Origin: Alphaproteobacteria bacterium
GTDB taxonomy: Bacteria > Pseudomonadota > Alphaproteobacteria > SMXP01
Assembly (NCBI GenBank): GCA_028285305.1
Contig: JANQPV010000049.1
Location: 1 to 64,000, forward strand
Direction of reading: 5' to 3'
DNA length: 64,000 nt
This document shows positions 1-64,000 of this stretch, one piece after another (the stretch's first letter is position 1; each line of letters opens with the position of its first letter). Position numbers and translations under genes: made by a program. The notes below the pieces were generated by a model. It had not been told where the DNA came from, made no database searches, and was given only the letters and a program-made list of their open reading frames with translations.

Positions 1-94
1 GTTTTGGTTTTGACGGAAACACAAAACGGCTCCAGATTCTTTGTTTTGCGCGTTTCCTGACGGTGAACCGGATTCCACTTCACCTGGAAACGCT

Positions 95-713
95 CTAGAT
101 GGGGACGCCTTTTTTCGCGAGTTCCTCGGCGAGTTCGTCCTCCAGCAGCTTTTGACTGTCTCCTCCCCCAAAACACCAGGGCACCCGACGAATAGGTCGA
201 GCCGAACGTGAGTGCCAAATTTATCGTCTGTGCAATTCCGGAAACAAGATCTCGGTCTGTCAACGAATCGAGGGGGTGCAAAAAGACACTCCACAAATAG
301 TCTTGGGCGAGAGCATACCGGGCATCAAGCGCCGAGTCGAAGTTCGCCTGCAAGACCCGCGCAAGTATCCCATCATCGAGCGCTTCCGCCTCGCTCACGA
401 CGGAGATAATTCGCATACGGTTGGCATCATTATCAAAAACGATCCTAAGTTGGACGTCCCGCACCCTAAACGCCCAACCCGAGCTGAGCGTTGTGGCCTC
501 TTCATCAAGGCCGCGAACAATTTCTTCCATGCGGGCGGGCGTCATCACGTCATCAGTTCCGATCGGGGCCGGCGGTTCGTTTTCGAGTTCCTGCGCCCGC
601 GCAGCGCCCGAGGACGATAGGCAACGGCCCTCCGCGTGCGCGCCAAAAAAACCGATGGGCCTTGCGTCAAGAGCCAAGGCCATAAGTGCGGCAAGACAAA
701 TCAATCGAACCAT
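95..713 (-). pseudogene. YbjN-like (type III secretion chaperone-fold) protein, frameshifted near its C-terminus
   Basis: Reading from the ATG at 711-713, with GGAG about 9 nt upstream, gives a hydrophobic N-terminus (residues 2-15, probable signal peptide), a low-complexity linker and a domain at roughly residues 60-175 (IVRGLDEE, WAFRVRDVQLRI, QDYLWSVFLHPL). This resembles YbjN-type proteins of alphaproteobacteria, often annotated as T3SS chaperone-like. The frame then runs open, with no stop, to the window edge. Dropping one base in the homopolymers at 165-173 (TTTTGGGGG on the coding strand) switches to a frame encoding GGGDSQKLLEDELAEEL... and ending at TAG 95-97, a natural-looking acidic tail. 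I therefore read one gene of about 205 codons with one extra base. Either it is a real C-terminal frameshift or a homopolymer sequencing error. Function unknown; the family assignment is moderate. Confidence 0.6.
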
Positions 714-965
714 CGCGTTGCTCCGGTATTTCCAATGCGGCTTGATCCTAATCAGTGCCGCCGCCGCTGCGCTAGCGCGGGGTTTTGAAATTCACGTGAA
801 CAATAATCAGCGAGGTGTATGCTGCGCCCGTCAAAACAGGGCAGAAGGCAACTGAGTCTGGCGTTTGGTATGCTTTCAAGGTCTACCGACCTACGCCACA
901 CATTCTCGTGAAAGGGAAAGCAGCCATACGATTTTGAGAAAAGGTAGCGCCGCGAGGGGAGATTC

Positions 966-1565
966 TTAAGCGGACCCCGTTTCAGAGGAAAGCAGGGAAA
1001 CATCAATGCCCGCCTTACGCAGCGCCATCGACCACTTGTCCGCATTATTCTGCGCAAATATCAGTTCTTCGTCCGCCTCGCAGTAGAGCCAACCGTTTTC
1101 TTTGATCTCGGACTCCAGTTGGCCGGGCCCCCATCCAGAATATCCGAGCGCAAGAACCGAGTTGCGGGGCCCACGTCCCCGCGCAATTTCTTTGACGATT
1201 TCGAGTGTTGCCGTTAGCGCGATCCCGTTTTCATCACTCACGGTACTAGAGTCTTGGACATAGTCACTCGTATGCAGCACGAACCCACGGCTGCTGTCCA
1301 CTGGACCACCAATGTGAACGCGCGGAGGGTTGTCCAGTGGCTTTGGCTGAATATCGAACTGATCAGCTAAGTCCTCGAATGAAATGTCGTTGGCTTGCTT
1401 GTTTACCACGAAGCCCATCGCCCCGTTTTCTGAATGGGCACACAGATAGATGACTGTCTTCTCGAAACGGGGGTCCATCATACCGGGCATCGCAATAAGC
1501 ATCTGACCTTCAAGGAAGTCTTGCTCGCCGGGACTCACGGATTTCTTGTCTTCGTCTTTGGCCAT
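966..1565 (-). CDS. yqgE: YqgE/AlgH family protein (UPF0301/DUF179)
   Basis: This 199-residue protein matches the YqgE/AlgH family in length and sequence: a FLEGQMLIAMPGM start after a short polar extension, DPRFEKTVIYLCAHSENGAMGFVVNK, HIGGPVDSSRGFVLH, and LALGYSGWGPGQLESEI near residue 150. The family is widespread, cytosolic and structurally known, but its biochemical role is unsettled; an AlgH link to transcription in Pseudomonas has been proposed and I do not infer it here. The ATG at 1565 has an SD-like GGAGG unusually far upstream (15 nt), with an in-frame TAA between, so the start is constrained. It diverges from the peroxiredoxin gene, leaving about 290 bases for both promoters. Confidence 0.93.
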   Translation of the reverse strand: MAKDEDKKSVSPGEQDFLEGQMLIAMPGMMDPRFEKTVIYLCAHSENGAMGFVVNKQANDISFEDLADQFDIQPKPLDNPPRVHIGGPVDSSRGFVLHTSDYVQDSSTVSDENGIALTATLEIVKEIARGRGPRNSVLALGYSGWGPGQLESEIKENGWLYCEADEELIFAQNNADKWSMALRKAGIDVSLLSSETGSA

Positions 1566-1853
1566 AATCGAATTTTATGTCCTCCGGGCGTCTTCATGCA
1601 AGGCATTGTGCCGAAAGCCGACACCACTTGGCACACTCATTCACATCTTTGAAGTGTGCACATTCCTTGCCATTCATTTCCATGTTCACCATCTCGAGAA
1701 CGCGCTTTTACGCGTCTTGCGCCTTGCATTTTCGCCCGATCTTCGCCATTACCAACCCCAGTTTACGATGCCGGTCAACTATCCATAGGGCTCTATGGTG
1801 GCAGACATGAGGCGAATACTCACGGTGCAATTCTGACGATGAAAGGGAAGATC

Positions 1854-2336
1854 ATGGCGATCAAAGAAGGTGACAAGATTCCGTCCGCTACACTCATGGA
1901 GATAACCGAGGCGGGACCCGCGCCGGTTTCGACTTCCGATCTTTTGGCCGGCAAGAAGGTGGCCTTGTTTGCTGTTCCCGGTGCTTTTACGCCGACCTGC
2001 TCTGCTCAGCATGTACCAAGCTACGTCAACAACGCAGAAGCCTTAAAGAGCAAGGGGATCGACGAGATTGTCTGTGTGTCCGTGAACGATGCTTTTGTGA
2101 TGGGAGCCTGGGGAAAGAACTTGGGCGCTGAAGGGACTGTACGGATGGTCGGAGACGGCAACGGCGAACTCACCAGTGCGCTGGGCCTTGAGATGGATGG
2201 CTCTAAATTTGGTTTGGGCACCCGCAGTCAAAGATATTCTATGATCGTAAATGACGGCGTCGTGGAAAAATTGAACGTCGAAGAGGGCGGGGCGTACGAA
2301 GTTTCAAGTGCTGAGCATATGCTTGGTCAGCTCTAA
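1854..2336 (+). CDS. Peroxiredoxin, Prx5/AhpE-like redoxin
   Basis: A 160-residue thioredoxin-fold peroxidase of the Prx5 type, which reduces hydrogen and alkyl peroxides using small thiols. The peroxidatic cysteine is Cys49 in PGAFTPTCS. A second cysteine (about residue 74, in IVCVSVNDAF) is conserved in the family, and the chain ends with the typical SSAEHMLGQL. The frame is open upstream to 1656, but that extension has no Prx character. The ATG at 1854, preceded by AAGGGAAG, gives the family's standard length. It is monocistronic, followed by a perfect GC palindrome that could terminate it, and faces rnhA convergently. Confidence 0.93.
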   Translation: MAIKEGDKIPSATLMEITEAGPAPVSTSDLLAGKKVALFAVPGAFTPTCSAQHVPSYVNNAEALKSKGIDEIVCVSVNDAFVMGAWGKNLGAEGTVRMVGDGNGELTSALGLEMDGSKFGLGTRSQRYSMIVNDGVVEKLNVEEGGAYEVSSAEHMLGQL

Positions 2337-2362
2337 GTCCGCCTTAGTTAGAGTTCAACCAG

Positions 2363-2380
2363 GGGGGCCTATAGGCCCCC
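2363..2380. terminator. GC-rich palindrome between convergent peroxiredoxin and rnhA genes
   Basis: An 18-base perfect self-complementary sequence (GGGGGCCTA then TAGGCCCCC) lies 27 bases after the peroxiredoxin stop and 24 bases before the end of rnhA. Its placement between convergent genes suggests a bidirectional terminator hairpin. No U-tract follows on either strand, so it would be an imperfect intrinsic terminator. Confidence 0.5.
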
Positions 2381-2403
2381 ATCTGACCGGTGCCGCTTGT
2401 AGG

Positions 2404-2844
2404 TCATGATGCAAGTGCCAGGCGCATACCCTTGTTCGCCAGGGCATCGGCCTGCTCGTTCCCTGGATGGCCGGCATGGCCCTTGACCCACTGCCAATGA
2501 ATACGGCGGACGGACACCAAGGCGTCAAGCTCGCGCCACAGGTCTTCGTTTTTGACTGGTTTTTTGGCCGCCGTTCTCCAGCCGTTCTTTTTCCAATTGG
2601 CCATCCACTGGGTGATGCCGTCCATCACGTACTTTGAATCCGTATAAAGTCTTATCTCGGCATCTTCGGGTGTTTGTTTGAGCGCTTCAATTGCTGCCGT
2701 GAGCTCCATTCGATTGTTGGTCGTTTCCGGCTCGCCCCCGCAAATTTCGCTTTCCTCGTCTTCTTGCAATATGAGAGCGCCCCATCCGCCTGGGCCCGGG
2801 TTTCCCGAACAAGCTCCGTCTGTGTAAAGAGTATAGGTTTTCAT
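2404..2844 (-). CDS. rnhA: Ribonuclease HI
   Basis: A 146-residue RNase H1 that degrades RNA in RNA-DNA hybrids (primers, R-loops) using two metal ions. The acidic catalytic residues are visible: Asp in [17 protein letters not shown] near the N-terminus, Glu in [15 protein letters not shown], Asp in LYTDSKYV, and the last Asp in [11 protein letters not shown] after the GHAGH loop. The length is the normal bacterial one. Its ATG overlaps the thrB stop codon by four bases (ATGA), so it is translationally coupled as the last gene of ispH-thrB-rnhA, an arrangement common in alphaproteobacteria. Confidence 0.97.
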
Positions 2845-3803
2845 GTCAGGCCATAACTTTCTGCCGTTTGCGCCCTCTGATGAAATCGGAGTCGCTCGAC
2901 ATAATCAATTGGATTTTTGGTCGTGACGATTGCGCCCTCCACCTGATTGAGCTGATCATAGAGCCGTGTGAGCAGGAAGCGAAGGGAGGCCCCACGGCAC
3001 AAGACCGGCAGCGAGGAGATCTCCTCTTCCGTCAACGAACGTACTGACTGATACCCTTGGATCAAATGCTTTGCCTTGGTGATGTTAAACGACATGTCGG
3101 ATTCAAAGCACCAAGCGTTGATACAAATGGCCAGGTCGTAGCTCAGGATGTCGTTACAAGCGAAGTAGAAATCGATTAGGCCGGAGATCTTGTCCTGAAT
3201 GAAAAAGACATTGTCGGGAAAGAGGTCAGCGTGAATGACACCGTTCGGCAAGCTGTCTGGCCAATGAGCGTCCAAATAGTCAAGCTCTTGCTCCAACATG
3301 GAGCTCAGATCAATGAGGATGGTGTCTGCGTCATGCTCGCATTGACGAAAGAGTGGGCGCCAACCGGCTGGTCCGAGCGCGTTCTCTCTATGACCGGAGA
3401 AATCGAGACCGGCCACGTGAAAGCGCGCGAGGCATTTTCCCAACTCCAAGCAGTGCTGAGGTGCGGGTTTGGTGATGCAGATGCCATCCAGGAAACTTAC
3501 GATCGCGGCGGACTTCTGGGCGAGAGAACGCAATGCGTTGCCGTCTTTGCCGTGGATCGGACGCGGACAGGCAACTCCGCTATCCGCCAAGAAATCCATT
3601 AAACCGATGAAATAGGGAAGGTCTTCAGGCGCGACCCGTTTTTCATAGAGCGTTAGAATGTACTGGCCCTTTTCGGTCACCAGCAAGAAGTTTGAGTTTT
3701 CAACCCCTTCGGCAATGCCTTTTAGGGCGACAGGGCGACCCAGGTTGTAGTCGGTGAGAAAGACTTCCAGCTCATCATGAGAAACGTGTGTATAGACCGC
3801 CAC
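2841..3803 (-). CDS. thrB: Homoserine kinase (aminoglycoside phosphotransferase fold)
   Basis: A 320-residue kinase that phosphorylates homoserine for threonine synthesis. It is the APH/choline-kinase-fold ThrB of alpha- and gammaproteobacteria, not the GHMP-type ThrB of E. coli. Diagnostic parts are the start [15 protein letters not shown], the nucleotide loop [15 protein letters not shown], the catalytic loop [14 protein letters not shown] around residue 190 and the metal-binding [12 protein letters not shown]. Translation begins at GTG 3803, four bases after the ispH stop, with a weak SD. It overlaps rnhA by four bases. The ispH-thrB-rnhA order supports the call. Confidence 0.95.
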
Positions 3804-3807
3804 GCTT

Positions 3808-4833
3808 TCAGCTTACCAGGACGCGCGGCAGCTTAAAAGAAACATCTTCCGTAACCGTCTCCCACTCTTCAACGTCAACGTCGAAGCGAAACTTCAGTTC
3901 TGCCAGCAGACCGCTCACAAGACTCTCTGGAGCCGATGCTCCAGCCGTAATACCCAGAGTTTGTGGTGTACCCAGAGCTTGCCAGTCCATTTGCGAAGCT
4001 GAATCGATGAGGAACGCATTTTGACAGCCGCCGCGAATGGCAACGTCCACAAGCCGTTTTGAGTTGGATGAGTTGAGCGATCCCAACACGATCACAACGT
4101 CGCACATACGGGCAATTTCCTTTACCGCTTCCTGTCTATTTGTGGTGGCATAGCAAATATCATTTTTATGCGGACCAACGATTTCGGGAAATCGAACGCG
4201 CAGTTGCGCGATAATCTCTGCTGTTTCGTCTACGGATAAAGTGGTTTGAGTTATATATGCGAGTTCCGTTTGCGGAGGAACTTGCACTTTTTCAACGTCG
4301 TCGGCCGACTCGACCAAAGAAATGGATCCGGTGGGCAACTGTCCGATTGTACCGATAACTTCGGGATGGTTGGCATGTCCAATAAGCAGGATCTGTCTTC
4401 CGGCATTAAAGTGGCGCTCGGCTTCGTTGTGGACTTTCGAAACAAGAGGGCAGGTCGCATCGAGATAGAACAGATTACGTCGATTGGCTTCTTCGGTTAC
4501 CGATTTCGGCACGCCGTGTGCGGAAAAGATGACCGGCGCATCCTCCGGGACGTCATCTAACTCGTCGACAAAGATCGCGCCCTTCGACGTCAGATCAGCA
4601 ACGACCGTTTTATTGTGAACAATTTCATGGCGCACATAGACGGGAGATCCATATTTGTCGAGCGCGCGCTCAACCATCTGAATGGCCCGTTCTACTCCGG
4701 CGCAGAATCCGCGCGGCGCCGCCAATACAACTCGCAGCTTGGGCAGTTGGGTCTTGTGCAATTCGTTTCGCTTATCAGGCTTTGCAAGCGTTGTGTACGT
4801 CATTGCGTCCGTCTTAGGGCCTGGCTCAGTCAT
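3808..4833 (-). CDS. ispH: 4-hydroxy-3-methylbut-2-enyl diphosphate reductase
   Basis: IspH (LytB) is the [4Fe-4S] enzyme of the last step of the MEP isoprenoid pathway, making IPP and DMAPP. The 341-residue product shows the three cluster cysteines in [13 protein letters not shown] (about residue 42), [12 protein letters not shown] and [13 protein letters not shown], plus the substrate-binding SSNSKRLVD and [10 protein letters not shown] stretches. The first 30 residues are not conserved, and an internal ATG at 4803 is an alternative start; neither has a strong SD. It leads the ispH-thrB-rnhA operon. ispE and ispB occur elsewhere in this window. Confidence 0.97.
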
Positions 4834-4964
4834 ACTTCGGCCCGTTTTCTGATCAGATAGTCTTGCGACTAAAAATGTAAACCTTTATTCGTGTGCTACG
4901 AGGCAATGTGTCTCGAATCACATACAGTCTGTCTGAAATTGACTTACCAATGGTTTAGCTTGAT

Positions 4965-5537
4965 ATGGCTATTGATCTCTCCATCCCAAAAGGTGTCTTT
5001 GCGGTGCTGTGCCTGAGCGGCGCAATCGTTTTACCCGGCTGCACCACGGCCGAACAGCAACAAGCACGCGTATGCCCCCGTGTTGGCGTGCTTCTAGATG
5101 CAGCGCGTGTGACGGAATTTTCCGGCATAGGCAACGAAACCCGCGAAGACGTAGCGTATGATATCGAGATATCGGACGCGAACTTGACGTGCAAATACGA
5201 CGACGACGTCATCAAGGCAAATGTAGAATTCACTGCGGAGATGTGGGCGGGACCGAAGGCTCCCCAGGAAGAGACCAACTTTCGCTATTTCGTCGCTGTA
5301 ACAGAGTTGAACACCTCGGTGGTGACCAAGGAGTACTTTTCGATAAACGCAGATTTTTCAAAGACAATTCGCTCCAAAAAGCGCCAAGAGATTGAGGATA
5401 TCCGAATCAATTATGAAAAGCTGGGGCGAGGGGATCTCTATGAGATCTTGATCGGATGGGATCTGACACCGGGTCAGCTGAAGTATAATCGCGAGGTTTC
5501 ATCCTTTGATCGCCCGGACATACGAATAGTGAGATGA
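4965..5537 (+). CDS. Predicted outer membrane or periplasmic lipoprotein of unknown function
   Basis: A 190-residue protein with a lipoprotein signal peptide: a hydrophobic core at residues 10-24 ending in the lipobox LPGC (Cys26), then CTTAEQQQ. The mature part contains CPRVGVLLDAARVTEF, a patch with Cys and acidic residues (ANLTCKYDDD) and a beta-rich C-terminal half ending FDRPDIRIVR. I do not recognise a named family, though lipoproteins of this look are common in alphaproteobacteria. No SD is visible before the ATG. It is divergent from ispH, and the riboswitch-controlled gcv operon follows on the same strand. Confidence 0.75.
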   Translation: MAIDLSIPKGVFAVLCLSGAIVLPGCTTAEQQQARVCPRVGVLLDAARVTEFSGIGNETREDVAYDIEISDANLTCKYDDDVIKANVEFTAEMWAGPKAPQEETNFRYFVAVTELNTSVVTKEYFSINADFSKTIRSKKRQEIEDIRINYEKLGRGDLYEILIGWDLTPGQLKYNREVSSFDRPDIRIVR

Positions 5538-5637
5538 TGCCGCGGGTCGCATAGGACGATTGACGGCTTCGTCAGGGTAATGGATAGTGGGTTGGTCTGA
5601 TCTGCCGGATGGCACGTTTGACCAAATACGCAAACGA

Positions 5638-5812
5638 TTTTTGCGGGAGAGATTGCGACGAGACTGACGTAACACGTCGCAGCGCCGAAGGAGCAAGTCC
5701 CGAAAACTCTCAGGCACCAGGGACCGCAAAATGATGTAAGTCTGGAAAGTAAAGCGAACCCTCTTCGCTTTCACCGACGGAGTAAATCTCTCAGGTTCAT
5801 CGACAGACGGGA
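5638..5812 (+). promoter_or_regulatory. Tandem glycine riboswitch of the gcv operon
   Basis: The 5' region of gcvT carries the two-aptamer glycine riboswitch. Aptamer 1 (about 5638-5729) has the conserved GGGAGAGA opening, GCGCCGAAGGAGCAA, and the ACTCTCAGGCACCAGGGACC closing block. A short linker leads to aptamer 2 (about 5738-5812), with GTCTGGAAAGTA, a GC stem around 5752-5773, CACCGACGGAGTAAA and ATCTCTCAGGTTCATCGACAGACGGG. Glycine binding to this class normally turns on gcv expression. The gcvT SD (GGGAG, 5839-5843) lies only about 27 bases beyond aptamer 2, which suggests control at translation initiation, possibly by SD sequestration. Confidence 0.95.
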
Positions 5813-5848
5813 TAAGTCGCAGCTTCTGCGATCCGTTTGGGAGTGAAC

Positions 5849-6991
5849 ATGACAGAGAATTCGAACCTTAAAAGAACCGCCCTATTCGACTTAAGCGCCT
5901 CGCTAGGCGGCAAAATGGTGCCCTTTGCAGGCTATGAGATGCCTGTCCAATTCAAGCTGGGTGTTTTAAGCGAACACCTTCACACGCGAGATAAGGCAGG
6001 CATGTTTGACGTCTCCCATATGGGGCAGGCCGTCGTGCGGCCCCACGGCTCATTAGCGTTCGAAGATGTTGCCCGCGCTCTTGAGACGGTTGTACCCAGC
6101 GATCTGGTGTCACTGAAACCCGGCGAAATGCGGTACACGGTCTTGCTGAACACGCAAGGGGGAATTCTTGACGATCTGATGGTCACCCGGGGGACAGCTG
6201 AACAGTCAAATGAGGCCTTCCTGGTTGTAAACGCAGCCGTAAAAGATCAAGACTTTGAAATATTGTCAAACACCGTCAAGTCGTTGCCTCTCGATCTTGA
6301 GATCTTGCACGAGCAAGCCCTGATCGCTCTCCAAGGGCCGGATGCAGAGACTGTGTTGGCGCCTTTGCTGCCTTGCGCGCGGGCTCTCACATTTATGACC
6401 AGTGATGTCGCCGAATTCGGTGGCCGAACTTTGCACGTCAGCCGCTCGGGATACACCGGCGAGGACGGTTTTGAAGTTTCCATGCCGAGTGATATCGCCG
6501 AAGAGTTTGCCAGGCTCTCGTTGGCCTCTGATGCAGTTGAGCCAATAGGCCTGGGCGCGCGCGACTCCCTTCGTTTGGAAGCAGGCCTTTGCCTTTACGG
6601 TCACGACATCTCTCAAGAGACATCCCCCGTTGAGGCGAATCTTAAATGGACCATCCCCAAACGCCGCCGAGAAGCGGGTGATTTTCCTGGTGCGGAACGA
6701 ATTCTGGGTGAGCTCGACACGGGTTCCCAGCGTATTCGTGTGGGTTTGCGCCCCATCGAGAAGGCACCTGTTCGTGAAGGCGCGGTTTTGTTCGATCGAG
6801 AGGGACGTGAAGTCGGCGTTGTCACCAGCGGGGGATTTGGCCCCAGTGTCGGGGCTCCTGTCGCCATGGGATATGTAACGCCGCCCGTCAGCAACGTCGG
6901 AACTGAATTGTTTGCTGATGTGCGGGGCAAAAAGCGGCCCCTCACCGTTTCAAAGTTGCCGTTCGTTCCGCACAAATACCGCCGAAAGTAA
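5849..6991 (+). CDS. gcvT: Glycine cleavage system T protein (aminomethyltransferase)
   Basis: A 380-residue aminomethyltransferase that moves the methylene group from the lipoyl arm of GcvH to tetrahydrofolate, releasing ammonia. Family signatures are [17 protein letters not shown] near the start, [13 protein letters not shown] (catalytic Asp region), [27 protein letters not shown] and the C-terminal barrel [23 protein letters not shown]. An upstream in-frame TTG at 5837 is possible, but the ATG at 5849, with GGGAG 5 bases before it, fits better. It is the first gene of gcvT-H-PA-PB under the glycine riboswitch. Confidence 0.97.
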
Positions 6992-7001
6992 GGAGAAGGA
7001 T

Positions 7002-7370
7002 GTGAAGTACACTGATCAGCATGAGTGGGTCGAAGTCGAAGGCGACCTTGCCACGGTAGGCATCACGCCTTACGCGGCGGAGCAGTTAGGCGACATCGTC
7101 TATGTCGAATTGCCGGAACCCGGTAAGAGCGTGAAGCAAAAGGACGAAGTTGCCGTCGTGGAAAGCGTAAAGGCGGCCAGCGAAGTCTACGCTCCGCTTT
7201 CCGGCGAAGTCGTAGAAATCAATGCGTCTCTGGGAGAGGCGCCCGAAACGGTCAACGCTGAGCCGGCGGGCGCGGGATGGTTTCTCAAAATCAAGATCGC
7301 CGATGCGAGTGAGCTGGAAAATCTGATGTCCGAAGAGGCGTACCAACAATTTGTAGAAGGACTGGACTGA
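7002..7370 (+). CDS. gcvH: Glycine cleavage system H protein (lipoyl carrier)
   Basis: A 122-residue lipoyl carrier protein that shuttles the aminomethyl group between P, T and L proteins. The lipoylated lysine is Lys57 in [28 protein letters not shown] starts the domain, and the C-terminus [19 protein letters not shown] is typical. The start is GTG at 7002, preceded by a strong AGGAGAAGG; the out-of-frame ATG one base earlier must be ignored. It follows gcvT by 10 bases, and its TGA stop shares bases with the gcvPA ATG. Confidence 0.97.
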
Positions 7371-8716
7371 TGCGATATTTGCCTCTCACAGATGCTGACC
7401 GGACGTCCATGCTTGAAGCGGTCGGCGTGACCTCCATCGCGGATCTGTTCGGCGATGTGCCCGATGACGTACGTCTTGGAAAACACTTGGATCTGCCAAT
7501 CCACAAGGGCGAGCTGGAAGTTGAGCGTCATCTGGCGGCTCTTGCCGATAAGAACGTGAGTGCGGGATCGAGTGCTTTCTTTGTGGGCGCTGGGGCCTAC
7601 CGCCATCATGTTCCCGCGAGCGTCGATCACCTCATTCAGCGGTCGGAGTTTTTGACATCCTATACGCCTTATCAGCCGGAGATTTCGCAAGGCACGCTGC
7701 AGTCTCTCTTTGAGTTCCAAACGCAAGTTGCCTTGATTACCGGTATGGAGGTGGCGAACGCCTCTATGTACGACGGATCCACCGCATGCGCCGAGGCTGT
7801 TTTGATGGCGCACCGCATCACGAAGCGCAAAAAAGCGATACTGGCTGGCGGACTTCATGGACAGTATGCTGATGTGACCGAGACGCTCTCAAAATACTCA
7901 GGATATAAATGTATTCAGCTCCCGCGTTCGGTCTGCGATGAGGGGATTGAGAATATTGAACTCGACGATCAAATCTCATGTGTCGTTGTCCAAAATCCAA
8001 ATGTGTTTGGCCAGGCCCTGGATGTGTCGCGGCTGGCGGAGCGCGTGCATGAGGCCGGTGCCCTGCTTGTTGTCGTGGTCACCGAACCGCTCTCTCTCGG
8101 ACTGTTGCGGTCTCCGGGAGACATGGGCGCCGACATCGTTGTAGGGGAGGGCCAGTCCCTCGGTGTTGGCTTGAATTTTGGCGGCCCCTACCTCGGCCTG
8201 TTCGCCACGCGGCAAAAATATGTTCGCCAGATGCCGGGACGCCTCTGCGGTGAAACCGTGGACGCCGACGGACGGCGCGGCTTCGTCCTTACCCTTTCCA
8301 CGCGCGAACAACATATTAGGCGCGAGAAAGCGACAAGCAATATTTGCACAAATTCGGGACTTTGCTGTCTCGCATGGACCATCCACATGAGTTTGTTGGG
8401 CGAGAAGGGCTTCACGGGGCTCGCCGCTCTCAATCACGAAGCGGCTCTCAAGCTCAGTCGCCGCCTCGCGCGCATCGACGGGGTCGAACTGCTCACGCCT
8501 ACTTACTTCAATGAATTCAGTATACGGCTCCCCAGGCCTGCAAGCGAAGTTGTTGATGAATTGGCGGATCGAGGCGTTTTAGCGGGCGTCCCTGCCTCTC
8601 GTTTGTTCGACGAGCCCGACCTTGAAAACGTGCTTATCGTGGCCGCTACCGAGACAAATACGGATGAACAGTTTGATCTGTATGAAGCCGAACTGAGAAA
8701 GGCAATTCAATGCTGA
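7370..8716 (+). CDS. gcvPA: Glycine dehydrogenase (decarboxylating) subunit 1
   Basis: A 448-residue alpha-type subunit of the two-chain P protein, the PLP enzyme that decarboxylates glycine and loads GcvH. Matching segments include [55 protein letters not shown], and the late [15 protein letters not shown] block. This subunit is the non-PLP half of the ancestral duplicated fold. Its ATG uses the last base of the gcvH TGA, so the genes are tightly coupled. Its end overlaps gcvPB by seven bases. Confidence 0.97.
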
Positions 8717-10260
8717 CAAAGACCGACAAAACACACGCATCAGAGTTTCCCGGCGGAGGAGAAGAGCTTATGCCTCGGACCGAACAGCACAAAGGCCTGT
8801 CTCAAGAAGAACCCCTCCTGTTTGAAACGGGCAGCCTGGAGACCACGGGCGTCGATCTTCGGGAACCAGAGGGGGTTCAAGATGGGCTGGGCGATTTGAA
8901 ACGGGAAGGCCCGATCGGGCTACCCGGGCTCTCTGAGCCCCAGGCGCTCCGTCATTATGTTCGGCTTAGTCAGAAGAACTATGCCATCGATCTCGGTCTC
9001 TATCCCCTTGGATCGTGCACCATGAAGCACAATCCGCGGCTGAACGAAAAGATGGCACGATTGCCAGGTTTTGCCGACATTCATCCCTTGCAGCCACAAA
9101 AGACCGTGCAGGGTGCATTGGAACTTATCGATCAATTGGGTCATTGGCTCACGGAACTAACTGGCATGTCTGCGGTGGCAATGTCTCCTCGCGCCGGAGC
9201 GCACGGCGAACTCTGCGGTATGTTGGCGATCCGCGCCGCGCTCGAAAACAAAGGCTCCGACAAGCGTGTCGTGTTGGTACCTGAATCTGCTCATGGCACG
9301 AACCCGGCGACGGCGATCCAGTGCGGGTACGAGGTCCGTTCCATTGCGTGCGATCAAAAGGGCAGAGTGGACTTGAGCGATTTTCGCGACAAGTTGGACG
9401 CCGATGTGGCCGCGATCATGATCACCAATCCTAATACATGTGGAATGTTCGAACAGGACATCGCCACGATCGCTAGTGAAATTCACGCTTGCGGCGGCTT
9501 CGTCTACTGCGACGGCGCCAACTTTAATGCCATCGTGGGGAAAGTCAGGCCGGGCGATCTGGGTGTGGATGCAATGCACATTAATCTGCACAAAACATTT
9601 TCCACTCCCCACGGCGGTGGCGGTCCGGGCTCCGGTCCTGTGGTGTTGTCCCAAGCGTTGGCGCCTTATGCGCCGCTCCCTCTATTGATAAAGGAAGAAG
9701 GAACCTATCGTCTGATCGAAAGGACGAATGCCGATGATGTCGACGCGTTCGGCCGCATCGCAGCGTTTCATGGGCAGATGGGTATGTTTGTCCGGGCTTT
9801 AGCATACATCTTGAGTCATGGAGCGGATGGGTTGGCCCAGGTCGCTGAAGATGCAGTGCTTAACGCGAATTATGTTCTGACGTCGCTAAAGGATGTCATG
9901 ACTCCCGCCTTTAGAGGGACGTGCATGCATGAAGCTCTGTTTGATGACCGCTTCCTGGAAGGGACCGGCGTCACGACCCTTGATTTTGCGAAAGCCATGA
10001 TCGACCGCGGCTATCATCCGATGACTATGTACTTTCCGTTGATCGTCAATGGGGCAATGCTCATCGAACCGACAGAGACGGAGTCCAAAGAAAGTCTGGA
10101 TCAATTCATCGACACGCTGCGATCCTTGGCGATAGCGGCGAAGGAAGGCGATATACAACAATTTGTGGACGCTCCTGTCGCGGCGCCGAGATCGAGACTT
10201 GATGAGACCCAAGCGGCCAGAAAACCAATTCTGCGGTGGACGCAAGGCGCAGGCGCCTAG
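8710..10260 (+). CDS. gcvPB: Glycine dehydrogenase (decarboxylating) subunit 2
   Basis: A 516-residue PLP-carrying beta subunit of the split P protein. The PLP lysine is Lys295 in [21 protein letters not shown]. Other hallmarks are [15 protein letters not shown] (about residue 96), [26 protein letters not shown] and DGANFNAI. About 25 non-conserved N-terminal residues precede the domain; an in-frame ATG at 8770 with nearby GGAGGAGAAG is a plausible shorter start. It ends the gcv operon. No lpd lies in the window. The convergent atpF stop is only 8 bases away. Confidence 0.96.
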
Positions 10261-10268
10261 CCCACAAA

Positions 10269-10763
10269 CTAGTTCAGCTGGCTTGGCAGGCTGGAAATGC
10301 TTTGGTCGACGAGGGATTCGGCCGCGCTGCCGTCCATTGAGTCTTCGATGACCCGGCGCGCCGCGCCCACGGCAGTGTCTGCAGAAATTCGGCGCACGTC
10401 CTGAACGGCCTGAACTTCTGCTTGCGCAATCTTTTGCTCTGTCAGGCGCGTGCGGCGCTCGATTTGCTCTTTGAACGACGCTTCCGCTTCCGCCTTCATG
10501 CGCTCGGCTTCTTCTTTGGCGTGCTCAACAATTTCTTCGGCTTCTTTCTCGGCTTCTTGTTGCTTGCGCTGATAATTGGCCAAGAGCGCTTGCGCCTCTT
10601 CACGCAAACGAGCGGCCTCGTCCAGCTCTGCACTAATGGCCGCAGCTCGCGCGTCCAATGCATCCAGTACACGTTTGGGAGCTCCCAAGTACACAACGAG
10701 GCCAAGAAAGGCGACGAGTGATACCGCTACCCAGAAAGTCGGATCGCTTATGAGGCCTTGCAT
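10269..10763 (-). CDS. atpF: ATP synthase F0 subunit b
   Basis: A 164-residue peripheral stalk subunit. One N-terminal membrane helix (residues 6-25, DPTFWVAVSLVAFLGLVVYLG) is followed by a long charged coiled coil rich in Ala, Glu and Lys, which links F0 to the F1 head through subunit delta. It is the last gene of atpI-atpB-atpE-atpX-atpF, 15 bases after the b' gene. In alphaproteobacteria the b gene is usually the second of the two paralogues, and I assigned names by that order. The F1 genes are not in this window, as is normal for the split arrangement. Confidence 0.93.
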   Translation of the reverse strand: MQGLISDPTFWVAVSLVAFLGLVVYLGAPKRVLDALDARAAAISAELDEAARLREEAQALLANYQRKQQEAEKEAEEIVEHAKEEAERMKAEAEASFKEQIERRTRLTEQKIAQAEVQAVQDVRRISADTAVGAARRVIEDSMDGSAAESLVDQSISSLPSQLN

Positions 10764-10778
10764 TTCGTTTCTTCTTTC

Positions 10779-11276
10779 CTAGGCGTGACCAGACTGTGCC
10801 AGTTCAGCTTCTACGGCGCTCGACACCTGCGACGCAGACGCTGATGTGCCAATCAAATGCGACACCAGTTCCGTTGCCGCTTCGCTGGCCACATCTTTGA
10901 CATTGCTCAGCGCCTGATCCTTCATTGCCGCGATCCGTTGTTCCGCCTCTTGAAGTTGGGCATTAAACTTGGCATCGGCTTCAGCGCGCATCTCATCCAT
11001 TTCGGCTTTGAGTTTTTCCCGAGTATCGTTCGCGATCGCCATCGCCCGGCTGCGCGCTTGGGCGAGCGCTTCTTCGTAATCCGCAAGCGCCTGCTCAGCC
11101 TGTTGTTGCAGTTGATTGGCTTTTTCCAGATCATCTGCAATACGGTCGCGCCGTTCCTCAATGATGCCGCCGACACGTGGCAAGGCCACCCGCGCCATCA
11201 CGATATACAAAAACAAGAACGTAAGTGCGAGCCACACGAGCTGTGGAACGAACCACTGGGAATCGAGCTGAGGCAT
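10779..11276 (-). CDS. atpX: ATP synthase F0 subunit b' (second b-type stalk subunit)
   Basis: A 165-residue b' subunit found in alphaproteobacteria and photosynthetic bacteria, which forms a b/b' heterodimeric stalk. It starts MPQLDSQWFVPQLVWLALTFLFLYIVMARVALPRVG, with the membrane helix at residues 8-30, then IIEERRDRIADDLEKA and an alanine- and glutamine-rich coiled coil. It lies between atpE and atpF. The 95-base gap to atpE is the largest in this operon and could hold a processing site. Confidence 0.93.
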   Translation of the reverse strand: MPQLDSQWFVPQLVWLALTFLFLYIVMARVALPRVGGIIEERRDRIADDLEKANQLQQQAEQALADYEEALAQARSRAMAIANDTREKLKAEMDEMRAEADAKFNAQLQEAEQRIAAMKDQALSNVKDVASEAATELVSHLIGTSASASQVSSAVEAELAQSGHA

Positions 11277-11371
11277 GTGAATGGTGCTCCCGTCATCGGG
11301 ACGCCGGTCTTCCAGTATTGCGAGAAGAAATCGTTCTCGCTCAAGTCAAAGCAGCGCCCGGCGCGTTCAGA

Positions 11372-11599
11372 CTATACGGCAAACAACAAAAGCAATGCGA
11401 TCACGAGGCCGAACAGACCGGTCGCTTCCGCAAGGGCAAATCCCAAGAGCACGTTTCCGAATTGGCCTGGAGCCGCCGACGGATTACGAAGCGCGCCTTG
11501 AAGATAGTTTCCGAAGATCGTTCCGATCCCGGCTCCGGCCCCAGCAAGCGCAATACATGCTATTCCGGCTCCAATATATTTTGCAGCTTCTGCTTCCAT
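11372..11599 (-). CDS. atpE: ATP synthase F0 subunit c
   Basis: A 75-residue proteolipid that forms the rotor ring. Two membrane helices flank the polar loop [10 protein letters not shown] (residues 37-46). The proton-binding carboxylate is Glu58 in [12 protein letters not shown]. The first helix contains the glycine-rich packing motif [10 protein letters not shown]. Sequence and length match alphaproteobacterial c subunits. The ATG is preceded by AGGAGAACC, a strong SD that fits the high expression needed for a multi-copy ring. Confidence 0.97.
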
Positions 11600-11645
11600 T
11601 TTGGTTCTCCTATTTCCTTAAAATCGCTGAACTGAAGATCAAATA

Positions 11646-12410
11646 TTAGTGTGAGTGCATATGAAGGGCATCGTTCAAATAGATGCAGGTCAATATGGCG
11701 AACACATAGGCCTGGAGGAAAGCGACAAGGAACTCCAGTCCCGTCAGGCCCACCATGAAGACGAGGGGAGCAACGCCCCAAATACCCATCAGTCCCACGA
11801 AAGAGGCAAAGACCTTAAGCATCGTGTGACCGGCCAACATGTTCGCGAACAGCCGGACCGATAGACTAATCGGCCGAGTCAAATACGAAATCACTTCAAT
11901 GGGAAAGAGCACCGGTACGAGCGCGACCGGTAATCCGGACGGCACGAAAAAGCCAATGAAACCGAGTCCGTGCTTGATGAAACCAAGCAGAGTAACACCG
12001 ATGAAGATAAAGAGGGCCATAGCAAACGTGACGATGATGTGGCTCGTCACCGTAAACGACCAGGGAATCATGCCGAGCATGTTTGCAAACAGCACGAACA
12101 TGAACAAAGAAAAGATGAAGGGAAAATATCCCATTCCGTCTTTGCCCACATTATCTCTGACCATATTGGCGATGAACTCGTAGCTCATCTCCGCCAGAGA
12201 CTGGAGCCGACTTGGGATCAGGGCCCGGCGGCTGGTGCTTAGCAACATAAAAGCGCAGATAGTCACTACAACGATAACCATCCACAGGGAAGCATTCGTA
12301 AAAGAGGCGTCGACCGGCCCCAATTGAATGTCAACGAGGCTCTTCACCTCGAATTGGTGCATGGGGTCGATACCCTTGGACCCGTGTCCGTCTGCTCCCT
12401 CGCTCGCCAC
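11646..12410 (-). CDS. atpB: ATP synthase F0 subunit a
   Basis: A 254-residue membrane subunit that forms the proton half-channels against the c ring. The essential arginine is Arg186 in [16 protein letters not shown]. The [12 protein letters not shown] and [14 protein letters not shown] segments and the histidine-rich C-terminus (DALHMHSH) fit alphaproteobacterial AtpB. The first 18 residues are a polar extension; Met17 is a possible alternative start. It lies 46 bases upstream of atpE and 31 bases downstream of atpI. Confidence 0.97.
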
Positions 12411-12441
12411 TTCGTTTTCCTATATTTGATACGTCTTCAAA

Positions 12442-12789
12442 TCAATTGTCGTCTGATGGAGGTTGGATCGCTTGGCCCGTTCTATACACATTCAACACGC
12501 CAGCCGCCATGCCGAGAAAAAAGAAGATAATGAAAAACACCGGGGAGGTGCCAAAGACCCAATCGATACCCCAGCCCAAGGCGACCCCGACCACAAGCGC
12601 CGCAATAAGGTCGGTTGCGATCCGAAGTCCAAGACCGAGCGAACCTGCGCCCCCTCTTTTTGGTGACTCCCCATCTTCTGACTGTGTCCGCTTCTTATCC
12701 AGCCGCCGCCTCAGATCCTCAAGGTCTGAAGGGTCATTGAATGTAGTCTCGATCCCTGCCGAAGGGTGTATCCGTTTCATGCCGGTCAT
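12442..12789 (-). CDS. atpI: ATP synthase accessory protein AtpI
   Basis: A 115-residue protein with a charged N-terminal region (DPSDLEDLRRRLDKKR) and two membrane helices (about residues 52-72 and 79-100, LIAALVVGVALGWGIDWVFG and FFIIFFFLGMAAGVLNVYR). This matches the AtpI/AtpQ-type proteins that lead F0 operons and help assemble the c ring or bring in magnesium. I chose the ATG at 12789; a TTG at 12807 would add six residues. It is the first gene of the F0 operon, about 115 bases after smc on the same strand. Confidence 0.88.
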   Translation of the reverse strand: MTGMKRIHPSAGIETTFNDPSDLEDLRRRLDKKRTQSEDGESPKRGGAGSLGLGLRIATDLIAALVVGVALGWGIDWVFGTSPVFFIIFFFLGMAAGVLNVYRTGQAIQPPSDDN

Positions 12790-12923
12790 CGTTGGATATC
12801 CAATCAATCCCCGGTCCCAAATTCGCGCGGAGCGTAGTCATACCCCTGAAAGGTGTCAAGCAACATCGGGTCGCATAAGCTCTTGAAATCTTTGACTTAC
12901 TGTCTTGGTGCGGCGCAATGACG

Positions 12924-15900
12924 CTAGCTTGCCTCGCGCATCTGCTCCGCTTCGGAAAGGTCCACTGAGACCAGCTGACTGACCCCACGCTCGGCCATGG
13001 TCACGCCGTAGAGACGATCCATGTTCGCCATGCTCAGCGCGTTGTGGGTAATCACAAAGAAACGTGTGTCGGTGATCTTTTTCATTTCGTGAAGCAGGTT
13101 GCAAAACCGCTCCACGTTCGAATCGTCGAGCGGCGCGTCCACCTCGTCTAAGAAGCAGACAGGTGCAGGGTTTGAAACGAACACTGCAAGGATCAGCGCC
13201 ATCGCCGTGAGGGCTTGCTCACCCCCCGACATCAGCGACAGGTTTTGCAGTTTCTTGCCCGGCGGACGCGCGAAGATGTCCAGGCCAGCAGACAGAGGGT
13301 CGTCCGACTCCGTCAATTCCAGTTTGGCGCTGCCGCCGGCAAAGAGCACTTCAAACAGCCGCGTGAATTGTTCATTCACGTCATTAAAGGCCGACAATAT
13401 GCGCTCGCGACCCTCCGAGTTTAGAGTATTGATTCCTTTTCTTAGTTTTGCGATCGCCTCTTCTAGATCTGATCGTTCCCCACCGATTTCCTCGAGCTTG
13501 TCAACGAGTTCAGCAGATTCCTGTTCCGCGCGAAGGTTCACCGCGCCCATATTTTCCCGTTCGCGCTTCAACCTTTCCAGCTTGTTCTCGATTTCCTTCA
13601 GTGGCGGAAGAGGTTTGTCCCCGTGTTCGCTGTGTTGCAAAAGGTCTTCCGGCGGAACATTGAGCGCATCTTGGATCTGGTGGACGAGTTCATCCCGCCG
13701 TTGCAAATTGCTCTGAAGCTGCGTTTCCGTTCGGACTAGGTTTTCACGCGCTTCGGCGAGAGTTTCTTGGGTTTCTTTGACGGCGCGATCGCACGCGCGC
13801 AGCTTGGCTTCGGCTTCTGCCAGACCATCGGCCGCCGCCTGGCGTTTTTGCTCCGCCTCCTTGACCGCCTCAATCAATTTGACCCGTTTGCCTTCCAATT
13901 GGAGCGGAACTTCTTCAGCGGCCTTGAGTTCCCATGCGGCTTTGCTCTTGCGCTCGTTCAATCGTTCAATCTGCGCTTCCGCGTTGGTCGTCCGTGTTTG
14001 CCACTGTTGGCGCTCTGAAGCGATGGCGTTCAAGCGCTCGGTGCGGACCGCGGCCTCACGATTAAGCGCCTGAAGGTCTGCATTAGATTCGGACAAGGCC
14101 GCGCGCGCCTCCGCCACGATTGTACGTTGCTCAACGATTTCGCCGGCGTGATCTTCGCCTACTTCCAACTCAGCCAGTTCTTGTTGCTGGGAGCTCATTT
14201 GGTCGTTGAGCTCGGAAAGCGAGCGCAGCATCCGTGTTTCAGCTTCTTGCAATGCCGCCAGTTTGGATTGCCGCTCTGCGTTTTGACGATTGAACGCCAC
14301 CAAAGCCTCTTGAGCTTCCGTGCGCGCCGCTTCTGTTTGGTGGCGCAGACGGCGGATCGACTCAGCTGCTTGAGACGCGTCGCTCGCGCGTTGTTCCGCC
14401 CCCTTAAAGACTTGTTCCGCTTGCTGATGGGTTTCTTTCGCGGCCTCAATCTCGCTATCCAGTTCGCGAAGACGATTGCGCTGTGCCAAGCGGCGCGCCG
14501 CAGGCGTGTCGGCTTCGGCGGACGCGCTGAAACCGTCCCAGCGCCACAAATCGCCTTCTTTAGAAACCAGGCGTTGGCCGGCACGCAAAGCACGCCGCAT
14601 CGCCGCGCCCTGGTGGCGGTCGACCACTCCAATCTGTGAAAGGCGGCGCGCAAGTTGAACCGGGCCGGTCACAAAGCGGGACAAAGGTTCCGCGCCCATA
14701 GGAAGCGCCTGGTCGAGGACGTCCGCCACATGTTCCCAATGAACCGGCGCGGCTTCATCTGTCGGGGCGTTGAGGTCCTCCCCGAGAGCGGCCGCTAAGG
14801 CGACCTCATAGCCGGGCTCCACCCGCACCGCATCAATGACGGGCGGCCAGAGCCCTCCGGCGTCGACATTGAGCACGCCCGACAACGCCTTTGCCTCCGC
14901 CTTGAGTTTATTGAGATGCTTCTCCGCCTCTTGAAGAGGCGCCCGGAGGTCATCCGCTTGGGTCCATGACCGGCTGCGCTCTCTATCCGCATTGGCGAGC
15001 CGCTCCAAGACAAGCTGGTACTCGCGCTCGGCCGAATCGATCCGCTTTTCAAGATCTTGTTTTTCCGTGTCCTTGTCATCGGAAAGCGCCAAGGCTTGCA
15101 GCTCGCGCCGTGCGTCGGTGAGTTCGCCGGAGAGTTTTTCCTTTTGGGCGTTTGCTTGGCTGATCGCCGCTCGCAAGGCTTCCATTTTTGCATGCCGCTG
15201 GGCCGCCAACCCGGAAAGTTCATCCAGTTTGCGCTCCGCGTCTGCCAGGCCCTTTGAGCAGGCGTCGACGGCCTTTTTGGCGCTCTCGACACGGCTCGTT
15301 TCATCGCTGCGTTCTTGTTCGAGCGTGGTCTTTTCTTGGTCCAGTGCCTCCAAAGCGGCGCTGGCATCCCGCCGCATCGCCTGTTCGCGGCGAACGTCGG
15401 CAGAGATTTGCTCCAGAGTTGTGGTAAGGGCGGCCGCCTGATCCTTTGCAAGCTGCGCGTCCTTATCGATCGTGTCCTTTTCAATATTCAAGCGCTGGAC
15501 GGCGGCTGCAGCAGCAGCTTCGGCCTGGCGAAGGGGAGGAACGGTTTCGGCGGCTTCGGATTGTGCGGTCGAGGCCTGAGCGGCGGCCTGCGTGTAGGTC
15601 TCAACTTCGCTCTTTATGCGGACCAAAGTCTCTTCCGCCTCTTTGAGGCTATCTCGGGCTTGGCTCCACTTGAGATGTAGAACAAGAGCTTCCGCAGACC
15701 GGATACGGCCGGCGAGATTCTTGTAGCGGGTCGCTTGCCGGGCCTGCCGTTTCAAGCTGTGAAGCTGGTCCTCCAACTGCTGTTGGACGTCTTCCAGCCG
15801 CTGAAGGTTGGTTTCCGCGGCCCTGAGACGCAGTTCCGCTTCATGCCGTCTCGAGTGGAGCCCGGTGATCCCGGCTGCTTCTTCTAGAATCTTGCGGCGG

Positions 15901-16376
15901 TTTTCGGGTTTGGCGTTGATCAGTTCCGAAACTTGGCCTTGCCGAACCAAAGCAGGAGAATTGGCGCCGGTTCCCGCGTCCGCAAACAAGAGTTGTACAT
16001 CCCGCGCTCTGACGTCCCGTCCGTTAATTCTGTAGGCGGAACCAGCCTCGCGCTCAATACGGCGCGTCACTTCGAGGACATCGCTATCGTTGAAAGCTGC
16101 CGGCGCCTTGCGGCTGCTGTTATCGAGGGTCAAATGGACTTCGGCCATATTCCGCGCGGGCCGCGCAGACGTCCCCGAGAAGATGACGTCGTCCATCCCG
16201 GAGCCGCGCAAGGCTTTGGCTGACGTGGCCCCCATGACCCAGCGCAGGGACTCCAAAACATTTGATTTACCGCATCCATTGGGGCCGACAATTCCTGTCA
16301 GACCGGGCTCGACCCTCAACTCTGTTGTATCAACAAACGATTTGAAGCCGGAAATACGAAGCCGCTCTATGCGCAC
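12924..16376 (-). CDS. smc: Chromosome segregation ATPase SMC
   Basis: A 1150-residue SMC protein that compacts and segregates the chromosome as a dimer with ScpA/ScpB. The Walker A GPNGCGKSN is at residues 31-39. Long coiled coils (about 165-500 and 650-1000) flank a hinge around residues 510-600 (GGLWPPVIDAVRVEPG). The C-terminal signature LMSGGEQALTAMALIL and Walker B VCFLDEVDAPLDD complete the ATPase head. The start is GTG at 16376. The mutY / DUF721 / DsbA-like / smc order is one I recall from many alphaproteobacteria. No scpA or scpB lies in the window. Confidence 0.97.
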   Translation of the reverse strand: MRIERLRISGFKSFVDTTELRVEPGLTGIVGPNGCGKSNVLESLRWVMGATSAKALRGSGMDDVIFSGTSARPARNMAEVHLTLDNSSRKAPAAFNDSDVLEVTRRIEREAGSAYRINGRDVRARDVQLLFADAGTGANSPALVRQGQVSELINAKPENRRKILEEAAGITGLHSRRHEAELRLRAAETNLQRLEDVQQQLEDQLHSLKRQARQATRYKNLAGRIRSAEALVLHLKWSQARDSLKEAEETLVRIKSEVETYTQAAAQASTAQSEAAETVPPLRQAEAAAAAAVQRLNIEKDTIDKDAQLAKDQAAALTTTLEQISADVRREQAMRRDASAALEALDQEKTTLEQERSDETSRVESAKKAVDACSKGLADAERKLDELSGLAAQRHAKMEALRAAISQANAQKEKLSGELTDARRELQALALSDDKDTEKQDLEKRIDSAEREYQLVLERLANADRERSRSWTQADDLRAPLQEAEKHLNKLKAEAKALSGVLNVDAGGLWPPVIDAVRVEPGYEVALAAALGEDLNAPTDEAAPVHWEHVADVLDQALPMGAEPLSRFVTGPVQLARRLSQIGVVDRHQGAAMRRALRAGQRLVSKEGDLWRWDGFSASAEADTPAARRLAQRNRLRELDSEIEAAKETHQQAEQVFKGAEQRASDASQAAESIRRLRHQTEAARTEAQEALVAFNRQNAERQSKLAALQEAETRMLRSLSELNDQMSSQQQELAELEVGEDHAGEIVEQRTIVAEARAALSESNADLQALNREAAVRTERLNAIASERQQWQTRTTNAEAQIERLNERKSKAAWELKAAEEVPLQLEGKRVKLIEAVKEAEQKRQAAADGLAEAEAKLRACDRAVKETQETLAEARENLVRTETQLQSNLQRRDELVHQIQDALNVPPEDLLQHSEHGDKPLPPLKEIENKLERLKRERENMGAVNLRAEQESAELVDKLEEIGGERSDLEEAIAKLRKGINTLNSEGRERILSAFNDVNEQFTRLFEVLFAGGSAKLELTESDDPLSAGLDIFARPPGKKLQNLSLMSGGEQALTAMALILAVFVSNPAPVCFLDEVDAPLDDSNVERFCNLLHEMKKITDTRFFVITHNALSMANMDRLYGVTMAERGVSQLVSVDLSEAEQMREAS

Positions 16377-16478
16377 CTAAAACTTCTCTCTGGTGGTTAG
16401 CTGGCCCGAATGCCAGGACGAGAGACCTTAGCAAGATTCGCGGTTTCGTTCTCAATGGCTTTCTAGGCTGCATCAAGC

Positions 16479-17180
16479 CTAGTTTACTGCGAGCAGCTCG
16501 TCCAACACCTTCTGGAAATCACTGAAGCTCATGTTGGGGTATTTTTTTCCGTTGATCACGAACGACGGTGTGCCGGTGATGCCGTACTCTTTGTAAGCAA
16601 AGTCGGCAACGCCCTCAATTCGATCAATTTCAGCTTGGTTTTTGAGACAAGTCTGGAACGCATCCACCGAGAGTCCGGCTGTTGTGGCGATGGCTTCCAA
16701 TTCAGGATAGGCGTCCGGGGCGAAGGCCCAATTTGCCTGTCGGCGGAACAAGACGTCAATGACGCCAAAATACTTATCCTCCGGGACGCATCTGGCGAGA
16801 AGAAACCCAGCAAACGCTCGATCTCTTGGCGGGGTTGGAATCTCCCTCAAGATAAAGCGGATCTTGTTCGTATCGATATACTCTTCTTTGAGTTGCTTAT
16901 ACGTCGATTTGTGAAAGTCCGCACAAACGCCGCAGGTCACGGACGCATATTCGATAACAGTCACGGCCGCATCTGGATTGCCCAAAGCCCGGTCGGTTTC
17001 GATCTCGTAGGGGTTCGCCGCCACAGGTGCGGTTTCGCTAACGGCGGCCGGCTTTGAACTTTGCGCGCTTGATGCCACAACCGAAGCGTTGCTGTCCGAG
17101 GCGCCCGAAAAGGCTCCGAACAGAGCAACTGCATGAACGGTGAGGATTGCAACTGCATTTACAAGAGGCGGCCAGCTCAT
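16479..17180 (-). CDS. DsbA-family thiol:disulfide oxidoreductase, secreted
   Basis: A 233-residue thioredoxin-fold protein (DSBA/Thioredoxin_4 type). An N-terminal hydrophobic segment (residues 8-26) exports it, followed by a Ser/Ala-rich linker and the fold from about residue 60. The active site is CGVC in YASVTCGVCADFHKS, and the cis-Pro loop is GITGTPSFVINGKKY. It probably forms or isomerises disulfides in the periplasm. A further cysteine pair (LLARC..., FQTCLKN) sits in the helical insert. AGGA lies 9 bases before the ATG. It sits between smc and the DUF721 gene on the same strand. Confidence 0.9.
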   Translation of the reverse strand: MSWPPLVNAVAILTVHAVALFGAFSGASDSNASVVASSAQSSKPAAVSETAPVAANPYEIETDRALGNPDAAVTVIEYASVTCGVCADFHKSTYKQLKEEYIDTNKIRFILREIPTPPRDRAFAGFLLARCVPEDKYFGVIDVLFRRQANWAFAPDAYPELEAIATTAGLSVDAFQTCLKNQAEIDRIEGVADFAYKEYGITGTPSFVINGKKYPNMSFSDFQKVLDELLAVN

Positions 17181-17290
17181 AACGGTGTTCCTGTCAGTCG
17201 AAGATCGGCGATAAATTCTAAATGCCCACCTTGAACCAAATTTGCAAGTCGCTCGGAAACGGTGTCTTCTGTCGCGCTACAGGGCGCAAC

Positions 17291-17833
17291 CTATTTCTCA
17301 GACAGATGTTGACGAATTCTCTCTAAGTGTTTCCGGAGTTGGGGGTTTTTGACATCGGAAACAGGCGAAGAGGATTGGCCACCCGGTGGCTGCGGTGTGG
17401 CCGCCGGCGTACTCCAGAGAGAGCCCCCTTCTGGCGCGGAGCGAGGCAACGGGGCTTGGACGATTTTGATGTCCGTCACCGCGTCATACCCGTAGTGCCG
17501 ATTGATGCGAGACAGAATTTCGGGAATGTGATGCTGAACTTGCACCGCCAAAGGTCCGGGCACGCGAATGCGCAAGACGTTTGTCCCGCTTTTCGAGGAT
17601 GAAAGCCGCTCGGGAAAGACGTGATCGGCAAATTCCGGTCCGACAATCTCCCGCCAATTTTCCACAATATATCCGGTTGCGAATCCGAACCTTTTGTTGA
17701 TGGATGTTGCGACGGATCTCAGATGGCGTCCGACGACGGACGGACCAGCCGCCCGCTTTCGGGTTTCAGTTTCAAGTGTCTCAGGAACATTGCGCAGTCG
17801 CTGGGAAAGGAGGTGTTCGGATTTATGGGCCAT
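17291..17833 (-). CDS. DUF721 (DciA-like) protein
   Basis: A 180-residue protein with a DUF721 domain at about residues 30-115 (SINKRFGFATGYIVENWREIVGPEF..., LRIRVPGPLAVQVQHHIPEILSRINRHYGY) and a Pro/Ser/Gln-rich tail ending RKHLERIRQHLSEK. DUF721 proteins include DciA, which loads the replicative helicase DnaB; the alphaproteobacterial homologues are usually unnamed. I chose ATG 17833 over an in-frame TTG at 17839. A perfect TTGACA lies so close upstream that the transcript may be leaderless (see the promoter entry). It is divergent from mutY. Confidence 0.85.
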   Translation of the reverse strand: MAHKSEHLLSQRLRNVPETLETETRKRAAGPSVVGRHLRSVATSINKRFGFATGYIVENWREIVGPEFADHVFPERLSSSKSGTNVLRIRVPGPLAVQVQHHIPEILSRINRHYGYDAVTDIKIVQAPLPRSAPEGGSLWSTPAATPQPPGGQSSSPVSDVKNPQLRKHLERIRQHLSEK

Positions 17834-17838
17834 AGACA

Positions 17839-17867
17839 AATAGTGAGAGGGCGGATTGAATTGTCAA
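17839..17867 (-). promoter_or_regulatory. Candidate promoter of the DUF721 gene, possibly giving a leaderless mRNA
   Basis: On the minus strand a perfect -35 TTGACA (17862-17867) is followed, after 16-17 bases, by a poor -10 (CACTAT or ACTATT, 17839-17845). Transcription would then begin at about 17832-17834, on the ATG at 17833. No SD precedes that ATG, consistent with leaderless translation. The -10 matches consensus in only three positions, so confidence is limited. Confidence 0.4.
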
Positions 17868-17891
17868 GTCCTAGTCCTTAAGACCCGCTCC

Positions 17892-20149
<2,258 letters not shown>

Positions 20150-20187
20150 TGAATACAAAAAAGACCGGAATGAGTGGCTTTTTGGAC

Positions 20188-20832
20188 TCAAACCGTTAAC
20201 GGCTGAGACGCAAGGAGCTTTCCCGCTGAAACCAACTCGGCGATGGGTTTGAAAGATCGCCGATGGTGACGGCTCACGCCGTTGCCCTCAAGGGCATCCC
20301 GGTGCTGTTTGGTTCCGTAGCCCTTGTTCTGGCGCCAATGGTATTGGGGCATCTGGGCATCCAGCTCTTCCATCATTCGGTCCCGGGTCACCTTTGCAAT
20401 GATGGACGCCGCCGCAATGGAGACGCTTTTGCCATCTCCCTTGATCACAGTCTCGCACGCGCAGGCAAGCGGCGGGCGCTGGGAGCCGTCGATCAACGCC
20501 AAGCCCGGCGGTTCCGTCAGCTCATTCACGGCCCTGTCCATGGCCAAAAACGTGGCGCGCAGAATGTTGAGCTCGTCGATTTCCGCAACGTCCGCAATTC
20601 CGACGCCTACATCTGCGCACTGAGTAATGATCTCGAAAAGCCGATTGCGTTTCGCTTCACTTAGCTTCTTGGAGTCGTTAAGGCCGTCTGGAATACAAGC
20701 CGGGTCAAGGATCACCGCCGCCGCCACGACGGGACCCGCCCAAGGGCCTCTCCCGGCTTCATCGACACCGGCAATGAAGCTGTGTCGTTCTGCAAACTCG
20801 GACTCGATTTCGTAGGTGGGACGGCTGACCAT
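20188..20832 (-). CDS. rnhB: Ribonuclease HII
   Basis: A 214-residue RNase H2 that cuts at ribonucleotides embedded in DNA. The catalytic Asp-Glu pair is in FIAGVDEAGRGPWAGPV (residues 18-34). Further signatures are GLNDSKKLSEAKR, the second acidic site in LALIDGSQRP, and SIAAASIIAKVTRDRMM. Length is standard. It lies directly upstream of ccrM on the same strand, but a separate ccrM promoter appears to lie in the 95-base gap. No SD is obvious before the ATG. Confidence 0.96.
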   Translation of the reverse strand: MVSRPTYEIESEFAERHSFIAGVDEAGRGPWAGPVVAAAVILDPACIPDGLNDSKKLSEAKRNRLFEIITQCADVGVGIADVAEIDELNILRATFLAMDRAVNELTEPPGLALIDGSQRPPLACACETVIKGDGKSVSIAAASIIAKVTRDRMMEELDAQMPQYHWRQNKGYGTKQHRDALEGNGVSRHHRRSFKPIAELVSAGKLLASQPLTV

Positions 20833-20874
20833 CCCGGCACACTAACGGATTCGCCTTCCCGAGAAATGGAAATA

Positions 20875-21981
20875 TCAAAGCAACTCTAACTGTTGCCCGG
20901 GAAGGGCAGGCCGCCGAAAGAGCGACGTGTCTAGGGTGTTTTCCGGTTTGTTGAGCCGCAAACGCTTAGCCGCCTTGTGAAAGCGTTTGGCGATCAAGTC
21001 CGCGAATACGCCGCGTCCCCGCTGGCGCACAAACCACTCGGATTCGTAGGTCCGGCCTTGCCTCATGTCCTTCACCAGCCTGATAATGCGGTCGGCCCGA
21101 TCCGGGATGCGTTCCCGTGCCCATTCTTCGAAAAGCTGACAAATCTCCAACGGCAACCGCAGCATGACGTAGCCCGCCGATTGCGCCCCCGCCTGTTTTG
21201 CGCGTTTGAGGATGGCCTCGATCTCCGGATCGTTCAAACCCGGGATAACAGGCGCCACCATGACTGTCATGGGGATGCCAGCCTTTGACAATTGCTCGAT
21301 GGCGTCAAGTCTCTTGGCTGGCGTCGCCGCCCGCGGTTCCATGGCCCGCGCCAATCGGGCATCGAGTGTTGTCACCGAAATTCCCACCCGGGTGAGATTC
21401 TTCCGCGCCATGTCCGCCAGGATATCGATGTCTCGTGTGATCAAATGGGACTTCGTCACGATCGTAACCGGGTGGTTGCACCCCTGCAGAATTTCCAAGA
21501 CTTTGCGGGTAATGCGAAAGTGCTTCTCGATCGGTTGGTAGGGATCTGTGTTGGTCCCCATGGCAATCACGCTGGGCCGGTATTTGGCGGACGATAATTC
21601 TGTTCGCAGAAGGTCCGGAGCGCTCGGCTTGGCAAAGAGCTTACTTTCAAAATCGATCCCTGGCGACAAGTTCATGAACGCGTGCGTGGGCCGCGCATAG
21701 CAATACGAACAGCCATGTTCACAACCGCGATACGGATTGATGGACTGCGAGAACGAAATGTCTGGTGAAGTGTTTGTTGTAATGATCCTTTTGGGCGTCT
21801 CCAACGTCACTTCGGTCTTGACGGGTTGCCCATAATGGTCCGTGGACCACCAGCCGTCATCGACCTTTGATCTTTTTTCCGTGTCGAACCGGCTTGAAAC
21901 ATTCGTTCGAGCCCCTCTGCCCGCCAAGAAGCGGTCAGTCGAGGGGGCGATTTTGAGATCGGATCTGAGTGCGATGGTCAT
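20875..21981 (-). CDS. PA0069-family radical SAM protein (SplB-like)
   Basis: A 368-residue radical SAM protein. The cluster motif is CEHGCSYCYARP (CxxxCxxC, residue 90 on), preceded by INPYRG and followed by MGTNTDPYQPIEKHFRITRKVLEIL, typical of the COG1533/PA0069 group related to spore photoproduct lyase. VTIVTKSHLITRDIDIL and the barrel end IPVIPGLNDPEIEAIL-like region (written VAPVIPGLNDPEIEAI here) support it. The substrate of this group is unknown. I chose ATG 21981; an ATG at 22011 adds 10 residues (FSFCCHNTR) that look like non-coding leader. It is divergent from the glycosyltransferase operon, 85 bases apart. Confidence 0.9.
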   Translation of the reverse strand: MTIALRSDLKIAPSTDRFLAGRGARTNVSSRFDTEKRSKVDDGWWSTDHYGQPVKTEVTLETPKRIITTNTSPDISFSQSINPYRGCEHGCSYCYARPTHAFMNLSPGIDFESKLFAKPSAPDLLRTELSSAKYRPSVIAMGTNTDPYQPIEKHFRITRKVLEILQGCNHPVTIVTKSHLITRDIDILADMARKNLTRVGISVTTLDARLARAMEPRAATPAKRLDAIEQLSKAGIPMTVMVAPVIPGLNDPEIEAILKRAKQAGAQSAGYVMLRLPLEICQLFEEWARERIPDRADRIIRLVKDMRQGRTYESEWFVRQRGRGVFADLIAKRFHKAAKRLRLNKPENTLDTSLFRRPALPGQQLELL

Positions 21982-22066
21982 GCGGGTGTTATGGCAGCAG
22001 AAGGAGAACAAATCAAGAACAAAAACGTTCCTTGATAACTTTCAAACCTTCCCCATAGTCCGGATC

Positions 22067-22750
22067 ATGATCAGTGTCATAATACCGGTGCTCAATGCAG
22101 AGAGCACGATCAGTCGGACCTTGTCAGGGCTTCTGGGTGCGATGTTCGACGGCATCGTGAAAGAAGTGATTGTCGTGGACGGGGGCTCGGTGGATGGGAC
22201 GCGGGATTTGGTCATCGAGGCGGGAGCCAAACTCGTCCAGGCCGAACCAGGGCGAGGGCGGCAGCTGAGAACCGGTGTGGCTGCAGCGGAACATGACTGG
22301 CTTCTTTTTCTGCACGGCGACACCGTCTTATCGTCGGACTGGGTACGCGAAGTTCAATGGTTCACCCAAGAAAATGCGGGCCGTGAGCCGAAGGCGGCCG
22401 CCTTTCGGTTTGCGCTGGACGATCAGGGAGTGCAAGCAGCCATGCTTGAGAAGATGGTCGCGATCCGCAGCCATGCACTGAAGTTGCCTTACGGTGATCA
22501 GGGCCTATTGATCCGACGGGACCACTACGAAGAGCTTGGGGGGTATGCGGATATACCTCTTATGGAGGATGTGGACATCGTCCGGCGGATTGGCAGGCGC
22601 AGACTGACGATCCTCAACGCGCGCGCTCTCACCAGCGCCGAACGCTTCAAAAAGAGCGGATACATTCTCAGATCGACGAAGAACCTTTCGATTCTAGGCC
22701 TCTACTTTCTGAAAGTGCCGCCAAGACTACTGGCGAGGCTTTATGACTGA
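22067..22750 (+). CDS. Family 2 glycosyltransferase, TIGR04283-like
   Basis: A 227-residue GT-A-fold glycosyltransferase. It begins MISVIIPVLNAESTI, has the nucleotide-binding VIVVDGGSVDGTRDL, a DxD-like LFLHGDTVLSSDW and the late PLMEDVDIVRRIG. The short form with this layout matches TIGR04283 (rSAM/selenodomain-associated transferase 2), which usually travels with TIGR04282, as it does here. The frame is open back to 21842, but residues before the ATG at 22067 are not GT-like. It overlaps the next gene by eight bases. Donor and acceptor are unknown. Confidence 0.88.
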   Translation: MISVIIPVLNAESTISRTLSGLLGAMFDGIVKEVIVVDGGSVDGTRDLVIEAGAKLVQAEPGRGRQLRTGVAAAEHDWLLFLHGDTVLSSDWVREVQWFTQENAGREPKAAAFRFALDDQGVQAAMLEKMVAIRSHALKLPYGDQGLLIRRDHYEELGGYADIPLMEDVDIVRRIGRRRLTILNARALTSAERFKKSGYILRSTKNLSILGLYFLKVPPRLLARLYD

Positions 22751-23357
22751 AAGGCTCGCTTGGCGGCGGCATCTCGTTTTGTTCGTCAAAGCACCGTTGG
22801 TCGGCCAAGTGAAAAGTCGTTTGGCCGCGGACATTGGCTGGACGCGAGCGACCCACTGGTACAGGACGAACTGCCGGAAGGTCATTACGAGTTTATCCCG
22901 TGATCCCCGGTGGCAGACATATATGGCGGTGGCGCCGGATGCTTTGGCTACTCGCTTAGGTTTTGCAGATGCAATTCCACCCGGCGTGCCTCGTCTCCCC
23001 CAAGGCGAAGGCGAGTTGGACGCGCGCATGAGCAGGTTTGTGCGCATTATGCCGCCCGGCCCGGTCGTTATTGTCGGCACGGACATCCCTGACGTGAAGC
23101 CCCACCACATTTGGGACGCCTTCAAGAAACTAGGCAGCCACGACGCCGTCTTTGGTCGGGCAACGGATGGCGGCTACTGGCTCGTGGGGTTCAAACGCGT
23201 GAAGCCAATCCTATATCCGTTCGAGAACGTGCGCTGGTCGACGGAACACGCGCTCGACGACACATTGCGTAATCTGCATGGAAGAGAGGTCGGTTTCGTC
23301 AGCACGTTGAATGATGTTGATGAAGAACGAGACTTAGCCCAGGCGCAAATCGAATGA
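22743..23357 (+). CDS. DUF2064 transferase, TIGR04282-like
   Basis: A 204-residue protein of the DUF2064/TIGR04282 family, a nucleotidyltransferase-like GT-A fold. Signatures are LVLFVKAPLVGQVKSRLAADIG (glycine- and lysine-rich loop), VVIVGTDIPDVKPHHI and DAVFGRATDGGYWLVGF, then VRWSTEHALDDTL. Members often sit beside TIGR04283 glycosyltransferases in clusters with radical SAM or selenodomain proteins, including arsenosugar-type loci. It overlaps both neighbours (8 bases before, 4 after), so the three genes form one transcript and probably one pathway whose product is unknown. Confidence 0.87.
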   Translation: MTERLAWRRHLVLFVKAPLVGQVKSRLAADIGWTRATHWYRTNCRKVITSLSRDPRWQTYMAVAPDALATRLGFADAIPPGVPRLPQGEGELDARMSRFVRIMPPGPVVIVGTDIPDVKPHHIWDAFKKLGSHDAVFGRATDGGYWLVGFKRVKPILYPFENVRWSTEHALDDTLRNLHGREVGFVSTLNDVDEERDLAQAQIE

Positions 23358-23896
23358 ACTCAAGATTGAACGACCTCGTTGATGCCCAATCTCAAGGTGA
23401 GAGCTTTGACTACCTCTTCTTTTGGGGTCATCGGCAAAAAGGTTCCATTGGTAACTCATGCCTCAGTCAGTGGTTCCCGGTCCGATTTGAGCAAGGGGGC
23501 GATCAGTACTTTTCTGCTGAGCAATTCATGATGGCGGGAAAAGCCAAATTGTTTGGAGATTATGCAGCTTTAGAAAAGATCTTTGCGACAAAAGATCCGG
23601 ACAAGGCGAAGGGCATTGGACGCAAAGTGAAGAACTTTGACCACGAACGCTGGGCGGCTGAGCGCTACGACATTGTCGTTCAAGGAAACATCTTGAAATT
23701 CTCCCAGAACGAGGCTCTTAAAGGTTTTCTGCTGGGCACGGGAAGCAAGGTTCTGGTGGAGGCGAGCCCACTCGATCAAATTTGGGGGATTGGTCTCAAC
23801 CAAGACGACCCGCGCGCGAGCGATCCCAGCCAGTGGTGCGGACAGAACTTACTCGGTTTTGCGCTGATGGATGTGAGGGAAGAACTGCGGGAATAA
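23354..23896 (+). CDS. NADAR domain protein (YbiA-like)
   Basis: A 180-residue NADAR-family protein. Recognisable parts are FDYLFFWGHRQ, CLSQWFPVRF, YFSAEQFMMAGKAKLFGD, DHERWAAERYDIVVQGNILKFSQNEAL, FLLGTGSKVLVEASPLDQIWGIGL and WCGQNLLGFALMDVRE. Known NADAR proteins hydrolyse N-glycosidic bonds of ADP-ribosylated guanine or of riboflavin-pathway intermediates such as damaged ribosylaminopyrimidines. It is fused by a 4-base overlap to the DUF2064 gene, an unusual partner. No DarT-like toxin is visible nearby, so an antitoxin role is not supported by context. It ends 12 bases before the convergent moaB stop. Confidence 0.92.
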   Translation: MNSRLNDLVDAQSQGESFDYLFFWGHRQKGSIGNSCLSQWFPVRFEQGGDQYFSAEQFMMAGKAKLFGDYAALEKIFATKDPDKAKGIGRKVKNFDHERWAAERYDIVVQGNILKFSQNEALKGFLLGTGSKVLVEASPLDQIWGIGLNQDDPRASDPSQWCGQNLLGFALMDVREELRE

Positions 23897-23908
23897 GGCT
23901 GTTTACGG

Positions 23909-24442
23909 CTACCTTAAATGCTCCTGCAGCCGCGGCATGATCTCAACGAAGTTGCAGGGCGAATGCCGAATGTCGAGCTGTTGCTTCAGGATGCCGTCCC
24001 AGCCATCCTTGCAGGCGCCGGGCGAGCCGGGCAGGGCAAAGAGGTACGTCCCACCGGCAACACCAGCTGTAGCCCGCGACTGTACGGTTGAAGTGCCGAT
24101 CTTCTGGGCGCTGATTTGATGGAACAGCGCGGAAAAGCCATCGATTTCTTTTTCATAGACGGAGTGAAAAGCTTCGGGCGTCACGTCTCTCCCGGTGAGC
24201 CCGGTACCTCCTGTCGAGATAACAGCGTCCACCTGTGGGTCCTCGATCCATGTGCGCAACTGCGCCGCGATCAAATCTTTGTCGTCGGTGACGATCTTTC
24301 GGTCCGCGAGTTCATGGCCCGCTTCCAGCAATCGGTCAACCAGCGTTTTCCCGGACTTGTCATCAGCTTCGGTGCGCGTATCGGACACCGTTAGCACAGC
24401 GATGCGTACAGGGAGGAACTCTTTAGACTCGTCGATGGGCAT
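23909..24442 (-). CDS. moaB: Molybdenum cofactor biosynthesis protein MoaB
   Basis: A 177-residue MPT-binding protein of the MoaB/MogA family, which adenylylates molybdopterin before molybdenum insertion. It shows IAVLTVSDTRTEADDKSG near the start, VDAVISTGGTGLTGRDVTPEA, ATAGVAGGTYLFALPGSPGACKDGWDGIL and the C-terminal RHSPCNFVEIMPRL. It lies 9 bases downstream of the acyl-CoA synthetase gene on the same strand and may be co-transcribed with it, although the functions look unrelated. Confidence 0.95.
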   Translation of the reverse strand: MPIDESKEFLPVRIAVLTVSDTRTEADDKSGKTLVDRLLEAGHELADRKIVTDDKDLIAAQLRTWIEDPQVDAVISTGGTGLTGRDVTPEAFHSVYEKEIDGFSALFHQISAQKIGTSTVQSRATAGVAGGTYLFALPGSPGACKDGWDGILKQQLDIRHSPCNFVEIMPRLQEHLR

Positions 24443-24451
24443 GAACGCTCT

Positions 24452-26008
24452 CTATTCCGGTGCGGGGTCGGGGAATTGGTCCCGTAATATGCGCTTAAGA
24501 ATTTTTCCTGAGGGGTTTCTCGGGATCTCATCAATGAAAACTGCCGATTTGGGCTGTTTAAAACGCGCAAGCTTACCTTGGCAATAATCAATGAGTTCCT
24601 TTTCGGTGAGGCTGTCATCTCCCTTCACGACAATCGCCATGGGGACTTCTCCCCACTTTTGGCTATCGCGGCCAATGACCCCTACGTCGGCGACCTTGGG
24701 ATGACCCAGAATAACGTTCTCGACCTCGGCCGGGTATATATTCTCGCCGCCCGATATGATCATATCTTTCTTTCGGTCGGCAATCGTCACAAAGCCGTCG
24801 GCATCAATCGTTGCCAAATCTCCGGTGTGGAGCCAGCCGTTTTTCAGCGTCTCGGCCGTCGCATCGGGACGATTCCAATATTCCTTCATGATATGCTGAC
24901 CGCTGACAATCACCTCGCCAACTTCGCCGTCCGCCACGTCGCTGCCGTCATCGCGCACCACGCGGACTTTGGTGTGGTAAAAGGCGGGACCCGTGGAACC
25001 GGCCTTTGTAAAAGACGACTCGGAATCGGTCACACAGGCTGGGCCGCAAGTTTCGGTGAGGCCGTAAACCTGGCGGATTTCGACATCTCGGTCAGCATAT
25101 TCCTTAATCAGATTAATGGGCACGGGCGCCGCGCCGCTCATACACCAACGCAGATTGGAAGTGTCCACCGACTTCATCTGCGGCATTTGCGACATGACGT
25201 TGAGCATGGCGGGAACCGCCAACATAGTCTGGATTTCGTTTCTTTCGATCAGATCCCAGACTTGGCCAGGATCGAAGGCGCGCGGACACACAATCCGGCC
25301 GCCCATGTAAAGATTGGCGGTCGCCGGCGACAGAGCCCCCACATGAAAGAGTGGCAAACAGCACAAGTAACTGTCCGTCTGATAAAAATCGATGGTCGCG
25401 GCCATTGTGGCGACGGCCCAAAAGGCGGTGTTGTGTGTATGAACCACCCCCTTGGGAAGGCCAGTCGTGCCCGACGTATACATAATATAGAGGTTCTCAT
25501 CTCCAAACGCCGCATGGTCCGGTTCTTCCGGAGAAGCGGCCTCTTGAAGCCGTTCGTAGGAAAGGGACGGCGGCGTGGCATTCCCGATGCAGATCCATGT
25601 CTTGACGTCGGTTTTTCCCGCGTCCAATGATTGCAGTGCTTGGACCTGTTCCAGAAACTCTTCCGAATGAATAACAACGAGGGATCCGCTGTCCTTGAGA
25701 ATGAATTCCAGCTCGGGCGGTGTGAGGCGCCAATTCAAGGGCACACACACGGCTCCGATCTTGGCGATCGCAAAAAAGGACTCCATGAATTCGGCGCTGT
25801 TCATGGCGAGCAGGGCAACCCGGTCACCCTTCTTGATACCTTGATCAAGGAGTAAATGGGCGGTGCGGTTGCTCCGCTCGTTAAACTGCGCGTAGCTGAA
25901 ATGCCGATCGGTCGAGACATCGAACCAAGCTTCCGCATTGGGCTTGAGCCGTGCGCGGTTGGTTAAAAAGGCGCCCACGTTGACGCCGTCATGCTGGGTA
26001 TTGGCCAA
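24452..26008 (-). CDS. Long/medium-chain acyl-CoA synthetase (AMP-binding, FadD-like)
   Basis: A 518-residue ANL-superfamily enzyme that activates a carboxylic acid through an acyl-AMP to its CoA thioester. Core motifs are IMYTSGTTGLPKGVVHTH (P-loop, about residue 173), QVYGLTETCGP, GWLHTGDLATIDADGFVTIADRKKDMIISGGENIYPAEVE, and the catalytic lysine in RNPSGKILKRILRDQ near the C-terminus. The substrate chain cannot be fixed from sequence; fatty or aromatic acids are both possible. It stands with ETF-QO and enoyl-CoA hydratase in this window as acyl-CoA catabolic functions. Confidence 0.93.
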   Translation of the reverse strand: MANTQHDGVNVGAFLTNRARLKPNAEAWFDVSTDRHFSYAQFNERSNRTAHLLLDQGIKKGDRVALLAMNSAEFMESFFAIAKIGAVCVPLNWRLTPPELEFILKDSGSLVVIHSEEFLEQVQALQSLDAGKTDVKTWICIGNATPPSLSYERLQEAASPEEPDHAAFGDENLYIMYTSGTTGLPKGVVHTHNTAFWAVATMAATIDFYQTDSYLCCLPLFHVGALSPATANLYMGGRIVCPRAFDPGQVWDLIERNEIQTMLAVPAMLNVMSQMPQMKSVDTSNLRWCMSGAAPVPINLIKEYADRDVEIRQVYGLTETCGPACVTDSESSFTKAGSTGPAFYHTKVRVVRDDGSDVADGEVGEVIVSGQHIMKEYWNRPDATAETLKNGWLHTGDLATIDADGFVTIADRKKDMIISGGENIYPAEVENVILGHPKVADVGVIGRDSQKWGEVPMAIVVKGDDSLTEKELIDYCQGKLARFKQPKSAVFIDEIPRNPSGKILKRILRDQFPDPAPE

Positions 26009-26151
26009 GGTTGAAATCCTCCCGCTAAGTCCTACTGCTTAAGGCCATTTCCGCATTCGGGGCCGAGGAAGTCAAGACGAACCGGGTTAGGTTGAATGGG
26101 GACGGACGCCAGGCGAGTAGTCGCTTTATTGGGAAAAACACCTACTGGATT

Positions 26152-26532
26152 TCATTGTTTCTTCGACGCCGCAAGACCCATGAAGAAACCAACAACGGAC
26201 AGGACCAGCATCACACCGATCACTATAGTGAGTGACTGCTCGCTGACTGAACCATCCGGACCGAACGTATTCGCCGCGCGTTCCTCCGCCTCGCGAACAT
26301 GGGTGAAAAAGGAGGACCAAAAGGCCGCGAACGTGACGCCCCATCCTCCCAAGAGGAGGGCATTGTTTCGTCCGCGGATGACTTGCCAACCGCCCGCGAT
26401 GAGGAGCACTGCGCAAATATAGTCAATGACCCAGAAGGGCCACCATTGCCAGTCTCCCCAATTGCGATAGGCCTCGGCCACCGCCAGGAAGAGTCCAAAT
26501 GCGACGGCGAGTACGGCCGAGAGATCACGCAT
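26152..26532 (-). CDS. Small membrane protein of unknown function
   Basis: A 126-residue protein with four probable membrane helices (about residues 3-21, 33-51, 59-76 and 101-121). Short charged loops include EAYRNWGDWQWWPFW and THVREAEERAANTFGPDG. It is tryptophan-rich between residues 25 and 37. I recognise no named family. It lies between the acyl-CoA synthetase and lytic transglycosylase genes on the same strand, with 70-140 base gaps that leave room for its own promoter. Hydropathy and codon pattern support it as a real gene. Confidence 0.75.
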   Translation of the reverse strand: MRDLSAVLAVAFGLFLAVAEAYRNWGDWQWWPFWVIDYICAVLLIAGGWQVIRGRNNALLLGGWGVTFAAFWSSFFTHVREAEERAANTFGPDGSVSEQSLTIVIGVMLVLSVVGFFMGLAASKKQ

Positions 26533-26607
26533 CTCGTCCTCCCATGGTGTGAGGTCAAGTTTAGCTTCTTGAATTTGGGATGCATATGCAAGCAGGAGCC
26601 TTCAAAA

Positions 26608-28368
26608 CTAGTTCCGTGCCAACGTTATGCCCGCCGGATCGAGCCTTTGATAGACCGGCCAAGAACCGGACGCGGTCTGGGTCAGACTGGGGGAGGGTTG
26701 GCCCAACCGATCGCGGTAGATCCAAAAGTTCTTCAGCACTTCTTCGATGAAATTCCTGGTTTCGCGCGCCGGAATGCTCTCCACAAAAAACAGTGGGTCA
26801 TTGGCGTTGCCGTTCAGCTCGTTGCGCCATTTCCGCATATTGGTCGGTCCACCATTGTAGGCGACCGTTACCATGAACATATTTCCGGTGGGATCGGCCC
26901 GGCCGATAAGGCTCTGCAGGTACTTCTGACCGAGGTCCAAGTTAAACCCAGGATCGAACAATCTGTAGCGATTTGCTCCGCGCAAAGAATTATCTCCGGA
27001 CACATAACTTGCTGTTCTTGGCATGAGTTGAAGCAGACCTCGTGCGCCTGCCCAGGAGACGGCTTTGGTATCGAATTTACTCTCCTTACGCATAAAAGCG
27101 TATATCAATGCCCGGTCAACTTTGAATCCGCTGTTCGGGGCAAAGTGTGTCGGCACCGGGTAGCGGCCGGTGTCGAATCCGGGGGCATTGGTGTATTCTG
27201 TGATTTCCAACTGCGCTCGGGGCAGGTTGAGCGCTGTCGCGAGGGCCAAGAGATCGAGATCCCGCCCCGGTTTCATTTTGCCGTGGGCTTTTCGAAATTC
27301 AGCTTCCGACAGTTCGTCCTTGCCCACCTGCTTTAAGGCCACAGCCCGTGCAATTCCGGGGACAGACAAAAGGCTGTCGAAAGCGGTCTGCGTGAGTTTC
27401 GGCCCGGTCCAGTCATACGGGTGCTCAACGCCCAATTGAGTATTTGCAAGAACGCCGTAAAACGAAAACTTGTTCTGGGCTGCCCGCTCAAGAAGCGGCG
27501 TAACTTTGGCGGGCTCTTTGGAAACGAGATAGGCGCGGGCCGCCCAAAAGGCGGCGGCGGATTCCTCATGCTTTGTCAGATACTGCGCCGACGCCATCTT
27601 TTCAAAATGGCCGGCCGCCTGGTCAAATTGTTTCATCTCCCATGATGCAAGACCCGCGATCCAATGGGCTTCAGGAATCGCGGCAGCATGACGGGACAGC
27701 ACGGTTTGGGCTTGTGCATACGCCTTTTGCGGCACCCGCTCATAAAAATACTGCGCTGCGATCCGGTACCGCAACCGGTCGAAATCAATGGGATGAAGGC
27801 TGCTTTTGACGGCCGGCTCGGATATTTTGTTAAGCGCTTGCGTCGGACGCTCCCGCGCCAGCAAAGACCTCACTTGCCGTTCAAGACGGCGGAACTTGTT
27901 CTTCTGGGACGAAGTTCTTCGGGCGCCCTCGCGCGCTTTGTTTACGACGTAATTCGGGTCGTGGCGGTAGCGCCGTTTTTCCGGCACTTTTGGTCCGGCG
28001 GCACCCGAGGGACGCTTGCGAAGCGCCAAGCGATAGATCCGGTGTGCCTGACTATGGTCGGAATACTTGGCAAGCCACGCCTTAAGTTCCGCGTATCTTG
28101 AGGTGTAGCCGGTGGGGTGCATGTAGCGCTGGAAGAGCACATGTCCCATCAAGACATCATCTGACAACTGATTAATGAGCGAGTCTGCGGCCTTCCACTC
28201 CGCTTTGCGTTGGTGTTCAAAGATCTGCCGGTACAGGCGCTCATCGCCGGTACTCAAGCTTTCCGGTTCTTGCGACGCCTGAGCCTGGAAAATCCCGCTT
28301 CCGCAGAGGACGAGAAGCAACACACCCAATGCCACCCAGTTGGAGAATGGAGAAGGAGAAGATTTCAT
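26608..28368 (-). CDS. Soluble lytic murein transglycosylase (SLT domain)
   Basis: A 586-residue periplasmic enzyme that cleaves peptidoglycan to 1,6-anhydro muropeptides. A signal peptide (residues 8-29, WVALGVLLLVLCGSGIFQAQA) leads to a helical superhelix of TPR-like repeats (about 40-400), as in Slt70. The catalytic domain follows, with Glu in YAFMRKESKFDTKAVSWAGA, then RGLLQLMPRTA and VAYNGGPTNMRKW. The frame extends to 28485, but the ATG at 28368, with GGTGGA upstream, places the signal peptide correctly. The C-terminus VESIPARETRNFIEEVLKNF is typical. Confidence 0.95.
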   Translation of the reverse strand: MKSSPSPFSNWVALGVLLLVLCGSGIFQAQASQEPESLSTGDERLYRQIFEHQRKAEWKAADSLINQLSDDVLMGHVLFQRYMHPTGYTSRYAELKAWLAKYSDHSQAHRIYRLALRKRPSGAAGPKVPEKRRYRHDPNYVVNKAREGARRTSSQKNKFRRLERQVRSLLARERPTQALNKISEPAVKSSLHPIDFDRLRYRIAAQYFYERVPQKAYAQAQTVLSRHAAAIPEAHWIAGLASWEMKQFDQAAGHFEKMASAQYLTKHEESAAAFWAARAYLVSKEPAKVTPLLERAAQNKFSFYGVLANTQLGVEHPYDWTGPKLTQTAFDSLLSVPGIARAVALKQVGKDELSEAEFRKAHGKMKPGRDLDLLALATALNLPRAQLEITEYTNAPGFDTGRYPVPTHFAPNSGFKVDRALIYAFMRKESKFDTKAVSWAGARGLLQLMPRTASYVSGDNSLRGANRYRLFDPGFNLDLGQKYLQSLIGRADPTGNMFMVTVAYNGGPTNMRKWRNELNGNANDPLFFVESIPARETRNFIEEVLKNFWIYRDRLGQPSPSLTQTASGSWPVYQRLDPAGITLARN

Positions 28369-28500
28369 CAATTCCACCGAATGCGTCAGAAGGGAGCGGG
28401 AAGGCGCCACAATGATCAGATTCCTTCGAAAAGTTAACTTGCGAATAGCGGAGTAAGGGGTGATGCCGAATAATGTTGGCCACAAGGGGCCGAGACTAGG

Positions 28501-29337
28501 TCAATTTTGTTCAAAAGTTCTTAGCCGGTCCTCTAAAATAAGCAAATCATGCCAGGCAAGTTTCTTATGGGCGGCTTGCCGTAGCAAATAGGCAGGATGG
28601 AAGATCGGAAGGGCAGGCTTGGTCTCGAATGTGTCTTCGTCGATGACGATCTCAGTCCACCGTCCTCTCAGCCGCGTGATCCCGGTGGTCGTTCCGATCA
28701 AGTGTTTGGCGGATGTGCCGCCGAGTAAGACCACAATTTTGGGCTGGGCCAATTGGATGTGTCGTTGAATGAACGGCAGACACATGGCTGCTTCTTCGGG
28801 CGTAGGCGTCCGGTTGCCCGGAGGTCTCCAATTCAAGATATTCGATATGTATACCGATGACCGATCACGGCCAATCGCGGCGAGCATCTTATCGAGAAGT
28901 TGGCCTGCCGCGCCCACAAACGGGAGGCCTTTTCGGTCCTCTTCCGCCCCCGGGGCCTCTCCAACCAGCATCACGTCGGCTTCCGGATTACCATCCGCGA
29001 AGACCATGTTGGTTGCGGTTCGCGTAATGTCGAGGCCGGAAAAGTCCGAAATCGCAGCTCTAAGATCCGAGATGGTTTGACACGACTTTGCCAGCGCGCG
29101 GGTGTTCACGGTGCCATGGTTCAATCGATCAGGCTGGCCGGTTCGCTTGGGCTTTGTGGGAGGCGGCGCCGGATGATCGGGTTCGCGGAAACTCCTAACC
29201 GGAGGAGGTTCGGCATACCGATCGACGGGCTCGTCTTGAATAACACGGTCCACACCGATTCGAACGTACCACTCGAGCAGGGAGGCGGCGGCCTGAGTCT
29301 CAGACAAGTGGTGACCTTGGTTTAAATTGCGTTCCAT
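28501..29337 (-). CDS. Uracil-DNA glycosylase, family 4-like
   Basis: A 278-residue glycosylase that removes uracil from DNA. Motifs are MLVGEAPGAEEDRKGLPFVGAAGQLLD (motif 1, about residue 123), ISNILNWRPPGNRTPTPEE, VVLLGGTSAKHLIG and the motif 2 segment IFHPAYLLR. The first 85 residues are a Pro-rich extension common in alphaproteobacterial members. Classical family 4 enzymes bind [4Fe-4S] with four cysteines; here only two cysteines exist (SCQT, about residue 86, and AMCLPF), and FSGLDITRTATN replaces the usual FxGC position. The cluster is probably absent. SD-like elements are weak. Confidence 0.9.
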   Translation of the reverse strand: MERNLNQGHHLSETQAAASLLEWYVRIGVDRVIQDEPVDRYAEPPPVRSFREPDHPAPPPTKPKRTGQPDRLNHGTVNTRALAKSCQTISDLRAAISDFSGLDITRTATNMVFADGNPEADVMLVGEAPGAEEDRKGLPFVGAAGQLLDKMLAAIGRDRSSVYISNILNWRPPGNRTPTPEEAAMCLPFIQRHIQLAQPKIVVLLGGTSAKHLIGTTTGITRLRGRWTEIVIDEDTFETKPALPIFHPAYLLRQAAHKKLAWHDLLILEDRLRTFEQN

Positions 29338-29400
29338 CAGGCAGCTCTATAGCGTTCCGGATCACACCGCCGTTGCGGCGCTGAATTGGATTTAACTCTT

Positions 29401-30735
29401 ATGAATACACGGACAATCTCTCAAGTCCAACTCGCCGTTTTGGCGGGCCCAGTGGGTCCAATGTTCGCCCTCGCCATGGCGATGACGATCTTCATCGCCC
29501 CTTACTATGCCAACCAAATGGGGATCGGCGTTGGGCTGGTCGGGGTGATCTTCAGTTTGAGCCGACTGTGGGACGTGGTGACCGATCCGGTCGCCGGGTT
29601 GCTGATGGATCGCTATCAGCACACGGTTTCTCGGCCCGTTTGGTTTGCCGCCGGCTGTCCTGTGATGATGCTCTCCGTGTACATGCTTTTTTTCGCCAGT
29701 GCGCCGTCCCATTGGCTCTACTTCCTCTTGTGGCTCTTGGTCTACTATATGGGCTGGACTTTGATGCTGACGGCAATTTATTCGTGGGCTGCCGAATTAT
29801 CCAATGACTATGATCAAAGGTCGCGCATCATGGGCGGGCTGCAAATGGCCAACGTGATTGGAACCCTTTTGATACTGGTATTGGCTGCATCGGTCGAACG
29901 GGTATTTAGCGACGCAAGCGATCTAGACAGTTTGCGGATACATGCAATGGGGCTCTTTGTTTTGGTGTTGATGCCGCTCGCAACAATATTGGCTTACCGA
30001 TACGCCCCCAAGCCAGCCCCGAAACCTCCGAAAAATCTAGATTTCAAAGAGGCAATACGAACACTCGTTCGCAACAAACCTCTTCGATTGCTGCTTGCTG
30101 CGGACTTTCTGCACGGGTTTTGGATGGGCGCCGCAACTGGACTTTCGGTGTTTTTCATCGAGCATGTGCTGGGCAATTCGGGATTTGCTGCTACCTCTTT
30201 GCTGGTGCTTATGGTCAGCAATCTGATCGCCGTGCCGATTTGGGTGCGGATTTCATACCGAATCGGCAAGCATAGAGCGATGGCATATTCTGGCTTGTTT
30301 GGGGCGGCTGCATCTCTGTTGGTTCTATTTCTGCCGCCCGGCGAACCCACCTTGCTCCTGGTTCTTTGGGCCATTACAGGCACGACGATCGGTGCACAGC
30401 AATTCCTTCCACGTGCGATCATGGCTGATGTGTTGGACGAAGACAGGCTGGCCACCGGCGGCGAGGAACGGGCCGGCTTGTTCTATTCCTTCCTCACATC
30501 GACGATCAAAATCGGCCTTGCGCTTTCCGCGGGAGTCACTTTGGTGGTGGCCGACGCCTTTGGTTTTGATCCCACGGCGGAGGTTCAATCCGACTCTGCT
30601 TCGATGGCCGTTCGGCTAATGGTCGTCTTGATCCCCGCCGTCCTGAATCTCATCATCGCCGCGATGATGTGGAATTTCCCATTGGGCTCTGATCGCCAGC
30701 GGGCACTGAGAAGTCAATTGAACGAGGCCGGTTAG
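29401..30735 (+). CDS. MFS transporter, GPH/MFS_2 type
   Basis: A 444-residue membrane carrier with about 12 helices. The loop FSLSRLWDVVTDPVAGLLMDRYQ after helix 2 is the hallmark of the glycoside-pentoside-hexuronide:cation symporter branch (MFS_2), which also includes lipid-like cargo carriers. Other conserved pieces are LSNDYDQRSRIMGGL, and GAQQFLPRAIMADVLDEDRLATGGEERAGLFYSFLTSTIKIG in the C-terminal half (shown as family pattern, positions about 335-377). The start is ATG 29401 or a TTG at 29386. Substrate is unknown. It is a single gene, convergent with the LLM oxidoreductase 13 bases away. Confidence 0.9.
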   Translation: MNTRTISQVQLAVLAGPVGPMFALAMAMTIFIAPYYANQMGIGVGLVGVIFSLSRLWDVVTDPVAGLLMDRYQHTVSRPVWFAAGCPVMMLSVYMLFFASAPSHWLYFLLWLLVYYMGWTLMLTAIYSWAAELSNDYDQRSRIMGGLQMANVIGTLLILVLAASVERVFSDASDLDSLRIHAMGLFVLVLMPLATILAYRYAPKPAPKPPKNLDFKEAIRTLVRNKPLRLLLAADFLHGFWMGAATGLSVFFIEHVLGNSGFAATSLLVLMVSNLIAVPIWVRISYRIGKHRAMAYSGLFGAAASLLVLFLPPGEPTLLLVLWAITGTTIGAQQFLPRAIMADVLDEDRLATGGEERAGLFYSFLTSTIKIGLALSAGVTLVVADAFGFDPTAEVQSDSASMAVRLMVVLIPAVLNLIIAAMMWNFPLGSDRQRALRSQLNEAG

Positions 30736-30748
30736 CGCCGAGGCGGAC

Positions 30749-31612
30749 CTAAGCAAATTTGGGAATCAATTCTTGACCGATCTTACCGATCGCGCCTGGT
30801 ACATCAGCGCCGAGAGCGGGCAGCGGAGCCACGAGCCGGGCGACGCCCAGGTCGGCCATGGCCTTGACCAGATCTTCGCCGGCATTCGGCGACCACATGC
30901 ACGTGATTTCGATCTCGTCATAGTTTCGGCCCAAGCCTTCGCAGACTTGCCTGAGCTCATCCAATCGAGGTTTGAGTTCGTTGGGATCACCGATCGGAGC
31001 GAACCAGCCATCGCCGTACTTGGCGATCCTCTCCAGAATCTTTCCCGCATTGCCGCCCATAATCACAGGCACGTGAGGCTTTTGGACAGGCAGGGGAAAG
31101 CTTTGAAAGCCGGTCCAATCGAGAAATTCGCTTTGATGTTCGACGGTTTCGCCCGACCACACCTTTTTCATGGCCTGAATGTAATCATCAAATCGAGCCC
31201 CGCGTTTCTCGTAGGGAGTTCCCATGGCGCGAAACTCTTCCTTCAGCCATCCGATGCCCGCGCCGAATAGGAATCGTCCCCCCGACATGAAGTCCAGGCT
31301 GGCGATTTGTTTGGCCATGAGAAGCGGATTCGCTTGGGAAAGGATGTTCACTCCCGTGCCTAGCCGAATGGTTTTCGTTTGCGCCGCGATTGCTGCTAGA
31401 GCGATCAAAGGATCGATAAAGTTCGTATTTGGTTCAGCCCCCATTTTGCCAGACTCATTGTACGGATATTTCGATTTGTAATCGATCGGTACGACGACAT
31501 GTTCAAACGTCCAAACCGACTCAAAGCCTGAGCCTTCCGCAAGCTGGGCGAGACCAATCGACTGATCGGGAGATTGAATGCCAATATTGATGGGGACGAT
31601 GCCGAATTTCAT
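30749..31612 (-). CDS. Luciferase-like (LLM class) flavin/F420-dependent oxidoreductase
   Basis: A 287-residue TIM-barrel oxidoreductase of the bacterial luciferase superfamily, close to the F420-dependent class called TIGR03619. Typical parts are GSGFESVWTFEHVVVP, IRLGTGVNILSQANPLLMAKQIASLD, GGRFLFGAGIGWLKEEF, and VIMGGNAGKILERIAKYGDGWFAP. Many proteobacterial members use FMN, and cofactor choice cannot be read from sequence. No F420 biosynthesis gene lies in this window. It is a single gene; the hairpin at 31657-31681 upstream ends the preceding transcript. Confidence 0.88.
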   Translation of the reverse strand: MKFGIVPINIGIQSPDQSIGLAQLAEGSGFESVWTFEHVVVPIDYKSKYPYNESGKMGAEPNTNFIDPLIALAAIAAQTKTIRLGTGVNILSQANPLLMAKQIASLDFMSGGRFLFGAGIGWLKEEFRAMGTPYEKRGARFDDYIQAMKKVWSGETVEHQSEFLDWTGFQSFPLPVQKPHVPVIMGGNAGKILERIAKYGDGWFAPIGDPNELKPRLDELRQVCEGLGRNYDEIEITCMWSPNAGEDLVKAMADLGVARLVAPLPALGADVPGAIGKIGQELIPKFA

Positions 31613-31656
31613 GTCGCGGGTCCTTCTTTACGCTTCAAGGACCTCACAAATAGAAC

Positions 31657-31681
31657 GGCCGCCTCCCAAAGGGAAGCGGCC
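31657..31681 (-). terminator. Intrinsic terminator of the 31711-32187 gene
   Basis: On the minus strand, GGCCGCTTCCC and GGGAGGCGGCC form an 11-base stem with one mismatch around a TTT loop, followed by the T-rich GTTCTATTTG. It begins 30 bases after the stop of the membrane protein gene and upstream of the LLM gene, so it should insulate the two. Confidence 0.7.
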
Positions 31682-31710
31682 GGCCGCGCATTCCAGATAC
31701 CTGCAATTGG

Positions 31711-32187
31711 CTAATCGTCGGATCGCATACCGAGCATTCCGGCCAGACTCGCAATGAGTCCCGCAGCTCCCGCGCCATAGCTGCCCCATCCCAACTGTGC
31801 CACGGCATCGCTTCCCGCTTGGTAGACATCATAACCGATCCATCCGGTGGCTCCTAAGACCGCCAATCCGGCAAGCATGGTCAAAAAGGCGGAAGAGCGC
31901 CTGATAATTGAAACAAATCCCAATAAGGCCAGAACGGCCGCCCCGGCAGCCGCGCCGACACCTCCTACAAGTGCAAGGCCCTTACCTTCTTGGTTCGGCT
32001 GGCAATCCCCTGTCACCGAGAAATTCTGATCCATGACGCAATCGACTGTTGGTTTTAAAATGTCGAAAGCGCTTGTTGAATAATTCTGTTCTTGGCCACT
32101 TACCGGACTTGTGATCGTTTCCGTATAGAGCGGCGCAAAGAGCATGCCCACCAAGATGAGCGGCAAAAATAGTCGGTTCATCTTCAA
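31711..32187 (-). CDS. Secreted/membrane protein of unknown function
   Basis: A 158-residue protein with an N-terminal hydrophobic signal (residues 4-20), a periplasmic stretch of about 50 residues with two cysteines (TVDCVMDQ and TGDCQPNQ, likely a disulfide), then glycine- and alanine-rich membrane segments (about 70-93, 99-119 and 133-152). It ends MLGMRSDD. I recognise no family. A strong hairpin terminator follows, which supports it as an independent transcription unit. The CDS begins at ATG 32187 with an AG-rich region (GGGGGTTGAAG) 4 to 14 bases upstream. Confidence 0.75.
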   Translation of the reverse strand: MKMNRLFLPLILVGMLFAPLYTETITSPVSGQEQNYSTSAFDILKPTVDCVMDQNFSVTGDCQPNQEGKGLALVGGVGAAAGAAVLALLGFVSIIRRSSAFLTMLAGLAVLGATGWIGYDVYQAGSDAVAQLGWGSYGAGAAGLIASLAGMLGMRSDD

Positions 32188-32488
32188 CCCCCGTTAGGTG
32201 TTTTGTCTTTCCAGTTTTCTCCGTCCAGCCGAAAGTCTATCGGCTTCACGGGCCGATGTTAGCTCAACAAACTGCAGTTCTCAATTAATACTCGGCTTGG
32301 GCGACGCGGGGGCCAAACAATGCCGAGAACAAGGCGCATACCAAAAGATTCAGCGATGCCGGGGACTTACAGGCACTCTCTCCGATCGTATTCTAGAGTC
32401 AGGTCGATCGTTTTCGCCTGTTGCCCGTTTACACCAATGACCTGTCCGCCCAGTCGCCTTTGATGGGGGGCGTTGGACAACTCGAAAC
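32188..32488. other. Intergenic region with no recognised gene
   Basis: These 301 bases separate the 5' end of the unknown membrane protein gene from the 3' end of uppP. They should hold the promoter of the membrane protein and any uppP terminator. I see no clear hairpin with a T-run and no RNA gene. An 80-codon open frame on the plus strand (32198-32440) has no SD and no protein-like composition. Confidence 0.5.
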
Positions 32489-33316
32489 CTATTGGGCCGT
32501 GTCGGGGATGTTTCCGGTGAAAATCAACACAAGCAGAAGGACACCCAAGCCGACTCGGTAATAGACAAAGAGTTCAAGGCCTGCCCGCTCCAGCCATCGC
32601 ATCAAAAAGGCCATTGCTGCGAGAGCTGTGAAGAAAGTCATGATCCCCGTAATGATGGCGGCTTGCTGCTGGCTCGGATCTGCATCGACAAGCCGGGTTC
32701 CAACCAGCAGTCCCGCACCTGCAACGGCGGGGAGCGAAAGCAGGAAAGAAAACCGGGCAGCCTCGACGCGTGTGAAGCCCAAGTAGCGTGCAGCAGTGAT
32801 CGTGATGCCCGACCGGCTGGTACCGGGGATAAGGGCGAGCGCTTGAGCACAGCCAACAATGACAGCGTCACGCAATCCCACCTCTTCGAATTTGCGCTCC
32901 GAGCGTGAGGTGCGGTCGACATAAAGCATCAAAAGCCCATAGAATATGAGTGTGCATGCGACCAGAAGGGGCGAGCGCAAATAATCCGTGACCGAATAGA
33001 CCGAGAACAATCCCCCGACGATGACGGCCGGTACGCTTCCAGCGATAATGAACAGTACCCACTGCTTTTCGAGGTTTTCGGCCTGAACCAGGCCCGTCAA
33101 ACCGACCCCGCCGCGAATCAATCTGCCCACGTCCCTGAAGAAGTACGCCATTATCGCCGCCAGTGTCGCCACATGGACGGCCACATCGATCATGATCCCT
33201 TGGTCTTCCCAACCGGTCAGCGCGGGAATGAGAATCAAATGGCCCGAAGACGAGATCGGCAAGAATTCTGTGATCCCTTGGACAATGGAGATCACCAGCA
33301 TTTGCAAGAACGTCAT
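32489..33316 (-). CDS. uppP: Undecaprenyl-diphosphatase
   Basis: A 275-residue BacA/UppP integral membrane phosphatase that recycles undecaprenyl diphosphate to the monophosphate carrier for peptidoglycan and glycan synthesis; overexpression gives bacitracin resistance in other bacteria. Catalytic motifs are the (E/Q)-rich loop QGITEFLPISSSGHLIL (residues 14-30) and PGTSRSGITITAARYLG (about residue 165). The number of hydrophobic helices and the length are standard. It is alone on this strand, divergent from ETF-QO with a 340-base control region between. Confidence 0.97.
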   Translation of the reverse strand: MTFLQMLVISIVQGITEFLPISSSGHLILIPALTGWEDQGIMIDVAVHVATLAAIMAYFFRDVGRLIRGGVGLTGLVQAENLEKQWVLFIIAGSVPAVIVGGLFSVYSVTDYLRSPLLVACTLIFYGLLMLYVDRTSRSERKFEEVGLRDAVIVGCAQALALIPGTSRSGITITAARYLGFTRVEAARFSFLLSLPAVAGAGLLVGTRLVDADPSQQQAAIITGIMTFFTALAAMAFLMRWLERAGLELFVYYRVGLGVLLLVLIFTGNIPDTAQ

Positions 33317-33542
33317 TCACTATCCCCTCAACGTATTGGGCGATCCTATGTGATTCTAAGAGCGCCCGACGATTCTGCCTCTATCCGGTTACTGCATCTT
33401 TCCTAACAACATTTTGCAATGCGCCCACTTGGCTTGCGGGGGTGGTGCCCTCAAGAGTCCAACTTTGCCTTGACGGGCCGATCACCCACTCTCCATAAGC
33501 AGAAGCTGGTTGGAGTGGATTTGAAGAATTTGGTTCCCCGAG

Positions 33543-33584
33543 ACAAACTGACAAATTGTCAGTTTGTTGGTTCTTCGCTATATT
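33543..33584 (+). promoter_or_regulatory. Strong sigma70-type promoter with a 25-base perfect inverted repeat (ETF-QO)
   Basis: The half-site ACAAACTGACAA (33543-33554) is followed by one central base and its exact reverse complement (33556-33567). The right half supplies the -35 TTGTCA (33556-33561). After a 17-base spacer comes the -10 TATATT (33579-33584), so start is expected near 33591, about 65 bases before the ETF-QO ATG. Symmetry and overlap with the -35 indicate a dimeric repressor, TetR-like in style. The rest of the 33317-33656 gap shows no gene; it holds several GANTC sites. No regulator gene lies adjacent. Confidence 0.75.
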
Positions 33585-33656
33585 TGATGAGTGAGTTGTT
33601 GATGTTCACCGGCTTTTCCGGCTGATGACACGAGATTGCGACCGAATGGAGGCGAC

Positions 33657-35324
33657 ATGAGCGACGCTGCAATGGAACGAGAATCGATGGAGTACGATGT
33701 TGTCATCGTTGGGGCAGGCCCGGCAGGTCTGTCTGCAGCCATCAGGTTGAAACAGCTTGCTCAGGAAGAGGGCTCTGAAATCACCGTTTGCGTCCTCGAA
33801 AAGGGTTCCGAAGTAGGCGCTCATATATTGTCGGGTGCAGTCCTCGACCCAAGTTCGCTGAACGAATTGTTGCCAAACTGGCGGGAATTAGGTGCGCCGA
33901 TCGAGACCGAAGTCACTGACGACCGGTTCTTGTTTCTGGGCCCTTCAGGTGGCATCCGGATTCCTAATTTTATCTTTCCCCCGTTTATGAGCAATCACGG
34001 CAACTACATCGTGAGCTTGGGGAATGTGTGCCGCTGGCTGGCAGAGCAGGCCGAAGGCCTGGGCGTAGAAATCTATCCGGGCTTTGCCGCCTCTGAAATC
34101 GTCTACGGAGAAGGCGGTGAAGTGCTCGGTGTCGCCACGGGAGATATGGGAATAGGAAAGGACGGCTCTCAGAAAGATACCTATATGCGCGGAATGGAAC
34201 TCCGCGGTAGTTTTACTTTGATCGCTGAAGGCGTTCGGGGCTCGCTCGCCAAACAACTGATGGCGAAATACAATCTCGGTGCAAACAGCGAACCGCAAAA
34301 GTTCGGCATCGGATTGAAAGAACTTTGGGAAGTCCCTGCCGACAAACACCAAAAGGGTCTTGTCGTGCATACCATGGGCTGGCCGCTAAAGAACAATACG
34401 GGCGGCGGTTCCTTTATGTATCACTTTGACAAAAACTTGGTCTCCATGGGGTTCGTCGTTCACCTGAATTACAAAAACCCTTACTTATCGCCGTTCGATG
34501 AGTTTCAGCGCATGAAGCATCATCCGATGGTGAGCGAACACTTGCTTGGCGGCAAACGTATTGCCTACGGCGCGCGCGCAATCACCGAGGGCGGACTGCA
34601 ATCCTTGCCCAAGCTTGCGTTTCCAGGCGGTGCGCTGATTGGATGTTCTGCCGGATTTGTCAATGTTCCGCGGATCAAGGGAACCCACAATGCGATGAAA
34701 TCCGGGATGCTGGCCGCTGAGGATGCGTTCGCGGCCATCAAGGCGGAACAGCGCCATACCGAACTGCCAAACTATGAAAAGTCCGTTTACCAATCGTCGA
34801 TCTATACCGATCTTCATCGAGTCCGAAATGTGAAACCGATCTGGAGCAAGTTCGGCACGGTGCTGGGTGCTCCATTATTCGGCATCGATATGTGGGCGAA
34901 CCAACTTTTGCCCGGCGGGTTCCAGTTCACTTTGAAACACGGCAAAGCCGATCACGAGGCGACCGAGGCCGCCTCAAAACACAAGCCCATCGACTACCCC
35001 AAACCTGACGGCACACTCTCATTCGACAAACTGTCGAGCGTCTTTCTCTCCAGCACCAATCACGAAGAAGATCAGCCTGTGCACTTGCAGCTGACCGACC
35101 CCAACGTTCCCATCTCGGTGAACTTACCCAATTACGCAGAGCCAGCCCAACGCTACTGCCCCGCGGGTGTCTATGAAGTGATCGAAGAAGACGGCAGTCA
35201 ACGGTTCCAAATCAATGCGCAAAACTGCGTACATTGCAAAACTTGCGACATTAAGGACCCGTCCCAGAATATAACCTGGACGGTGCCAGAGGGTTCCGGT
35301 GGCCCCAACTATCCAAATATGTGA
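33657..35324 (+). CDS. etfD: Electron transfer flavoprotein-ubiquinone oxidoreductase
   Basis: A 555-residue membrane-bound flavoprotein that passes electrons from acyl-CoA dehydrogenases, through ETF, to ubiquinone. The FAD-binding motif is VVIVGAGPAGLSAAIRLKQLA near residue 12. The middle has YVVHLNYKNPY-like and GGLQSLPKLAFPGGALIG segments. The C-terminal [4Fe-4S] domain carries cysteines in YCPAGVYEV and NCVHCKTCDIKDPSQNI. The start is ATG 33657, with GGAGG seven bases before; an upstream TTG at 33636 is less likely. etfA and etfB are not in this window. The gene is monocistronic behind a palindromic operator. Confidence 0.96.
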   Translation: MSDAAMERESMEYDVVIVGAGPAGLSAAIRLKQLAQEEGSEITVCVLEKGSEVGAHILSGAVLDPSSLNELLPNWRELGAPIETEVTDDRFLFLGPSGGIRIPNFIFPPFMSNHGNYIVSLGNVCRWLAEQAEGLGVEIYPGFAASEIVYGEGGEVLGVATGDMGIGKDGSQKDTYMRGMELRGSFTLIAEGVRGSLAKQLMAKYNLGANSEPQKFGIGLKELWEVPADKHQKGLVVHTMGWPLKNNTGGGSFMYHFDKNLVSMGFVVHLNYKNPYLSPFDEFQRMKHHPMVSEHLLGGKRIAYGARAITEGGLQSLPKLAFPGGALIGCSAGFVNVPRIKGTHNAMKSGMLAAEDAFAAIKAEQRHTELPNYEKSVYQSSIYTDLHRVRNVKPIWSKFGTVLGAPLFGIDMWANQLLPGGFQFTLKHGKADHEATEAASKHKPIDYPKPDGTLSFDKLSSVFLSSTNHEEDQPVHLQLTDPNVPISVNLPNYAEPAQRYCPAGVYEVIEEDGSQRFQINAQNCVHCKTCDIKDPSQNITWTVPEGSGGPNYPNM

Positions 35325-35341
35325 TAATGGGTTGATTCCGG

Positions 35342-35391
35342 CCGCTTAAGCGGGGATTCGCCTTGCGGGTCATGAACGAACGGGTCATGAA
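35342..35391. repeat. Small palindrome and direct repeat between ETF-QO and the TPR gene
   Basis: A 12-base perfect palindrome CCGCTTAAGCGG (35342-35353) follows the ETF-QO stop by 17 bases. Two direct copies of CGGGTCATGAA (35366-35376 and 35381-35391) repeat with a 15-base period. The palindrome may be a short terminator stem. The direct repeats could be a regulatory site of the TPR-ispE operon, or chance; nothing else supports them. Confidence 0.4.
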
Positions 35392-35486
35392 TAGATATGT
35401 GACCGATGCGCATCATGCGCCGGAACAGGCTTTGAAAACTCGGCTTTGGAATTGCATAAATCTAACCGTCATAGGAACTGGATCAC

Positions 35487-37214
35487 GTGATCAGTAAGGT
35501 GCGCAACACGCTTAAAATATTGGTGATGGGGCTCAAGCTGCCATTTTTCGCGCTGCTTCTGTCATTCTCTGGTTGTGCCAGCGGTCCAGAAATTCGTCTG
35601 CTTCCCGGTGGTGAAGAAGAAACAAGCACGAACCTCTACGGCAACTACTTGGCAGGCCGCTTCGCCGGCGCCGTAAGAGACAACAAGCAGGCGAACGAGT
35701 TCTATGAACAAGCGCTGCTCCAAGATCCAGGGAGCAATGTGATCCTGGAGCGGGCCTTTTTGCTCAACATCGCAAGTGGAGAAATCGAAAAGTCGGCCGA
35801 ATTGGCGCAGGACATCGTGAAGACGGATTCCGCCAACCCTGTGGCCAGAATGGTGTTGGCGCTTCGATCGTACAAGGAGGAAGCCTACGCCGATACGCGT
35901 CTCCACTTAAGTCAATCTAGATTGGGGCCGCTCAATACGATTGTCCGGGATTTGCTGGTGGCGTGGTCTTATGCTGCCGAGGGAGACCGAGAACAGGCTC
36001 TTGCGTCTTTGGAAGAGGGAGCCAATTCGAACTTGGGGGTCTTTTACATTACGACCCGAGCGCACATTTTGGACTACTTTGGTGAAAGTGAGGGCGCTGC
36101 CAAAGATTACGCATCGGCGATGCAGTATTCGGACGGCCGTTCCTTGACCCTTGTTCTTGCGTACGGCTCTCTCCTGGAGCGCTCAGAAAGGCATGACGAG
36201 GCTCGCGCTCTGTATGCTGATTATGCGTCTTACTTGGCCGGCAGCGAATTGGGTGTGCAGCTTCAAAGGCGCGCCCAGTCGGGTTCGATTGAGCCGATCA
36301 AGATTCGACCGAACGAAGGTGTTGCTTTGGCTATTTATGGTCCGGCGGCGTTCCTGGCTCAAGAACGTGCCGTCGATTTGCCGATGGCCTACCTGCAGCT
36401 GGCACTCTATGCCGACCCTGACTTTCACATTGGTCGAGCGCTTCTTGCGGATCTCTTTGAAACCACCGAACAGTGGAGCGAAGCGGTTGATTCGTATCGC
36501 GCGATCCCGAAGTCGTCCCTTTTGCATCACAGCTCTCAGATACGTATCGCCATCAACCTCGATAGAATGGATCGGACGGACCAAGCAATACGGATGCTGG
36601 ACGATCTGGTTTCCGAAGAAGCGCGAACCGATATTGATGTGTTGATTACGCTTGGCGACATGTTGCGTTTCCGGGAGAGGTATGATGAGGCGGCGGAAAT
36701 CTACACGCGCGCGATTGAAAGCATTGGACCGAACTACGAGGAATCTGACTGGCTTCTCTTTTACGTCCGCGGCGTGGCCTTTGAACGCATGAAGGATTGG
36801 CCGAAGGCTGAAGTGGACTTGCTTAAAGCCCTTGAGATTTCGCCCAATCAGCCGCTTGCTCTCAACTATCTTGGGTACTCTTGGATCGACCAGGGCGTGA
36901 ATCTCAAGAGAGGAATGGAGTACATCAAAATGGCCGTCAGCCTAAAACCCGACGACGGCTTCATCATCGATAGTTTGGGCTGGGCGTATTACAAGCAAGG
37001 CGATTACGCGACGGCGGTCCAGTATCTGGAACGCGCCGTCGAATTGGAACCCACTGATCCGGTGATCAATGAGCATTTAGGGGATGCCTATTGGAAAGTC
37101 GGCCGAACGCTGGAGGCGCGCTTTCAATGGAACCACGCCTTGTCTCTTGGTCCTGATGAAGACTTAATCCCTGTGATCGAGCGCAAATTGGAGTCTGGTC
37201 TGCGCGATATCTAG
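35487..37214 (+). CDS. TPR-repeat lipoprotein
   Basis: A 575-residue protein with a lipoprotein signal (hydrophobic residues 15-28, lipobox FSGC with Cys29) and at least eight tetratricopeptide-like repeats through residue 560. These include NLYGNYLAGRFAGAVRDNKQANEFYEQAL, NQPLALNYLGYSWIDQG and DGFIIDSLGWAYYKQGDYATAVQYLERAVELEP (positions about 55-85, 450-466 and 485-520). Such proteins are common in alphaproteobacteria next to ispE and probably scaffold an envelope complex; the partner is unknown. Translation starts at GTG 35487, with AGGAAC about 10 bases upstream. ispE follows after 15 bases. Confidence 0.88.
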   Translation: MISKVRNTLKILVMGLKLPFFALLLSFSGCASGPEIRLLPGGEEETSTNLYGNYLAGRFAGAVRDNKQANEFYEQALLQDPGSNVILERAFLLNIASGEIEKSAELAQDIVKTDSANPVARMVLALRSYKEEAYADTRLHLSQSRLGPLNTIVRDLLVAWSYAAEGDREQALASLEEGANSNLGVFYITTRAHILDYFGESEGAAKDYASAMQYSDGRSLTLVLAYGSLLERSERHDEARALYADYASYLAGSELGVQLQRRAQSGSIEPIKIRPNEGVALAIYGPAAFLAQERAVDLPMAYLQLALYADPDFHIGRALLADLFETTEQWSEAVDSYRAIPKSSLLHHSSQIRIAINLDRMDRTDQAIRMLDDLVSEEARTDIDVLITLGDMLRFRERYDEAAEIYTRAIESIGPNYEESDWLLFYVRGVAFERMKDWPKAEVDLLKALEISPNQPLALNYLGYSWIDQGVNLKRGMEYIKMAVSLKPDDGFIIDSLGWAYYKQGDYATAVQYLERAVELEPTDPVINEHLGDAYWKVGRTLEARFQWNHALSLGPDEDLIPVIERKLESGLRDI

Positions 37215-37229
37215 TCTTGGGCGGATCCC

Positions 37230-38096
37230 GTGCTCGCTTCGGCAAAACTGAACCTCTTTCTCCATATTGGTCCCATTCGGCCTGACCGCTATCATGATGT
37301 CGACAGTTTGGTGGTGTTCACCGAATTCGGCGATGATGTTCGTATTGAGCCATCCACCGACATAGAACTCAGCATTGATGGTCCATTTGCCGCTGGCCTC
37401 CAATCGGATAACGAGGACAATCTGGTCCTGCGGGCAGCCCACCTGCTCGAGGCTAAAACCGGCAGCAAAAAGGGCGCGCATCTGACACTGGAGAAAAACA
37501 TTCCCATCGCAGCGGGGGTCGGAGGCGGCTCTTCCGACGCCGCCGCAACGCTCAGGGGGCTGAACGAGTTTTGGTCTCTCGGACTCGGTGACAATGAAAT
37601 CTTAGAGTTGGCTGAGGCGCTCGGCGCGGACGTCCCTGTTTGCTTTCGTCAAAACCCCGCATGGATGGAGGGGATCGGCGAAATACTGAGCGAAGGCCCA
37701 AGTCTTCCATTGCTTCACCTCTTACTGGTTAATCCGAACATCCCGCTTTCGACCGGAAAGGTGTTTGCCACGTTTGATGAGAGCGCTGTGATCGCGCCCT
37801 TGCGCATGGAAAAGGAGAGGCCGCGTTCATTCGGGAGCACAGTCGAGCTTGTCTCTTTTTTGAACGATCACCGCAATGACTTGGAGGCGCCTGCAATTCA
37901 TCTGTGTCCAGAGATAGAGGAAGTGAAATCATCTCTTGAACAGCAAGGCAGCACATTCACAAGAATGTCGGGTTCGGGTCCAACATGTTTTGGGGTTTTC
38001 GACTCTGGTGCGGCCGCTGAAGCAGCGGCCAAAGAACTTCAAAGCCGCCACCCTCAATGGTGGATCAAACCAACCAGGACTTTTGAGAAGCTCTAA
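37230..38096 (+). CDS. ispE: 4-diphosphocytidyl-2-C-methyl-D-erythritol kinase
   Basis: A 288-residue GHMP kinase of the MEP isoprenoid pathway. The substrate-binding AKLNLFLHIGPIRPDRYHDVDSL lies at the start, the ATP loop is NIPIAAGVGGGSSDAAATLRGLN (about residue 90) with the catalytic Asp in LGADVPVCF, and the C-terminal glycine loop is FTRMSGSGPTCFGVF. It begins at GTG 37230 without a strong SD, 15 bases after the TPR gene. Its stop overlaps the ispB stop on the opposite strand. It uses the same pathway as ispH in this window. Confidence 0.96.
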   Translation: MLASAKLNLFLHIGPIRPDRYHDVDSLVVFTEFGDDVRIEPSTDIELSIDGPFAAGLQSDNEDNLVLRAAHLLEAKTGSKKGAHLTLEKNIPIAAGVGGGSSDAAATLRGLNEFWSLGLGDNEILELAEALGADVPVCFRQNPAWMEGIGEILSEGPSLPLLHLLLVNPNIPLSTGKVFATFDESAVIAPLRMEKERPRSFGSTVELVSFLNDHRNDLEAPAIHLCPEIEEVKSSLEQQGSTFTRMSGSGPTCFGVFDSGAAAEAAAKELQSRHPQWWIKPTRTFEKL

Positions 38097-39142
38097 TATG
38101 CGCGGTCAATGCAAAATGAGGCAACGTCCAGCAGGGCCGTCTTGTAGGCGGATGCCGGGAAGACGGCCAAAGCGTCTTTGGCTGATTGAACATACCGCTC
38201 CGCATCTCTGAGTGTCCGGCGCAGAGTATCACGCGTTTCAATGATCTGAATCGCCCGGGATAAGTCCCCTGGTTTCTGCTCTCCAAACTCAATCGTCCGC
38301 CGCCAGAACGCCTGTTCTTCGTCATCGGCACCTGCAAAGGCGAGGATAACGGGGAGCGTCAGTTTGCCCTCCCGGAAATCGTCCCCAATCGTTTTGCCCA
38401 GTTCCGCTTGCCGCCCCGAGTAATCAAGGGCGTCGTCCACCAGCTGAAAAGCGATCCCAAGACTTCGCCCATATGCCTGAAGGGCGAGTTCTTCGTGTTC
38501 GGGCCGTTTGGAGATCACGCCTCCCACACGCGCCGCCGCCTCAAAAAGCGCCGCTGTCTTGGAGGTGATGATCTCCAGATAGGTTTCCTTACTGACGTTT
38601 ATGTTGCTGGTATTGGCAAGCTGCTGCACTTCACCTTCGGCGATGATGCTGGATGCGCTGGACAAGATATCGAGTGTCTTCAGATCGCCGACTTCAACCA
38701 TCAAATTAAAGGCCCGGCTGAACAAAAAGTCGCCGACAAGGACGCTGGCTTGGTTTCCCCAAACCACATTTGCGCTCTCTTGACCTCGCCTCAAAGTGCT
38801 TTCGTCCACCACGTCATCATGCAGAAGTGTCGCTGTATGAATAAACTCGACGGTCGCGGCCAGCTTGCGATGATCTTGGCCTTCGTAGCCGCAAATCTTA
38901 GCCGCAGCCAAAGTGATCAGGGGCCGAAGGCGTTTCCCACCCGATTGGACCAAATAGCTCGCTAAAGCCGGGATCATGGCGACGTCGCTTGCCATCCGCT
39001 CCACGATGAGCGCGTTCACGGCCTTTAAATCGTCCGTCATAAGGGAGTTGAGGCGGTCAATAGCATTTTCATCTGCCGAAGCATCGGCTGTGACGGAGCT
39101 GTCTTGTGAAGCCGGGATAGGGTTCGTTACAACCAAATTCAT
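38093..39142 (-). CDS. ispB: Polyprenyl (octa/decaprenyl) diphosphate synthase
   Basis: A 349-residue trans-prenyltransferase that makes the ubiquinone side chain. The two Asp-rich motifs are LLHDDVVDES (FARM, about residue 107) and FQLVDDALDYSG (SARM, about residue 237). GGKRLRPLITLAAA, with the IPP-binding lysine and arginines, and GDFLFSRAFNLM also match. Alphaproteobacterial enzymes of this type usually make C50 chains, but product length cannot be read reliably. The N-terminal 25 residues are a polar extension. It is divergent from the TrmN6-like gene and tail-to-tail with ispE. Confidence 0.95.
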   Translation of the reverse strand: MNLVVTNPIPASQDSSVTADASADENAIDRLNSLMTDDLKAVNALIVERMASDVAMIPALASYLVQSGGKRLRPLITLAAAKICGYEGQDHRKLAATVEFIHTATLLHDDVVDESTLRRGQESANVVWGNQASVLVGDFLFSRAFNLMVEVGDLKTLDILSSASSIIAEGEVQQLANTSNINVSKETYLEIITSKTAALFEAAARVGGVISKRPEHEELALQAYGRSLGIAFQLVDDALDYSGRQAELGKTIGDDFREGKLTLPVILAFAGADDEEQAFWRRTIEFGEQKPGDLSRAIQIIETRDTLRRTLRDAERYVQSAKDALAVFPASAYKTALLDVASFCIDRAY

Positions 39143-39342
39143 GGCCTTCTCGCAATTGATTTGCCTCTTGAATTAGTATTGGGAGATTAAGGTTGAGGGT
39201 CAAGCCAAAGCGGACAATTTCACGCACCCTTGAAAACTGCGGTTGGGCCCAAAATTATCCCGCACGAGCGCCTTTCGAGAAAGAGATGAAAGGCTGTTCG
39301 GATGAAACTGTATAACGAGGATACAACAAGGATTGAGCCCTT

Positions 39343-40104
39343 TTGTCGGACCGCGAACGACCTTTGACTGATTTGACCTGCGATGCGTTCCTAGGCGGTG
39401 ATCTGAAAATCCATCAGCGCCGCACGGGCTACCGGTCAGGAATGGATGCGGTCTTGCTGGCCGCGGGCGTTCGCGCCACAAAAGGCAGCCACATTTTGGA
39501 AGCCGGTTCTGGTGTTGGCGTAACGGCGCTGTGCGTGGCGCGTCGATTGGCCGACTGCACCGTCACGGGTCTGGAAATTGATCCGGTTTCGGTTGAGATA
39601 GCTCAGCGAAATATTGAGGCCAATAGCCTTTTGGCTCGCGTATCGATCATTGAGGCGAACATCAAAGATCCGCCCAGACCTATTCTGGAACGTTCCTTTG
39701 ACCATTTCATGTGCAATCCCCCCTATTTCGATGATGTGGAAGCGTTCCGTCCACCACCCGATGCCAAACTAGCCGGAAATGTTGGGATTGATGCCCGACT
39801 TAAAGATTGGATTGATTTTGGCCTGAAACGGCTGAAGCCCAGAGGATGTATTACGCTTATTCACCGTACAGAAAGATTGGATGATATCCTCTCGCTTCTG
39901 CGCAACCGTGTTGGCGACATTCGCCTGCATCCATTTTGGCCTCGCAGAGGCGAGAGTGCGAAGCGGGTGCTCATTTCCGGGACCAAAGGCGCGTTGGCGC
40001 CGCCGCGATTGCTTCCTGGTATCCCTTTGCATGAGGAAGGGCGGCGCTATAGCCGCGAAGCAGAAGCGATTTTGAGGGCTGGTAATTCGCTCAATCTGGA
40101 CTAG
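39343..40104 (+). CDS. TrmN6-like tRNA1(Val) A37 N6-methyltransferase family protein
   Basis: A 253-residue AdoMet-dependent methyltransferase (COG4123). AdoMet motif I is ILEAGSGVGVTALCVARRLAD (about residue 50), and the catalytic motif is MCNPPYFDD (about residue 128), typical of N6-adenine modification of RNA. The opening LTCDAFLGGDLKIHQRRTGYRSGMDAVLLAAG matches TrmN6/YfiC relatives. No ATG precedes the domain; TTG 39343, with AAGGAT 11 bases upstream, is the most likely start. It is followed after 9 bases by the S49 peptidase gene, a pairing I recall in other alphaproteobacteria. Confidence 0.87.
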   Translation: MSDRERPLTDLTCDAFLGGDLKIHQRRTGYRSGMDAVLLAAGVRATKGSHILEAGSGVGVTALCVARRLADCTVTGLEIDPVSVEIAQRNIEANSLLARVSIIEANIKDPPRPILERSFDHFMCNPPYFDDVEAFRPPPDAKLAGNVGIDARLKDWIDFGLKRLKPRGCITLIHRTERLDDILSLLRNRVGDIRLHPFWPRRGESAKRVLISGTKGALAPPRLLPGIPLHEEGRRYSREAEAILRAGNSLNLD

Positions 40105-40113
40105 ATTTGGCCT

Positions 40114-40977
40114 ATGTCCTTTATCAGAAACATACCTTTCATTGGCTCTGAGCACGGCGCTCCTGTGGTCGCCGTCGTGAGAATGGTCGGCCCCATAGGG
40201 ATGCCGCTGGCCCTTGGCCGCTCGCTTAGTCTCTCCGGCGTCGCTGGAAGTTTATCTCAGGCTTTCGAGCACAAAAGGTTGAAGGCGGTTGCTCTTGCAA
40301 TCAATTCGCCCGGCGGTTCGCCGGTCCAGTCCATGTTGATTTTCCGTCGCGTGAGAGCTTTGGCGAAAGAGAAGTCGATCCCAGTGTTTGCATTTGCGGA
40401 AGACGTCGCGGCGTCGGGCGGCTACATGTTGGCATTGGCAGCTGACGAGATTTATGCCGATCCGAGCTCGATCATTGGATCTATCGGTGTCGTATCTGCC
40501 GGATTTGGGTTTGATAAGCTTATTGAGAAAATCGGTGTAGAACGGCGCTTGTATACGGCAGGCACGAGCAAGGCCATCTTAGATGCTTTCCAACCGGAAA
40601 AGCCGGAAGATGTTGAAAAGCTCAAGGCCATTCAGTCCGACATCCATGAAACGTTCAAGGAATTAGTCATTGAACGCCGCAAAGATCTCTCTCTGGAAAA
40701 AGACTCTGATCTCTTTTCAGGTGCATTTTGGACAGGCAAGCAGGCTGTGGACTTAGGCCTGATTGATGGGATCGGCGATTTGCGTTCGGTAATGCGTCAG
40801 CGCTACGGTGACGAAGTCAAACTCAAGGTGGTCACGAGCTCTCAGCCTTTCTGGTCACGTCGCCGAGGGACGGCAGATGTGTCGTCATTGGAGTTCCCGC
40901 CACGTGTTGCATTCTCTGCCGAAGACCTACTCGCAAGTCTTGAGATCCGCAGTCTGTGGTCCCGTTTTGGCCTGTAG
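40114..40977 (+). CDS. S49 family serine peptidase (SppA/SohB-like)
   Basis: A 287-residue signal-peptide-peptidase-type protease. The substrate-binding AINSPGGSPVQSM (about residue 68), the nucleophile Ser in DVAASGGYMLALAADEIYA and the general-base Lys in TAGTSKAILDAF (about residue 155) are all present. SSIIGSIGVVSAGFGF also matches. It has no long N-terminal membrane helix, unlike E. coli SppA, so it may be cytosolic or peripherally membrane-bound. It is co-directional with the TrmN6-like gene 9 bases upstream and with the tiny membrane gene and glyQ downstream. Confidence 0.93.
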   Translation: MSFIRNIPFIGSEHGAPVVAVVRMVGPIGMPLALGRSLSLSGVAGSLSQAFEHKRLKAVALAINSPGGSPVQSMLIFRRVRALAKEKSIPVFAFAEDVAASGGYMLALAADEIYADPSSIIGSIGVVSAGFGFDKLIEKIGVERRLYTAGTSKAILDAFQPEKPEDVEKLKAIQSDIHETFKELVIERRKDLSLEKDSDLFSGAFWTGKQAVDLGLIDGIGDLRSVMRQRYGDEVKLKVVTSSQPFWSRRRGTADVSSLEFPPRVAFSAEDLLASLEIRSLWSRFGL

Positions 40978-41021
40978 CGAGCCGTTTTGATCTGTTATTT
41001 TCCGAGTTGATCAGTACGCCA

Positions 41022-41210
41022 ATGAATGGTTTTTTGGAGACACTACTTCCCACGCTGGTCCTGATCGGACTGGCGATTCTTTTTGCGAGAATGATGAAAG
41101 GCAAAGGCGCCTCGCGGGCAGAAGAGGTGCGCCGCGCCGCCGAGACGGTGACCGAGCGCCGGGTCGCGTCAAACGAGGCGGATGGAGACAAAACGGGCCG
41201 GACCGACTGA
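41022..41210 (+). CDS. Small membrane-anchored protein
   Basis: A 62-residue product starting MNGFLETLLPTLVLIGLAILFARMMKGKG: one membrane helix (residues 5-23), then a positively charged and acidic tail (AEEVRRAAETVTERR). The frame is open to 40956, but those residues overlap the S49 gene and lack a helix. No strong SD is visible. The composition fits the short single-helix proteins seen in alphaproteobacteria, but no family is recognised. It lies between the S49 gene and glyQ on the same strand. Confidence 0.6.
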   Translation: MNGFLETLLPTLVLIGLAILFARMMKGKGASRAEEVRRAAETVTERRVASNEADGDKTGRTD

Positions 41211-41315
41211 CGACGGTCAAGCCGATGCGCTCTCCGACCGAATTTCTTGATTCCGGCCTGAGTCCTGACTAGGGTCCCGCCACATTTATTTCATGAGAAA
41301 TGAACGCGTTAGCGA

Positions 41316-42224
41316 ATGCCGGACATGCCAGACCGCTCCTTCCAGGGGCTTATCCTCACACTACAGCAATTCTGGGCCCAAAAAGGATGCGTTATACTGC
41401 AGCCTTACGACCTGGAAATGGGCGCGGGGACATTTCACCCCGCAACAACTTTGCGTGCGTTGGGCCCAAAGCCCTGGAATGCCGCCTATGTGCAGCCTTG
41501 CCGCCGCCCGACGGACGGTCGCTACGGGTCAAATCCCAATCGGTTCCAGCACTATTATCAGTTTCAAGTCATATTAAAACCGTCGCCGGATGACATCCAA
41601 GCGCTCTACTTAGAGAGCCTGGCCGCACTCGGCATCGATTCCGCATTGCACGACATACGATTTGTTGAAGACGATTGGGAAAGTCCAACGCTTGGCGCCT
41701 GGGGATTGGGCTGGGAAGTCTGGTGCGACGGAATGGAAGTTAGTCAGTTCACCTATTTTCAGCAAGTGGGCGGCATTGACTGTGACCCCGTTTCGGGGGA
41801 GCTAACCTACGGTCTGGAGCGCCTGGTGATGTATGTGCAAGGCGTCGATAATGGCTACGATATCGACTTCAACGGCCAGGGCGTGACCTATGGGGATGTC
41901 TTTCATCAATCGGAACGAGAGTTTTCAGCGTACAATTTCGAGCAGGCTTCAACAGAGCGCCTCTTTCGTCACTTTGAGGATGCCGAACAGGAATGCGGCG
42001 TTCTTGTGGAAAAAGAGCTGGCTTTGCCTGCGTACGACCAATGCATCAAGGCCAGCCATATGTTCAACCTTCTCGATGCACGAGGGGTTATCAGCGTGAC
42101 CGAGCGACAGGCGTATATCCTTCGCATAAGGACTTTGGCAAAAGCATGCGCCGAAGCCTGGTTGGAAAGCCCCCAAGGCCGCATGCCCGGTGCGGGAATC
42201 GTTGATCACCAGGTACAGACATAA
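41316..42224 (+). CDS. glyQ: Glycyl-tRNA synthetase alpha subunit
   Basis: A 302-residue class II catalytic subunit of the tetrameric bacterial glycyl-tRNA synthetase. Matching stretches are [32 protein letters not shown] (residues 8-39), [18 protein letters not shown] (class II motif 2 region), [20 protein letters not shown] and [13 protein letters not shown] (motif 3 region). Length is standard. It is followed immediately by glyS, with no gap between stop and ATG, and shares its transcript. The glycine link to the gcv operon is only thematic. Confidence 0.97.
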
Positions 42225-44315
42225 ATGGCAGACCTCCTTCTTGAACTTTATTCGGAAGAAATCCCCGCGGGAATGCAAGAGCCTGCGGCAAGAGATCTAG
42301 AGCGTTCCGTTTGCGGAAAGCTTGCGGAGGCAGGCTACCTGGTCGAAGCCAGTCGCACATTCGTCACGCCGCATCGGATCACATTATCCGTATTAGGACT
42401 ACCGAGCGAACAAAAGGACACGATCGAAGAGCGAAAGGGCCCGCGAGTGGATGCGCCGGAAAAGGCGCTCAATGGATTTCTAAGGTCGACGGGGCTTCAA
42501 AAGGAAGACCTAAATATCGAAGAAGACAAGAAGGGATCGTTCTACGTTGCAAAGATCGAATGCAAAGGCCGGGCGACCATTGAGGTGCTTACTGAGCTTT
42601 TACCGGAGTGTATTCACGACCTCAAGTGGCCAAAATCGATGCGCTGGGGATCGCGCCCGCTGCGATGGGTGCGCCCGCTTCACAACATCCTGTGTCTATT
42701 TGACCGCGAAATTGTGCCTTTCGAAGTCGCCCATTTAACGACGAACAATCAGACCAAAGGACATCGGTTCCACGCAAATGAAACTTTTGCAGTGAGGGAC
42801 ATTGAGGACTATCTGTCCTCTTTGAACGACAGGTATGTCGTTGTCGAGCGCGAACAGCGCATCCGCCAAATCGCAGAAGACGCAAAGAATATGGTCTTTG
42901 CGGAAGGGTTGGAGATCATCGAAGACAGTCATCTTCTGGCGGAAAATGCAGGATTGGTTGAGTGGCCGATCGTCTTGGTAGGACAGATTGATGAGGTCTT
43001 TGTTCGGCCCGTGACTGAGGGAGGGCTGCCGCCCGAAGTTCTCACCAGCGCGATGCGCAAGCACCAAAAGTACTTCTCGGTCCACAACCCCAAGACCTCG
43101 GCGCTCGCTCCCCGGTTTGTGATGGTTTCCAACCTCGAGGCCAAAGACGGCGGACAAGCGATTATTGCAGGGAACGAACGGGTTTTGCGCGCGCGTCTTT
43201 CGGATGCCAAGTTCTTCTGGGACAATGACCGCCGGGTACCGCTCAGCGATCGGGTTGAGGCGCTGTCTCAAATCATCTTTCATGCCAAATTGGGGACGGT
43301 GCGCGACAAGGTTGATCGCGTCGTCGCCTTGTCCCGAGCGATTGGTGCACAGATCGGTGCGGATGGAGAGGCATCTGCCCGGGCGGCCCTATTGTGCAAA
43401 GCGGATCTTGTCTCCGACCTGGTCGGAGAGTTTGCCGATCTCCAGGGGCTAATGGGCTGCTATTATGCGCGCCACGACGGAGAAGCGGACGAGGTTGCAA
43501 AGGCGATTAAAGAGCATTATGCCCCTCTGGGCCCGAGCGACACTTGTCCATCAGCACCCATAAGCTGTGCCGTTGCAATCGCAGACAAGATTGACACTCT
43601 GGTCGGGTTTTTTGTTCTTGATGAGGTGCCCACAGGTTCAAAAGACCCTTATGCGTTGAGGCGTGCCGCGCTGGGAATCATTCGCCTTGTTCTGGAAAAC
43701 GGCCTGCGTCTGCCGCTCACAGAACTCATAGGAGAGGCGGCCAAGCAATATGAACAACAGCAAAACCTCTCCGTACCAGGAAAGACAATTGAAGATCTGC
43801 TGGAATTCTTCGTCGATCGATTGAAGGTTTACTTGAGGGATCGCGGCGCGTCCCACGATCTCATCGATGCCGTCTTTGCGTTGCCTGGACAAGATGATCT
43901 GCTGCTGATTCATCGGCGGGTCGACGCCCTCAAAGGGTTTCTGGACTCAGAAGACGGCGCCAATCTGTTAACTGCTTATAAGCGTGCATCGAGCATTCTT
44001 CGGATCGAAGAAAAAAAGGACAAAAGCAGCTATAGCGGGGATCCCAATCCTGACCTTTTTAAAATGAGCGAGGAAAGGCTACTTCATGAGGCGATTACCG
44101 TATCGGTCGCCAATTCGCGGAATTTAGCGAACGAAGAAAATTTTCGGGGTGCCATGAGTGAAATGTCGGCCTTAAGGCAACCTGTAGATGCGTTCTTTGA
44201 TGAAGTACAAGTCAATGCTGATGAAAAAGACCTTAGAGCAAACAGACTTTATCTGCTTTCCCAAATTCGCGCTGCGCTTGAGTCTGTGGCAGATTTCTCA
44301 AAAGTGAAAGGCTGA
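42225..44315 (+). CDS. glyS: Glycyl-tRNA synthetase beta subunit
   Basis: A 696-residue beta subunit that binds tRNA(Gly). Signatures are MADLLLELYSEEIPAGMQ, TPHRITLSVLGLP, RWVRPLHNILCLFD, TSAMRKHQKYFSVHNP and the HD-like middle KLGTVRDKVDRVVALS with YYARHDGEADEVAKAIKEHYAP. The C-terminal DALRALP-type anticodon-binding region follows. The ATG is directly adjacent to the glyQ stop, so expression is coupled. ppdK starts 7 bases after its stop. Confidence 0.97.
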   Translation: MADLLLELYSEEIPAGMQEPAARDLERSVCGKLAEAGYLVEASRTFVTPHRITLSVLGLPSEQKDTIEERKGPRVDAPEKALNGFLRSTGLQKEDLNIEEDKKGSFYVAKIECKGRATIEVLTELLPECIHDLKWPKSMRWGSRPLRWVRPLHNILCLFDREIVPFEVAHLTTNNQTKGHRFHANETFAVRDIEDYLSSLNDRYVVVEREQRIRQIAEDAKNMVFAEGLEIIEDSHLLAENAGLVEWPIVLVGQIDEVFVRPVTEGGLPPEVLTSAMRKHQKYFSVHNPKTSALAPRFVMVSNLEAKDGGQAIIAGNERVLRARLSDAKFFWDNDRRVPLSDRVEALSQIIFHAKLGTVRDKVDRVVALSRAIGAQIGADGEASARAALLCKADLVSDLVGEFADLQGLMGCYYARHDGEADEVAKAIKEHYAPLGPSDTCPSAPISCAVAIADKIDTLVGFFVLDEVPTGSKDPYALRRAALGIIRLVLENGLRLPLTELIGEAAKQYEQQQNLSVPGKTIEDLLEFFVDRLKVYLRDRGASHDLIDAVFALPGQDDLLLIHRRVDALKGFLDSEDGANLLTAYKRASSILRIEEKKDKSSYSGDPNPDLFKMSEERLLHEAITVSVANSRNLANEENFRGAMSEMSALRQPVDAFFDEVQVNADEKDLRANRLYLLSQIRAALESVADFSKVKG

Positions 44316-44322
44316 ATGACCG

Positions 44323-47010
44323 ATGTCTGTACAAGAGGCAACACAAGAACACGAGGTGCGTTGGGTCTACAGCTTTGGGGCCGGTCAAGCTGACGGATCT
44401 GCAGAGCTCAAGAACTTGTTGGGCGGCAAAGGCGCAAACTTGGCAGAGATGAGCCTGTTGGGTTTGCCCGTACCGCCAGGCTTCACCATCACCACCGAAG
44501 TTTGTACTGCGTTCTATGATAATGACCGTCAGTATCCAGATGGGCTAAAAGATCAAGTCTCCGCCGCACTTAAACGGATCGGCGAGCAAGTCGGTCATGG
44601 ACTGGGCGATGAAAAAGATCCGCTTCTTGTTTCTGTGCGCTCGGGCGCGCGTGCATCCATGCCCGGCATGATGGATACGGTTCTGAACTTGGGCCTCAAC
44701 GATTCCACGGTAAAGGGATTGGCCGCCCTCTCAAACGACGAACGCTTCGCATACGATTCCTATCGCCGTTTCATTCAAATGTACTCCGATGTCGTTCTCG
44801 AAGTAGATCATGAAAGCTTTGAAGAAATCTTGGAGACATTCAAAGAAAACCAGGGCTATGATCGCGATACAGATCTGACCGCTAACGATTGGAAAGTGAT
44901 TATAGAATCCTACAAGGAAGTGGTCGAAAACGCGATTGGCAGACCGTTTCCGCAAAACGTTGATGAGCAATTGTGGGGCGCCATCAGTGCGGTTTTCAAT
45001 TCCTGGCGGAACCAACGCGCAGAAACCTACCGTCGGCTCCACAACATTCCCGAGAGTTGGGGAACCGCGGTCAATGTTCAGGCCATGGTCTTTGGGAACA
45101 TGGGCGAAACGAGCGCGACAGGAGTGGCGTTTACACGCGATCCTTCCACCGGCGCAAAGCAATTCTACGGTGAGTATCTCATCAATGCGCAAGGGGAGGA
45201 TGTCGTCGCCGGCATCAGAACGCCTCAGGCGCTTACAAAACAAGCGAGGATCGACGGGGGATCGGACCGCCCCTCAATGGAAGAGACCATGCCGGGTGTC
45301 TTTGGGCAATTGGTGGATGTCTATAAGAAGCTTGAAGCCCATTACCGTGACATGCAGGACATCGAATTCACTGTCCAGCAGGGCAAACTTTGGATGTTGC
45401 AAACACGAAGCGGCAAGCGCACGGCCAAGGCGGCACTAAAAATCGCGGTCGATATGGTGAACGAGGGCCTGATCTCAAAAGAGGAAGCTCTCAAACGCTT
45501 GGATCCGGCTGCACTTGACCAATTGCTTCATCCGTCGCTCGATCCAAGCGCTGACCGCGAAGTGATCGCTAGAGGCTTGCCGGCGTCTCCGGGTGCGGCG
45601 AGCGGTGAGGTTGTATTCTCCGCAGACGAAGCCGAGACCCTTGCCAAGGATGGCAAGAATGTAATTCTTGTACGCAATGAGACAAGCCCTGAGGACATTC
45701 ACGGCATGCATGCGGCGCAAGCAATTTTGACCGCTCGAGGAGGCATGACGAGCCATGCGGCGGTCGTCGCCAGAGGAATGGGCCGTCCCTGTGTTTCCGG
45801 GGCAGGCTCCGTACGGATCGATTACAAAGAGGGAAAGTTTTCTTGCGGCGGCGTTGTTGTCAAAGCCGGTGAGATTATAACCATTGACGGCACGTCAGGG
45901 GAAGTCATCATGGGCGAAGTGCCGACTCTCAAGCCGGAACTTTCGGGCGATTTCTCAAATGTTATGATGTGGGCAGATGAAGTGCGACAGATGAAGGTGC
46001 GCACGAACGCTGAAACGCCCGCCGATGTTCAAGTCGCGAAAGACTTTGGCGCCGAAGGAATAGGCTTGTGCCGCACGGAGCATATGTTCTTCGACGCCAA
46101 CCGCATTATCGCGGTTCGGGAGATGATATTGTCCGACACGCTCAAGGGGCGTAAAGCCGCTCTCGATAAGCTCCTTCCATTCCAGCGCGAGGACTTCAAG
46201 GAAATCTTCCGCATTATGGGGGATTTGCCTGTGACCATCCGCTTGCTCGATCCACCGTTGCATGAGTTTTTGCCGCATACGGATGAAGAGATCGCTGAGA
46301 TAGCAAAGGCTTCGGGCCTCGATGCGAAGTCCTTACGCCGCAGAACGGCCCAGCTCACCGAAGTCAATCCAATGCTTGGTCACCGGGGGTGTCGGCTGGG
46401 GATCACCTATCCGGAAATCTATGAGATGCAGGTGCGCGCGATCCTTGAGGCGGCTGCTGACGTCGGCAAGGAAACAGGCGTGACGCCGCTACCGGAGATC
46501 ATGATCCCATTGGTGTCCGTAAAGGAAGAACTGCAGATGCTCCGTGAGCGGGTCACAGCCGTGGCGGGACAAGTAGAAGGCGAAACCGGAAAACCGATAG
46601 AGTATTTGGTTGGTACAATGATCGAATTACCGCGCGCCGCTTTGCAGGCTGGCGAGATTGCCCATCATGCTGAATTTTTTAGCTTTGGCACGAACGATCT
46701 GACGCAGACGACCTATGGCATCAGCCGAGACGATTCTGCACCGTTCATCAGCGACTATATGGAAAAAAAGGTCGTCGAGCAGGATCCGTTCGTCAGTTTG
46801 GATCAAGACGGCGTCGGCGAACTTGTGCAAATCGGTGTGCAGCGGGGCCGCAAAACGCGGGCGCAACTAAAGCTCGGCATTTGCGGTGAACATGGCGGCG
46901 ATCCCGAGTCCATCGCTTTCTGCCAGAAACTGGGCCTTGATTATGTATCGTGCTCGCCCTATCGCGTCCCCATTGCACGGCTCGCTGCGGCCCAAGCGGC
47001 ATTGGGTTAG
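44323..47010 (+). CDS. ppdK: Pyruvate, phosphate dikinase
   Basis: An 895-residue PPDK that interconverts pyruvate, ATP and phosphate with PEP, AMP and pyrophosphate. The N-terminal ATP-grasp region includes LLGGKGANLAEMSLLGLPVPPGFTI, the swivelling domain carries His478 in LTARGGMTSHAAVVARGMGRPC, and the C-terminal PEP/pyruvate barrel has GIGLCRTEHMFF and the acid cysteine in LGICGEHGGDPES (about 853). Length matches bacterial PPDK. It follows glyS by 7 bases, an alphaproteobacterial arrangement. The enzyme may support gluconeogenesis on organic acids. A kinase/phosphatase DUF299 regulator is not in the window. Confidence 0.97.
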   Translation: MSVQEATQEHEVRWVYSFGAGQADGSAELKNLLGGKGANLAEMSLLGLPVPPGFTITTEVCTAFYDNDRQYPDGLKDQVSAALKRIGEQVGHGLGDEKDPLLVSVRSGARASMPGMMDTVLNLGLNDSTVKGLAALSNDERFAYDSYRRFIQMYSDVVLEVDHESFEEILETFKENQGYDRDTDLTANDWKVIIESYKEVVENAIGRPFPQNVDEQLWGAISAVFNSWRNQRAETYRRLHNIPESWGTAVNVQAMVFGNMGETSATGVAFTRDPSTGAKQFYGEYLINAQGEDVVAGIRTPQALTKQARIDGGSDRPSMEETMPGVFGQLVDVYKKLEAHYRDMQDIEFTVQQGKLWMLQTRSGKRTAKAALKIAVDMVNEGLISKEEALKRLDPAALDQLLHPSLDPSADREVIARGLPASPGAASGEVVFSADEAETLAKDGKNVILVRNETSPEDIHGMHAAQAILTARGGMTSHAAVVARGMGRPCVSGAGSVRIDYKEGKFSCGGVVVKAGEIITIDGTSGEVIMGEVPTLKPELSGDFSNVMMWADEVRQMKVRTNAETPADVQVAKDFGAEGIGLCRTEHMFFDANRIIAVREMILSDTLKGRKAALDKLLPFQREDFKEIFRIMGDLPVTIRLLDPPLHEFLPHTDEEIAEIAKASGLDAKSLRRRTAQLTEVNPMLGHRGCRLGITYPEIYEMQVRAILEAAADVGKETGVTPLPEIMIPLVSVKEELQMLRERVTAVAGQVEGETGKPIEYLVGTMIELPRAALQAGEIAHHAEFFSFGTNDLTQTTYGISRDDSAPFISDYMEKKVVEQDPFVSLDQDGVGELVQIGVQRGRKTRAQLKLGICGEHGGDPESIAFCQKLGLDYVSCSPYRVPIARLAAAQAALG

Positions 47011-47034
47011 ACAAGGCGCTCTAGCGGGGTCCAT

Positions 47035-47976
47035 GTGACGTTCCCGGCAAATCTTGAAGATCTACGTTCTGGCAGCAAACGGGCGCTGGCACAGGCACTT
47101 GCCGGTCTCGAACGAAATGAAACCGATCCGGGGATTGTCCAGTTGCTTTCCGAAGCCTGGGCCGATCCCAAAGCCCATGTGATCGGAGTAACCGGTCCGC
47201 CTGGCGTGGGAAAGTCGTCCCTTGTCGACATCTTGATCAAGACCTGGAGGGGCGAAGGAAATTCGGTGGGCGCCGTCGTTGTCGACCCCTCCTCGAAGGT
47301 CAGCGGCGGGGCGTTGCTCGGCGATCGCACACGGATCAATACAAATCCGGACGACGAGAACGTCTTTGTGCGTTCGATGGCAGCCCGCGACAAACTGGGC
47401 GGTTTGTCGTCAATGACTGCCGCGGCGTCGGTCCTTATGCGGGCGGTATTCGATATCGTGCTCATCGAAACGGTCGGCGTTGGACAGTCGGAAACCGATA
47501 TTGAACACACGGCGGACACAGTGGTCTTTTGCGTCCAGCCTGGATCGGGCGACGCCTTACAGTTCATGAAGGCGGGCATTATGGAAGTGCCGCACATTAT
47601 CGCGGTGACGAAGTCCGATCTAGGGGCTCCGGCGCGGCGTGCGATCAGCGACGTGAAAGATGCCATCGGGCTGACCCAAATTGAGCGTGACGAATGGCCG
47701 ACAGAGGTCCTGGGGGTTAGCGTCCAGGATCTGGCGAGCATTGTTGCGCTTGTTAGAGTTCTAGACCGCAGGTGGGACTGGCTCAGTGAAAATCAAAGAA
47801 GAGAGACCATACGGCGGCGAAACGACGAAGCCTACGTAAGCAGCGCCATCAAAGAAAGGTTCGGGCGGGACGGGCTGGAGCTTGTTCAAAGGCTTAAAGC
47901 GATACAATCGGGATCACCTTTTTCCAGAGTTTCGCGAATTGCCAAAGCGGTGAACATGGAATTGCGCGATCCGTGA
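47035..47976 (+). CDS. meaB: MeaB/ArgK-family G3E GTPase
   Basis: A 313-residue metallochaperone GTPase that guards methylmalonyl-CoA mutase and related B12 mutases (formerly LAO/AO transport ATPase). The P-loop is VTGPPGVGKSSLVDIL (about residue 52), followed by VVDPSSKVSGGALLGDRTRI, the switch region ETVGVGQSETDI and the base-recognition VTKSDLG. The start is GTG 47035, one base after an out-of-frame ATG; the SD is weak. No mutase gene lies in this window, so its client is elsewhere. Propionyl-CoA or ethylmalonyl-CoA metabolism fits the acyl-CoA genes here. Confidence 0.93.
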   Translation: MTFPANLEDLRSGSKRALAQALAGLERNETDPGIVQLLSEAWADPKAHVIGVTGPPGVGKSSLVDILIKTWRGEGNSVGAVVVDPSSKVSGGALLGDRTRINTNPDDENVFVRSMAARDKLGGLSSMTAAASVLMRAVFDIVLIETVGVGQSETDIEHTADTVVFCVQPGSGDALQFMKAGIMEVPHIIAVTKSDLGAPARRAISDVKDAIGLTQIERDEWPTEVLGVSVQDLASIVALVRVLDRRWDWLSENQRRETIRRRNDEAYVSSAIKERFGRDGLELVQRLKAIQSGSPFSRVSRIAKAVNMELRDP

Positions 47977-48309
47977 TGCACAAAGCGCACAACGGCTGAA
48001 AATCGAGTTCGCTTCGCCATTTAGGTGTACAATTCTAATGCGGGTCCCTATTTAAAGGCGGATTGAAACTCGCTTATCAGTTTGCCAAATACACTTTCCG
48101 ATTGTATTTCAGGCAACAATCAGAAACGCGTTAACTGATTCGCAAACGTTTCTAGGAAAATTGAACAGAGTTGTTTTGATTTAATTCCAAAGTGGAACAT
48201 TTATCGCACCGAAAGACCGATAGAATTAGGTCATAGGTGCGAAGTGGGTGCCGGCAGCGTCTCACGTAAAGTCAAAAAAAGTATAAGCCGGCCCTAGAGC
48301 TAAGGGAAA
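47977..48309. other. AT-rich intergenic control region before the cell wall hydrolase
   Basis: About 330 bases with visibly lower GC than the flanking genes. It should contain the promoter for the SleB-like gene. It includes a GANTC site (GATTC, near 48138) beside a GTTAAC, but no CtrA-type TTAA-N7-TTAA. I see no open frame with a good start and no tRNA-like fold. GGTGCCGGC (from about 48248) and GCCGGCCCT (from about 48287) could pair across about 30 bases just before the gene. Confidence 0.5.
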
Positions 48310-49065
48310 ATGGTGGTGGAAAAGGTGTTGAACTCCTTAAAACCATTTCTGTTGCAGTCTCGCAACGTGGTGCTGTTCGTTGCGGCGATCGTGGGCTTCG
48401 TGAGCCTGTTTAGCGTGATGGGCTTTGCAAAACTTCCGGATCGGCGTCCGTCCATCGCCGTCCATATCGATGACATCAAGCCTGCTCAGGGCACCGTCGG
48501 CCGGGCATCCAGGTACTTTGTGAGCGAGTTTAGTGCAACCTCTCGTCCGAGCGTTGTGGAGGCTGCCTATAAGCCTTGGGTTGATACTTATCTGGAACCC
48601 AGAAAGAAGACCCGCGGTTTGATTGCCGAAGCCGACACTTATGACAAAGAGCTCAAATGCCTTACCGAGGCCATTTACCATGAGGCGCGGGGCGAAGGCG
48701 TCACGGGCCGATTTGCTGTTGCCGAAGTGGTGATCAACCGAAAAAACGATGACCGCTATCCCGATACGATCTGCGGTGTTGTCTATCAGGGCCGGCTGGA
48801 TGGGTTAGACGCAAATCGCCTCCTAGGATGCCAGTTCTCCTTCACCTGCGACGGGTCTCTGAAACGGCGCATAGATCGCAAACACTGGAAAGACTCGCAA
48901 GATTTGGCGGAAGTCGTACTGCATGGCTTCGGAACTGAGCTGACGGCGGACGCCACCCACTACCATGCCACTTATGTGCGTCCTTACTGGGCCCCCACGC
49001 TCAAACGCACGGCCAAGATTGGCAAGCACGTGTTCTATCGTTGGGGCAGTCGTCGCCCTCACTAA
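48310..49065 (+). CDS. Cell wall hydrolase, SleB-like (Hydrolase_2)
   Basis: A 251-residue envelope protein. A membrane or signal segment (about residues 18-38, VVLFVAAIVGFVSLFSVMGFA) is followed by a linker and a Hydrolase_2/SleB domain from about residue 115: LKCLTEAIYHEARGEGVTGRFAVAEVVINR, with the catalytic Glu in YHEARGE, then CGVVYQG, CQFSFTCDG and ADATHYHATYVRPYW. Family members cleave peptidoglycan as lytic transglycosylases or amidases. AAGGGA precedes the ATG. It stands alone, with an AT-rich upstream region that may mean tight regulation. Confidence 0.92.
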   Translation: MVVEKVLNSLKPFLLQSRNVVLFVAAIVGFVSLFSVMGFAKLPDRRPSIAVHIDDIKPAQGTVGRASRYFVSEFSATSRPSVVEAAYKPWVDTYLEPRKKTRGLIAEADTYDKELKCLTEAIYHEARGEGVTGRFAVAEVVINRKNDDRYPDTICGVVYQGRLDGLDANRLLGCQFSFTCDGSLKRRIDRKHWKDSQDLAEVVLHGFGTELTADATHYHATYVRPYWAPTLKRTAKIGKHVFYRWGSRRPH

Positions 49066-49181
49066 ACGGGTTTTGCGCCCCCAGCAAACTTTAAGGTATG
49101 AGCGACCCGAGGATCACTTGATCGTCTGGTGACTTTGTCTAACCAGCTCGCCGACTTCTTGTCTAAGGATGGGAACTTGGG

Positions 49182-50042
49182 TCAGCTTTCGAAATCGAGA
49201 CCGACATCAAGGCAGGGTGCACTGTGGGTGATCCAACCGACTGAGATGAGATCGACACCCGATTCCGCAATGGGGGCGACCGTTTCTGCCGTGATGCCGC
49301 CCGAGGCTTCCAGCAAGACTCGGCCTTGGGTGAGTTCAACGGCTTTATTCAGGGTTGCCGGCTTCATGTTATCAAGAAGTACCGCATCAATGGGGTACGC
49401 AAGGGCCTCCTCCAGTTGTTCCAGTGTATCCACTTCGACCTCGATCTTGGTCATGTGGGTGTTTGCGGCCAGCGCCGCCTCAATGGCCGGCCGAACGCCG
49501 CCGGCGATGGCGATGTGATTGTCTTTGATCAGAATTCCATCATAGAGCCCAAATCTATGGTTTACGCCTCCGCCCGCTCGAACGGCGTACTTTTCCAGGG
49601 CGCGCAGCCCCGGCGTTGTCTTCCGTGTACAACAGATCTTGGCTTTGGTGTGTGCGACCGCCTCGACAATCGCCTTCGTCGTCGAGGCAATTCCGGAAAG
49701 ATGGCCCAGAAAGTTGAGTGCCACTCGCTCGCCGGTAAGAAGAGCGCGGGCAGAGCCTTCAACGGAGGCAATCTCTGATCCCCGAACCAGCTCTTGTCCA
49801 TCCTCGCTGAGAGGTGTGAACTTAAGATCCCGCTCAATCATCTCAAAGGCGAGGCGCGCAACTTCGAGGCCGGCCAGGCACCCAGGTTGCCGAGAACGGA
49901 TGACCACCCTGGCCTTGGCGCCTGACGGGATGGTCGCTTGTGTTGTCCGATCCCCCGCATCCGCCAAATCCTCTTGGAAGGCTTCATTGATCTTTGCCTT
50001 GATGAAGGCGGCATTGGGTCCGTCTAGCAATAGATTCTCCAT
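49182..50042 (-). CDS. nadC: Nicotinate-nucleotide pyrophosphorylase (carboxylating)
   Basis: A 286-residue quinolinate phosphoribosyltransferase that makes NaMN from quinolinate and PRPP. Matching parts are IKAKINEAFQEDLADAGDRTTQATIPS, LNFLGHLSGIASTTKAIVEAV, the conserved ICCTRKTTPGLRALEKYAVRAGGG, and NHRFGLYDGILIKDNHIAIAGG. The frame is open to 50234, but ATG 50042, with GAGG about 10 bases upstream, gives the family length. It is the third gene of nadA-B-C, 25 bases after nadB. Confidence 0.97.
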   Translation of the reverse strand: MENLLLDGPNAAFIKAKINEAFQEDLADAGDRTTQATIPSGAKARVVIRSRQPGCLAGLEVARLAFEMIERDLKFTPLSEDGQELVRGSEIASVEGSARALLTGERVALNFLGHLSGIASTTKAIVEAVAHTKAKICCTRKTTPGLRALEKYAVRAGGGVNHRFGLYDGILIKDNHIAIAGGVRPAIEAALAANTHMTKIEVEVDTLEQLEEALAYPIDAVLLDNMKPATLNKAVELTQGRVLLEASGGITAETVAPIAESGVDLISVGWITHSAPCLDVGLDFES

Positions 50043-50067
50043 AAGCGGCTTACCTCGTGACGGATCA

Positions 50068-51618
50068 CTATGCCCTTTTAGGGCTTTTCGCTGCAACTTC
50101 GTCAGCCTCGCGCAAGGAAATGCGGCGTCGTTCGCAAAATGCGGGGCGGGGCTCAGGATAGTCCGATCTATAGTGTCCACCGCGGCTTTCTTCTCTGAGT
50201 TGGGCGGACGCCACAATGACTTTTGCTGCCGCAAGGGCGTTTTTGAACGAGGGATCGTCGCAGTTCTGGCCGGCTTCCTCGATGAACGCCATCGCTGTAC
50301 TGAGGCTCTCTGCGTTGCGGATCACACCCACATGGTCCGCCATCGTCCGGCGCAGCTTCTGGAGCAGCTGAGGACTGACCGAGGACGTCAAATCGTGCGT
50401 CGACGGAGAGAGCTCGACATCTGACGCCTCCTCGTCTGGGATCCGGGATTTAATCTGAGTGGCGATTTGATTGGCAAAGACGAGGGCTTCAAGAAGTGAG
50501 TTGCTGGCAAGACGATTTGCACCGTGCGCGCCTGTGCTGGCGACTTCGCCGCACGCCCAGAGTCCGCTGATGGTTGTCTCCCCAAAAGCATCTGTCACCA
50601 ATCCGCCCATGTGATAGTGCGCAGCCGGTGCTACGGGGATCGGTTCTTTGACGGGATCCAGACCGACCCGTTTGCAAGACGCATAGACAGTAGGGAAGTG
50701 CTCTGGGAAGGCAGCGCCGATTGCGTCGCGGCAGTCCAAATAAACTTTGCCAGAGCGCAAACGCTCGCGGTGGATCCCCATCGCCACCACATTTCTGGGC
50801 GCTAATTCAGCGAGCGAATGCTCATTTTTCATAAAGCGAACGTTCGAACTGTTAATAAGCACAGCGCCTTCACCCCTAAGCGCTTCCGTTGCAAGGGGTG
50901 CAGGATCTTGGTCGATGTCCATCCCGGTGGGGTGAAACTGCACGAATTCGCAGTCTGCAGCGACGGCACCTGCGCGCAGAGCCATACCAAGGCCTTCGCC
51001 GCGCACACTCTTCGGATTGGTGGTCACCGCGAACAGACCGCCCACACCCCCTGTTGCCAAGACAACCTGACTGGCATTTAGGCGAATGCTCTCTCTCTGT
51101 TTAAAGGAGAGACTCCAGGCCGTAACGCCGCGAACACGGTTGCTGTCAACGTCGAGAGCGACGGCGGTATAGCCTTCGATAATCTTGATGGAAGGCATCG
51201 CGTGCACCGCGTCGCCAATCGCTTGCATGACCGCCGCACCGGCTCGGTCACCGCTCACACGAACGATACGGTTTTCGCTATGCGCTCCTTCGCGCCCGAG
51301 TGCGAAGAAGCCGGAAGAGGTGCGGTCGAATGGAACGCCAATGTCTACCAAATCCCTGATGCGGTCGGGGGCGTCTTCCGCAACGAGCCGGGCAATTCGT
51401 TCATCTACCAATCCGGCACCGGCCTCAATCGAGTCCTTGACGTGAGCCTCGATCGAGTCTTCTGGCCCCAGCGCTGCGGCGATGCCGCCCTGAGCCCATG
51501 CGCTTGCTGTGTTTTTTGTGATGGGCGGGCCCGACAGGACCGTTACGGGCAAAGGCGCCAACTTGAGAGCAGTAAAAAGACCGGCGAGCCCGCCGCCGAT
51601 GACAAGGATGCTGGTCAT
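50068..51618 (-). CDS. nadB: L-aspartate oxidase
   Basis: A 516-residue FAD enzyme that oxidises aspartate to iminoaspartate, the substrate of NadA. The dinucleotide fold is ILVIGGGLAGLFTALKLAPL at the start. Active-site segments include the SAWAQGGIAAAL loop, VQFHPTGMDID, PVAPAAHYHMGGLVTD and GLWACGEVASTGAHGANRLASNSLLEALVFA. The C-terminal helical domain is present, ending at a full-length terminus. It sits between nadA and nadC with small gaps and is part of the putatively NadQ-controlled operon. Confidence 0.97.
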   Translation of the reverse strand: MTSILVIGGGLAGLFTALKLAPLPVTVLSGPPITKNTASAWAQGGIAAALGPEDSIEAHVKDSIEAGAGLVDERIARLVAEDAPDRIRDLVDIGVPFDRTSSGFFALGREGAHSENRIVRVSGDRAGAAVMQAIGDAVHAMPSIKIIEGYTAVALDVDSNRVRGVTAWSLSFKQRESIRLNASQVVLATGGVGGLFAVTTNPKSVRGEGLGMALRAGAVAADCEFVQFHPTGMDIDQDPAPLATEALRGEGAVLINSSNVRFMKNEHSLAELAPRNVVAMGIHRERLRSGKVYLDCRDAIGAAFPEHFPTVYASCKRVGLDPVKEPIPVAPAAHYHMGGLVTDAFGETTISGLWACGEVASTGAHGANRLASNSLLEALVFANQIATQIKSRIPDEEASDVELSPSTHDLTSSVSPQLLQKLRRTMADHVGVIRNAESLSTAMAFIEEAGQNCDDPSFKNALAAAKVIVASAQLREESRGGHYRSDYPEPRPAFCERRRISLREADEVAAKSPKRA

Positions 51619-51655
51619 GGCGCCGCCCTAAGACTTCGATCGAAGTTGCTTGGTT

Positions 51656-52762
51656 TTACAAGGCCGCGTATTCGACATGCGCCAGCGGTTGCTGTGTACG
51701 GAACTTCGGTCCGGATACTTTACGCAACGGCAAGTCCACCATACGCTGAACGGCAAGGCGCGCTTTCTCGGCAACGGCTGGATCAACATTTACCTCGACG
51801 GTCAGCGTCTGCAAGCTGTGCAAGATGTTCTCCAAGGTGATCCGCTTCATATGTGGGCAGAGATTGCAGGGCCGTATGAATTCGACGTCCGGATTTTCCA
51901 CTGCCACATTGTCGCTCATGGAGCATTCTGTAATCAGAGCGACCTTTTCCGGCTGCTCTTTCTTCACATAGTTGGACATATCGGACGTAGAGCCCGCATA
52001 GTCGGCCGCGGCCATAACTTCAGGCGGGCATTCCGGGTGCGCGAGTACCAACAGACCTGGGTTAGCGTCCCGCAACTCATCGATGTCCTCAGTCGTGAAC
52101 TGCTCGTGGACTTCGCAGCGTCCTTTCCATGTAATGATTTCGACATCAGTCATCGTCGCGACGTTCTTGGCCAGAAATTCATCTGGGAGAAGAATAACCT
52201 CGTCCACGCCCAAAGATTCGACCACCTGAACGGCATTGGAAGACGTGCAGCAGATATCGCTCTCGGCTTTGACGTCGGCAGACGTGTTCACATAGGTCAC
52301 GACGGGCACACCGGGATATTTCGCTTTGAGCTGGCGTACATCCTCACCGGTGATCGATGCCGCCAACGAACAGCCGGCACGTTCATCGGGAATCAAGACC
52401 GTCTTTTCAGGGCTCAAGATTTTAGACGTTTCAGCCATAAAGTGAACACCAGCTTGGACAATGATATCCGCGTCAGCTTGCGCCGCCAGTTTGGCCAGTT
52501 GCAAGCTGTCTCCAGAGAAGTCAGCGACGCAGTTAAAGATCTCAGGAGTCATGTAATTGTGGGCGAGCACAATAGCGCCCCGCTCACGTTTGAGGTCGTT
52601 TATGGCCTTGATATAGCGTGCATACACAGGCCATTCGAATTCGGGGATGACGCTCGCAACACGCCGATAAAGAGGCTCAAGTTCCTTCGCCAGAGCAGGC
52701 GTGAACTCCGGAAGAGCGCTCAATTCCGTCTCTTTCTTGTTTGGACTCACCATGGTGCTCAC
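51656..52762 (-). CDS. nadA: Quinolinate synthase
   Basis: A 368-residue [4Fe-4S] enzyme that condenses iminoaspartate with dihydroxyacetone phosphate to quinolinate. The three cluster cysteines lie in [21 protein letters not shown] and [18 protein letters not shown], with [25 protein letters not shown], residues of the first repeat, also matching. I chose GTG 52762 because GAGGGGAAAG lies about 7 bases upstream; ATG 52753 is an alternative, and the frame is open to 52825 across the operator, where it would be untranslated leader. It heads nadA-nadB-nadC. Confidence 0.96.
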
Positions 52763-52806
52763 GGTCTTTCCCCTCGTCAAATTGCCCTTAGGCGGTTGAG
52801 AATTAA

Positions 52807-52885
52807 TTATACTCAATTTGAGCATAAGTGGATAATAGTACCTGACCGCTGAATTGTCAAGGAATTATGACGGATTCGAGCATAA
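52807..52885 (-). promoter_or_regulatory. nadA promoter with two 21-base operator-like palindromes
   Basis: Toward nadA there is a perfect -35 TTGACA (52855-52860), a 17-base spacer and a -10 TATTAT (52832-52837), so start is near 52825. Site 1 (52807-52827) has half-sites TTATACTCAA and TTGAGCATAA around one base, symmetrical except at one position, and covers the start point. Site 2 (52865-52885) has TTATG and GAGCATAA ends with a degenerate middle and sits just above the -35. The two share outer bases and are 58 bases apart. They fit the NAD-responsive NadQ type, whose candidate gene is at 57970-58920. Confidence 0.8.
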
Positions 52886-52915
52886 GTCTGGGTTGCAAAC
52901 AACTTATTGGGAACT

Positions 52916-53428
52916 TCAATGATCGCCGGAAGGAGGTGTCCATCGGGGAGGCTGGAACAGAGCGTCGCCCTCAAGAACAAAGGCGTGACCGAGAATGCTC
53001 TTCGTCAAGTTGCTCATTGGAAGTGCCGCGATGTCCTCTTCGGTAAACCAGCCCAACTCCGAGGTCTCCGAGTGATCGGGCCGCGCGGTTCCCGATAGAA
53101 CTTCACCGGCAAAGCATACACTCGTATAGACGGTCCGATCTCCGTTTGGATAAGTGTGTTCGAAGTCTGGTCCGCCGAACACGCCCACAATCCGTGTCGG
53201 CCGAACATACAAGCCAGTCTCTTCCCAGCACTCGCGGACTGCGGCGTCGGCCGGAGGCTCATGCGCTTCGATTTGACCTCCCACGGTCATCCAATGCCCC
53301 GAATCAACGCTTTTCACGAGCAGAACGCGCCGCCGGGCATCGTAAACAAGGACCGAAACGGAAGGCAGGATCAAAAGATCGTGTCCGATCCGTTTACGGA
53401 TGCTCTGAACATAGTTCGACGCAGGCAT
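52916..53428 (-). CDS. Nudix hydrolase
   Basis: A 170-residue Nudix protein with a complete Nudix box, GGQIEAHEPPADAAVRECWEETGL (about residues 49-72), fitting GX5EX7REUXEEXGU. VSVLVYDARRRVLLVKSVDSG before it and FAGEVLSG, ELGWFTEEDI after it match ADP-ribose/nucleotide pyrophosphatase-like members, but the substrate cannot be told. It lies upstream of nadA on the same strand, yet the strong nadA promoter begins after its stop. Its place beside NAD synthesis genes makes a dinucleotide substrate conceivable. Confidence 0.92.
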   Translation of the reverse strand: MPASNYVQSIRKRIGHDLLILPSVSVLVYDARRRVLLVKSVDSGHWMTVGGQIEAHEPPADAAVRECWEETGLYVRPTRIVGVFGGPDFEHTYPNGDRTVYTSVCFAGEVLSGTARPDHSETSELGWFTEEDIAALPMSNLTKSILGHAFVLEGDALFQPPRWTPPSGDH

Positions 53429-53440
53429 CGCTCGAACCGA

Positions 53441-54268
53441 TTAGGTGCCGGTAAATTCGGGAGGCCGCTTTTCGAGAAAGTGGGCAACACCTTCTTTGAA
53501 GTCGTCGGTCTTCAAGCTTTCAATCATTTCCGTATTGGCAACGCCAATCGCCTCGGCGAGTGTCAAGTTAAGGGCCTCGTAGACCTGTTTCTTAATGATG
53601 CGGGTGGAGCGGGGCGAGGACAAGGCCGCCAGCTCTTTGGCGTATGCGCGCACTTCCTGCATGAAGGTATCTTGGGGGATGACCCGGCTGACGAGCCCCA
53701 TTTTTTCGGCTTCTTTGGCCGTCACTTTGCGCGCCGTCATCAGGAGGTCGAGGGCGTTCGAGTGGCCCACCAAGCGGGGCAGGGTCCAGCTCAATCCGTG
53801 CTCCGCAATCAATCCACGTCGCGCAAACGCCGTCGTGAAGACAGCATTCTCCGATGCGAACCGGATATCCGTGAACAGAACGATTGCAAGACCCATGCCC
53901 GCAACGGGACCGTTGATGGCGCCGATGATGGGTTTCGTAACGCCTAAGAGGTAAGAATACTGGGTTTGATAATCTGCGGGAACGCGCGGGTCGTAAGGCT
54001 TGGTCGTCACGCGCAAGGACCGTTCTTCCGGTCCGTCTTTGCGGCTGCTCATGTCGGCCAAATTGTTCATCTCGGCTCCGGCACAAAACCCGCGGCCGGC
54101 GCCCGTCAAGATGATCACCCGTACGTTTGGATCAGCATCAGCTTTCGCCATGGCGTCTCGGACTTCCTTTTCCATCTCTCCGGTCCAGGCGTTCAGTCGC
54201 TCGGGCCGGTTAAGTGTTACGGTCGCGAGGTGATCGCTGGTTTCGTAGATTACGTTTTCGTAGGTCAT
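53441..54268 (-). CDS. Enoyl-CoA hydratase/isomerase family protein
   Basis: A 275-residue crotonase-fold enzyme. VTLNRPERLNAWTGEMEKEV near the start, the oxyanion segment GAGRGFCAGAEMNNLADM (about residue 60), GAINGPVAGMGLAIVLFTDIRFASENAVF, and the catalytic glutamate in GLIAEHGLSWTLPRLVG are in the usual places. It probably hydrates trans-2-enoyl-CoA in fatty- or aromatic-acid breakdown; dehalogenase- or isomerase-type activity is possible. It lies 12 bases upstream of the Nudix gene and may be co-transcribed with it. Confidence 0.93.
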   Translation of the reverse strand: MTYENVIYETSDHLATVTLNRPERLNAWTGEMEKEVRDAMAKADADPNVRVIILTGAGRGFCAGAEMNNLADMSSRKDGPEERSLRVTTKPYDPRVPADYQTQYSYLLGVTKPIIGAINGPVAGMGLAIVLFTDIRFASENAVFTTAFARRGLIAEHGLSWTLPRLVGHSNALDLLMTARKVTAKEAEKMGLVSRVIPQDTFMQEVRAYAKELAALSSPRSTRIIKKQVYEALNLTLAEAIGVANTEMIESLKTDDFKEGVAHFLEKRPPEFTGT

Positions 54269-54456
54269 GGGGTCTCCTGGTGTCCGGCCAATCGCTGCGC
54301 CCGAAATCTCCTCTTAGGGCATCGGGGCAAGGCTAGAGAGCTTTTAGCCCGCTTGTCGCCGGATTGGTAGAGCAGTCGATTCGTTCAACGGCGTTTCGCC
54401 GTGCATTAGTTCTAAGCAAAGAAAGAGTAGCGCTCCGGTCACTAAGCGTTTTCATA

Positions 54457-54493
54457 AATACTTGTTGCAACAAATATTGTTATGACATATAAA
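54457..54493 (+). promoter_or_regulatory. Candidate MarR operator and promoter of the monooxygenase operon
   Basis: A 12-base perfect palindrome TTGTTGCAACAA (54462-54473) lies within a 22-base near-palindrome (54457-54478, AATA and TATT ends, one mismatched pair). It overlaps a -35-like TTGCAA (54465-54470), and 17 bases on is a -10 TATAAA (54488-54493). Start would be near 54500, 25 bases before the ATG with GGGAGAAG. The MarR gene two places downstream is the obvious ligand-responsive repressor; MarR operators are typically palindromes of this kind. Confidence 0.65.
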
Positions 54494-54524
54494 AGATTGA
54501 AGACGAAAGAATGGGAGAAGAGTC

Positions 54525-56318
54525 ATGTCCGAGCGCAATGTACCTGTACTTATTGTTGGTGGTGGAGGGGCTGGCCTGACATGTTCCATGCTGCTGTCTC
54601 AGCTCGGCATTGACACCTGGTTGGTGAATGCTCGGCCGTCGACATCGGACCTGCCCAAAGCGCATGTCCTAAATCAGCGGGCGATGGAAATTTTGAAGGA
54701 TGTGGGGTTGGCCGAGACCATTTACGAACGCGGAACGCCCCTTGAAAACATGAAAGCCTCGGCTTGGTATGCGGGCCTTGCGGGAGACGACGAAGACTTT
54801 GGCCGCAAGCTCGGCCAATTGGAAGCGTGGGGGGCCGGGTACACCAACCCGGATTGGGTGGCCGCAAGTCCGTGTGCGTCTACGAACCTTCCGCAGATAC
54901 GTCTCGAGCCGTTACTCCGTGCGAGGGCGGAGGAAATGGCGCCAGGCAAAGTCAACTTCAACCACGAAGTCATCGATATCCGGCAAGACGCCGAGGGTGT
55001 GACCACAACAATTCGCGACCTGAACAACAACAATGCGTACACCGTCAAGTCCAAATACGTGCTCGCGTGTGACGGCGGGCGCACCATCGGCCCGGCTCTC
55101 GGTGTAGAAATGGAGGGGCCGCGCGACCTGTCCGAGCAGATCACGATCCATATGACCGCCGACCTGTCCCAGTGGGCGCGCGATCCAGACGTCTTGATAC
55201 GCTGGATGTGGCCACCACAAGTGGGTGTTATGTCCGTACTCGTGCCCATGGGGCCCGAAAAGTGGGGGCCTGAGTCAGAGGAATGGGTCTTTCATCTCAA
55301 TTATCCGACGGATGATCCGCGTGCGTTGGACAACGACAAAATTGAGAAAGACATGCGCGCGGCCTTGGGGATCAGCGATCATCCAGTCAAGATCCATAAG
55401 ATTACGCGGTGGTCGCTTGAGGGCGTTGTGGCTGAGCGACTTCAAGTGGGACGGGTCTTCCTGCTCGGAGATGCCGCCCATCGCCACCCCCCGACCGGAG
55501 GATTGGGCCTCAACAGCGCCATTCAAGACGCCCATAACATGTGCTGGAAACTGGCCGCGGTGCTGCATGGAAGGGCATCGGGTGCTCTACTCGAGAGTTA
55601 CGCAAGCGAACGCAAGCCCGTCGTCCAAAACAACGTGGATTGCTCTGTTGAAAGTGCGTTGAATCATTTCGCAATTGCAGAAGCGATAGGAATCAGCCCA
55701 GAAGCCGGAGCGGAACAAAATTGGAAGAGTGTCAAACGTCTCTGGAATGATCGCCCCGAAGACGAAGAGTTTCGTCGGCTGGTGGCTCAATCCATCCATA
55801 CACAGACGATGGAGTTTGGCGAACACAATATCGAATACGGATACACCTATAGAAGGGAGGGGGCCGCGATTGTGCCCGGCGCGGACGAAGTGCAGGCTTC
55901 GCCGGACTCCAGGCGACTCTACCAGCCCAGTACCGTGCCCGGATCGTGCTTGCCTCACGCTTGGGTGGACACCTATGAAGGAGAGCGCGTGTCCACGCTC
56001 GACCTGGTTCAGCCTGGCCGCTTTCTGCTGATTGCAGGAGAAAACGGGCCCGCGTGGTGTGATGCGGCCAAGCAGATCGCGAAGGGGCTGGATCTGCCTC
56101 TTGATGCCGTAATCATTGGTGCATCGAACGGCGATTACTTGGATCAACGCAGCAGTTGGCTCGCCCAGCGCGGCATAACAAACGAGGGAGCCATTCTCGT
56201 TCGGCCGGACCGCTTCGTTGCCTGGCGTAATCTTGGCAGCTCTGCGGCGCCCCAAGCGGAATTGGAACGCGCGCTCACACTTGTTTTGGGACGTGATGAA
56301 ATGAGAAACGCCGCATGA
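54525..56318 (+). CDS. FAD-dependent aromatic monooxygenase (PheA/TfdB-like)
   Basis: A 597-residue class A flavoprotein hydroxylase. FAD motifs are VLIVGGGGAGLTCSMLLSQLG (residues 8-28), the middle YVLACDGGRTIG (DG motif, about residue 180), and the GD motif RVFLLGDAAHRHPPTGGLGLNSAIQDAHNMCWKL (about residues 305-340). A thioredoxin-like C-terminal domain (residues 470-590) matches phenol hydroxylase-type enzymes. It likely hydroxylates a phenolic or other aromatic ring with NAD(P)H and oxygen; the substrate is unknown. It overlaps marR by four bases and heads a three-gene operon. Confidence 0.93.
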   Translation: MSERNVPVLIVGGGGAGLTCSMLLSQLGIDTWLVNARPSTSDLPKAHVLNQRAMEILKDVGLAETIYERGTPLENMKASAWYAGLAGDDEDFGRKLGQLEAWGAGYTNPDWVAASPCASTNLPQIRLEPLLRARAEEMAPGKVNFNHEVIDIRQDAEGVTTTIRDLNNNNAYTVKSKYVLACDGGRTIGPALGVEMEGPRDLSEQITIHMTADLSQWARDPDVLIRWMWPPQVGVMSVLVPMGPEKWGPESEEWVFHLNYPTDDPRALDNDKIEKDMRAALGISDHPVKIHKITRWSLEGVVAERLQVGRVFLLGDAAHRHPPTGGLGLNSAIQDAHNMCWKLAAVLHGRASGALLESYASERKPVVQNNVDCSVESALNHFAIAEAIGISPEAGAEQNWKSVKRLWNDRPEDEEFRRLVAQSIHTQTMEFGEHNIEYGYTYRREGAAIVPGADEVQASPDSRRLYQPSTVPGSCLPHAWVDTYEGERVSTLDLVQPGRFLLIAGENGPAWCDAAKQIAKGLDLPLDAVIIGASNGDYLDQRSSWLAQRGITNEGAILVRPDRFVAWRNLGSSAAPQAELERALTLVLGRDEMRNAA

Positions 56319-56842
56319 ACGAAGTTAAAGTACGCGAACCTGAATACGATCGAATAGGCCGCGACACCTTCATAAATTTGTTCCTGGCCGCTGGTCGCCT
56401 TACGGAGGAAGTCGAAAACGTCTGCAAGGCGCAAGGTCTCACCATGGCACATTATGTCGTCCTTTGGGTGGTATGCCTATCGGAGGCCAAGCAGCAAGGA
56501 GGCGTGCCCATGGGTGTGATCACCGACGGCCTGCTGACGCGAGCATCCGATGCAACCCGTCTCGTGGACCGGCTCAAACGCGATGGGTATTTGGAGCGGT
56601 TTCCCTCGGAGAATGATCGGCGCGTGGTTCTGGTGCGCGCGACACAAAGCGGGCAAACGCTCTTCCGCCAACTCACGTTCGGTATAAAAAGTCTTCACCG
56701 GGAGCAATGGAGCGCGCTCACCCGCTCAGAACTCAAGGAATTGTTGGTCCTCTTGTCCAAAGTTTTATGGCGGGAAGAGACGCCGTCGAGCAAACATCCC
56801 TTAGAGGAGATGCCCCCGGTTATGGCCACCGGCAATAAATGA
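56315..56842 (+). CDS. MarR-family transcriptional regulator
   Basis: A 175-residue winged-helix regulator. The domain spans about residues 25-140: FLAAGRLTEEVENVCKAQGLTMAHYVVLWVV, the recognition helix TRASDATRLVDRLKRDGYLERF, and the wing SENDRRVVLVRATQSG. It overlaps the monooxygenase stop and the next frame (ATGA-type junctions), so it is co-expressed with the enzymes. It most likely represses the operon through the palindrome at 54457-54478 and releases it on binding the aromatic substrate. Confidence 0.9.
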   Translation: MNEVKVREPEYDRIGRDTFINLFLAAGRLTEEVENVCKAQGLTMAHYVVLWVVCLSEAKQQGGVPMGVITDGLLTRASDATRLVDRLKRDGYLERFPSENDRRVVLVRATQSGQTLFRQLTFGIKSLHREQWSALTRSELKELLVLLSKVLWREETPSSKHPLEEMPPVMATGNK

Positions 56843-56871
56843 AGACTTTAACAAAGAGCAGGGAGGGAAGA

Positions 56872-57906
56872 ATGATCGAAAGAAGAACGCTGATGAAAGC
56901 CACCGCCGCGGCCACCGCGTTGGGAACATTTGGAGCGGGAAGTGCCTTGAGTGAATCGGGGCCGCAAAAAATTGATGTGCACCAACACTTCCTACCCGAT
57001 GTCTACACCGAAGCCTTGGCGAAATTGGGTATTCGCGGGGCAGGGGGAGTCGACTTTCCCGAATGGACTCCCGAAGGCGCCGTCGAGATGATGAACGGTC
57101 AGGGGATCCAGACGGGCATCTTGTCGATCTCTTCGCCCGGTGTGCATTTTGGGGATGACGGCGCCGCAGTCGACTTAGCCAGAACCTGTAACGAATACTC
57201 TGCTGCTCTGGTTAAGCAGAACCTGGATCGGTTTGGTGTCTTTGCCGTTCTCCCCATGCCTCTAGTCGAGGCCTCGTTGACGGAGGCTGAGTTTGCGCTC
57301 GATGAATTGGCATTGGATGGTGTTGTCCTTCCGTCCAGTTACTCTGATGGAACCTATTTGGGCGACCCAAAGTTTGATGCTTTGATGGCCGAGCTGGATC
57401 AACGCTCGGCGGTGGCTTTTGTTCACCCGACCGTGCCGGTCAGTGCACCGGGCGAGCAGCTTACCATTCCTCCGTTTGCGACTGAGTTCGTGTTCGACAC
57501 CAGCCGGGCAATTGCCAACCTGATCTGGACGGGCGCGGCCGAAAAGTACCCCAATATCAAGTTTATCTTCTCTCACGCCGGAGGAACCGCACCGTTTCTG
57601 GCGTGGCGCTGGTCTCTGTTGGAGCAATTGCCCGCAACAAAGGCTGCCGCTCCGAAGGGCTTTTTGCACTACTTACGGAACTTCTATTACGACACGGCAT
57701 TGTCGGGAGGCGAGCAGGTCCTCAGCGCACTAACGAAACTCGTTCCCAGTGACCGCATTCTGTTCGGCAGCGACTTTCCCTTTGCTCCGCCTCCCGTCAG
57801 CGTCGCGGCCTGGGCCGGAGTCTCTCGGTTCGATGGCCTGAACGCGGCAGACCGGGACAATATCGCATCCCTAAATGCCAAACAGATGTTCCCGCGGCTT
57901 GCCTAG
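56872..57906 (+). CDS. Tat-signal amidohydrolase (ACMSD/gamma-resorcylate decarboxylase-like, Amidohydro_2)
   Basis: A 344-residue metal-dependent amidohydrolase. Metal ligands appear in KIDVHQHFLPD (HxH, about residue 34), VAFVHPTVPV, FIFSHAGGTAPFLAWRW and FGSDFPFAPPP (Asp). The ACMSD-like branch contains decarboxylases and hydrolases of aromatic or lactone compounds. The N-terminus MIERRTLMKATAAATALGT has an RRxLMK twin-arginine motif and a hydrophobic stretch ending near residue 28, so export by Tat is predicted. GAGGGAAG precedes ATG 56872; the frame is open to 56839. It is the last gene of the monooxygenase operon. Confidence 0.9.
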   Translation: MIERRTLMKATAAATALGTFGAGSALSESGPQKIDVHQHFLPDVYTEALAKLGIRGAGGVDFPEWTPEGAVEMMNGQGIQTGILSISSPGVHFGDDGAAVDLARTCNEYSAALVKQNLDRFGVFAVLPMPLVEASLTEAEFALDELALDGVVLPSSYSDGTYLGDPKFDALMAELDQRSAVAFVHPTVPVSAPGEQLTIPPFATEFVFDTSRAIANLIWTGAAEKYPNIKFIFSHAGGTAPFLAWRWSLLEQLPATKAAAPKGFLHYLRNFYYDTALSGGEQVLSALTKLVPSDRILFGSDFPFAPPPVSVAAWAGVSRFDGLNAADRDNIASLNAKQMFPRLA

Positions 57907-57969
57907 ACTTTCGCAAGGTCAAGCGGTAGCTCTGGCGGCAGCTTACAAGCTGGTGGATGAGGTGCACGC

Positions 57970-58920
57970 TCAAGATCGCGACGGCGACAGGCGGAATCCC
58001 GGTGCGGGACGCTCTTGCAGCACTTCGCGCCGGAAGCGGAACTGTTCCGCCGGCCGGCCAACAGATTGGCTCGCCGTGCGGCCCGTCCCCTCGACGAGGC
58101 CTCCGGTTTCCACCAAGCGTCGAAAGTTTTGCTTATGAAGGCGGGTGCCCGAAATGGCCTCCACGGTGCGCTGCAACTGCAAAAGAGTAAAATTCACCGG
58201 CATCAGTTCGAAGACAAGAGGCCTGTACTTGAGCTTGCCACGCAAACGCCCCATGGCCGTGGCGAGAATACGGCGGTGATCCGACATCATCGTCTTACCC
58301 AACAAGTCTGTGAGCGGATCAGAAGGTTCGGACGGATCCCGCCCTTCGGCAACGAGCCCCGCCTCGAACAGAAGCTCATAGCGGTCCAGCACCTTTTCTT
58401 CGTCCCAGGGTACGCCATCAAATCCAAAACAGAGTTGGGACCGCTGCCAACGCACTTGTCTCTGACCGGAAGTGGATCCGCTCCCCGACCATTGCCGCAA
58501 AGCCGGCAGGATCTGTTCGTCGATGACTTCCGGCTTTTCTTCTCGCCAATCTTCCCAAGGAAAATAGGAAAACCAGTTGTCCCACACGGTGTCGGGCGCC
58601 AAAAGTTCAGGCGCATCCCGCGTCAATGCTAGATAGCCGATCGAAATGAGATTTGCGTCTTGATTGTTCTCGGCGTGGCGGCCGCGGTCGCCAAATGTAT
58701 AGAGTTGCTCAACATATCCTAAGTGAAGATATGTTTGTTCCTCCACCCAAGAGCGCAAGCCGAGTTCGAGCGTGCGATGTTGTTCTGGATCGAATGGGCC
58801 ATAGGGAAGGCCGGCTTCCGAACGAGCGCCATCCGGGCGAAGGACGACGACATAGGGGATTTCATCGCGAACGGTGACGATGACGGCCGTCAAGCCGATC
58901 ACGATATTGGGTTGAGACAT
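57970..58920 (-). CDS. nadQ: NadQ-like NAD biosynthesis regulator (degenerate Nudix plus winged helix, COG4111)
   Basis: A 316-residue protein with a Nudix-like N-terminal half (VIGLTAVIVTVRDEIPYVVVLRP; GLPYGPFDPEQHRTLELGLRSWVEEQT, in which the catalytic Nudix box is not intact) and a C-terminal winged-helix part (FTLLQLQRTVEAISGTRLHKQNFRRLVETGGLVEGTG), the same order as NrtR. I recognise the COG4111 group, the NadQ-type repressors of NAD genes in alphaproteobacteria. I place its target at the nadA palindromes, 5 kb away; the regulator senses a NAD-pathway metabolite by analogy. It is the last gene of HD-phosphatase-nadQ. Confidence 0.8.
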   Translation of the reverse strand: MSQPNIVIGLTAVIVTVRDEIPYVVVLRPDGARSEAGLPYGPFDPEQHRTLELGLRSWVEEQTYLHLGYVEQLYTFGDRGRHAENNQDANLISIGYLALTRDAPELLAPDTVWDNWFSYFPWEDWREEKPEVIDEQILPALRQWSGSGSTSGQRQVRWQRSQLCFGFDGVPWDEEKVLDRYELLFEAGLVAEGRDPSEPSDPLTDLLGKTMMSDHRRILATAMGRLRGKLKYRPLVFELMPVNFTLLQLQRTVEAISGTRLHKQNFRRLVETGGLVEGTGRTASQSVGRPAEQFRFRREVLQERPAPGFRLSPSRS

Positions 58921-58967
58921 CAGCGCTGCACGCAGTCGGTAAACGTCATGAGAGTCCTGTGGTTCGA

Positions 58968-59480
58968 TTAAGAGTCCACAGGGATCCCAAACAAATACCC
59001 TTCCGAGTCCCGAATGTCACCTGGTCCGATACGCTCAACGGCTTCGATCATGGCGCCGTCTCGCTCCATAATCTCATCCGCAAGGGCCACGATCCGCCGG
59101 TTCGGCTGCGCGTGGGGCGCCGCATCGCGAATGCGCTGCGCGAGTTCGCTCTCCACGCCTCTTTCGTTATGCAGGCACAAAGTTATGAAGGCCGAGGCTG
59201 TCGATCGGCTGATGCCGGCCCAGCAATGAATCAGGATGGGCGCCTCGCGCGGCCACGCCGCAGCGAAATCGATCACCCCCTGAACATGGTGCACGTCCGG
59301 AGCGGTCAACCCCTCTTGATGCTCTGCAATGTCATTCACACCGACTTTCAAGTGGTTGTCGAGGTGGATCCGGTCAGGAGTGTCCACCATCGTCGCCGGA
59401 TCAAGCAACGAAATCATGTGAGACGGCTGGTGCAAGTCGATCGCCCGTTCGATGGCGCTCATGGGACAAACGTAAATCAT
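58968..59480 (-). CDS. Tyrosine/dual-specificity protein phosphatase
   Basis: A 170-residue cysteine phosphatase. The P-loop is ILIHCWAGISRSTASAF (HCxxGxxRS, about residue 97), in which the cysteine is the nucleophile and the arginine binds phosphate. A DxxxH-type acid loop may lie near NDIAEHQEG. The frame is open to 59519, but ATG 59480, with GGAG at 8 bases, is the better start, and a TATAAT (59503-59508) lies upstream. The substrate is unknown. The gene is transcribed toward nadQ, 47 bases away, with the HD hydrolase upstream. Confidence 0.87.
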   Translation of the reverse strand: MIYVCPMSAIERAIDLHQPSHMISLLDPATMVDTPDRIHLDNHLKVGVNDIAEHQEGLTAPDVHHVQGVIDFAAAWPREAPILIHCWAGISRSTASAFITLCLHNERGVESELAQRIRDAAPHAQPNRRIVALADEIMERDGAMIEAVERIGPGDIRDSEGYLFGIPVDS

Positions 59481-59550
59481 ATAATACTCCGCTTTGCTCG
59501 CATTATAGATGGTGCACATCTCATTTGTTTGAAAGGGTGACCCGTTTTCC

Positions 59551-60159
59551 TTACTTTTGATCGCGCACTAACATATCGAATGCATCCATAAACTCCTGTT
59601 GAGCGCTGGGCGTTGGCAACGGCTCCACGTTGACGGGCTCAACATTGCTTGGTTCGCCGAAGAATTTTTTGGCTTCCTCCGCTTCGAATCCGGCCAATCG
59701 CACGGCTTCGAAGTAGGCGCTGATTCGGTCGGCCTGCTTAATCGTTTTTTCGACGGTCTTGGGCAATACACTGGGCAGGCCGAAGCGCATATGGATGGCA
59801 ATCGACAGTCGCTCTTCGAACGAACGATAGTCCAGACCGATTGCCGTCTTGAACGGACTAATCATATCGCCAATGACATATTCCGGTGCGTCATGAAGAA
59901 GCGCGGCGAGCAGCCATTTCTCCGGCCAATCGGGTTCCAACTTTTGACAGAGGTGGCGAACGATGACGCTGTGTTGGGCCACCGTGAACGGATAATCGCC
60001 AAGCGTTTGGCCGTTCCATCTGGCAACGCGAGCGAGCCCATGAGCAATGTCTTCGATTTCGATATCGAAAGGCGACGGATCAAGAAGATCAAGCCGCCGT
60101 CCGCTCAACATTCTTTGCCAGGCGCGCGGTTTTAGACGGCTGGGCTTCTTGTTTGACAT
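59551..60159 (-). CDS. HD-domain phosphohydrolase (YfbR-like, COG1896)
   Basis: A 202-residue HD hydrolase. The metal ligands fit: His in TVAQHSVIVRHL (about residue 72), the HD pair in LLAALLHDAPEYVIGD (about residue 92), and the last Asp in IKQADRISAYFEAVRL (about residue 142). YfbR proteins are 5'-deoxynucleotidases acting on nucleoside monophosphates. The N-terminus (KPSRLKPRAWQRMLSGRRLDLLDPSPFDI) matches the alphaproteobacterial form. It starts the operon with the phosphatase and nadQ, and its activity could touch NMN or dNMP pools, but this is inference. Confidence 0.9.
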   Translation of the reverse strand: MSNKKPSRLKPRAWQRMLSGRRLDLLDPSPFDIEIEDIAHGLARVARWNGQTLGDYPFTVAQHSVIVRHLCQKLEPDWPEKWLLAALLHDAPEYVIGDMISPFKTAIGLDYRSFEERLSIAIHMRFGLPSVLPKTVEKTIKQADRISAYFEAVRLAGFEAEEAKKFFGEPSNVEPVNVEPLPTPSAQQEFMDAFDMLVRDQK

Positions 60160-60239
60160 TCAATCGCAGGCTTCAATAGTAAACAGCAACGTATAGGAAG
60201 GGCGCTACAATAGCGGGCCCATTTGTCACGGTACGGAGC

Positions 60240-61364
60240 TCAATTGATCTTTTGCACAATGACATTGCCGGCGGAGTATCCGGCGCCGAAGGAACAGATT
60301 ATGCCAACATCGCCAACGTCCAGGTCCTCTTTGTGCTTATGAAAGGCGATGATGGAACCGGCTGAGCTTGTGTTTGCGTATTCGTCAAGAATGGTGGGAG
60401 CTTCGGTTTCGTCTGGATCCCGGCTGAGGACCTTCTTGGTGATCAGTACATTCATATTCAGATTGGCTTGATGAAGCCACAATCTCTTCAGTTGATCCGC
60501 GCGCAGATTATTGTCTTCAAGATGCTCGGTAATCATGGCGGAAACCATCGGCACGACTTCCTTGAACACCTTGCGCCCCTCTTGCACAAAGAGCTTGTCT
60601 TTGTCTGCGGCCGTTTCCGGCGAGGTACGGTTTAGGAACCCGAAATTGTTGCGGATATTGTTTGAGAATTTTGTTTTGAGCTTCGTCCCGAGGATTTCGT
60701 AAGCGTTCGACGCGCGCACGTCTTCTTTCTTTTCCAAGAGGATGGCGGTTGCCACATCGCCAAAGATGAAATGGCTATCTCGGTCTCGGAAGTTCAGATG
60801 TCCCGTGCAGATCTCGGGATTGACGACCAACGCCGCTTTCGAATTGCCGGATTTGATCATGTCTGCGGCGGCCTGAATGCCAAAGGTCGCGGACGAGCAC
60901 GCCACATTCATATCAAAGCCGAACCCTTCAATACCAAGAGCCTCTTGGACTTCAATGGCAATTGCGGGATAAGGGCGTTGCAGGTTCGAACAGGCAACAA
61001 GGACCGCGTCGACATCCGATGCGGACCGGCCTGCTTGGGCGAGCGCCTCATTGGAAGCGGCGACGGCCATTTCAGCAAGAATTGAAATCTCGTCGTTGGA
61101 CCGCTCCGGCAAGCGGGGGCACATGACCTCGGGGTCGATGATGCCAGTCTTATCCACAACATATCTTGCTTTGATCCCAGACGCCTTTTCGATGAATTCC
61201 ACGCTTGAGGGTGTGAGCGCTTCGACGGTTCCCGCTTCTATTTCCGCCGCGTGTTCCCCGTTGAAGTTTTCTACATACGCGTTGAATGCAGTGACGAGTT
61301 CTTCATTTGAAACGGATTGCGCAGGCGTAAAGAGCCCCGTTCCGCTGATCACTATGCCGGTCAC
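60240..61364 (-). CDS. 3-oxoacyl-ACP synthase III (beta-ketoacyl synthase III-like)
   Basis: A 374-residue thiolase-fold KAS III enzyme that condenses acyl-CoA with malonyl-ACP. The catalytic triad is Cys in MNVACSSATFGIQAA (about residue 130), His in LWLHQANLNMN and Asn in EYANTSSAGSI. It is longer than E. coli FabH (317), as in DarB-type relatives, with insertions at residues 45-70 and 210-240. I chose GTG 61364, with GAGGGATAT before it, over an ATG at 61424. It may start a special fatty acid or a diffusible factor, as no other fab gene is near. Confidence 0.88.
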   Translation of the reverse strand: MTGIVISGTGLFTPAQSVSNEELVTAFNAYVENFNGEHAAEIEAGTVEALTPSSVEFIEKASGIKARYVVDKTGIIDPEVMCPRLPERSNDEISILAEMAVAASNEALAQAGRSASDVDAVLVACSNLQRPYPAIAIEVQEALGIEGFGFDMNVACSSATFGIQAAADMIKSGNSKAALVVNPEICTGHLNFRDRDSHFIFGDVATAILLEKKEDVRASNAYEILGTKLKTKFSNNIRNNFGFLNRTSPETAADKDKLFVQEGRKVFKEVVPMVSAMITEHLEDNNLRADQLKRLWLHQANLNMNVLITKKVLSRDPDETEAPTILDEYANTSSAGSIIAFHKHKEDLDVGDVGIICSFGAGYSAGNVIVQKIN

Positions 61365-61462
61365 ATATCCCTCATTGTTTTTATTATTTTGAGTGCTTCG
61401 GTCATTGTTCCATCCTACGTCCAAATGCGCAACCTCTATGGGGCGGGGGCGTGTAACGTTTC

Positions 61463-61912
61463 CTATCGGTCCATCATCTCATGGGTGAGAGAGACGACCC
61501 CGGCGTTGGACTTGGCGTATGTCGCGACCACGCCCGTGCGGCCTTCCAACGCGTCCGCGATCCTGAGTTTCGTGCCCGCCGACATAGGTGAGGGGAGCCT
61601 ATTGGAGTCAAAGAATCCCATATCGGAGATTTCATCGTCCGGTTGCCAAGGATGCGCTTCTTTCAAGCTTGCATCAAAGAAGACGACAAGATCGTTTGCA
61701 TACGGTGCAATGTAGGTGCCGATCATCCGGTTCACGGTGATGATGCACTTGGCTTCCTCCCAGACTTCCCGGTGCAGACCCGCAACAAGATCCTCCCCTT
61801 TTTCCAGGCGCCCGCCCGCACACGCCCATTCCAAACCCGCATAATTTTGCCTCACCAACAAGATTTGTCCCTCTTTGTTGGTGATGTGCGCAAAAACGCC
61901 AATTGTATGCAT
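61463..61912 (-). CDS. Nudix hydrolase
   Basis: A 149-residue Nudix-domain protein. GGRLEKGEDLVAGLHREVWEEAK forms the box (about residues 33-55), close to GX5EX7REUXEEXGU except that the final glycine is lysine. FAHITNKEGQILLVRQNYAGLEW precedes it. Acidic catalytic residues (REVWEE) are intact, so activity is likely. The substrate is unknown. It lies 6 bases upstream of the KAS III gene region and 6 bases downstream of tag, so the three genes may share a transcript. Confidence 0.9.
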   Translation of the reverse strand: MHTIGVFAHITNKEGQILLVRQNYAGLEWACAGGRLEKGEDLVAGLHREVWEEAKCIITVNRMIGTYIAPYANDLVVFFDASLKEAHPWQPDDEISDMGFFDSNRLPSPMSAGTKLRIADALEGRTGVVATYAKSNAGVVSLTHEMMDR

Positions 61913-61918
61913 AGAGGT

Positions 61919-62491
61919 TCAGCCCGCTAATTTGCGGACGGCCTTATATCGATGACAGTCTGTGGTGTGATCATTAACCATCCCCACCGCCTGCATGAAG
62001 GCATAACAAATGGTCGGCCCACAAAATTTGAAGCCGCGGGCTTTTAGATCCTTGGACATCGCTCGGCTTTCAACGGTTTCGGTGGGAACATCTGCCATAG
62101 ACGTCCATGTGTTGGTTTGCGGCTTCCCCTCCACAAAACTCCATAGGTAATCAGCGAACCCTTCCTGCTCCATGATCTCCAAATAGAGTTTCGCGCCCGC
62201 GATTGTGCCTTCAATCTTGCCCCGATGACGGATGATTCCGGCGTTCTGCAATAGCCGTCCCACTTTCTTTTCGGAGTAGCGGGCGATCTTCGCGGGCTCG
62301 AACCCATCAAACGCATCTCTGAAGTTTTCGCGCTTCTTGAGGATGGTGATCCACGACAGGCCCGCCTGAAATCCATCGAGAATCAGTTTTTCGAAGAGAG
62401 CTCTATCATCCCATTCCGGTACGCCCCATTCCGTGTCGTGATAGTCGATGTAGAGTGGGTCATCACCGACCCAAGAGCACCGTTTGGCCAC
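61919..62491 (-). CDS. tag: DNA-3-methyladenine glycosylase I
   Basis: A 190-residue HhH-superfamily glycosylase that removes 3-methyladenine. Family marks are KRCSWVGDDPLYIDYHDTEWGVP at the start (zinc ligand Cys and His), FEKLILDGFQAGLSWITILKKRENF, LLQNAGIIRHRGKIEGTIAGAK, and the C-terminal zinc ligands in TDCHRYKAVRKLAG with GFKFCGPTICYAFMQAVGMVNDH. Length is standard. It lies between ygfZ and the Nudix gene, 6-18 bases from each, on the same strand. Confidence 0.97.
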   Translation of the reverse strand: MAKRCSWVGDDPLYIDYHDTEWGVPEWDDRALFEKLILDGFQAGLSWITILKKRENFRDAFDGFEPAKIARYSEKKVGRLLQNAGIIRHRGKIEGTIAGAKLYLEIMEQEGFADYLWSFVEGKPQTNTWTSMADVPTETVESRAMSKDLKARGFKFCGPTICYAFMQAVGMVNDHTTDCHRYKAVRKLAG

Positions 62492-62509
62492 AGTTATACT
62501 TTCATTAGG

Positions 62510-63394
62510 TCACTGAAGGTCAGGAATCCAGTCGGGAGGAAGGACAGTCACGGAGGTTCCACCGGCTATCAAAGGTTCGCCTTTCTCCACTGCATCTTGC
62601 CATCTCTCGATCCGCACCATGGCAACGGCTATCCCGTCTTCGGCGCTCAACAGTGTGCCCACTTCCGAGGCGCCAGCAAGAATAGGTGTCCCGGGGGCGG
62701 GGGCAACCCCCTCAAGGTTCACGGGCAATAACCGTTTCTTTAAGGTGCCTTTCCGCTTCGTGCGGGACGTTACTTCTTGGCCAATATAGCATCCCTTGTG
62801 ATGGTCGACGCCGTTGAGTTCCTCCAGATTGGCCTCCAGCGGAAAGGTTTTCTCGGGCAGCAAGTCGATTCCGCTTTCGGGAATACCAAGCGCGAGCCTG
62901 ACTGCATGATATGCGCTGAGTGGAACATCGCCATACTGTGTCAACGCCGTGTGCAATTGATCGGAAGCGCCAATCACGCGCCATCCCATCGCCGGATGTC
63001 GCGGATCTGCGTAGATATACAAACCGTCCTGAGACTCAATCATCCCCTCGGGATTCGCGGGCTCTTCTGGCTCGAATACTGCCCAAACCGCAAGATCTGA
63101 GGACAGATCGCGTAACTCGACCTTCGCTCGGAGCTTGTAGAGGGTAAGTTGTCTCAGGAGGTCGCTGATACGTGCCGCCTCGCAGTCGAGCAGCAGTGCA
63201 TCGTCATTCGAAGCGACAACAAAGAAATCAAACAGATACTTGCCTTGGGGGGTCAGGAGGGCCGTGTACAGGGCCGATCCGGCGGTCAGTTTTTCAATAT
63301 CATTGGTGATGAGACCTTGCAAAAAGTCCTTGGCCTCGGGGCCTAGAACTTCGACAACGCCGCGTTGTGTAAGCGCGCACCGTTTCACCTGCAC
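62510..63394 (-). CDS. ygfZ: Folate-binding Fe-S maturation protein YgfZ (GcvT-like)
   Basis: A 294-residue tetrahydrofolate-binding protein used in late Fe-S cluster repair and assembly. The signature KGCYIGQEVTSR (about residue 200) carries the conserved cysteine. RGVVEVLGPEAKDFLQGLITNDIE near the start, PQGKYLFDFFVV, and a GcvT-like fold throughout match. It is the upstream gene of the tag-Nudix-KAS III run. It may serve the many Fe-S enzymes in this window (IspH, NadA, ETF-QO, MutY). Confidence 0.93.
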   Translation of the reverse strand: MQVKRCALTQRGVVEVLGPEAKDFLQGLITNDIEKLTAGSALYTALLTPQGKYLFDFFVVASNDDALLLDCEAARISDLLRQLTLYKLRAKVELRDLSSDLAVWAVFEPEEPANPEGMIESQDGLYIYADPRHPAMGWRVIGASDQLHTALTQYGDVPLSAYHAVRLALGIPESGIDLLPEKTFPLEANLEELNGVDHHKGCYIGQEVTSRTKRKGTLKKRLLPVNLEGVAPAPGTPILAGASEVGTLLSAEDGIAVAMVRIERWQDAVEKGEPLIAGGTSVTVLPPDWIPDLQ

Positions 63395-63511
63395 CTTCCT
63401 TTCATCGTCCTGAGCATCTGCCTTGAACTCGCTCCCTCATCTAATCAGGGTTCGCATGCGTGACAAGTGAAACCGCGTATGCTAGTCGGCGCGCTCGAAG
63501 CTGGCGGAAGC

Positions 63512-64000
63512 ATGACCAAGCGAATTCTATTCATCACGTCTACGCGCATTGGCGATGCGGTTCTCTCGTCCGGCCTTTTGCATCATTTTGTGGAAGCAGA
63601 GCCCGAAGCCAAGTTCACGGTTGCGTGCGGGCCTCTGGTTACGGAGCTGTTCCAGCACGTGCCGCGCCTTGACCGTATTCTGCCTCTCCGAAAACAAAAG
63701 CGCGGCGGACATTGGTTCGAGTTGTGGAAACGGACGGCGCCGGTCTCCTGGCACCGCGTCATTGATTTACGTTCCTCCGGCCTTAGCTATTTTTTGAGGA
63801 CACGCCATCGCCATGTGTCGCGCAAAAACGATCTTCACAGAGTTGTGGCGGCCTCCGAGGTGGTGGGACTCAATCCACCCGCGGCGCCGCACCTCTATCA
63901 CCTTCCAGACGATTTAGAGCGAGTCCGGGCGCGTTTGGGCAGGGACCCCATTGTGGCAGTAGGTGCAACCGCCAATTGGATTGGCAAGAGATGGCCCATA
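63512..64000 (+). CDS. Family 9 glycosyltransferase (ADP-heptose:LPS heptosyltransferase-like), cut by window end
   Basis: At least 163 residues are encoded before the window ends. The start MTKRILFITSTRIGDAVLSSGLLHHF is typical of GT9 heptosyltransferases, followed by VACGPLVTELFQHVP, the loop DLRSSGLSYFL and the beginning of the donor domain VAVGATANWIGKRWP. It would transfer a heptose or similar sugar to lipopolysaccharide at the inner membrane. GGCGGAAGC is near ATG 63512; an in-frame ATG at 63479 is possible. The C-terminal half is missing only because the window ends. Confidence 0.88.
   Translation, partial: MTKRILFITSTRIGDAVLSSGLLHHFVEAEPEAKFTVACGPLVTELFQHVPRLDRILPLRKQKRGGHWFELWKRTAPVSWHRVIDLRSSGLSYFLRTRHRHVSRKNDLHRVVAASEVVGLNPPAAPHLYHLPDDLERVRARLGRDPIVAVGATANWIGKRWPI

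Follow-up and report, generated by a model that had tools for sequence, protein, structure and literature searches.

The nadA gene of this alphaproteobacterium raises the question of which regulator controls its promoter, and of what the two operator-like sequences on either side of that promoter contribute. In the stretch analyzed (64,000 nucleotides; hereafter the window), nadA, nadB and nadC are consecutive on the minus strand, and the promoter ahead of nadA agrees with the consensus at 11 of 12 positions (TTGACA, 17 bp, TATTAT), nearly perfect as the initial annotation had it. Read along the minus strand, the order is site 2, ttcc, TTGACA, 17 bp, TATTAT, ccac, site 1, leader and nadA (Table 1). 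Between nadQ, the gene of the presumed regulator, and nadA lie five genes (52898-57960) encoding a Nudix hydrolase, a likely enoyl-CoA hydratase, a likely FAD monooxygenase, a likely MarR regulator and an amidohydrolase, unlike the arrangement in many relatives, where nadQ immediately precedes nadA. Read-through from the codirectional upstream Nudix gene could also feed nadA. A search of the window and of 13 related loci for a known RNA element in the leader gave no Rfam match.

Table 1. Features of the nadABC control region and its presumed regulator, in window coordinates
Feature	Position	Strand	Remarks
nadC, quinolinate phosphoribosyltransferase	49182..50105	-	third gene; overlaps nadB
nadB, L-aspartate oxidase	50068..51618	-	second gene of the presumed nadABC operon
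nadA, quinolinate synthase	51656..52762	-	matches NadA models; likely GTG start at 52762 behind AGGGG, alternatively ATG at 52753
Site 1, predicted NadQ operator TTATGCTCAAATTGAGTATAA	52807..52827	-	covers the putative nadA start point
-10 box TATTAT	52832..52837	-	17 bp spacer; start point predicted near 52825, inside site 1
-35 box TTGACA	52855..52860	-	sequence match
Site 2, putative decayed distal NadQ operator TTATGCTCGAATCCGTCATAA	52865..52885	-	left half TTATGCTC intact, right half broken
nadQ, presumed regulator of sites 1 and 2	57970..58920	-	C-terminal NrtR-type winged helix

The nadQ product matches the Pfam model NrtR_WHD (8.5e-19) and, over nearly its whole length, the NadQ structures 7Q91-7Q94 (E 5.6e-83 for 7q91), which bears out the earlier suggestion of a COG4111 NadQ-like regulator encoded 5 kb from the promoter; it is 64-68% identical to NadQ of same-family genomes. 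The C-terminal winged helix is common to the NrtR regulators of NAD metabolism, but the window protein scores only 52.7 bits with the NCBIfam NtrR model, far under the cut-off of 400, and no Nudix model matched its N-terminal part. With the winged helix alone matched, we rejected an NrtR identity; judged from its sequence, the protein is NadQ. Neither NadQ nor its class of operator is new: Leyn et al. 2016 (PMC5343134) predicted NadQ as the regulator of nadABC, leaving the effector open in the passages on this regulon, and the title of Minazzato et al. 2022 (J Struct Biol 214:107917; PDB 7Q91-7Q94) calls NadQ ATP-responsive. The effectors first proposed for a binding assay (NAD, NADH, ADP-ribose and NMN) thus make an incomplete list, which omits the ATP named in that title. 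Upstream of nadQ itself (position 58920), a matrix scan of the window gave no NadQ-like score that would point to autoregulation.

Site 1 fits both the published NadQ consensus ttATRCTCannntGAGYATaa and the pattern drawn up in the initial annotation without a mismatch, and it stands, as an operator of the NadQ regulon should, before a gene of NAD synthesis. Its position at the expected transcription start agrees with the proposal that a repressor bound there would block the promoter. None of 100 shuffles of the window yielded even a 3-mismatch match to the NadQ pattern. When the pattern was scanned across the 5.4 Mb genome, site 1 alone matched without mismatch and was the sole site of such quality; two further places lie at 3 mismatches, the same number as for a reversed control pattern, and the scan revealed no other member of a NadQ regulon. 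With a scoring matrix built from 183 NadQ sites of relatives, site 1 reaches 34.2 bits, where the median of those 183 sites is 27.7.

If site 1 is a NadQ operator, relatives that keep the regulator should keep such sites before nadA, and they do. From a first sample of the class, in which 82 of 290 genomes match NadQ, we compared 80 NadQ-positive with 20 NadQ-negative genomes. A nadA like that of the window is present in 77 of the 80 NadQ-positive genomes; any nadA match was found in 6 of the 20 NadQ-negative ones, and only one of these is of the window's type. A site with at most 4 mismatches occurs in 74 of 76 nadA upstream regions of NadQ-positive genomes and in none of the six nadA regions of NadQ-negative genomes. 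Most relatives carry two operators, usually spaced 53-76 bp apart. A 1.8-Mb genome from another class has nadA and nadQ in divergent orientation, with a single perfect NadQ operator between them (L204:3829-3850).

Site 2 is a different matter. It has 5 mismatches to the consensus, lacks the highly conserved A15 and G16 in its right half, and is better described as one good half plus CATAA than as a palindrome. At 11.1 bits it falls under the 5% quantile (17.0 bits) of the relatives' sites, and it scores 15.1 bits with a matrix made from distal sites only; yet it is third-best among the 127,960 window positions scored, outscored only by site 1, which counts once on each strand. Three genomes of the same family have nadA (L044-L046); in each, a distal operator stands 62 bp ahead of the proximal operator, and the place of site 2 matches that of these distal operators. 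By its sequence and position, therefore, site 2 is not a chance match: it appears homologous in place to the relatives' distal operator but decayed, and it would still rank third because it is the decayed counterpart of an operator found in many relatives. It may serve at most as a weak auxiliary half-site. The initial annotation saw two palindromes, both likely NadQ operators; this description is strongly upheld for site 1, whereas site 2 qualifies only through its position relative to the relatives.

Three other accounts of the sites have to be set against these data. A different palindrome-binding regulator might occupy site 1, its likeness to a NadQ site being coincidental; NadQ binding to site 1 is indeed a prediction from sequence, but the consensus is matched there without a mismatch, such sites co-occur tightly with NadQ across 76 nadA regions, and the genome holds no other such site, so that we regard a coincidence as extremely improbable. 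Site 2 might still be a working operator, adding a block of its own ahead of the -35 box, independent of site 1. Its third-best score and its conserved place would favor this, while the loss of A15 and G16, a score below nearly all of the relatives' sites, and the fact that the -10 box no longer lies inside site 2 all speak against it; we consider a working site 2 unlikely, though it keeps a real chance. The earlier note also raised looping, in which a NadQ tetramer or paired dimers would hold both sites and loop 58 bp over the promoter. The coordinates do place the site centres 58 bp apart, the promoter is flanked by two sites, and the two-site layout is common among relatives (68 of 105 leaders). 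But at 58 bp, or 5.5 helical turns, the two centres face opposite sides of the DNA; the operator spacings of relatives show no helical phase (55 two-site pairs, R 0.12-0.15, Rayleigh p 0.3-0.5); one half of site 2 is broken; and an overlap with the promoter accounts for the distal site in relatives (see below). With the operators off the same face and phase absent among the 55 pairs, we rejected DNA looping, whose probability we put at very low.

We are thus left with high confidence in a NadQ-controlled nadABC promoter with a derived layout, in which site 1 is in charge at the start point and site 2 is a remnant; NadQ control is supported by the match at site 1, the match of the regulator to NadQ structures and the distribution of sites with and without NadQ. 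The flanked promoter noticed in the initial annotation stands; the decay of site 2 and the derived character of the layout had escaped it. Bound to site 1, NadQ would cover the transcription start and keep RNA polymerase from starting or leaving. ATP reportedly releases NadQ from DNA, and as effector it would be expected to lift this repression.

The ancestral layout can be approached through the relatives, many of which have a -35 box (TTGACN) that stops 3-6 nt short of the distal operator. Distal operators with such a box have TAGCAT or TAGTAT in place of GAGYAT, mostly 16-19 bp from the -35 box: TAG outnumbers GAG by 37 to 14 where a -35 box lies 1-8 nt upstream, versus 6 to 107 where there is none (Fisher 5e-19). 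A held-out set shows the association in the same direction (p 0.009), on only three boxed sites. We read the distal operator of the relatives as one with the promoter's -10 box embedded in it. A few close relatives (L044-L046 and L048) do not have a fitting spacing to TAGCAT; their -10 box must be at another place within the operator or close to it. An asymmetry of the distal site as a feature of binding was considered and rejected, as the -10 box explains it better; a second promoter inside the relatives' proximal operator was likewise rejected, its right half GAGYAT being a poor -10 box.

Between the two operators, the relatives have a G+C-rich hairpin followed by a U-run. Of 104 leaders, 66 have such a hairpin, where dinucleotide shuffles give 22.9, and 59 of these hairpins leave a gap of 7-12 nt between the end of the U-run and the proximal operator (3.25 in shuffles); among 48 further leaders held out from the finding of the pattern, there are 23 hairpins against 7.85 expected, and 21 of the 23 have the 7-12 nt gap against 1.4, all of these comparisons overstating independence, because the leaders, although thinned by shared 10-mers, are still related. 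The sequence of the hairpin varies and its register to the proximal operator is kept. Leaders with a promoter overlapping the proximal operator nearly always lack the hairpin (3 of 26 have it, versus 56 of 79 otherwise; p 1e-7), as also in the held-out set (1 of 14 versus 20 of 34; p 0.001), and the hairpin is absent from all 17 leaders of the first set with tandem operators 22-31 bp apart. The window obeys this rule: its promoter stands directly before site 1 and there is no hairpin, the region between the operators holding TTGACA-17-TATTAT, no U-run and only a weak fold (-5.4 kcal/mol, z -0.9). The full layout also occurs outside the class, ahead of nadC in genome L203, as TTGACC, TAATGCTCAGGTTTAGCATAA, hairpin, TTTTTT, 9 nt and AAATACTCAAAATGAGCATTA.

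Individual loci illustrate these arrangements. Across many alphaproteobacteria it is the position of the hairpin, not its sequence, that is conserved, and in L047, L053, L056, L059, L064, L069, L107, L115 and others the gap from the end of the U-run to the proximal operator is about 9 nt. Within this gap, the relatives tend to have CC at positions -6 and -5, just ahead of the operator (about 75% and 71% conserved). L098, L101, L111 and L113 (also L080, L089 and L102) have two operators 26-28 bp apart directly behind a TTGAC box, and their leaders are without a hairpin. In another class of the phylum, the operator, -10 box, hairpin and operator follow one another downstream of nadQ in L203:2971-3950 and L206:3836-3930 (minus strand), the gene after this layout in L203 being nadC instead of nadA.

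The hairpin might have nothing to do with NadQ and merely end the upstream gene, its fixed distance to the operator being inherited. In many genomes nadQ does lie upstream in the same direction, as this would require. However, in 25 of 54 leaders with a hairpin, the nearest long reading frame upstream is divergent, although some of these frames may be spurious, and 8 of 10 frames checked match Pfam families (MFS, PQQ dehydrogenase, ChuX, DUF2339, phosphatase-family); therefore, the hairpin is probably not just the terminator of an upstream gene. The register is moreover kept while hairpin sequences differ, and a promoter lies upstream of the hairpin in many leaders. An upstream terminator with an inherited distance accordingly seems improbable to us as the general explanation.

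As a tentative alternative, to which we give somewhat less than an even chance, the nadA leader of NadQ-bearing proteobacteria (the nadC leader in one genome of another class) may be a two-stage NadQ switch, in which the efficiency of an intrinsic terminator is governed by the DNA-bound repressor, the proximal operator lying about 9 nt past the U-run. At the first stage, NadQ on the distal operator, which contains the -10 box, would block initiation. At the second, NadQ on the proximal operator would stall an escaping polymerase in the U-run, so that the leader terminator could act; the geometry of the stall would be that generally known for a polymerase at a roadblock. The ancestor of the window lineage, like most relatives, would have had a promoter overlapping the distal operator and a terminator-like hairpin before the proximal one. 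In the window lineage a new promoter would then have arisen between the operators and the hairpin been lost, in whichever order, so that control would now rest on site 1; the second stage may have been lost when the promoter moved next to the proximal operator.

The window shares with the NadQ regulon as described (PMC5343134) the regulator family, the 21-bp operator consensus and the target nadABC; it differs in having the promoter between the operators, the distal operator decayed and nadQ 5 kb away. The passages of that paper on the NadQ regulon describe no leader terminator. Roadblock repression is known for LacI, CodY and CcpA (PMC4132739, PMC10310618), with an operator in the transcribed leader downstream of the promoter, as we infer for most of the relatives, and with the stalled polymerase freed largely through Mfd. 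Unlike these known roadblocks, the relatives have a terminator-like hairpin at the expected stall point, which the window lacks. A literature search for a nadA leader or a roadblock joined to an intrinsic terminator returned nothing relevant; the register of operator and hairpin in relatives is apparently unreported, although Minazzato et al. 2022 may already note the layout.

The window itself adds to the known NadQ regulon one genome with a rearranged promoter, and the most interesting part, the leader hairpin, lies in the relatives, the window's derived layout being without it. If the conserved register of hairpin and operator is what it seems, a repressor on the DNA could be coupled to a terminator by stalling polymerase in the U-run, whose weak RNA-DNA hybrid lets the enzyme dissociate. 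Release from a roadblock is usually credited to Mfd; in NadQ leaders, release could be built in.
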